A DNA stretch of 32,002 nucleotides from Candidatus Gastranaerophilales bacterium (lineage in GTDB: Bacteria; Cyanobacteriota; Vampirovibrionia; Gastranaerophilales; Gastranaerophilaceae). The position numbers and the translations under genes were made by a program. The stretch is from the NCBI GenBank assembly GCA_944327225.1, contig CALVGZ010000021.1, forward strand, positions 1-32,002. Direction: 5' to 3'. The notes below the pieces were generated by a model. It saw only the letters and a list, made by a program, of their open reading frames with translations, did no database searches and was not told the DNA's origin. Below, one piece after another: positions 1 to 32,002 of this stretch (positions are counted from its first letter, which is position 1; every line of letters starts with the position of its first letter).

Positions 1-221
1 AATGCATTACCATTTTGAACGTTGTTTTGTGCAACCTGATTACCGTTTAATTGAACCTGCATACGAGCAGAAATTACAGTACCTGCGGCATCATCTTTTG
101 CTGAATTTACCTTTAAACCAGATGACATTCTTTCCATTGCCTGAGACAAGGCAGATGTAGAATTTGACAAAATGTTTTGGATTTTAATAGAATCCACGTT
201 TGTGTTAATAACTACTGACAT
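1..221 (-). CDS. fliC: Flagellin, N-terminal fragment (cut by window start)
   Basis: This is the start of a flagellin, the subunit of the flagellar filament exported through the flagellar type III apparatus. The 73 visible residues begin MSVVINTN and continue with the conserved D0/D1 pattern, including ERMSSGLKVNSAKDDAAG, followed by a Q-N-rich helix (QVAQNNVQNGN). This matches the classic flagellin start (INTN...LSSG..IN.A.DDAAG). The ATG at 221 is preceded by GAAAGGAGC, a strong ribosome binding site. The gene continues beyond base 1, so its length and C-terminal domain are unknown. It lies apart from the export-gate genes at 9339-14395, but both belong to the same organelle. Confidence 0.93.
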   Translation of the reverse strand, partial: MSVVINTNVDSIKIQNILSNSTSALSQAMERMSSGLKVNSAKDDAAGTVISARMQVQLNGNQVAQNNVQNGNA

Positions 222-439
222 AAATGAGCTCCTTTCATTAAGCTTTTTATAAATACATCCTTGCGTTTATTCAAAAAATAGTTATATGAAGACAATGCAC
301 CAAAAGGATATTTTCATAACAAAAAGAGCAAAATATTAATTTTTTTAACAATTAAAAATCGCTAAAATTCAAACAAGAGTTCAATTTATAAAGATTAAAA
401 TATTAAGAATTGTAAAAAAAATTTAAACTTGTTATAAAA
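222..439 (-). other. Flagellin leader/promoter region, no confident promoter
   Basis: This 218-base AT-rich gap lies between the flagellin start and the end of the CCA enzyme gene. It should contain the flagellin promoter and leader, reading leftward. I see neither a clear sigma-28 motif of the enterobacterial or Bacillus type nor a clean TTGACA/TATAAT pair. The only firm site is the ribosome binding site just before base 221. No hairpin terminator is evident behind the CCA gene. Confidence 0.4.
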
Positions 440-1573
440 TCAAAATAAAGGGAAGTTTTTTTTAACCCAGCCTAGCTCATCATCTTTGGTCAAAAAACTT
501 TTAAAATTTGACAGTTTTTTTTCAAGCAACGAAGATAAAATTCTGCCTATCAATTCACCTTCAGGATAATTAAGGTTAATTAAATCATAACCTGTAATAT
601 TTAATTGAATATCTTTTATTTTATTGTATAAAAGTACATTATTATCTGATGTTTTAAAATAATAATATGCCAAATACGACTTATCCAACTTAGAAAAAAC
701 TTTAATCATCTCAACTTTTGATTTAAATTTATACTTTTTTACTACTGTGTTTTTAATGATATTTATATAAAATTCGCTTGACTCATCTAAATTTAAGGAA
801 ATCAAATCCAAACAATTTGAAATTTTTGCAAAATCAATATCCAAATTTTGAGCAGTAAAAATTTTATAATATTTCTGTTCAATTAAATCCCTAAAAATTT
901 TATTATTATCATTAGATAAAAGTATCTTTTTCAATACCGAATAAGCTCTATCAATACTCAAATGATAATAATCAATATTTGACAAACAATCCCTGATAAG
1001 CAAAATATCATTTTTTGAAAACTCAAAACCAAAACGATATTTATATTCTAATCCTCTCAAAATTCTCGTGGGGTCATCTATATAACTTTTATTATGTAAA
1101 ACTCTTAAAACTTTATTTTTTATATCTTTTACTCCATCAACCAAATCTATAAGTTGGAATGTTAATGTATCATTTTTAATAAAAAACTCAACATACAATG
1201 AATTAATTGAAAAATCTCTCCTCACAACATCATCTTTTATATCTACACCAACATTGCGAACAACCGGCAAACAGCCGCTAAAAGGATATTCTTCAACCCT
1301 GCTTGAAGCAATATCATAATTTTTACCCAAATACGACACTTTAACCGTAGAAAAATCATCGTGAATAGAAATTAAAGAAATATCATCACTTAAAGATTTT
1401 GAAAAATCTATTGCATTTCCTTGAATCAAAAAATCAATATCTTTTGTTTTACAACCTAAGATTAAATCACGAACGGCACCCCCCACAAAAAACACCCTGA
1501 CATTTTTTCTAAGGGCGTTTTTTGCAAGAATTTTCATAAAATCATAAGTATTACTATCGACCTTAAAATCCAA
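440..1573 (-). CDS. cca: CCA tRNA nucleotidyltransferase / poly(A) polymerase family
   Basis: This is a class II nucleotidyltransferase that adds or repairs the CCA end of tRNAs. The signature VGGAVRD...DIDFL is the polymerase-beta-like catalytic motif, with the metal-binding D-x-D in DIDF. It is followed by RRDFSINSL and DDPTRILRGLEYKYRF, the conserved motifs of the head and neck. The tRNA-Pro gene in this window lacks an encoded CCA, consistent with a need for the enzyme. An ATG at 1642 would overlap accC by 59 bases. A TTG at 1573 sits 8 bases after TAAGG, in which TAA is the accC stop, and gives a normal-length N-terminus (377 residues), so I prefer it. It is the last gene of the efp-accB-accC operon. 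A dedicated poly(A) polymerase is the main alternative. Confidence 0.85.
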   Translation of the reverse strand: MDFKVDSNTYDFMKILAKNALRKNVRVFFVGGAVRDLILGCKTKDIDFLIQGNAIDFSKSLSDDISLISIHDDFSTVKVSYLGKNYDIASSRVEEYPFSGCLPVVRNVGVDIKDDVVRRDFSINSLYVEFFIKNDTLTFQLIDLVDGVKDIKNKVLRVLHNKSYIDDPTRILRGLEYKYRFGFEFSKNDILLIRDCLSNIDYYHLSIDRAYSVLKKILLSNDNNKIFRDLIEQKYYKIFTAQNLDIDFAKISNCLDLISLNLDESSEFYINIIKNTVVKKYKFKSKVEMIKVFSKLDKSYLAYYYFKTSDNNVLLYNKIKDIQLNITGYDLINLNYPEGELIGRILSSLLEKKLSNFKSFLTKDDELGWVKKNFPLF

Positions 1574-1583
1574 AATTAAAACC

Positions 1584-2951
1584 TTATTTTTTTGAAAGCA
1601 CTTCAGGATAATTCTTTTCAATAAAACTTGTATTGAAATCACCCGAAATAAAATTATAATTGTTTAATATCTTCTTATGAAAACCAATAGTCGTTTTAAT
1701 TCCTGTTATAACATAATCATCTAATGCTCTTAGCATTCTTCTTCTTGCTTCGTCTCTATCTCTACCCCAACATATTACTTTTCCTACCAAAGAATCATAA
1801 TAAGGCGGAATTGAATACCCGGTATAAGCATGAGAATCTACACGTGTTCCGAAACCACCCGGAGCAATATACCCCTCAATCATTCCGGGACAAGGCATAA
1901 AACATTTTTCATAATCTTCAGCGTTAATTCTGCATTCAATAGCATGACCAAATAATTTTACATCTTCTTGTTTATAAGATAATTTCTCACCTTGAGCAAC
2001 TCTTATTTGTTCCTTAACTATATCAACATTTGAAATCATCTCAGTAACGCAATGTTCAACTTGAACACGAGTATTCATCTCCATAAAATAAAATTTCTTA
2101 TTCTTTTTATCTGATTCATCCAATAAAAATTCGATTGTACCCGTACCTTCATAATTAATAGATTTAGCGGCATTTATGGCTGCTTCACCCATTTGTTTTC
2201 TTATATCTTCAGTGATAGCAACACTTGGAGCTTCTTCTAATAGTTTTTGATTTCTTCTTTGAATTGAGCAATCTCTTTCACCAAGGTGTATAACATTACC
2301 ATAACTATCTGCTAAAATCTGGACTTCAATATGTCTTGGATTTTCTATAAATTTTTCAACATATACCTCAGGATTTGCAAAAGCGTTTTGAGCTTCATTT
2401 CTGCACAAATTGAAAGCATCATCAAGTTCATCGTCTTTTCTTACAATCCTCATGCCCTTACCGCCACCACCTGCAGTCGCTTTTATTATTATAGGATATC
2501 CGACTTTTTCTACGAACTTTCTGATTGTTGCGGTATCATTAACAATACCCAAACCGGGAGTAATTGGAACACCCGAAGCTTCCATTGTAGCTCTTGCATT
2601 TGCCTTATCACCCATTTTTAACATCGCATCAGCAGATGGACCTATAAACTTAATATGATGTTCCTCACATATTGAAACAAAATCTGCTCTTTCAGACAAA
2701 AATCCGTATCCCGGATGTATTGCATCAGCACCTGAAGTTAACGCAACAGAAATCAATGCAGGTATTGAAAGATAACTTTTTGAACTCTGTGCAGGACCTA
2801 TGCAATATGCTTCATCTGCAAGCGATACATGTAAACTCTGACTATCGGCCTGAGAGTAAACAGCAACAGTTGCAATCCCTAATTCTCTGCAAGCTCTTAT
2901 AATCCTAATGGCAATTTCGCCTCTATTTGCAATTAAAACTTTTTTAAACAT
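1584..2951 (-). CDS. accC: Acetyl-CoA carboxylase, biotin carboxylase subunit
   Basis: This enzyme carboxylates the biotin on AccB using ATP and bicarbonate, the first half-reaction of malonyl-CoA formation for fatty acid synthesis. It begins MFKKVLIANRGEIAIRI, the standard AccC start, and continues with the ATP-grasp glycine loop KATAGGGGKGMR, the HIEVQ motif, ERDCSIQRRNQKL and the catalytic FMEMNTRVQVEH. Length is 455 residues, typical of bacterial AccC. An ATG eight codons further upstream (2975) exists, but the ATG at 2951 has AAGGA 6-7 bases before it and matches the family start. It follows accB by 43 bases in the same leftward operon. The partner subunits AccD and AccA are at 7469-9317 on the other strand. 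Confidence 0.97.
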   Translation of the reverse strand: MFKKVLIANRGEIAIRIIRACRELGIATVAVYSQADSQSLHVSLADEAYCIGPAQSSKSYLSIPALISVALTSGADAIHPGYGFLSERADFVSICEEHHIKFIGPSADAMLKMGDKANARATMEASGVPITPGLGIVNDTATIRKFVEKVGYPIIIKATAGGGGKGMRIVRKDDELDDAFNLCRNEAQNAFANPEVYVEKFIENPRHIEVQILADSYGNVIHLGERDCSIQRRNQKLLEEAPSVAITEDIRKQMGEAAINAAKSINYEGTGTIEFLLDESDKKNKKFYFMEMNTRVQVEHCVTEMISNVDIVKEQIRVAQGEKLSYKQEDVKLFGHAIECRINAEDYEKCFMPCPGMIEGYIAPGGFGTRVDSHAYTGYSIPPYYDSLVGKVICWGRDRDEARRRMLRALDDYVITGIKTTIGFHKKILNNYNFISGDFNTSFIEKNYPEVLSKK

Positions 2952-2994
2952 AACAATTCCTTGGCTTAAAAGCATTTAGCTTTTATATACAGTT

Positions 2995-3444
2995 TTATTC
3001 AACATACATTAAAACTTGACCGTATTCGACACTTTGACCGTCTTCAACGCAAATTTCAACTATTTTACCCGAAACTTCCGATTCGATTTCATTCATTAAT
3101 TTCATCGCTTCAACAATACATACTACCTGTCCGGCACTTACAACATCTCCGACCTTGACAAATGGTTTGGCACCCGGTGCAGGAGCAGCATAAAATGCTC
3201 CGACCATTGGAGAAACAATTGGAGTACCCTTGGAAGAAGTTTTTTCTTCTTTAGTCTGAGGTAAAGCAGATTGTACAGGAGCAACAGGGGCAGCTGAAAC
3301 AACAGGACTAACCGCAGGAACGGCAGTACATAAATCTCTCCTTATGGTTATAGCTTGCTCACCATCTTCCAAGACTATCTCGCTTAACTGGTTATCATTT
3401 AATATTTTGGCAATTTTTTCAATGTAATCAATTTCGTATTTCAT
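2995..3444 (-). CDS. accB: Acetyl-CoA carboxylase, biotin carboxyl carrier protein
   Basis: This 149-residue carrier shuttles carboxybiotin between AccC and the AccD/AccA transferase. The C-terminal biotinyl domain (about residues 73-149) contains [11 protein letters not shown], with K115 the expected biotinylated lysine. A Pro/Ala/Val-rich flexible linker (about 41-70) separates it from an N-terminal helical region, the usual BCCP plan. Two ATGs are possible. The one at 3453 touches the upstream AAGG directly, whereas the one at 3444 is 9 bases from it, so 3444 is preferred. The efp stop codon is part of this ribosome binding site (TAAGG). The efp-accB adjacency is familiar from cyanobacteria. 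Confidence 0.96.
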
Positions 3445-3455
3445 ATATTGCATCC

Positions 3456-4013
3456 TTACACTCTATCTAAATATTCATTTGTTCTTGTGTCTATTCTTAA
3501 GGTATCGCCCGTTTGAATAAAGAAAGGTACATTAACAACAGCCCCGCCTTCAAGTGTTGCAGGCTTTGTACCACCCTGTGCAGTATTACCTTTTTCTGCA
3601 GGTGGAGTATCAATAACTTTTAATTCAACAAAATTAGGTAAATCTATACCGATAATTTTACTGTCATGAAACAAAATTTGAACAGTCATATTTTCCTGTA
3701 AATATTTCATCCCGTCACCAACCCTATCTGCAGGTACCGGCAACTGTTCATAAGTTTCCAAATCCATCATGACAAGGTCATTGCCTTCTTTATACAAATA
3801 TTGCATTTCTCGTCTGTCAAGCATTGCTTTTGCAACTTTTTCACCTGCTCTAAAAGTCTTTTCAACAACCTGACCAGTTTCAACATTTTTTAACTTAGAA
3901 CGAACAAAAGCAGCACCCTTACCCGGTTTTACATGTAAAAACTCAACAACAGACCAAAGCCCGTTATCAATTTCCAAAGTTAAACCTGTTTTTAAATCAT
4001 TAACTGAAATCAT
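3456..4013 (-). CDS. efp: Translation elongation factor P
   Basis: EF-P binds between the P and E sites of ribosomes stalled on proline runs and stimulates peptide bond formation. The 185-residue protein has the normal three-domain length. The N-terminal loop reads [10 protein letters not shown], with K32 at the tip, corresponding to the lysine modified in many bacteria. The C-terminal OB domain ends with the conserved [20 protein letters not shown]. The ATG at 4013 has AGGAA seven bases upstream. It is followed directly by accB, whose ribosome binding site includes the efp stop codon. No EpmA-type modifying enzyme is seen in the window, so the modification state cannot be inferred. Confidence 0.97.
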
Positions 4014-4030
4014 ATATTATTCCTGTTTGT

Positions 4031-4711
4031 CTAATCATCAAAGTTAATTTTATCATAAACTTGAATTTTTACATAAAAATTTTGGTCTTGTTTTGCTTTT
4101 TTTAATAATTCCAAAGGTGGATTTATGGTTTTCGTCAAGAGCTGAGCCGTCTTTTCTCTTATTGTAAAATCATAAAAATTTATTGTAACATTTAATATTT
4201 CTAATACTTCAGAATTATATTTTCCGCTAAAACAAAAAAACAAAGCCTCTAACAACCAATAAAGTGCGAACAATTTTTTATTCTTAGCATGGTTTTTTGT
4301 ATTTCTTATTGAACCCGAAAAGAAATCTTTATGTATCTTTTCATAAATTTTTATTTCATCAAGAACACTATTTATTTTTAATATTATATCCAATTCAAGC
4401 GATTGCGAAATTTCGACAGTTTTAGACAAAATAGAACAAACAGCACGTGAAACATTCGGATTAATATCCACTATCCCGTTTAAAAATTTATTTCTAGAAA
4501 AATCATTCAAAAAATAATTTGGATTTTTAGGACACAATTCCTCTAATTTAAAAGCACAAGCCTCTCTTAAAGGATTAGCACAGTCGGTTAAATAATATAT
4601 AAGGCTGTTAGCTTCATCACAAGAATTTATTTCAGCAATATTAATAATTTCAAAAATCTTTGAAAAATCATCAACCTTACTTAAAGAATTTTTTAAAATA
4701 TCATTAGCCAT
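4031..4711 (-). CDS. Hypothetical protein, HEAT-repeat-like helical
   Basis: I do not recognise a specific family. The protein is about 226 residues, lacks a signal peptide or membrane segment, and is a string of amphipathic helices (for example NPLREACAFKLEEL, NPNVSRAVCSIL, FTIREKTAQLLTK). The recurring N-P/D-x-x-x-R-x-x-A spacing resembles HEAT-like repeats. It is first in the leftward operon ahead of efp (17-base gap), so it is probably co-expressed with efp, accB and accC. A GTG at 4717 and the ATG at 4711 are both possible starts. Neither has a good ribosome binding site, and TTTTAAT lies just upstream, so a leaderless or near-leaderless message is possible. Confidence 0.7.
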   Translation of the reverse strand: MANDILKNSLSKVDDFSKIFEIINIAEINSCDEANSLIYYLTDCANPLREACAFKLEELCPKNPNYFLNDFSRNKFLNGIVDINPNVSRAVCSILSKTVEISQSLELDIILKINSVLDEIKIYEKIHKDFFSGSIRNTKNHAKNKKLFALYWLLEALFFCFSGKYNSEVLEILNVTINFYDFTIREKTAQLLTKTINPPLELLKKAKQDQNFYVKIQVYDKINFDD

Positions 4712-4775
4712 ATTCACTATTAAAACATATCAAAAACTGCAAGCAAAAATTATCAACAAAAATATATAATAAAGA

Positions 4776-4803
4776 TTGACTTTTACTTTAAAAAAATTAA
4801 ATT
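4776..4803 (+). promoter_or_regulatory. Candidate promoter for the 56-residue ORF
   Basis: TTGACT at 4776-4781 and TAAATT at 4798-4803 are separated by 16 bases and lie just upstream of the GGAGG-preceded small ORF at 4823. The -35 is good and the -10 is a 4/6 match. This is pattern recognition only. Confidence 0.35.
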
Positions 4804-4822
4804 ATTAAAAACGGAGGTTTTA

Positions 4823-4993
4823 ATGGATATAATAAAAAAACTTTTTAATTTTAATGATGACGAAAGCTGTGCCATAGGTCTATGCAAATTTAACGATGAC
4901 TTTTTTAAATTAACAAATGCCAAAGAACAAGTCAAAAAGAGAATTAAAAAAGATCCGACTTTAACGCAAATGTTAAAAAGAAGCATAAACTAA
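4823..4993 (+). CDS. Small hypothetical protein, 56 residues
   Basis: This short ORF starts at an ATG with GGAGG five bases upstream (4813-4817), one of the strongest ribosome binding sites in the window, and has a promoter-like TTGACT further up. It encodes 56 residues beginning MDIIKKLFNFNDDES, with a central SCAIGLC and a lysine-rich C-terminal half (EQVKKRIKKDP) ending LKRSIN. There is no signal peptide or membrane helix. It runs opposite to its neighbours and stops six bases before the end of the convergent DUF212 gene. I recognise no family. The reading frame, strong start context and tight fit between two genes support it being real. Confidence 0.72.
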   Translation: MDIIKKLFNFNDDESCAIGLCKFNDDFFKLTNAKEQVKKRIKKDPTLTQMLKRSIN

Positions 4994-4999
4994 CCATGA

Positions 5000-5482
5000 T
5001 TATGCTAAAATTGCAATAATTTCTCTTGAAAAATGCACAATAAAAGGAATTAAAACTCCCAGCAACATACCGCAAAAAACTTCCAACGGAGTATGCCCCA
5101 ACAATTCTTTTAAAGCAGCATAAGGCTTAACTTCATGATTTTTTTGAACAAACTCATCAACAAGCCTGTTTAAAGTAGCGGCAGTTTTTCCGGCAGCACG
5201 TCTGATCCCTGACGCATCCTGCATAACAATTAGGGAAAATCCGATTGAGATAGCAAAAGCAATAGAACTCACACCCTCAATAAGCCCCACAGAGGTAGAT
5301 AAAGCAATAACTCCAGCTGTGTGTGAACTTGGCATTCCGCCGGTTGTAGTGAAAATCTTAAAATTTATTTTTTTATGAGTGCAAATATATGTTACAACTT
5401 TAATAAATTGAGCAATAAAAGCCGAAAGCAAACCCGAAAACAATGCCTCGTAACCCGTATTAAAAAATTCTATTTCACTCAT
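5000..5482 (-). CDS. DUF212 / divergent PAP2 family membrane protein
   Basis: This is a 160-residue protein of the DUF212 (YuiD-like) family, related to PAP2 acid phosphatases. Visible family blocks are GGMPSSHTA (48-56), DASGIRRAAGK (from D89) and LKELLGHTPLEV (about 125-135), interspersed with hydrophobic segments that should cross the membrane. PAP2 relatives hydrolyse lipid phosphates, but the substrate of this branch is not established. Its start overlaps the stop of the polyprenyl synthase by one base (TAATG), so it is translationally coupled to an isoprenoid enzyme. A role on prenyl or lipid phosphates is a reasonable inference from that context. Confidence 0.88.
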   Translation of the reverse strand: MSEIEFFNTGYEALFSGLLSAFIAQFIKVVTYICTHKKINFKIFTTTGGMPSSHTAGVIALSTSVGLIEGVSSIAFAISIGFSLIVMQDASGIRRAAGKTAATLNRLVDEFVQKNHEVKPYAALKELLGHTPLEVFCGMLLGVLIPFIVHFSREIIAILA

Positions 5483-6369
5483 TATCTGCCTTTTACTTTA
5501 CTAATTAACATATTATATATATCTTCAAAAACAGAAGACTTAATTTCTAATTCGTTTAGTATATCACGATTTTTTTCAATAAGCGAATAAAAAATATTTT
5601 TGGCTTCAGGCAATCCGAATGCACTAACGTATGTTAATTTATTTGAAAAATAATCTTTTCCCGCAGTTTTACCAAGTTCATTGGTAGATAGAGTACAGTC
5701 AATAATATCATCATAAACCTGAAACAAAACACCGAAATTATCAGCATATTTTTGCAATTTTAAAAGTATTTCATGCCTGATGTTTGCTAATTTAGCCCCC
5801 ATTGTAACAGCACAATTAAACAAAGCACCTGTTTTATACTTATGAATATATTTTAAATTTTCAAAATCTATTTCCCTGTTTTCAGCCTCGATATCCGCAA
5901 TTTGTCCCGCAACAATCCCCAAAGCACCCGCTGTCTTCAAATAATCATTCACGATATCCAATACTAATTCCGAAGAAAATTTCTTTGAAAGTTTGTCAAT
6001 TAATATTTGACCGCCAAAAGAAATCAAAGCATCACCCGCCAACGTTGCAACAGCTTCACCAAAAACTTTGTGATTGGTCGGCTTGCCCCTTCTTAAATCA
6101 TCATTATCCATACAAGGTAAATCGTCATGGATTAAGCTATATGCATGCATAATTTCTAACGAACAAGCACAAGGAAGCACATCAACAATATCAGCATTAA
6201 ATAAATTTGCAACCTCTAAACACATAACAGCCCTAAGTCGCTTACCTTCAAGCAATGTAGTATATCGCATCGCTTCCCATATCTTTGATGAATATGAAGA
6301 ATTACAGGAATATTCATCAAAATATTTATTTAACTCCTCTACAACAAGGTTTTTGTACTCATTTATCAC
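5482..6369 (-). CDS. ispA: Polyprenyl diphosphate synthase, likely farnesyl diphosphate synthase
   Basis: This short-chain trans-prenyltransferase condenses isopentenyl diphosphate with allylic diphosphates. The first aspartate-rich motif is HDDLPCMD (D82, D83, D88), followed by NDDLRRGKPTNH. The second is QVYDDIID. GKRLR near the start and HKYKTGALF are also diagnostic. The residues before the first motif are HAYSLI. The tyrosine five positions before the first Asp and the two-residue insertion match bacterial type II FPP synthases such as E. coli IspA. I therefore favour FPP over GGPP, although a cyanobacterial CrtE-like product is possible. The start is GTG, four bases after the rsgA stop. 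It is 295 residues long, normal for the family. Confidence 0.92.
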   Translation of the reverse strand: MINEYKNLVVEELNKYFDEYSCNSSYSSKIWEAMRYTTLLEGKRLRAVMCLEVANLFNADIVDVLPCACSLEIMHAYSLIHDDLPCMDNDDLRRGKPTNHKVFGEAVATLAGDALISFGGQILIDKLSKKFSSELVLDIVNDYLKTAGALGIVAGQIADIEAENREIDFENLKYIHKYKTGALFNCAVTMGAKLANIRHEILLKLQKYADNFGVLFQVYDDIIDCTLSTNELGKTAGKDYFSNKLTYVSAFGLPEAKNIFYSLIEKNRDILNELEIKSSVFEDIYNMLISKVKGR

Positions 6370-6372
6370 TTT

Positions 6373-7368
6373 TTAATCCGTTTCTTTAATATTTTGCCTT
6401 ACAGTTTTTCTTGATTGAATTCTTTTTCTTTTTGAAATTTTTACAAAAGTATTTGAACCGCTTTCTTTTTTATAATTCTCACATTTAATACTTCTTTTTG
6501 AAATTTTTTCTTTATATTTCAAACACTCATCCAAAAAAGACAAATAACTCTTATATCTGGACTCATCTATCTTATCTAAATTATCATATATTGAACAAAT
6601 ATTTTTTTCATTAACATTGTGCAAACAATTTGAATATTTGCAATTCTTAATATATGGAAGAAAATCGTCGAATAAATCAGCCAATTTACTCGGATGTATA
6701 AAATCAAACTTCAAATTTGAAAAACCGGGAGTATCAATTACTCTAAAACTATCGCATTCGATAATTTCAACATGTCTCGTTGTATGAGCACCTCTTAAAG
6801 TTTTTTTAGAAACTTCACCTGTTCTTAAATCAATATTTGAATTAAGTGCATTTAAAAGAGTAGATTTTCCAACTCCGGACATACCAACCAAAACAATTGT
6901 CTTATTTTTTATATAATTCAAAATTCCATCAAGCCCAACCTTATTTTTTGCACTGATAAAAAACATAGGATATCCAAGTTTCTTGTAGATATTTTCAATG
7001 TTTATAATCGAATCACGCAAATTATCATCCAAGTCCTCTTTATTAAAACATATTCCGCAATCAATATTTTGATACTTTAAATAAATTAAATATCGATTTA
7101 ATTGAACTAAATCCAACTCGGGTTCTTTAAGAGAACAAACAACTAACGCTAAGTCAATATTGGAGACTTTAGGTCTTACAAGAAAATTTTTTCTCATAAT
7201 GAGTTTAGCAATAAAGCAATTATCTTCACTTAATTCAACGATATCTCCAACCCTTATATCTTCTTTTTGCTTTTTTAGAGTATCTTTTAATTTGCAAGTA
7301 AAGTCATCATGTTCAAAATTCTTAACATAATAAAAATCCGAATGTATTTTATATACTTGAGCTTGCAT
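6373..7368 (-). CDS. rsgA: Ribosome small-subunit-dependent GTPase A
   Basis: This is a circularly permuted GTPase that acts late in 30S subunit maturation. An OB-fold-like N-terminus is followed by G4 (FNKED, N109) before G1 (GMSGVGKST, 162-170) and G3 (DTPGF, 212-216); this order is the hallmark of the family. GAHTTRH is the usual switch segment. A zinc-binding set Cys-243, Cys-248, His-250, Cys-258 lies near the C-terminus. The last 40 or so residues are strongly basic (SKRKRIQSRK), suiting rRNA contact. It is 331 residues long and first in a leftward unit with ispA and the DUF212 gene, divergent from accD. Confidence 0.95.
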   Translation of the reverse strand: MQAQVYKIHSDFYYVKNFEHDDFTCKLKDTLKKQKEDIRVGDIVELSEDNCFIAKLIMRKNFLVRPKVSNIDLALVVCSLKEPELDLVQLNRYLIYLKYQNIDCGICFNKEDLDDNLRDSIINIENIYKKLGYPMFFISAKNKVGLDGILNYIKNKTIVLVGMSGVGKSTLLNALNSNIDLRTGEVSKKTLRGAHTTRHVEIIECDSFRVIDTPGFSNLKFDFIHPSKLADLFDDFLPYIKNCKYSNCLHNVNEKNICSIYDNLDKIDESRYKSYLSFLDECLKYKEKISKRSIKCENYKKESGSNTFVKISKRKRIQSRKTVRQNIKETD

Positions 7369-7407
7369 AAATTAATAATAAATAAAAATTTTATACGGTG
7401 CAATGTT

Positions 7408-7436
7408 TTGTACGGTTTTTTATTTTATAATATAAT
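7408..7436 (+). promoter_or_regulatory. Promoter of accD and probably the downstream flagellar run
   Basis: TTGTAC (7408-7413) and TATAAT (7431-7436) are separated by exactly 17 bases, implying transcription start near 7443 and a leader of about 26 bases to the accD ATG. Two TACGGT copies (7393 and 7411) flank the -35 region and could be an operator for the divergent rsgA/accD pair. Confidence 0.55.
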
Positions 7437-7468
7437 TTATAAAAATACTTGGTGAGGATATTAATATT

Positions 7469-8335
7469 ATGACATTAACCGATTGGTTTAATAAAAGAAA
7501 AATGCAGCAAATAGCAGCACGCGACAACGATGTCCATATAGATGATTCAATAGGGAAACTTTGGACGCTTTGTTATAACTGTTCAAGCCAACTACCAAAA
7601 AAAGATTTAGAAAACAATCTTATGGTTTGCCCGAATTGCGACTATCACTTTAGAATAGGGGCCAAAGATAGAATAAAACTAATATCAGACGAAAATAGCT
7701 TTATAGAAATGTTTTCAAATATAAAACCTTGTGATCCATTGGAATTTGTTGACACTCAAAGCTATAAACACCGTCAAGAACAGGCACATGAAAAATCAGG
7801 ACTTGATGAAGCTGTTATAACAGGTACCTGTTTAATTTCAGGGCAAAAAGCAGCAATAGCTGTCATGGATTTTGATTATATGGGCGGGTCTATGGGTTCT
7901 GTAGTAGGAGAAAAAATAACAAGAATTCTTGAATATGCTCTTGAACACAAACTTCCATCAATAGTCTTTACAGCTTCTGGCGGTGCAAGAATGCAAGAAA
8001 GTGCGTTAAGTTTAATGCAAATGGCAAAAACAAGCTGTGCGGTTGCAAAATTAAATGAAGCAAAATTACTCTACATTACTGTACTGTGTGAACCGACTTT
8101 TGGCGGTGTTACGGCTTCTTTCGGAACAATTGGCGATATTATTATAGCAGAAAAAGGTGCTCGTATAGGTTTTGCAGGAAGAAGAGTAATCGAACAAACC
8201 ATAAGACAAAAACTTCCCGCAGACTTTCAAACTGCAGAATATCTTTTAAAATACGGACAAATTGATTTTATAGTTGAAAGAAAAGATATGAAAGAAAAAC
8301 TGGCCAAACTCATTGCACTTCACTCCAATAAATAA
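7469..8335 (+). CDS. accD: Acetyl-CoA carboxylase, carboxyltransferase beta subunit
   Basis: AccD pairs with AccA to move the carboxyl group from carboxybiotin to acetyl-CoA, giving malonyl-CoA. The N-terminal zinc ribbon is visible as C35-x2-C38 and C54-x2-C57 (CYNC...CPNC). The crotonase-like core includes DYMGGSMG, TASGGARMQES and PTFGGVTASFG, all conserved in AccD. It is 288 residues long, as expected. The ATG follows a GGTGAGGA-type ribosome binding site. The stop codon is part of TAAGGA, the ribosome binding site of accA. Confidence 0.97.
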   Translation: MTLTDWFNKRKMQQIAARDNDVHIDDSIGKLWTLCYNCSSQLPKKDLENNLMVCPNCDYHFRIGAKDRIKLISDENSFIEMFSNIKPCDPLEFVDTQSYKHRQEQAHEKSGLDEAVITGTCLISGQKAAIAVMDFDYMGGSMGSVVGEKITRILEYALEHKLPSIVFTASGGARMQESALSLMQMAKTSCAVAKLNEAKLLYITVLCEPTFGGVTASFGTIGDIIIAEKGARIGFAGRRVIEQTIRQKLPADFQTAEYLLKYGQIDFIVERKDMKEKLAKLIALHSNK

Positions 8336-8345
8336 GGAAAATAAA

Positions 8346-9317
8346 ATGAACGAAAATGATCAAAGAGTTCAAATTCTGGAATTTGAAAAACCTATATACA
8401 CAATACAAGATAAAATAGAAGAACTCAAGCAAACAAGTAAAGAAACGCATATTAATTACGATGATGAGATAAAAAAATTGGAAGAGCAAACAAAAGTGTA
8501 CAAAAAAGAATTATACGAAAAACTTGAACCTTATCAAAAACTACAAATTGCAAGACACCCGCAAAGACCGAATTTTATGGATTATGTTCAATTTATGTGT
8601 GAAGACTTTATAGAGCTTCACGGGGACAGGCACGGCTATGATGATAAAGCAATAGCAGGTGGAGTCGCAAGAATCGACGGGCATAACGTAATGCTAATAG
8701 GGACAATGAAAGGTAAATCCACAAAAGAAAATCTTGAATGCAATTTTGGCATGCCTCAACCGCAGGGATACAGAAAAGCCTTAAGATTATTTGAACATGC
8801 AGACAGATTTAATTTACCCATTATTACTTTAATAGATACAATGGGTGCGTATCCAGGCATGAAAGCAGAAGAAACAGGTCAAGGAGAAGCTATCGCTGTA
8901 AATCTTAAAGAAATGGCCAAATTAGGAGTACCAATTATAGCAGTAATTACCGGCGAAGGCTGTTCTGGCGGTGCTTTAGGTTTGGCTGTTGCAAATAAAG
9001 TAATGATATTAGAACACGCATATTATACAGTAATCTCGCCCGAAGGCTGTGCTTCAATTCTTTGGAAAGATGCCTCAATGGCAAAAATAGCAACAAATGC
9101 ACTTAAAATAACAGGCGAAGATTTGCTAAAATATAATATTGTGGATGAAGTAATTAAAGAACCAACAGGCGGAGCTCACTACAGTGCCGAAGAAATGTCC
9201 GGCAACCTAAAAACTTCGCTAATAAATGCACTTAACGAATTTAAAAATATGACATCTGATGAATTGAGAAATCACAGATATTCTAAATTCAGAAACATGG
9301 GTATATTTCAACAGTAA
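8346..9317 (+). CDS. accA: Acetyl-CoA carboxylase, carboxyltransferase alpha subunit
   Basis: This is the alpha partner of AccD. Conserved blocks include IARHPQRPNFMDYV, ELHGDRHGYDD, GRKALRL-like QGYRKALRLFEHADRF, TLIDTMGAYPG, GEGCSGGALGLAVANKV and SPEGCASILWKDA. An upstream in-frame ATG at 8313 would overlap accD. The ATG at 8346 has AAGGAAA at the right distance and matches the family start, giving 323 residues. The next gene, fliP, starts 21 bases after the stop, so accDA and the flagellar export genes probably share transcripts. Confidence 0.97.
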   Translation: MNENDQRVQILEFEKPIYTIQDKIEELKQTSKETHINYDDEIKKLEEQTKVYKKELYEKLEPYQKLQIARHPQRPNFMDYVQFMCEDFIELHGDRHGYDDKAIAGGVARIDGHNVMLIGTMKGKSTKENLECNFGMPQPQGYRKALRLFEHADRFNLPIITLIDTMGAYPGMKAEETGQGEAIAVNLKEMAKLGVPIIAVITGEGCSGGALGLAVANKVMILEHAYYTVISPEGCASILWKDASMAKIATNALKITGEDLLKYNIVDEVIKEPTGGAHYSAEEMSGNLKTSLINALNEFKNMTSDELRNHRYSKFRNMGIFQQ

Positions 9318-9338
9318 CAACAGAAAAGCAGGTAAGTT

Positions 9339-10097
9339 TTGTTTTTTTCTAAATTTAAAAAATTATGGATAGGATTAGGATTGTATTTTTGCGGAAATTT
9401 AGCGGCAAATGCTGCTTTATCCCTGCCAAATATTAGTATAGGCATGCAAAATATATCGACACCGCAAGAATTTACTCAAGGTGTGCAAATTTTAATTTTG
9501 CTGACGATTCTAACATTAGCTCCGAGCATTATCATAATGACAACAGCATTTATTAGAATCGTAATTGTACTTTCACTTACAAGACAAGCAATAGGAACAA
9601 CAACACTTCCACCAAATCAAGTCATAGTTGGACTTGCATTAATATTAACTTTCTTTGTGATGTCACCTACGTTATCAAAAATAAATGAAACAGCTTATCA
9701 ACCATATATGAAAAATGTAATAACGCAACAACAAGCGCTTGACAATTCACTTGTTCCGATTCGTGATTTTATGTTTAAACAAACACACGAAGAAGAACTT
9801 GCACTTTTTGTCAGATTATCCAAAATTCAAAAACCAAAAACAAAAAAAGATGTCCCGACTTATGTTCTAATTCCGTCATTTGTTTTGTCGGAATTAAAAA
9901 CAGCATTCAAAATAGGTTTTGTTATCTTCCTGCCATTTTTGGTAATAGATTTAGTTGTTGCATCAGTTCTGGTTTCAATGGGTATGATGTTTTTACCGCC
10001 CACAACTATCGCAATGCCTTTTAAATTAATAATGTTTGTAATGGTTGACGGATGGTTTTTAATAACTAAATCACTTGTTGAAGGATTTGCAACTTAA
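9339..10097 (+). CDS. fliP: Flagellar export gate protein FliP
   Basis: FliP forms the core ring of the FliP5-FliQ4-FliR1 export gate in the flagellar basal body. It has an N-terminal signal-peptide-like hydrophobic segment (GLGLYFCGNLAANA), as is usual for FliP, then TAFIRIVIVLSLTRQA and NQVIVGLALILTFFVM, a soluble loop, and the C-terminal FliP signature PSFVLSELKTAFKIGF followed by hydrophobic helices. Length is 252 residues. The start is a TTG with AGG six bases upstream, and no ATG fits. No fliO gene precedes it; accA is directly upstream. Confidence 0.96.
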   Translation: MFFSKFKKLWIGLGLYFCGNLAANAALSLPNISIGMQNISTPQEFTQGVQILILLTILTLAPSIIIMTTAFIRIVIVLSLTRQAIGTTTLPPNQVIVGLALILTFFVMSPTLSKINETAYQPYMKNVITQQQALDNSLVPIRDFMFKQTHEEELALFVRLSKIQKPKTKKDVPTYVLIPSFVLSELKTAFKIGFVIFLPFLVIDLVVASVLVSMGMMFLPPTTIAMPFKLIMFVMVDGWFLITKSLVEGFAT

Positions 10098-10107
10098 AGG
10101 ATGAAAT

Positions 10108-10377
10108 ATGGATGAAGCTTTAATATTAACAGTTTTTCAAAAAACAATTCTGCTCACAATGATAATCGCAGCACCGATATTATTGTCAGCAATAGTAGTA
10201 GGTCTTGCAATAAGCATAATTCAATCGGTAACACAAATCCAAGAACAAACACTGACATTTGTCCCTAAAATATTTGCTGCGTTATTGGTTTTAATTGTTG
10301 CAGCACCTTGGATGATAGATATATTCACAACAACCACAAAAGAATTGTTCGAATATATAAAGGTCTTTATATCCTAA
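10108..10377 (+). CDS. fliQ: Flagellar export gate protein FliQ
   Basis: This 89-residue protein has two hydrophobic helices, the FliQ plan (helix 1 about 14-38, helix 2 about 50-72). Between them lies the conserved ISIIQSVTQIQEQTLTFVPK segment. It assembles around FliP and FliR in the export gate. The ATG at 10108 follows AAAGGATG, in which the fliP stop TAA overlaps the ribosome binding site, indicating coupled translation. Gene order fliP-fliQ-fliR-flhB-flhA is the common one. Confidence 0.96.
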   Translation: MDEALILTVFQKTILLTMIIAAPILLSAIVVGLAISIIQSVTQIQEQTLTFVPKIFAALLVLIVAAPWMIDIFTTTTKELFEYIKVFIS

Positions 10378-10390
10378 AAGGAGATAATAA

Positions 10391-11182
10391 TTGACACAAG
10401 CACCAAATCTTTTAAATCTTTTATCTCCGTACAATATAATTATTTTTATGCTTGTTTTTACAAGAATTACGGGTCTTTTTCAATCAGCACCCTTTTTTTC
10501 AACCATTCAAGCACCTGTTATGACAAAAATTTGGTTTGCGGGAATTATAGCTTTTATTTTATATCCCATAATATATACACAAAAAAGTTTTATTTTACCA
10601 AAAGACGCTGCTGAATTCATAATATTAATTGCAATAGAATTTTTCGTCGGCTATTTAATCGGTTTTATAGCAAACTTAATGTTAGAAGGTGTAAGAATGA
10701 GCGGGAGCATACTTTCAATTCAAATGGGGCTTTCGATGTCTGAAGCACTTGATCCCGCAACAGGTGTCAATGCAACGGAAATATCAAGACTTTATGTGTA
10801 TCTCGCTACACTCATATTTCTTGCAACAGGAGCATACCAATTTCTTTTTGCTTCACTTTTAAACAGCTTTCATGCAGTTCCAATGGGGGTTTTTCCTCTG
10901 CTAAATTCAAATGTTGTAGGTTCAATGCTTGAAATTTTTTCACAATGTTTTAAAATTGCATTTGGGGTTGCCTTTCCAATATTTTCAGTATTACTTATAT
11001 CAGATGTTCTACTCGGAATGATGAGTAAAATGATGCCGCAAATGAATATTTATATGGTTGCAATTCCTGTTAAAATATATATAGGTCTTTTCTTAATGCT
11101 TGCATTTTTAAGTGCAACAAATATATATCTACAAGGAGTTATACAAGAATACATGCGTGCCATTGGTGCGTTATTTACATAA
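10391..11182 (+). CDS. fliR: Flagellar export gate protein FliR
   Basis: FliR completes the export gate with FliP and FliQ. The 263-residue protein is almost entirely hydrophobic helices, with the family segments FTRITGLFQSAPFFS, EFFVGYLIGFIANL, RMSGSILSIQMGLSMS.ALDP and KMMPQMNIYMVAIPVKI. The start is TTG, with AAGGAGA (overlapping the fliQ stop) 6-7 bases upstream; this ribosome binding site makes the non-ATG start convincing. flhB starts three bases after the stop. Confidence 0.95.
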   Translation: MTQAPNLLNLLSPYNIIIFMLVFTRITGLFQSAPFFSTIQAPVMTKIWFAGIIAFILYPIIYTQKSFILPKDAAEFIILIAIEFFVGYLIGFIANLMLEGVRMSGSILSIQMGLSMSEALDPATGVNATEISRLYVYLATLIFLATGAYQFLFASLLNSFHAVPMGVFPLLNSNVVGSMLEIFSQCFKIAFGVAFPIFSVLLISDVLLGMMSKMMPQMNIYMVAIPVKIYIGLFLMLAFLSATNIYLQGVIQEYMRAIGALFT

Positions 11183-11185
11183 ACT

Positions 11186-12262
11186 ATGGCAAACGAACAA
11201 AACGAAAAAACCGAAGAAGCCACCCCGAAACGACGGGAAAAAGAACGAGACAAAGGTCATATCGCAAAAAGTCAAGACTTTACATCATCCCTTGTCCTAA
11301 CATTCGGGCTGGGCTTGATTTATGCAATGGGTTCAGGCATGCTTGAAAAACTAAAAAACATGCTCTTTCAAACACTTTCACACCTGAATCCGAATGAAAT
11401 TTCAGATAATGATGCAATAGGCATACTTACAGTTTATTTTAAGGACTATGCACAAATTACACTTTTGTTCTTCGCATTTCTGGCAATAGCAGCAGCACTA
11501 ATATTAAGATTTCAAACTGGTGCATTATTTGCAAAAGAAGCCCTAAAACCAAACTTTGAAAGACTTTCACCATCATCAGCCATGAAAGCACTACTGGAAA
11601 AAATAAATATTTTTAAACCAAGACAAATGGTAGAACTGATTAAATCAATCGTAAAAACAACAATAGTCGCTATGGTTGGATTTAACGTAATAATGAAACG
11701 AAAAAATGACCTATTTGGTCTTATAGGAGCAGATCCTGCAACAGGTTTTATGGTAATGGGTTCTGTTATATTTGAACTGCTTGCAACAATTTGTATTCTA
11801 TTAATAATAATCGGAATTATTGACAAAAAATACCAAGACTGGGAATACAACAAATCAATTAAAATGTCAAAACAAGAAGTAAAAGATGAATTTAAAAATA
11901 CAGAAGGAGACCCTAAAATCAAAAGTAAAATTCGCTCTTTCCAGATGAAAATTCTTCAACAAAAAATGATGTCAAAAGTTAAAGATGCAGATGTTGTTGT
12001 GGTTAACCCTACGCATTATGCCGTCGCACTAATGTACAACCCTGAAAAAGTCCCCGCTCCTGTCGTGGTAGCAAAAGGAGTTGATTTTATTGCTTTTAAA
12101 ATAAGAGAAATTGCAAAAAATAACGGAATACCAATAGTAGAAAATAAACCATTAGCACGAAGTTTATACAAATTAGTTGAAGTTGATGGTATAATACCAC
12201 AAGAACTATATGTTGCCGTTGCGGAAATTTTACAATACGTTTACGCACAAAAAAGAAGATGA
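11186..12262 (+). CDS. flhB: Flagellar export switch protein FlhB
   Basis: FlhB sits at the export gate and changes substrate specificity from rod/hook to filament proteins after self-cleavage. The autocleavage motif NPTH is present at N274-H277 within VVVNPTHYAVAL. The N-terminus (EKTEEATPKRREKERDKG) and the four hydrophobic segments up to about residue 212 are typical, as is the charged linker 213-268. Length is 358 residues. The ATG is three bases after the fliR stop with no clear ribosome binding site, suggesting translation by coupling to fliR. Confidence 0.97.
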   Translation: MANEQNEKTEEATPKRREKERDKGHIAKSQDFTSSLVLTFGLGLIYAMGSGMLEKLKNMLFQTLSHLNPNEISDNDAIGILTVYFKDYAQITLLFFAFLAIAAALILRFQTGALFAKEALKPNFERLSPSSAMKALLEKINIFKPRQMVELIKSIVKTTIVAMVGFNVIMKRKNDLFGLIGADPATGFMVMGSVIFELLATICILLIIIGIIDKKYQDWEYNKSIKMSKQEVKDEFKNTEGDPKIKSKIRSFQMKILQQKMMSKVKDADVVVVNPTHYAVALMYNPEKVPAPVVVAKGVDFIAFKIREIAKNNGIPIVENKPLARSLYKLVEVDGIIPQELYVAVAEILQYVYAQKRR

Positions 12263-12292
12263 TAAAATAAAAGTGGAGGAATTAGAAGCAAC

Positions 12293-14395
12293 TTGGGGAA
12301 GTTAAAGGATTTACTTAAAAATAACGACATAGTGTTGGCAATAGGTCTTGTTACCATTGTTTTAATGATGGTAATTCCTATTCCTGCACAATTACTCGAC
12401 TTATTATTAACCTTAAATATTTCCCTTTCCGTTTTAATACTTCTTGTTTGCTTATACACAAAAGAACCTTTAGAATATTCAAGTTTTCCCACTATTCTTC
12501 TGATAGCAACATTATTCAGATTAGGACTAAACGTTACTTCTACAAGATTAATTCTTCTGGAAGCAAATGCAGGGGCTGTAATTGAGTCATTTGGACAATT
12601 TGTGGTCGGTGGTAATTATGTTGTAGGTGCTGTCATATTTATAATACTTGTTATTATTAATTTTATGGTTATCACCGGCGGTGCAGGAAGAGTTGCGGAA
12701 GTAAGTGCAAGATTTACGTTGGATGCTATGCCCGGAAAACAACTTTCGATTGATGCGGACCTAAACTCCGGATTAATTGATGAAAACGAAGCGAAAAAAA
12801 GAAGAAAAGCCCTTCTGAGAGAAGCTGATTTTTATGGAACCATGGATGGTGCTTCAAAATTTGTAAAAGGTGATGCAACCGCAGGTATTATTATAACGGT
12901 AATTAATATAGTTGGGGGCTTAATCATAGGAATAGTACAAATGAAAATGCAACCAATGACTGCACTTTCAACATACACTATTTTAACCGTCGGAGACGGT
13001 CTTGTTTCTCAAATTCCTGCTTTAATTATATCAACCGCAACCGGCTTGATTATATCACGTGCATCAGGTTCCGATAACTCTCTATCTGAAGATATAAGAA
13101 AAGAAATGTTCCAAAACCCAAAAGTTCTCGGCATTATAAGCGGACTGTTATTTTGTATGGGAATAGTCCCTGGCATGCCGACTATACCGTTTTTGACAAT
13201 TTCAGCCCTCACCGGCGGATTTAGCTACAAAAAATACAAAGAAAAAATTGAAGCTCAAAAACTGGCTCAACAAGCAGAAAAAGATGCAAAAAAAGCGGAA
13301 AAACTTGGTAAAAAGAAGAAAAAAGCGACAAGAGAAAGTGTACTTGAACTTTTAGCGGTTGAAACTTTGGAAATTGAAATAGGCTACAGATTGGTTAGTC
13401 TGTTAGATGTTGAAAAAGGCGGAGATTTATTAGATAGAATTTCTCAAATAAGAAGACAAACAGCCTTGGATTTGGGCATAGTGCTTCCCTCTATTCGTGT
13501 TAGAGACAATTTGCAACTACCCCCAAATACATATCAAATCAAATTAAAAGGAATTACAATAGAAACAGGCGAAGTATATCCAGACAGATTTCTTGCAATG
13601 AATTCCATGGGGGGAGCAGATGACCCCAATGTAGTAGGAATTAGTGCAATAGAACCCGCTTTCCATTTACCTGCAACATGGATTCTTGAAAAGGATAAAG
13701 AATATGCAGAAACGGCAGGCTACACCGTTGTATCATCATCTGCAGTTATTTCAACACATTTAACTGAAGTAATCAAAAAGAATGCCAGTGAAATTCTGAC
13801 ACGTTCGGATGTTCAGCAATTAATAGACAACCTTAAAAAAGAAACCAACGAAACTTATGTTAACGATTTAATGAAAGAATTAACCACGGCGGATATTCAA
13901 CAAGTAATGCAAAATCTTCTTAAAGAACGTGTTTCAATACGTGATATAAAAACAATACTTGAAACAATGAGCCTACAGCATAAAATCAACAAAAACTATA
14001 ACTTCTTAACGGAACAATGCAGACAAGCTCTATGCAGGACTATTTGTAAGCAAAATCTTTCAGACACTGGTGAACTACTTGTTATAACAATGACTCAAGA
14101 AGTTGAACAAGAAATAGCAAAAGGAATAAACCCTGATGGTGAAAGCTTAACTTTAAATCCCGATTTTGTAAAACGCTTGATGGACAGCCTGAATTCGGAA
14201 TTTGAAAAAGCAATACAACAAACCGGAAACCAACCCGTAATCTTATGTTCTTCACCCATAAGGTTGATTTTTAGACGTTTAATTGAAAGAACATACCCAC
14301 AAATAGCAATTATGTCTTATAATGAAGTTACAAACAATGTAAAAGCAAAATCTGTAGGCATCATAAAAGCCAACATAAAAACAGCAGCCATATAA
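12293..14395 (+). CDS. flhA: Flagellar export protein FlhA
   Basis: FlhA is the large nonameric export component that docks chaperone-substrate complexes and couples export to proton flow. The N-terminal half has about eight hydrophobic segments, with the FHIPEP signature between them (RVAEVSARFTLDAMPGKQ and IDADLNSGLID). A charged Ala/Lys linker (about residues 320-350) leads to the cytosolic domain. Length is 700 residues, normal. The start is TTG at 12293. The GGAGGA ribosome binding site is 12 bases upstream, somewhat far, but no better start exists. The PilZ gene follows with a stop-overlapping ribosome binding site (TAAAAGGA). Confidence 0.96.
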   Translation: MGKLKDLLKNNDIVLAIGLVTIVLMMVIPIPAQLLDLLLTLNISLSVLILLVCLYTKEPLEYSSFPTILLIATLFRLGLNVTSTRLILLEANAGAVIESFGQFVVGGNYVVGAVIFIILVIINFMVITGGAGRVAEVSARFTLDAMPGKQLSIDADLNSGLIDENEAKKRRKALLREADFYGTMDGASKFVKGDATAGIIITVINIVGGLIIGIVQMKMQPMTALSTYTILTVGDGLVSQIPALIISTATGLIISRASGSDNSLSEDIRKEMFQNPKVLGIISGLLFCMGIVPGMPTIPFLTISALTGGFSYKKYKEKIEAQKLAQQAEKDAKKAEKLGKKKKKATRESVLELLAVETLEIEIGYRLVSLLDVEKGGDLLDRISQIRRQTALDLGIVLPSIRVRDNLQLPPNTYQIKLKGITIETGEVYPDRFLAMNSMGGADDPNVVGISAIEPAFHLPATWILEKDKEYAETAGYTVVSSSAVISTHLTEVIKKNASEILTRSDVQQLIDNLKKETNETYVNDLMKELTTADIQQVMQNLLKERVSIRDIKTILETMSLQHKINKNYNFLTEQCRQALCRTICKQNLSDTGELLVITMTQEVEQEIAKGINPDGESLTLNPDFVKRLMDSLNSEFEKAIQQTGNQPVILCSSPIRLIFRRLIERTYPQIAIMSYNEVTNNVKAKSVGIIKANIKTAAI

Positions 14396-14407
14396 AAGGA
14401 TTAAACA

Positions 14408-15028
14408 ATGAAAGAATTGCTCCAAACAACAAAAGATTTAAAAATTATACCGAACAATTTTAAAAGCTCTTGTGCGATAAAATTAATTGAGATTAACGAT
14501 AATGAAATAAAAGTTGAACTCTTAAAGCTTAACGAAGATGAGCTAAAAGACTATATTGTTCAAGAAAACGTGGAAGTATTCGGTGTAAATAATGTAGGTT
14601 TAATTTATTTTGAAACAAAAATACTTGCAAAAGAAAACAATATTGTAACGCTAGCTGCAACAAATGATTACAGTCTAATTCAGCGAAGAGAATATTCTCG
14701 TGTAAAATTAAATCAAGGCAATGTATTATTCAAAGATATCTCACCAGAGTGCATATTAAAAGTAGAAGATATTTCAGCAGGCGGTTTAAAAATTATAAGC
14801 TCAACCCCTCTTGAAATCGATAAACACTATCAAATACAAATAAATTTATCAACAAATATGAAAATAAATTGTTGTTTACTGCCCATAAGAATAACCGAAA
14901 CAGAATACCAAAATAAAAAAGCATACGTAATTTCGGGCAAGTTTACAGATTTAGAAAATGTGGACAGGATTGTACTTGTACAATATGCCTTTAAAATTAA
15001 AATGGAAAATCAAAACAAAGAAGATTAA
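14408..15028 (+). CDS. PilZ-domain c-di-GMP receptor, YcgR-like
   Basis: The C-terminal half is a PilZ domain. The RxxxR motif is R94-EYS-R98 (in QRREYSRV) and the D-x-S-x-x-G motif is D121-ISAGG126; together these are the c-di-GMP binding residues. About 85 residues precede it, resembling the N-terminal beta domain of YcgR-type flagellar brake proteins. No membrane segment is seen, so it should be cytosolic. YcgR relatives slow or steer flagella by contacting the motor or stator when c-di-GMP is high. Position directly after flhA (12 bases) supports a motility role. Its target here is inference. Confidence 0.85.
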   Translation: MKELLQTTKDLKIIPNNFKSSCAIKLIEINDNEIKVELLKLNEDELKDYIVQENVEVFGVNNVGLIYFETKILAKENNIVTLAATNDYSLIQRREYSRVKLNQGNVLFKDISPECILKVEDISAGGLKIISSTPLEIDKHYQIQINLSTNMKINCCLLPIRITETEYQNKKAYVISGKFTDLENVDRIVLVQYAFKIKMENQNKED

Positions 15029-15033
15029 TAAAA

Positions 15034-15372
15034 ATGAATAATTCAATATACGAAAGCAAAGAAGAAAAACCAATAAAATATTCAAAAATAATATCATCAT
15101 TATTTTGTTCAAGTTCGATACTTATTCTTTCACTTCTTTGTCTTTTAAATAATTTTTCAATAGATTTATATACCACTACTTTAATGTTAAAAATTGTGTT
15201 ACCTGCATCATTTTGTTTTTGGTTTATAGGTTATATTATAGGAAAAATATTAGACGGTCTAAATACAAAAATTATTGTAAAGAAAATTGCCGAAGAAAAA
15301 AAAGCATACGAAATACCAAGTATGTTTTCAGATAATAGTGAATACAGTAATGATGAGTTTAATATATTATGA
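15034..15372 (+). CDS. Small membrane protein of unknown function
   Basis: I recognise no family. The 112-residue protein has two hydrophobic segments, about 19-41 (SSLFCSSSILILSLLCLL) and 50-72, flanked by charged tails, so it should sit in the inner membrane. The acidic C-terminus ends SEYSNDEFNIL. It lies five bases after the PilZ gene, and its stop overlaps the histidine kinase start by ATGA, so it is translated together with the signalling genes. It could be an accessory subunit of the kinase or of the flagellar motor; nothing in the sequence decides this. Confidence 0.75.
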   Translation: MNNSIYESKEEKPIKYSKIISSLFCSSSILILSLLCLLNNFSIDLYTTTLMLKIVLPASFCFWFIGYIIGKILDGLNTKIIVKKIAEEKKAYEIPSMFSDNSEYSNDEFNIL

Positions 15373-16994
15373 AAAAATTTAATCTCAAATTAAAATCAAT
15401 AAGATTAAGTGTATACTTTGCAGTCCTGCTTAGTATCATAATTATCGTTACAACATCACTTTTTGCAGTTTATACAATGTTTAATATAAAAAATCTCGCA
15501 AGTGAATATGAGTCGGACATATATAAACTAAGATATTCTCTCTCAACAATACTTGTTCAATCATTAATTATAGACACTAAAAGAAATAATTTTGAAGCTA
15601 CAAAAAGTATTATTGACCTACTAAAAAAAGATAACTTATTATCCTATACCTATGTAAAAGATAATAATACAGGGAAAATTATTCTAGGTGATTATTCGCA
15701 AAACACAATGTTAGAAAACTATAAACCTGATACAAAGCAAAGCGTTCAAAAACTAACTAAAACAATAGGGGAATATACCGTATATTTTGGTATACCTGCC
15801 AAAAATCACATGGATGTTTATTATGAAAGCTTTTTTGAAATGATAACAAACATCCTTACGCTATTTATTGTTTTCGGTATAGCAGTGAGCGTTATGATGT
15901 CAGGTATTATTTCAAAACCGCTAGAAAGATTATCCAAAGCAGCAAAAGAAATAACTGACGGAAATTTTGATGTGCAAATTCCAAAAACAAACTTTACGGA
16001 AATTAATGAACTTATAAATTCTTATAACGAAATGGGACTTCAACTGAATGAACTATATTCGTCATTAGAACTAAAAGTTCAAGAAAGAACGGTGGCTCTT
16101 GAAGCTGCAAACTATAAATTACAAGAAACTCAAGCTATGATGGTGCATTCTGAAAAAATGAGATCACTAGGTGAACTTGTTGCAGGAATTGCTCATGAAA
16201 TTAATAACCCGGTTAATTTTATCCATGGAAATATAATGATTCTGCAAAATTACGTAGATGACCTATTAAGATTAATAGATTTATATGAAGAAAATAATAT
16301 AAATTTTCCTGAAGACATAAAAACAAAAATCGAAGCACTAAAAAAAGAAATAGATCTTGATTTTCTGAGAGGGGATATAAAAGATTTAATAAAAAGCTGC
16401 ATAGAAGGTACTCAAAGAACAAAAAATATTGTACTGGATTTAAAAAACTTCTCAAGAATGGAAGAAAGAGTACTAACACAGCTTGACATTCCAAAAGAAA
16501 TCGATACAACATTGAATATTTTAAACAATAAATACAAAAACAGAATCACTGTTATAAAAAACTATTCACCTGATACGCCCAAAATTGAAGCTTATGGCGG
16601 ACAGCTAAACCAAGTATTTATGAATATACTTGATAATGCACAAGATGCTATGGGAGAAAAGGGCACCCTAACAATTAATGTATATAAAGAGCATTCAAAA
16701 GTTAAAATAGAATTTATAGATACAGGAAAGGGAATTCCGGAAGAAAATCTTAAAAAAGTATTCGACCCCTTTTTTACAACCAAACCAGTAGGAAAAGGTA
16801 CAGGATTAGGTATGAGTATTTCATACAGAGTAATCAATGACCATCACGGAACTATTGAAGTTGAATCAAAAGTAAATGCGGGAACAAAGTTTACAATCAC
16901 ACTGCCAATAAATCAGGACGCAAAAGAAGAAACAATGGAAGAAAAAATAATAAATGACTTACGCGAAGAAAACGGAGTTAAGGAAAATGACTGA
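15369..16994 (+). CDS. Membrane sensor histidine kinase with HAMP domain
   Basis: A first membrane segment (about 13-37) and a second (about 160-182) bracket an extracytoplasmic sensor domain of about 120 residues. A HAMP domain (about 180-235) and a coiled coil follow. The H-box is GIAHEINNPVNF with H276 the phosphorylated histidine. The N-box (NQVFMNILDNAQDAM), G1 (DTGKGIP) and G2 (GKGTGLGMSI) are intact, so it should be an active kinase. The ligand is unknown. It overlaps its upstream neighbour (ATGA) and the downstream response regulator by eight bases, so the regulator is almost certainly its partner. Confidence 0.94.
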   Translation: MKKFNLKLKSIRLSVYFAVLLSIIIIVTTSLFAVYTMFNIKNLASEYESDIYKLRYSLSTILVQSLIIDTKRNNFEATKSIIDLLKKDNLLSYTYVKDNNTGKIILGDYSQNTMLENYKPDTKQSVQKLTKTIGEYTVYFGIPAKNHMDVYYESFFEMITNILTLFIVFGIAVSVMMSGIISKPLERLSKAAKEITDGNFDVQIPKTNFTEINELINSYNEMGLQLNELYSSLELKVQERTVALEAANYKLQETQAMMVHSEKMRSLGELVAGIAHEINNPVNFIHGNIMILQNYVDDLLRLIDLYEENNINFPEDIKTKIEALKKEIDLDFLRGDIKDLIKSCIEGTQRTKNIVLDLKNFSRMEERVLTQLDIPKEIDTTLNILNNKYKNRITVIKNYSPDTPKIEAYGGQLNQVFMNILDNAQDAMGEKGTLTINVYKEHSKVKIEFIDTGKGIPEENLKKVFDPFFTTKPVGKGTGLGMSISYRVINDHHGTIEVESKVNAGTKFTITLPINQDAKEETMEEKIINDLREENGVKEND

Positions 16995-18018
16995 TAAAAG
17001 ATACAGGATTTTAATAGTTGACGATGAAGAAGATAATTTGGCACTTTTATATAGAACTCTTCGCTCAAAATACGATATAACAAAAGCAAGCAGTGCAATT
17101 GAAGCACTTGAAATAATGAAAACAGAAAAGTTTGATTGTATTTTATCTGACCACAAAATGCCCATTATGGACGGCGTTGAATTCTTAAAAAGAGTTTATG
17201 ATATGCAGCCAAAAACAATGAGACTCTTGGTTACTGCTTATTCTGACGTCAAGATATTAATTGATGCCATAAATTATGCAAAAATATACAGATACATTAA
17301 AAAGCCGTACACACCCGACGAACTTTTGATGATTGTTGAATCAGCACTTGAATGTTATCAATTAAAAATAGACAACGAAAATCTTATTACGGATTTAAAA
17401 GACTTATTTTCAGGAACAATAAAAGCTATTATTGAGGCACTGGACGCAAAAGATTCATTTACTCTCGGAAGAAGCAGAAGAGTAGCTTTTTATGCACTAA
17501 AAATAGTCAACAAATTAGCACTAAGCCCTAAAGAAGTCAGTCAAATTGAATTAGCGGGGCTTTTGCACGATATAGGTATGATTGGTGTCGCAGAAGAAAT
17601 TTTAAATAAAACCCAAAAATTAACAGATGAAGAATACGACAAAATAAAAATGCATGTGCATTATAGTGTTAAAATTCTTGAAGACATTAAACAATTATAT
17701 GAAATAACAGAAATAATAAAATATCACCACGAATACTATAACGGATGCGGATATCCCTACGGTTTAAAAGGTGAAGAAATTCCTCTGGGTTCAAGAATTA
17801 TTGCAATAGCGGATGCTTATGATTCACTTGTATCAAACAGAGCATATAGAAAAAGTCTAAGCTCAGAAGAAGCTGTAAAAATATTGCAACAAGGTGCAGG
17901 GAAACAATTTGATCCCGATTTAGTTCAGATATTTATGAGTATTCTTCCTGATGCAATAGAAGAAATCAAAGAATACGAAAAAGGACATCCAATAGAAAGT
18001 TTTAATGAGAACAATTGA
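16987..18018 (+). CDS. Response regulator with HD-GYP domain
   Basis: The receiver domain (1-120) has acidic D12/D13, phosphoacceptor D55 (LSDHKMP), T83 and K106. The HD-GYP domain (about 140-335) has H194-D195 (GLLHDIG), H223, HHEYYNGCGYP (247-257) and the late aspartates in IADAYDS. HD-GYP proteins usually hydrolyse c-di-GMP using a two- or three-metal centre. The first metal-ligand histidine, expected in a T-x-x-H-S-x-R-V block, is arginine here (TLGRSRRV, R162), so activity may be altered or lost. An ATG at 16954 is possible, but the one at 16987 has AAGGAA upstream and gives the standard receiver start. It is coupled to the kinase before it and overlaps the ATPase after it by 14 bases. 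Confidence 0.93.
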   Translation: MTDKRYRILIVDDEEDNLALLYRTLRSKYDITKASSAIEALEIMKTEKFDCILSDHKMPIMDGVEFLKRVYDMQPKTMRLLVTAYSDVKILIDAINYAKIYRYIKKPYTPDELLMIVESALECYQLKIDNENLITDLKDLFSGTIKAIIEALDAKDSFTLGRSRRVAFYALKIVNKLALSPKEVSQIELAGLLHDIGMIGVAEEILNKTQKLTDEEYDKIKMHVHYSVKILEDIKQLYEITEIIKYHHEYYNGCGYPYGLKGEEIPLGSRIIAIADAYDSLVSNRAYRKSLSSEEAVKILQQGAGKQFDPDLVQIFMSILPDAIEEIKEYEKGHPIESFNENN

Positions 18019-18685
18019 AATATACACAGGTGCGTATGCGTCAGGAAAAAGTGAAAACGCACTTAACAGAGCAATAGAATTTACAAAACAACACAAAGAA
18101 ATAACGCTTGTTGATTTAGATACAGTAGAACCAGCATATTGCATGCGTCCTATTGAAAAAAAATTAAAAGCTTACGGGATAAATTTAATACTGCAATCAG
18201 ATTACTTTGGACTGGGCGAAGCCGGAAGCTATGTTACAAACGAACAAATCAATTGCCTTAAATCAACCAATAAGGATATAATAATTGATATAGGATATGG
18301 AGTAACAGGATTAGACACTTTAGATATACTAACAGATATAGACGAAGAAAAAAATATACAAATATATCTGGTTGTTAATACTTCAAAATTTGAAACAAAA
18401 GATAAAGAATCAATAATCGAATACATTGAATTCAACAGTGGAGAAAATAAAAAACCTTGGAAAAAAATAACCGGTCTTATCTCAAACACTCACCTGGGAA
18501 ACGAAACAACCATAGATGACATAACAAGGGGATATAACATAATAAAACAAGTTTCCGAGACAACCAAAATTCCAATTATCGCAATAAGCGTTGACGAAAA
18601 ATTCAAACAAGAATTTCCATTACAAAACTACGACAATGTACCGGTAAGATTTCTTAAAAGACACATGCCAGAAGCTTTATGGTAA
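18005..18685 (+). CDS. P-loop ATPase, MinD/ParA-like superfamily
   Basis: This 226-residue soluble protein has a Walker A motif TGAYASGKS (G9-S16) and a following VDLDTVEPAYCMR, the pattern of SIMIBI-class (CobQ/MinD/ParA-like) ATPases, with DIIIDIGYG as likely Walker B. It lacks the extra N-terminal lysine of true MinD/FlhG Walker A motifs (KGGxGKT), so I do not call it FlhG. Similar single-domain ATP-binding proteins of unknown function occur in other bacteria. The start lies inside the HD-GYP gene (14-base overlap), tying it to the signalling cassette. It is the last gene of the run and its stop almost touches a convergent gene. Confidence 0.82.
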   Translation: MRTIEIYTGAYASGKSENALNRAIEFTKQHKEITLVDLDTVEPAYCMRPIEKKLKAYGINLILQSDYFGLGEAGSYVTNEQINCLKSTNKDIIIDIGYGVTGLDTLDILTDIDEEKNIQIYLVVNTSKFETKDKESIIEYIEFNSGENKKPWKKITGLISNTHLGNETTIDDITRGYNIIKQVSETTKIPIIAISVDEKFKQEFPLQNYDNVPVRFLKRHMPEALW

Positions 18686-18686
18686 A

Positions 18687-18983
18687 TTACTTTTTCTTAT
18701 TTATTGGAATATAGGTTCTTGTTGCAGTACCCGATGAAAAATGGCTGGAGTTAATTACTTTTGTTTCCAGAGTGGTTTCATCTTCAATTTTATTAATATC
18801 TTCTATATCCTTTAATTGTTCGTCACTAATATAATATGAGTTGTCATCAAAATTATAATTTTCGTCCAAATCATAAGTATATCCGGATTGACCATCCGAA
18901 TAATTATCATTTTGAACAGCAAATGCATTGCCACAAACAAAAGTCAAAGAACACAACATAAACAAAGAAAATATTTTTTTCAT
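18687..18983 (-). CDS. Small secreted acidic protein
   Basis: I recognise no family. The 98-residue product starts MKKIFSLFMLCSLTF and has a clear signal peptide, probably cut after AFA (residue 22). The mature part is acidic and rich in Asp, Asn and Tyr (YDLDENYNFDDNSYY), with a short Thr/Ser-rich C-terminus ending NKKK. A longer ORF upstream is possible, but the ATG at 18983 has AGGAGG five bases before it and places the signal peptide at the start. It should be periplasmic or extracellular. It ends one base from the stop of the convergent ATPase gene. Confidence 0.8.
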   Translation of the reverse strand: MKKIFSLFMLCSLTFVCGNAFAVQNDNYSDGQSGYTYDLDENYNFDDNSYYISDEQLKDIEDINKIEDETTLETKVINSSHFSSGTATRTYIPINKKK

Positions 18984-18999
18984 ATAGCCTCCTAAATAA

Positions 19000-19027
19000 A
19001 AAATACCATAAAATTGGATTTTTTCAA
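19000..19027 (-). promoter_or_regulatory. Candidate promoter of the small secreted protein
   Basis: Reading leftward, TTGAAA (19027-19022) and TATTTT (19005-19000) are separated by 16 bases and lie just upstream of the AGGAGG-preceded start at 18983. It is a plausible but not strong sigma-70 pair. Confidence 0.32.
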
Positions 19028-19065
19028 CACTAAGCAGGCAATCCGACTTAACAATTTTTAATTTA

Positions 19066-19527
19066 CTAACGAGCAATATATTCTACATATTTCTCAAAAG
19101 CTTTATATCCATCCTTAAATTCTACGCTTCTGCCAGACGTAATAGTTAATCTTAAAAATTTAAGTTCCTTAATTCTAATTTCAAATAACTCATTAGCATA
19201 AGCAGCAAGCAGTATATCCCCACCGTTAGCCCAAGATTTTAATTGATCAATCTGCCTGTTTACTTGAGAAACGGAACTATTTTCCAAAGGCAAAAACCCA
19301 TGTCTCGACAAAGTCGCTCTATCAGCATTAGTTATAGGAATAGAAGCAATACTTGAGCCAAATATCTTTTTAATTAAAACATAGTTTGATGCCAGTTGCT
19401 TATGCTTCATAGGTACATGTGTTTTACCCAAGGCAATAGCTGTATTTATATTTGAATAATAATCCTCATTTTTTATTTCTTTTTTTATTGAACTATAATA
19501 GCAATTCAAATTGCCACCTCTTTGCAT
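19066..19527 (-). CDS. Hypothetical protein
   Basis: I recognise no family. The product is 153 residues, soluble, without signal peptide or membrane segment. It is basic and mixed helical in the first half (YYSSIKKEIKNEDYYSNIN). The second half contains WANGGDILLAAYANELFEIRIKEL and ends in a likely beta segment (LRLTITSGRSVEFKDG). The ATG at 19527 has GGGAG seven bases upstream. It lies 82 bases from the start of the small secreted protein on the same strand and is divergent from ndk, with which it shares a 145-base intergenic region that carries a 14-base palindrome. Confidence 0.72.
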   Translation of the reverse strand: MQRGGNLNCYYSSIKKEIKNEDYYSNINTAIALGKTHVPMKHKQLASNYVLIKKIFGSSIASIPITNADRATLSRHGFLPLENSSVSQVNRQIDQLKSWANGGDILLAAYANELFEIRIKELKFLRLTITSGRSVEFKDGYKAFEKYVEYIAR

Positions 19528-19600
19528 TATTTACTCCCACTAATATTCGATATGTTTATTATATATAAAAAAAATTGAATGATGAAAAAATTAATAAAAA

Positions 19601-19614
19601 TTAACTTAAGTTAA
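19601..19614. promoter_or_regulatory. 14-base perfect palindrome, candidate operator
   Basis: TTAACTTAAGTTAA is its own reverse complement. It lies three bases upstream of the proposed ndk -35 element and between two divergent genes, a typical place for a dimeric regulator or activator site. AT-rich sequence makes chance palindromes more common, but 14 perfect bases is notable. Confidence 0.4.
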
Positions 19615-19616
19615 AT

Positions 19617-19645
19617 TTGCGTAATTTTTAAAAATATGTTCTAAT
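19617..19645 (+). promoter_or_regulatory. Candidate promoter of ndk
   Basis: TTGCGT (19617-19622) and TCTAAT (19640-19645) are separated by 17 bases, 27 bases before the ndk ATG. The following AGAGGAA is the ribosome binding site. Confidence 0.42.
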
Positions 19646-19672
19646 AAAATTGATAGAAAAGAGGAAAAAATA

Positions 19673-20137
19673 ATGGAAAGAACATTTGTTGCAATCAAAC
19701 CAGATGGCGTTAAAAGAGGATTAATAGGAAAAATAATTCAAAGATTTGAAGATAAATCATATAAAATCGTTGCAATGAAAATGATGAACGTTACATCCGA
19801 TATTGCAGCAAAGCACTACGAAGAACACTATGGAAAACCCTTTTATGACAAACTGATTAAATTTATTACAATGGGGCCGATTGTTGCAATGGCAGTCGAA
19901 GGTAAAAACGCAATAAAAGGTGTGAGGCACCTTGTTGGCAAAACAAACCCCGATGAAGCAGATGACGGATCAATTAGAGCTGATTTTTCATCTTATTCCA
20001 CTACAAATCTGGTTCACGCATCAGACTCACCAGAAAGTGCAGAAAGAGAATTAAATCTTTACTTTAACGAAAAAGAAATCTGCAACAACTACAAAAATAT
20101 GTTCGAAATAGTCCTTGATGAACTTGGCGAAGAATAG
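19673..20137 (+). CDS. ndk: Nucleoside diphosphate kinase
   Basis: Ndk transfers the gamma phosphate of ATP to NDPs through a phosphohistidine, balancing NTP pools. The start ERTFVAIKPDGVKRGLIG is the standard one. H115 in NLVHASDS is the catalytic histidine; the usual sequence is VHGSDS, so Ala replaces Gly here. RPFY-like KPFYDKL, VAMAVEG and GSIRADFS are also conserved. It is 154 residues long. AGAGGA precedes the ATG. The tgt ATG begins directly after the TAG stop, so the two genes are translationally coupled. Confidence 0.97.
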   Translation: MERTFVAIKPDGVKRGLIGKIIQRFEDKSYKIVAMKMMNVTSDIAAKHYEEHYGKPFYDKLIKFITMGPIVAMAVEGKNAIKGVRHLVGKTNPDEADDGSIRADFSSYSTTNLVHASDSPESAERELNLYFNEKEICNNYKNMFEIVLDELGEE

Positions 20138-21642
<1,505 letters not shown>

Positions 21643-21804
21643 ATTAATAATTATAGACGAATTTAAACAATAAGAAAATATAAAATAAAACAAAAAAGTT
21701 AAGAATGTAAAGTAAATTTTACAAAACAAAACAAAAAACATTTGACTTCAATCATTGTTTATAGTGAAATAAATAATACAGATAACTATTATTAAGGGGA
21801 AAAT

Positions 21805-22185
21805 ATGCCTACAATTAATCAATTAATCAAAAACGAACGACAAAAAATTAAAGATAAAACAAAATCACCGGCTCTTACAAGCTGTCCTCAAAGACGCGGG
21901 GTTTGTACAAGAGTTTATACAACAACCCCTAAAAAACCAAACTCAGCTATGAGAAAGGTTGCCCGTGTTCGTCTTACAAACGGATTTGAAGTTACTTCAT
22001 ATATTCCCGGCATAGGACACAATTTGCAAGAACACTCTGTTGTGCTGATCAGAGGCGGAAGGGTTAAAGATCTTCCCGGTGTAAGATATCACATTATAAG
22101 AGGTACTTTGGATACTCAAGGTGTTGCAAACAGAATGCAATCGAGATCCAAATACGGTACAAAAAAAGCAAAAGCTAAAAAGTAA
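21805..22185 (+). CDS. rpsL: 30S ribosomal protein S12
   Basis: S12 lies at the decoding centre and controls accuracy. The 126-residue protein has [36 protein letters not shown] and [13 protein letters not shown], which are almost invariant. The lysines in PKKPNS and RVKDLPG, where streptomycin-resistance changes usually occur, are the wild-type residues. The ATG has AAGGGGAA upstream. TTGACT at 21742-21747 may be its -35, but the matching -10 (TGAAAT, 17 bases on) is poor. It is followed by rpsG after 19 bases. Confidence 0.98.
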
Positions 22186-22204
22186 GAAAGGTTAAATTCA
22201 AAAT

Positions 22205-22675
22205 ATGTCAAGAAGATCAAAACCGGCAAAACGTATTCCGACACCGGATCCGATATATAACAGTGTAGATATAGCAAAATTTATCAATCGTTTAATGAAA
22301 AAAGGCAAAAAATCGGTTGCTCAAAAGATATTCTATACAACAATGGAACAAGTACAACAAAAATCTAAGTCGGAACCCATTGAAACATTCAAAAAAGCTA
22401 TATCAAACGCTACTCCGTTAATTGAAGTCAAAGCACGTCGTATTGGCGGTTCCACTTATCAAGTACCAATCGATGTAAAACCTGACAGAGGACAAGCTCT
22501 TGCTTCACAATGGATTATTGAAGCTGCAAGAAAAAGAGGCGGAAAATCTATGATTGAAAAATTAACAAATGAAATTTTAGATGCCTCAAATTCAACCGGT
22601 TCTGCAGTTAAGAAAAAAGAAGATACGCACAAAATGGCAGAAGCGAACAAAGCATTTGTTCACTACAGATATTAA
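22205..22675 (+). CDS. rpsG: 30S ribosomal protein S7
   Basis: S7 starts assembly of the 30S head by binding the 3' major domain of 16S rRNA and contacts E-site tRNA. The 156-residue sequence starts MSRRSKPAKR and carries PDPIYNS, INRLMKKGKKS, ARRIGGSTYQVP and KKKEDTHKMAEANKAFVHYR, all diagnostic. AAGAAAGG precedes the ATG. In many bacteria fusA and tuf follow in the str operon; here a strong terminator follows within 16 bases, so this unit is rpsL-rpsG only. Confidence 0.98.
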   Translation: MSRRSKPAKRIPTPDPIYNSVDIAKFINRLMKKGKKSVAQKIFYTTMEQVQQKSKSEPIETFKKAISNATPLIEVKARRIGGSTYQVPIDVKPDRGQALASQWIIEAARKRGGKSMIEKLTNEILDASNSTGSAVKKKEDTHKMAEANKAFVHYRY

Positions 22676-22690
22676 TTTCATAAATAAATT

Positions 22691-22729
22691 AAATCCGACT
22701 GTAAGACTTTATTTACAGTCGGATTTTTT
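22691..22729 (+). terminator. Rho-independent terminator of rpsL-rpsG
   Basis: A perfect 14-base stem (22691-22704 with 22713-22726, arms AAATCCGACTGTAA / TTACAGTCGGATTT) closes an 8-base loop. With the last bases of the stem it leads into a run of six T. It lies 15 bases after the rpsG stop. Confidence 0.92.
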
Positions 22730-22746
22730 AATGCAAAAATAAATAT

Positions 22747-23694
22747 ATGGATAATAAACCAAAAAAATTTATTGATTTTATCATTACTCAAAAATGCACC
22801 TATCAATGCGAATATTGTTCACAAAGTAAACTTCAAACAAAAACAAAAAATAATGCCGATAAAAAAACTATAGTATCATTTATAAATTTTTTAAAAAAAT
22901 TGGAAAACGATTGGGAAATAACAATAACGGGCGGGGAAGCAATTTTACATCCGGATTTTTTTAATATTATTTCAAATATACAAAAACTTGGCTTTAAATT
23001 AAATCTAATTACAAATTTTTCGTTTGATTTAGAAATATACAAAAAAATATTTGATATTCTGGATGAAAAACTGAACAGATACGATATAAGCTTTCATCTC
23101 GATGAAATTAAAAATTTTAATGGAACTATACACAAACTCGAAAAATTTATAAAATTAAAACCTGAAAATACAAAAATATGTTTTTTAATTCCCATATACA
23201 AAATCAATAAAGAAAAAGAAGAAAAAATAAAAATAATAACCGAAATAGCGAAAAAATTTGACATTAATTATGATTTTCAACAAATACGTTTATTAAACAA
23301 ATACACCAAAATATCCCCGACAGAAAAAAAGTACCTTAAAGATAAAAAAATCTTCAAATCATTTTCTAAGCTTTGTAATGCCGGAAAAACAAGTCTTGTG
23401 ATATATGAAAACGGTGAAGTATACAGATGTTATTCATCCAGATTTTTAAAATCTAATTCTATGGGAAATATAAACGACGAGCAATTTAAACTGTTGAAAA
23501 AATCAAAACCATGCACTCAAAAATTCTGTACTTGTCCAAAACCAATAGTATACCATCAAATGCAAACAGAAAAAAACCTCAAAAAAGCATTAGGGTTAAA
23601 AATAATAAACTTTGTCTTTATGCCTTACTATATAATAAAAAATAAAAAAATAATAAAAAATAAGCTCCTGCAATATTTTATGCAAAACCGATAG
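22747..23694 (+). CDS. Radical SAM protein with C-terminal cysteine cluster
   Basis: The N-terminal CTYQCEYC (C17, C21, C24) is the CxxxCxxC motif that binds the SAM-cleaving iron-sulfur cluster, and TGGEAILH (61-68) is the usual GGE motif. The C-terminal part has further cysteines (C210, C228, C256, C261, C263, in LCNAG, YRCYS and PCTQKFCTC), resembling a partial SPASM/twitch auxiliary-cluster domain. SPASM proteins often modify peptides or mature enzymes, but no precursor peptide or partner is adjacent and the substrate is unknown. It is 315 residues and very lysine-rich (pI likely high). No ribosome binding site is visible before the ATG. Its stop overlaps the end of the convergent AAA+ gene. 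Confidence 0.85.
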   Translation: MDNKPKKFIDFIITQKCTYQCEYCSQSKLQTKTKNNADKKTIVSFINFLKKLENDWEITITGGEAILHPDFFNIISNIQKLGFKLNLITNFSFDLEIYKKIFDILDEKLNRYDISFHLDEIKNFNGTIHKLEKFIKLKPENTKICFLIPIYKINKEKEEKIKIITEIAKKFDINYDFQQIRLLNKYTKISPTEKKYLKDKKIFKSFSKLCNAGKTSLVIYENGEVYRCYSSRFLKSNSMGNINDEQFKLLKKSKPCTQKFCTCPKPIVYHQMQTEKNLKKALGLKIINFVFMPYYIIKNKKIIKNKLLQYFMQNR

Positions 23695-25021
23695 TTCTGC
23701 TTTTATCATTTTTCTTATATTCTCTTTCATTAACTTTTTCATATTCAGATAATTCAATAGCTTTTTTAACATCATTAAAAGTTATATCGCTTCGCTGATT
23801 TTTCTTTGCAATTTTTGATGCATGTTCAATAAAAAATGATATTGAACGATTTGAATAACCAACAAGCATTTGAGAAAGTTTATCCACTTCATCCTCAGAC
23901 TGTGCCAAATTTTGACCTTTTTTTCTGGAAGATAAAAGTGTTTTTAATAAATCTTTAATTTGATCTTTATTAAATAACGGGAAATATATTTGACCGTCAA
24001 AACGAGACTTAAAGGCATCGTCAAGATTATCATACTTATTTGTAGCAGCAATAACTATAATATTATCATCTCTAGCACCTTCTACTAATCTCAACAATGT
24101 GGCAACCGTTTTGACATTCTCATCTGACAAAGTGTATTGCCTTTTCATAGCTAATGAATCAACTTCGTCCATAAAAAGTAAAACAGGTTTTTTAATTTCC
24201 ATTGCTCTATTTTTTAAAAAATCGAATGCTGATTGAATATTATTTGAAGTTGCGTTAATATATTTTTCACCAATTTTAGAAATATCCATCATATACATTT
24301 CCAAACCTGATTCAGCTGCTAATGCCTTCACTAAATATGTTTTTCCACAACCCGGAGGACCATAAAAAATATAGCCCTTAGGAAGCGTAATATTATAATC
24401 TTCAAAATCTTTTTTAACTTGTTCGGGATTTGAAGCAGGGTCAATAATTTCTTCCTTAAGGCGAGCTTTTATTTCATCCATTCCTGCAACATCAGAAAAT
24501 CCATTAGGCGAAGAAGAAGTTTTTTCATATTTTTGCAAATCATGTCCTATAACATTGCTAACATGTTTTTTAGTTAAAATATCACTACTAATATACTCAA
24601 ATTTATCAGTTGGCATTTGCACTTCCGATTCAAGATCAACACCGCCCAAATATTCAGAAATTGAATTTCTCCATGCTTTTGAAACCAAATTTTTTTTCTG
24701 GGATGCTTCTAGCTTATATTGCTTTGCTAAATCATCGCCATATTTTATTCCCGAAAAATATTGAGAAACATAATTTGACACAAAATCTCTTGCTTCCTCA
24801 AGCATATCTACTAAAGAGTCAAATTTAAAGGTTTTTAATTTGTATGGTGTTTTTTCCATTTGGACTATTAAATCTTCAAGATTATCAGCAAAGTTATTCA
24901 TATTAATTAGCATAGCAGCAATTTCTGCATTTTGTTTTTTAGAACTTAAAGTTTTTGTAAATTCTTCAGAATATGCCTTATCATAACCAAAACTAACCCT
25001 GGATAAATTAGATATTCTCAA
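23678..25021 (-). CDS. AAA+ ATPase, FtsH/Cdc48-type AAA module
   Basis: The C-terminal two thirds is a classical AAA module: Walker A GPPGCGKT (about 221-228), Walker B LLFMDEVD with D285/E286, sensor 1 in AATNKYDNLDDA, and an arginine finger region SRFDGQIYF. A lid helical domain follows. About 190 residues before it are helical and unrecognised, with no protease domain and no membrane segment, so it is not FtsH. The TTG at 25021 has AGGAG seven bases upstream and gives MRISNLSRVSFG; an ATG at 25063 lacks such a site. Probable role is remodelling of some protein complex, substrate unknown. Confidence 0.85.
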   Translation of the reverse strand: MRISNLSRVSFGYDKAYSEEFTKTLSSKKQNAEIAAMLINMNNFADNLEDLIVQMEKTPYKLKTFKFDSLVDMLEEARDFVSNYVSQYFSGIKYGDDLAKQYKLEASQKKNLVSKAWRNSISEYLGGVDLESEVQMPTDKFEYISSDILTKKHVSNVIGHDLQKYEKTSSSPNGFSDVAGMDEIKARLKEEIIDPASNPEQVKKDFEDYNITLPKGYIFYGPPGCGKTYLVKALAAESGLEMYMMDISKIGEKYINATSNNIQSAFDFLKNRAMEIKKPVLLFMDEVDSLAMKRQYTLSDENVKTVATLLRLVEGARDDNIIVIAATNKYDNLDDAFKSRFDGQIYFPLFNKDQIKDLLKTLLSSRKKGQNLAQSEDEVDKLSQMLVGYSNRSISFFIEHASKIAKKNQRSDITFNDVKKAIELSEYEKVNEREYKKNDKSRTIGFA

Positions 25022-25068
25022 ATCAACTCTCCTAATAATTGTATTTAGTTGTACAAAACACAAAAATA

Positions 25069-25098
25069 TTGTTTTTTGCTATTTTGTGATAATATAAA
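25069..25098 (+). promoter_or_regulatory. Candidate promoter of tRNA-Pro
   Basis: TTGTTT (25069-25074) and TATAAA (25093-25098) are separated by 18 bases, about 27 bases before the tRNA gene. Weak but correctly placed. Confidence 0.3.
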
Positions 25099-25124
25099 AA
25101 TAGATAATTTCATAACATAAATTT

Positions 25125-25198
<74 letters not shown>

Positions 25199-25323
25199 AA
25201 TTTTATTTGTAAAATATTACAATTTAGCAATAAATTATTGTTTAAAACACAAAAAATGACATATAATATCCCCATAAACATGAAAAAAATCTATTTATAT
25301 TAATTGTTGCATCAGCTATAACA

Positions 25324-25848
25324 ATGCAAATAACAACTGCACAAGTACTTAAGGGTCGTGCATTAGATGAAGTATCCACAACCAATCCAAAAGAGGTTAT
25401 TAAAGTAGAAGCTCTAAAAGAGCTGAACCTTGGCGACGGAATTAAAATTGAAAAAGGAAGCATTATAACAGGAAAAATGACCGATGTTATTTCACCGCAG
25501 AAATACCACAAAAATGCAACATTTACATTTATTCCCGTAAAATACACAGACACAAAGGGTGCTGAACACGAAATAAACAAAGAAATAAAAGCAACATACA
25601 GACAAAAAATGAAAGCAGACTTTAAAAATTCTGAAATAGCCTTCGGAATGACTGACGGCAACAGTTCAAGTAGCACTATGACAGTTTTTTCACCATCATA
25701 TATAGATAATACCAAGAAAATCCTCAACGGAAAAGGTAAAGAAGTATGGGATGAATATCAAAACAGAAACACTCCTTGGGGCAAAGGTGAAGAAATTAAT
25801 ATTAAAACCAATGAATTAATTTATTTCAATTTTCCTGATGCAGAATAA
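25324..25848 (+). CDS. Putative secreted protein with signal peptide broken by one-base shift
   Basis: I recognise no family. The open frame from the ATG at 25324 encodes 174 residues starting MQITTAQVLKGRALDE. Just upstream, the same frame reads NLFILIVASAIT, the hydrophobic core of a signal peptide, but has no start codon. The natural ATG at 25280 followed by seven A is one base out of frame and stops after seven codons. An eighth A would give MKKNLFILIVASAIT joined to this frame. The gene is thus a frameshifted secreted-protein gene, a homopolymer sequencing error, or a phase-variable gene. The mature part alternates beta-like strands and Lys/Asp-rich loops (ITGKMTDVISPQ, IPVKYTDTKG). Confidence 0.7.
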   Translation: MQITTAQVLKGRALDEVSTTNPKEVIKVEALKELNLGDGIKIEKGSIITGKMTDVISPQKYHKNATFTFIPVKYTDTKGAEHEINKEIKATYRQKMKADFKNSEIAFGMTDGNSSSSTMTVFSPSYIDNTKKILNGKGKEVWDEYQNRNTPWGKGEEINIKTNELIYFNFPDAE

Positions 25849-25854
25849 TGAAAA

Positions 25855-26394
25855 TTACTCAACCTTTACAAAATCATCCTTTAATTTTTTAAAGGTTGAA
25901 AATTGACCACTCTTAGTAATGGCAACCTTTCCTGAACGAACAAACTCTTTTATTCCAAAGGGACGGACTAATTCAGCAAAAGTTTGGACTTTCTTTTCAT
26001 CCCCATCAATTTTTACAGTATAAACTTTTTCATTAACATCCATTATTGTTGCAGACGCTTGTGCAACAATATTCATAAATTCAGCCCTATTTTCATCATT
26101 TACAAATACTTTTAACAATCCTATTTCATATTCTATAGCATCACCTATCGAAAGATTCGCAACTTTAATAACAGGAATTAAACGATTTAATTGCTTACAT
26201 ATTTGCTCTATCACATCTTCATCAGCTTGCGTTACAATTGTTACTCTTGAATATACACTATCCAATGCCGGTGCAACGGTAAGACTCTCAATGTTATAAC
26301 CTCTGCCCGAAAACAAATCAACAATTCTTGATAAAACGCCTACTTCATTTGAAACAAGAACTGAAATTGTATGGCTTACAGTACTATACCCCAT
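25855..26394 (-). CDS. ilvN: Acetolactate synthase small (regulatory) subunit
   Basis: This is the regulatory subunit of acetohydroxyacid synthase, which activates IlvB and confers feedback inhibition by branched-chain amino acids. The N-terminal ACT domain (about residues 4-75) contains SHTISVLVSNEVGVLSRI and SGRGYNIESLTVAP, the family signature. A second conserved domain follows. Length is 179 residues. Two ATGs are possible. The one at 26394 overlaps the ilvB stop as TAATG and has AAGGA six bases upstream, so it is preferred to 26400. It is translationally coupled to ilvB. Confidence 0.95.
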   Translation of the reverse strand: MGYSTVSHTISVLVSNEVGVLSRIVDLFSGRGYNIESLTVAPALDSVYSRVTIVTQADEDVIEQICKQLNRLIPVIKVANLSIGDAIEYEIGLLKVFVNDENRAEFMNIVAQASATIMDVNEKVYTVKIDGDEKKVQTFAELVRPFGIKEFVRSGKVAITKSGQFSTFKKLKDDFVKVE

Positions 26395-28103
26395 TAGCAT
26401 TCCTTTCTTGAAAGTAAAACTCTATCAATCGGCTCACCCGCCAAAACCCAAGGATAAACCATTTCAAAATTTTCACAAACAAAATCAATTAAACAAGGCC
26501 CCTTAAATTCAATCGCTTTCTTTAGTGCAGGTATAATCTCATCTTCCTTTTGAACTCTAATACCCAAAGCTCCATAGCTTTCCGCCAATTTTACAAAATC
26601 AGGAGAAGAAATTTTTGTCTGAGAATAATGTTCATTATAAATTTTTTCTTGCCATTGACGAACCATACCTAAATACCCGTTATTAATGATGCAGTTTATA
26701 ACTTTAAATTTATAATCAACACAAGTCATCAACTCTTGAATATTCATTTGTATTGAACCGTCACCAGCAATATTTAAAACATAAGAATCTTTTTTTGCAA
26801 CAGCTGCACCCATTGCGGCAGGAAACCCAAATCCCATAGTACCAAGACCACCTGATGTAATCAATTTTCTGGGTTTATTAAATTTAAAATTCTGAGCAGT
26901 CCACATCTGGTGCTGTCCGACTTCGGTAGCAACTATAGGTTCGTCTTTTTTTGTAAATTCGTATATTGTTTCAAGAACAGTAATTGCACTCAATTTATCG
27001 GATATTTTTTGAGGAATTGCAACTTTCTTTTTCCATTCAGATATATCTTTAAACCACTTTTCTTTTTGCTCGACGTTAATTTTATGATGAGATTTTGACA
27101 ATTCAAAAAGCATGGTATTCAAAACATTTTTTATATCTCCTACAATTGGAATTGTAGCTTTTACATTTTTTGAAATCGAGCAAGGATCAATATCTATATG
27201 AATAACTTGAGCATCTCGTGCAAAAGTTTTAAGACAGCCCGTAATTCTATCAGAAAATCTTGTACCAATCGCAAAAATTACGTCTGCATTTGAAACAGTA
27301 AGATTAGCACAATAATTTCCATGCATTCCCATCATTCCAAGACTTGTTTCCAAAGAATCAGGATAAGTTCCCGTTCCCATTAAAGTATGTACAACGGGAA
27401 TATGTAGTCTTGTTGCCAATTCCGTTAATTCTTTATTGGAATTTGAAGCAACCACACCGCCTCCCGAAATAATAACAGGTCTTTTCGCATTGAACAATGT
27501 CTGTAAAGCTCTTTGAATTTGAAGAGGATGACCCTTATAATTTGGATTATATCCAACCAATTCAACATTTTTAGGATAATTAAACGTATACTTAGCATTA
27601 AACACATCAACAGGAATATCTATAACTACAGGTCCTTTTTTGCCGGTTGTAGCAATATAAAAAGCTTCTTTAACAATTCTTGCCAAATCCTTAACATCTT
27701 TAACAAGATAATTATGTTTGCAACAAGAGCGGGTAATACCAACAATATCTGCCTCTTGAAAAGCGTCACCGCCAATCAATTTTGAATTAACTTGACCTGT
27801 GATAAGAACCATGGGTGTACCGTCATAATAAGCATTAGCTAAGCCCGTAATAGTATTACATGCCCCAGGGCCCGATGTAACTATTGCAACACCAGCCTTT
27901 CCAGAAACTCTAGCATATCCTTCAGCAGCATGCACTGCAGCTTGCTCATGTCTTACCAAGTAATGTTTTATGTCATTTTGCATATACAAAGCATCATATA
28001 ACGGAAGGACAACTCCGCCGGGGTAACCGAAAACTTCTTCCACGCCCTCTTTTAACAAAGATTTCAATAAAATTTCCGCTCCGGAGTACATCTGCTTATT
28101 CAT
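26394..28103 (-). CDS. ilvB: Acetolactate synthase large (catalytic) subunit
   Basis: This thiamine-diphosphate enzyme condenses two pyruvates, or pyruvate and 2-oxobutyrate, in the first common step of valine, leucine and isoleucine synthesis. The start region VFGYPGGVVLPLYDAL and RHEQAAVHAAEGYAR holds the ThDP-activating glutamate. TSGPGACN and the FAD-contacting LGMMGMHG follow. The C-terminal ThDP/Mg motif is GDGSIQMNIQEL, followed by NNGYLGMVRQWQ. Length is 569 residues, usual for the family. AGGAA lies six bases before the ATG. TATAAT occurs on this strand at 28147-28142, a likely -10, but its -35 is not convincing. Confidence 0.97.
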   Translation of the reverse strand: MNKQMYSGAEILLKSLLKEGVEEVFGYPGGVVLPLYDALYMQNDIKHYLVRHEQAAVHAAEGYARVSGKAGVAIVTSGPGACNTITGLANAYYDGTPMVLITGQVNSKLIGGDAFQEADIVGITRSCCKHNYLVKDVKDLARIVKEAFYIATTGKKGPVVIDIPVDVFNAKYTFNYPKNVELVGYNPNYKGHPLQIQRALQTLFNAKRPVIISGGGVVASNSNKELTELATRLHIPVVHTLMGTGTYPDSLETSLGMMGMHGNYCANLTVSNADVIFAIGTRFSDRITGCLKTFARDAQVIHIDIDPCSISKNVKATIPIVGDIKNVLNTMLFELSKSHHKINVEQKEKWFKDISEWKKKVAIPQKISDKLSAITVLETIYEFTKKDEPIVATEVGQHQMWTAQNFKFNKPRKLITSGGLGTMGFGFPAAMGAAVAKKDSYVLNIAGDGSIQMNIQELMTCVDYKFKVINCIINNGYLGMVRQWQEKIYNEHYSQTKISSPDFVKLAESYGALGIRVQKEDEIIPALKKAIEFKGPCLIDFVCENFEMVYPWVLAGEPIDRVLLSRKEC

Positions 28104-28242
28104 TTACAATTCCTATCAGCTACAAATTACATCCCAGAAATATTATAACAGTAAAAAAGGCATAATTTCCAAATGTAAAATTTTTTAAACATTTAAAATC
28201 AGACGCAATTTTTAAAATATAATTATCGAAGGAGTTAATAAA

Positions 28243-28854
28243 ATGTTTGACTATATTAGAGGAATTTTGATAAACAAATCCTATCCGTATTGCACTATAG
28301 AATGCGGCAATATAGGCTATCTTATTCTTATCAACAAAAGGACATGCACTAATCTTGGCGAGATAAACAAAGAAATCAAAATATATACAAAATTAATTCA
28401 CAAAGAAGATAATATGACCCTTTGCGGCTTTAAAAACAGAGAAGATAGAGTTATATTTGATGTTTTAACATCAGTATCAGGAATTGGAACAAAAGTTGCT
28501 TTTTTACTTTTGGATGAATTTGAAACAACCGAACTCATTAACGCAGTTATTGATGAAAACTATAAATTAATCTCAAGAACAAAAGGCATAGGCTTAAAAA
28601 TGGCTCAAAAAATTGTACTTGAGCTAAAAGATAAGCTAACAAAAATAGATACATCAACTGAAATCTTATCATCCAAAACAAACAATTCAAACATTTCAAA
28701 AGAAACCGTAACGCAAGCTCAAACAATACTTCAATCATTAGGATACAACCAAAGCGAATACCAAAATGCTCTTGAAAATGCTCTCAAAAAACTTGAAAAA
28801 GATGACCCGCAAGAGCTATTGAAAAATGTACTAGAAATGCTTTCAATATTTTAA
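28243..28854 (+). CDS. ruvA: Holliday junction branch migration protein RuvA
   Basis: RuvA tetramers bind four-way junctions and load the RuvB motor. The OB-fold domain I (MFDYIRGILINK...) is followed by two helix-hairpin-helix motifs, SGIGTKVAF and KGIGLKMAQKIVLELKDKL, and after a linker (about 140-155) by the C-terminal domain III that contacts RuvB. Length is 203 residues, as expected. GAAGGAG precedes the ATG. glgA follows 12 bases later with a stop-overlapping ribosome binding site, so the two share a transcript. ruvB and ruvC are not in the window. Confidence 0.96.
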   Translation: MFDYIRGILINKSYPYCTIECGNIGYLILINKRTCTNLGEINKEIKIYTKLIHKEDNMTLCGFKNREDRVIFDVLTSVSGIGTKVAFLLLDEFETTELINAVIDENYKLISRTKGIGLKMAQKIVLELKDKLTKIDTSTEILSSKTNNSNISKETVTQAQTILQSLGYNQSEYQNALENALKKLEKDDPQELLKNVLEMLSIF

Positions 28855-28866
28855 AAGGATAGAATT

Positions 28867-30324
28867 ATGAATTTAAAAATTTTTAAAAAACAAAAAAAAG
28901 AACTGAGGGTACTTTTTGCTTCCGCTGAAGTTGCACCATTTTCAAAGGTTGGAGGATTAGCGGATGTAGTTGGGGAATTACCCGTATATCTGGACAAAGA
29001 AGATGTCGAGTGTGCTATTTTTACACCATTATACGGATGTATCGATCAAAACAAATACAACATAAAAGAAATCGAAAATTCAGAATTAAAAATTAATATG
29101 GGACATTCACAACATATTTTTAAATTAAAAATGACGGAAATTCCAAAAACAAAAGTCAAAATCTTTTTTATTGACAATCCAAAATATTTTTCTTGTTTTA
29201 ATGTGGTGTATCCCAAATGGTGCGATGAAATGTATGAAATGCAAAGATATGTTTCATTCAACCTTGCGGTTCTTGAATATGCCAAATTATTAAATTTTAA
29301 ACCAGACATAATCCACGCAAACGACTGGCATACGGCAATGCTTCCGATTTACTTAAAATCAAATTATAAATTTGATGAATTTTACAAAGATACAAAAACA
29401 GTATTCACTATTCACAATTTGGCATACCAAGGTGAATGTGACAAAGCAATAATTGATTTTGCAAATATGCGCTGGGATAATGTTTATAAAGACAATTGCA
29501 TTGAACATTACGGAAAAGTAAACTGGCTAAAGGGTGCATTATATTGTGCGGATAAAATCACAACAGTTTCTCCAAGATATGCTCAAGAAATATTAGGTTC
29601 AGACTTTGGAGAAGGTATGGATTATACTCTAAGAGGTCAAACATATAAACTTTGCGGAATTTTAAACGGTATTGAATACGACAAAAAACCATTTAATATT
29701 AAAGAAAAGCCTGAATTTAAAGAAAGAATACAAAAAGCATTTGGCTTACCAATAAATCCGCACAGGCCTTTAATTGCAATGATTTCGAGACTTGTATATC
29801 AAAAAGGACTTGACTTAATTGATTTTGCAAAATTTGAGCTTATGAAACTTCCTTGCGATTTTGTTTTCCTTGGAACAGGCGAAGAAGGATATCAAAATAT
29901 GCTCATCTGGGCTTCAAATAATTCGCCGAATATAAGAGCTTGGATTGATTTTAAAGCAGATTTATCAAACGATATTTATAAGGCTTCGGATTTATTTTTA
30001 ATGCCGAGTTTATTTGAACCTTGCGGTATTTCACAAATGATTGCCATGAAATATGGTTCAGCACCAATTGTGAGAGCGGTTGGCGGTCTGGATGATACAG
30101 TTATAGCCTACCCCAACGAAAAAGCAACAGGTTTTAAATTCTTAGGATACGATGCTCAATCAATGATAAACGAAATTAAAAACGGAATCTGGACATATTA
30201 CGACAGAAAAGAAGATTTTAAAAATATAGTAAAAAACTGCATAAATACAAAATTTACTTGGGAAGAATCTGCAAAAAAATATAAATTCTTATATTTAGAT
30301 GTACTAAATAGAAAAAACTTTTAA
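28867..30324 (+). CDS. glgA: Glycogen (starch) synthase, GT5
   Basis: GlgA extends alpha-1,4-glucan chains from ADP-glucose. The N-terminal KVGGLADVVGELP holds the nucleotide-sugar-binding KxGGL motif. HANDWHTA, VFTIHNLAYQG and the C-terminal MPSLFEPCGISQMIAMKYGS with VRAVGGLDDTV are standard GT5 motifs. Length is 485 residues. AAGGA lies upstream of the ATG and overlaps the ruvA stop. It implies storage of glycogen or a related glucan; no other glycogen gene is in the window. Confidence 0.96.
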   Translation: MNLKIFKKQKKELRVLFASAEVAPFSKVGGLADVVGELPVYLDKEDVECAIFTPLYGCIDQNKYNIKEIENSELKINMGHSQHIFKLKMTEIPKTKVKIFFIDNPKYFSCFNVVYPKWCDEMYEMQRYVSFNLAVLEYAKLLNFKPDIIHANDWHTAMLPIYLKSNYKFDEFYKDTKTVFTIHNLAYQGECDKAIIDFANMRWDNVYKDNCIEHYGKVNWLKGALYCADKITTVSPRYAQEILGSDFGEGMDYTLRGQTYKLCGILNGIEYDKKPFNIKEKPEFKERIQKAFGLPINPHRPLIAMISRLVYQKGLDLIDFAKFELMKLPCDFVFLGTGEEGYQNMLIWASNNSPNIRAWIDFKADLSNDIYKASDLFLMPSLFEPCGISQMIAMKYGSAPIVRAVGGLDDTVIAYPNEKATGFKFLGYDAQSMINEIKNGIWTYYDRKEDFKNIVKNCINTKFTWEESAKKYKFLYLDVLNRKNF

Positions 30325-30343
30325 AAAAAGCCCCAAAAGGGGC
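30323..30343 (-). terminator. Rho-independent terminator for the leftward HTH gene
   Basis: Reading leftward, GCCCC-TTTT-GGGGC (30343-30330) is followed by seven T (30329-30323). The T run is on the minus strand only, so it ends the leftward regulator gene that stops at 30381. It lies immediately behind the glgA stop; on the plus strand the hairpin is not followed by T. Confidence 0.8.
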
Positions 30344-30380
30344 ATGAAAATCGAATAAGTAGAGAGTTAATAAGTATAAA

Positions 30381-30764
30381 TTATTTTTTCAAAAAATCTT
30401 CACCTCTTTTTAACCAAAAAGAACAGTTTTTCTTATTGTCGAAATTATTTATAATAGATTTCAATATTGTGGTCAGTTGTAAAATTTCATCAGATAATTT
30501 TTCAATTTTAGCATCTCTTTTTAGGATTTTATTTCTATTTTCATTTATAACTTCGCCAAATACACTCAAAATAAATTCAAATCTTGTTTTTGCACTATAT
30601 CTTTCAAAAAGACTATTCATGCGGTTTGATACGGTTGATTGAGAATAATTTAATTTTTTTGCAATTTGTGCAATCGTAAGTCCGCTAAATATACACTTGG
30701 TAATAAGTTTATGTTCTTCCAGCAGTTTTTTATTATAAACCTTCTTCATAATTCTTAATTCCAT
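30381..30764 (-). CDS. Small HTH protein, LuxR/GerE-like
   Basis: The middle of the protein holds a helix-turn-helix of the LuxR/sigma-region-4 kind: SGLTIAQIAKKLNYSQSTVSNRMNSLFERY. A following helical tail (ENRNKILKRDAKIEKLSDEILQL) looks like a coiled coil, which may mediate dimers. It has no receiver or ligand domain, so it is a DNA-binding stand-alone regulator. Starts at ATG 30764 or 30749 are both possible; the second gives MKKVYNKKL with GGAA upstream. It diverges from an XRE-family regulator across a 104-base region with repeats. Target genes unknown. Confidence 0.75.
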   Translation of the reverse strand: MELRIMKKVYNKKLLEEHKLITKCIFSGLTIAQIAKKLNYSQSTVSNRMNSLFERYSAKTRFEFILSVFGEVINENRNKILKRDAKIEKLSDEILQLTTILKSIINNFDNKKNCSFWLKRGEDFLKK

Positions 30765-30771
30765 CAATACA

Positions 30772-30847
30772 ATTTGTAAATTAACAGTTTATTATGTTAT
30801 AATGTAATTGACATTATGTATTAACAGTACACTATATATTTACAAAT
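30772..30847. promoter_or_regulatory. Divergent promoter/operator region with nested repeats
   Basis: The 104-base gap between two regulator genes holds a 10-base inverted pair (ATTTGTAAAT at 30772-30781, ATTTACAAAT at 30838-30847). It also holds a 9-base direct repeat ATTAACAGT (30780-30788 and 30820-30828, 40 bases apart) and a hairpin-like ATAATGT/ACATTAT (30799-30805, 30811-30817). TTGACA at 30808-30813 with CTATAT at 30832-30837 (18-base spacer) is a likely promoter for the rightward XRE gene. Confidence 0.5.
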
Positions 30848-30868
30848 GTCAAGCGTTGGTTTATTAAT

Positions 30869-31180
30869 ATGGATAAATTTTCTATGGAAAATATTGGAAT
30901 TAGATTTAAAAACGTGAGAAAACTTTTAAAAAAGTCACAAGATGAGCTTGCAATAGAACTTGGCATTACAAAACAAGCTATATCCAATATCGAAAACTCA
31001 AAAAGTATGCCCGGACTTTTACTTTTGAGTAAATTATTGATTGACTATGATATTAATTTAAACTATATTATTGCGGGCATTGGCGATATTTTTATGGAAA
31101 AAGAAAAAACATATAAAACCCTAAGAACGTCATTAATAGAAGAGGTAGAACGCCTGTTGGATTCAAGAGGAATTAAGTAA
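30869..31180 (+). CDS. XRE-family transcription regulator
   Basis: This 103-residue protein is a Cro/CI-type HTH domain and little else. The helix-turn-helix reads SQDELAIELGITKQAISNIENSKSMP (about residues 23-48), with the usual Q-A-I-S-N-I-E recognition helix. A short helical tail follows and may dimerise. The C-terminal EEVERLLDSRGIK is charged. It probably regulates its own promoter and perhaps its divergent neighbour through the repeats in between. It could also act on the repeat protein 97 bases downstream. No phage or toxin partner is visible. Confidence 0.85.
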   Translation: MDKFSMENIGIRFKNVRKLLKKSQDELAIELGITKQAISNIENSKSMPGLLLLSKLLIDYDINLNYIIAGIGDIFMEKEKTYKTLRTSLIEEVERLLDSRGIK

Positions 31181-31221
31181 ATTTTTAAGTTTTGTAAATT
31201 TTTTTTAAAGGTAACTAAAGT

Positions 31222-31255
31222 ACACTTATTTTTTACCGTAAATACGATTAAGTGT
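31222..31255. repeat. 7-base inverted repeat before the repeat-protein gene
   Basis: ACACTTA (31222-31228) and TAAGTGT (31249-31255) form an inverted pair with a 20-base spacer, just upstream of the AAGGAG ribosome binding site at 31266-31271. It could be an operator or a weak leader structure. Confidence 0.3.
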
Positions 31256-31277
31256 GTAAAATAATAAGGAGTGACCC

Positions 31278-32002
31278 ATGTCCGACAGTTTAATCAAAAA
31301 AATACAAGCAGCACAAGAAGCTGTAGCTAAAGCAAGATCAGAAAGTACTACACTAGGGCAAAATGCAAGCAAAGCAGTTATCAGTTCAAAAGACATTCCG
31401 GATAATACTTCTGTATTTTCACAAGAAGATTTTATAAACAGGCTTGTCGGAACTGGAAATACAGATGAAAACGGAGATTCCGTTGAAGGACTAGGTTTTA
31501 CAGAAGATGAAGCAGAAGCTATCTGGAATCTGCTAAATTTGGACGATGAGGGAGAAAGCGAAGGAGTACTGGATACTAATGAAATAAATTTCTGGGTAAG
31601 TAATTTCGGACAAAATGAAGACCCGGAAAATGCAATTGGAAATGACGAACTTTCCATATCGGAACTTTTGTCAGCATTGGGTAATCCTGATACAGAGAAC
31701 AATTCAATCGATGAAGACAGTTTAATCAACTCAATAGAAGATTTTTTGGAATCTAAAGGTATAAATCCAACTCGCGAACAAATGGAACAATGGGTAGGTA
31801 CAGCAATAGCAGCAACAAAACAAGAAGGAACAACAAACAATAATGCAGCAGATGGTACAAGCATAACAATTGTCGGAGAAGAACAAGTAACAGGTACCGA
31901 GCACAAAGATGACGCAACACAAGGTGGCAGCACTACAGATGGTACAAGAATAACAATTGTCGGAGAAGAACAAGTAACAGGTACCGAGCACAAAGATGAC
32001 GC
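31278..32002 (+). CDS. Acidic repeat-bearing protein, EF-hand-like region (cut by window end)
   Basis: The frame is open from the ATG at 31278, preceded by AAGGAG, to the window edge (at least 241 residues). There is no classical signal peptide; it starts MSDSLIKKIQAAQEAVAKAR. Residues about 55-120 contain Asp/Asn/Glu-rich loops (NTDENGDSVEGLGFTEDE and NLDDEGESEGVLDTNEI) that resemble EF-hand calcium loops. From residue 192 a 29-residue unit (DGTSITIVGEEQVTGTEHKD...) begins to repeat. The composition is acidic and Thr/Gly-rich. This suggests a long structural or surface protein. A secretion route is not visible. Confidence 0.8.
   Translation, partial: MSDSLIKKIQAAQEAVAKARSESTTLGQNASKAVISSKDIPDNTSVFSQEDFINRLVGTGNTDENGDSVEGLGFTEDEAEAIWNLLNLDDEGESEGVLDTNEINFWVSNFGQNEDPENAIGNDELSISELLSALGNPDTENNSIDEDSLINSIEDFLESKGINPTREQMEQWVGTAIAATKQEGTTNNNAADGTSITIVGEEQVTGTEHKDDATQGGSTTDGTRITIVGEEQVTGTEHKDD
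31851..32002 (+). repeat. 87-base in-frame tandem repeat (two copies seen, second cut)
   Basis: The unit starts at 31851 and again at 31938. Over the 65 bases of the second copy visible, I see one difference (AGC versus AGA, Ser versus Arg). The period is 29 codons, so copy-number change would keep the frame. More copies probably lie beyond the window. Confidence 0.88.

Follow-up and report, generated by a model that had tools for sequence, protein, structure and literature searches.

Introduction

In systems of the RpfC/RpfG type, a kinase is paired with a response regulator in which a receiver is joined to an HD-GYP domain. Receptors of the YcgR/MotI type (YpfA, DgrA) act as a brake or clutch on the flagellar motor. 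In the flagellar operons of Lachnospiraceae, a pilZ gene is found with the fli genes in a fliO-to-pilZ cluster (PMC3720852). Loss of flagella in the order investigated here, and in Melainabacteria, has already been reported (PMC4040986, PMC5877343); a search for c-di-GMP in the text of these two papers returned no match.

Here we examine a gene run in a Candidatus Gastranaerophilales bacterium in which a PilZ receptor and a kinase/HD-GYP pair lie behind the flagellar export gate. The window (the whole stretch analysed) comprises 32,002 nucleotides of contig CALVGZ010000021.1 (assembly GCA_944327225.1) and was compared with 117 genomes of the order and 386 of the phylum. A sequence-only reading had taken five of its genes for a complete c-di-GMP cassette forming one motility-control module. 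We conclude instead that the 3' end of a long operon-like run is probably composed of separate functional layers: a flagellar membrane protein (TM), a PilZ receptor, a histidine kinase-response regulator relay (HK-RR) and an optional NTPase.

Results

The five genes terminate a run headed by accD

The following features of the run were annotated.

7469..8335, plus strand: accD-like gene, acetyl-CoA carboxylase carboxyltransferase beta (Pfam Carboxyl_trans and Zn_ribbon_ACC); heads the same-strand run
8313..9317, plus strand: accA (Pfam ACCA, 5.4e-140); upstream border of the flagellar block
9339..12262, plus strand: fliP, fliQ, fliR and flhB of the flagellar export gate (Pfam; flhB above the TIGR00328 cut-off)
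12293..14395, plus strand: flhA, true flagellar orthologue (TIGR01398, 852.9 bits against a cut-off of 772.1)
14251..14272, plus strand: 22-base stretch of flhA, exact counterpart of a relic in genome G095
14408..15028, plus strand: PilZ, receptor of YcgR/MotI type (Pfam PilZ, 2.3e-7; RxxxR and (D/N)xSxGG-type motif intact)
15034..15372, plus strand: TM, two-helix membrane protein (alignment A1, hydropathy, phylogenetic profile, structure model)
15369..16994, plus strand: HK, membrane histidine kinase HAMP-HisKA-HATPase_c (Pfam; invariant H276 and ATP-binding residues)
16987..18018, plus strand: RR, receiver-HD-GYP response regulator (Pfam; phospho-acceptor D55, HD/HHE/GYP motifs)
18005..18685, plus strand: P-loop NTPase with GAYASGKSE and LVDLDTVEPAY motifs (alignment A5; SIMIBI fold matches)

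All five open reading frames behind flhA lie where they had been placed, with gaps of 12 bases or less and the last four overlapping: flhA-PilZ gap 12, PilZ-TM gap 5, then overlaps of 4 (TM/HK, the sequence ATGA), 8 (HK/RR) and 14 bases (RR/NTPase). The 8-base overlap assumes that RR starts at the ATG downstream of an AAGGAA Shine-Dalgarno-like run; an alternative in-frame ATG is present at 16954. The tight coupling is borne out in a relative, G093, in which the corresponding spacing is 12, 6, -4, -8 and -14 and the packing therefore conserved. The genes are indeed tightly packed behind flhA, but the run begins with accD (7469) and not with flhA: the same-strand order is accD-accA-fliP-fliQ-fliR-flhB-flhA-PilZ-TM-HK-RR-NTPase, so that PilZ is preceded by seven genes. 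The gap between accA and fliP measures 21 bases, and an accDA-headed flagellar run is also found across the genus and in G091. A promoter and terminator scan returned 54 promoter-like sites against 58.4 expected from shuffles and, being at shuffle level, is silent on transcript borders. On the minus strand, at the contig edge (9-209), an open frame of 88 residues gave a short match to the flagellin N-terminus.

Pfam matches above cut-off were obtained for FHIPEP (flhA), PilZ, HAMP/HisKA/HATPase_c (HK) and Response_reg/HD_5 (RR), while searches of Pfam and NCBIfam assigned neither TM nor the NTPase to a curated family above cut-off. Both flhA and flhB are of flagellar and not injectisome type by Pfam and NCBIfam; the SctV model scored 638.1 for flhA against a cut-off of 692.25, so that this gene qualifies as an FlhA equivalog only.

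The cassette had been described as complete. It encodes no GGDEF protein or diguanylate cyclase, and that description is therefore wrong: what is present is a receptor and a degrading branch. The genome contains eight GGDEF matches, all outside the cassette. Elsewhere in it, a second receiver-HD-GYP regulator (G000:C9:6360-7340, L071) with 47% identity to RR, found in relatives too, is separated by roughly 2 kb from the GGDEF protein at C9:9594-10085.

TM is confined to genomes with the flagellar export gate

TM is 112 residues long and carries the motif PAxxxxGxLGxxIGKIxD. A profile built from alignment A1 gave strong matches in 54 of the 386 phylum genomes, all of this order, and a search for flhA in the same 386 genomes returned, within the order, the identical 54. 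The proposed link of the membrane protein to flagella is thereby supported. TM was present in 21/21 flagellates of the window's own family in the order sample; in the outer families it has diverged and was identified from its position together with alignment A1. Strong matches were absent from 15 flhA-bearing genomes outside the order. In one of another order of the class (G361), however, a homologue (PGAILGGVLGYVVGDMLD; E=5.5e-5) lies directly 3' of flhA with no HK, and was accepted as real on account of this position and the presence of the same motif. Matches outside the class had E values above 2e-4, lay inside longer open reading frames and were treated as chance.

By distribution, TM is a flagellar protein, and constitutes a small new family tracking the flagellar export gate. 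Hydropathy analysis indicated two hydrophobic segments in most members. AlphaFold predicts two long helices, at 16-40 and 45-91, but with low confidence (pLDDT 66); a PDB sequence search gave no match. Its adjacency to flhA suggests that TM probably assists the FlhA/FliPQR export gate or the basal body, and the conserved G-x3-G face of the second helix could pack onto another membrane helix.

PilZ, HK and RR do not follow flhA

Among the 117 order genomes, the flhA orthologue (at least 66% identity) was clearly distinct from a second FHIPEP protein (37-41% identity). A PilZ homologue was present in 111/117, and the same 38/117 carried both HK and RR, which are an inseparable pair. HK and flhA occurred together in 31 genomes, HK without flhA in 7, flhA only in 9 and neither in 70, an association with a nominal Fisher p of 8e-14 that ignores phylogeny; co-occurrence inside one order is partly due to shared ancestry. 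Across all sampled genomes, 17 had HK without flhA and 19 flagellates had no HK. Of the five genes, TM alone is present and lost together with flagella; PilZ, HK, RR and the NTPase do not follow flhA.

The order flhA-PilZ-TM-HK-RR could be read in families f1, f4, f5 and f7, which indicates that the arrangement is old within the order, and named loci of Candidatus Gastranaerophilales MAGs from a genome collection show the same gene order. Scattering in relatives had been named as an outcome that would count against a linked cassette. Conservation next to flhA holds in several families and in the named MAGs; the exceptions are G006 and G304, in which the cassette is located away from flhA with TM still beside HK-RR, so that scattering is found in part. 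In G006 (L195, G006:C10:14000-28000), TM-HK-RR is convergent to a second fliP-fliQ-fliR-like set (FliP 44%), a possible hint of a tie between the relay and a second export system. Outside the class, flhA adjoins PilZ in three further genomes of the phylum (G130, G143 and G151; L187, L188 and L190). Together with the Lachnospiraceae pilZ (PMC3720852), these show that the flhA-PilZ pairing is not itself new. Outgroup kinases (L118 onward) have neither flhA nor PilZ alongside and are thus not orthologous contexts.

The products of the retained genes appear intact. In 31 PilZ homologues, including some from flagella-less genomes, R94, R98, G125 and G126 are invariant, and the domain, with RxxxR and (D/N)xSxxG motifs, conforms to a YcgR/MotI-type receptor. 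Profile comparison identified YpfA of B. subtilis (1.2e-13) and the flagellar brake YcgR (1.9e-6) as solved relatives. The N-terminus matched PilZNR at 14.2 bits, below the Pfam cut-off of 23, and the family profile aligns with YcgR structures over positions 3-178. H276 and the ATP-binding residues of HK are invariant in 23 orthologues, as are the RR phospho-acceptor D55 and the HD, HHE and GYP motifs in 24, non-flagellates included in both cases, and this speaks for a pair that still works in the absence of flagella. The best NCBIfam regulator model for RR was the NosR family NF053512 (288 of 400 bits, below cut-off). Among HD-GYP proteins of solved structure, the nearest is a phosphodiesterase of 3'3'-cGAMP, so that by sequence c-di-GMP is only one candidate substrate.

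Flagellar genes have been deleted from between accA and PilZ

Two genomes of the window's own genus, G089 (contig of 152 kb) and G095 (contig of 345 kb), possess the arrangement accD-accA-PilZ-HK-RR. The flanks are unchanged on both the rsgA and the ndk-tgt sides; fliP, fliQ, fliR, flhB, flhA, TM and the NTPase are absent from the site, and no flhA orthologue was found elsewhere in either genome. G114 and G313 have the same accDA-PilZ junction with no fliP/fliQ/fliR/flhB between (junctions in loci L049, L050, L051 and L200).

Within the 135 bases that separate accA from PilZ in G095, a stretch of 22 bases is identical to part of flhA (L050:7312-7333), a length reached by 0/500 shuffles. This relic indicates that the flagellar genes were deleted at the site. 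No relic above chance was detected in G089 or G114. Flagellin was not found in G089, G114, G105, G109, G313 or G275; G095 encodes one orphan flagellin (G095:C1:201268-201672) despite having no flhA orthologue.

PilZ-HK-RR is retained in genus g20 in another neighbourhood, and G016 (87% complete, no flhA or TM) has kept HK-RR with no adjacent PilZ. Fitch parsimony on the HK+RR tree required at least six changes of flagellar state; if flagella were never regained, we infer approximately seven losses, G016 included. Slow loss alone could preserve PilZ-HK-RR for a while. The intact motifs, the several separate losses and the retention across g20 argue against mere slow loss.

The NTPase adjoins RR in a minority of genomes

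The NTPase represents a conserved family of 226 residues (alignment A5), detected in 27/117 order genomes at E<=0.001, or 26 once a weak match in G099 is set aside. Only in a minority is it found beside RR (G000, G093, G098, G091, G005, G313 and the named loci L104-L106); the genes around it in other genomes are unrelated, and its proposed membership of the module is not supported. Six genomes of the window's own family have the NTPase with neither an flhA orthologue nor HK (G014, G036, G039, G042, G047 and G092). Its neighbours elsewhere, considered as a functional clue, were judged by eye to be unrelated (fusA-, xer-, aroB-, thrB-like and others), with no pattern.

The structure model (pLDDT 84) gave its best Foldseek matches to SIMIBI proteins, including Ffh, FtsY, ATPase-type HypB and FlhG; a PDB sequence search gave no match. 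A role as a placement ATPase resembling FlhG/MinD was considered and rejected, there being no Pfam family above cut-off, no PDB sequence match and presence without flagella; occurrence without flagella shows that it is not an FlhG equivalent. We regard the NTPase as optional at this locus, presumably a gene of SIMIBI type added to the end of the run.

A second FlhA/SctV-like protein is kept without flagella

A second FlhA/SctV-like protein, whose scores fall short of the FlhA and SctV cut-offs alike, occurs throughout the order, flagella-less genomes included, with G045 the sole weak case. The copy in the window's own genome (G000:C8:25180-27213; L069:15166-17253, minus strand) lies with FliH-like and FliF-C-terminal-like genes, near a chemosensory cluster containing a CheW/CheA hybrid. 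This is a second, non-canonical export system that is kept without flagella.

Discussion

The best reading of the locus is a nested operon, comprising a flagellar part (flhA and TM) and a c-di-GMP relay (PilZ, HK and HD-GYP regulator) whose output is not only swimming. HK would sense through its extracytoplasmic loop and phosphorylate D55 of RR. Its HD-GYP domain would then hydrolyse c-di-GMP or a similar cyclic dinucleotide, so that less PilZ is occupied; we infer this enzymatic direction, and the messenger would be supplied by cyclases encoded elsewhere. As a receptor of YcgR/MotI type, PilZ should bind c-di-GMP and, in flagellates, act as a brake or clutch on the motor; in these bacteria the relay would favour motility. 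Its survival in non-flagellates implies a further target of PilZ besides the motor, and after repeated flagellar loss the relay may still be selected for some different output, perhaps one related to the surface.

The main alternative is the original proposal of a single module dedicated to motility control, with all five products acting on the flagellum. The strict link of TM to the flagellum, the brake-type PilZ, the tight coupling of the genes, an old order shared by several families and the association of HK with flhA all speak for it, and these elements of the proposal stand. However, PilZ, HK and RR outlive flhA and TM in several lineages, 19 sampled flagellates manage without HK, and in most genomes the NTPase has no link to the locus. 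We therefore consider a single module unlikely.

A more specific and quite speculative extension is that, in flagella-less gut lineages, the brake-type PilZ with its private kinase and HD-GYP regulator has been re-targeted to a different machine of the envelope, which might be the second, non-canonical FlhA/SctV-type export apparatus, TM being an unnamed, class-specific partner of the flagellar export gate.

It is improbable that the run is an accident of genome streamlining, with unrelated genes on a common promoter and HK-RR the only functional link. The fatty-acid genes accD-accA at its head have no known tie to flagella and the NTPase resembles a passer-by, yet flhA adjoins PilZ outside the class, the pilZ of Lachnospiraceae resides with fli genes, and TM co-occurs with flhA without exception in the order. 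That TM is an accessory sensor subunit of HK rather than a flagellar protein might be read from the ATGA overlap and from G006 and G304, where it stays with HK-RR and flhA lies elsewhere, but is very improbable given that TM is present in the 19 HK-less flagellates and in G017, lies beside flhA without HK in G361, and occurs in none of the 17 HK-bearing genomes that lack flhA.

Layered genes with separate fates thus remain the reading that we favour. Several separate flagellar losses at a shared locus constitute a natural experiment that sorts flagellar from non-flagellar genes; gene adjacency alone would misassign a brake-type PilZ and a messenger-degrading two-component system to the flagellum. 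New here are the TM family and the natural deletions, which demonstrate that bacteria no longer able to swim retain the PilZ-HK-HD-GYP relay.

Comparison with known systems

The NTPase shares the P-loop fold of the SIMIBI NTPases FlhG/MinD, SRP and HypB, but at approximately 13-19% identity and with TM-scores of about 0.5-0.6. As in RpfC/RpfG, the genes for a kinase and a receiver-HD-GYP regulator lie side by side; here, however, the sensor is a simple HAMP kinase that lacks hybrid domains, and no rpfF-like synthase was seen nearby. The Lachnospiraceae cluster resembles the present run in having pilZ within the export-gate part of a flagellar cluster (PMC3720852), but there che genes and fliA follow downstream, whereas here TM, the kinase and the HD-GYP regulator lie downstream and accD-accA upstream. 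The receptor resembles YcgR/MotI in size, in a C-terminal PilZ domain with RxxxR and in adjoining export genes, and its N-terminus may be YcgR-like. In contrast to those receptors, PilZ is retained here in nearly all flagella-less relatives, and motor braking is therefore not its sole role.
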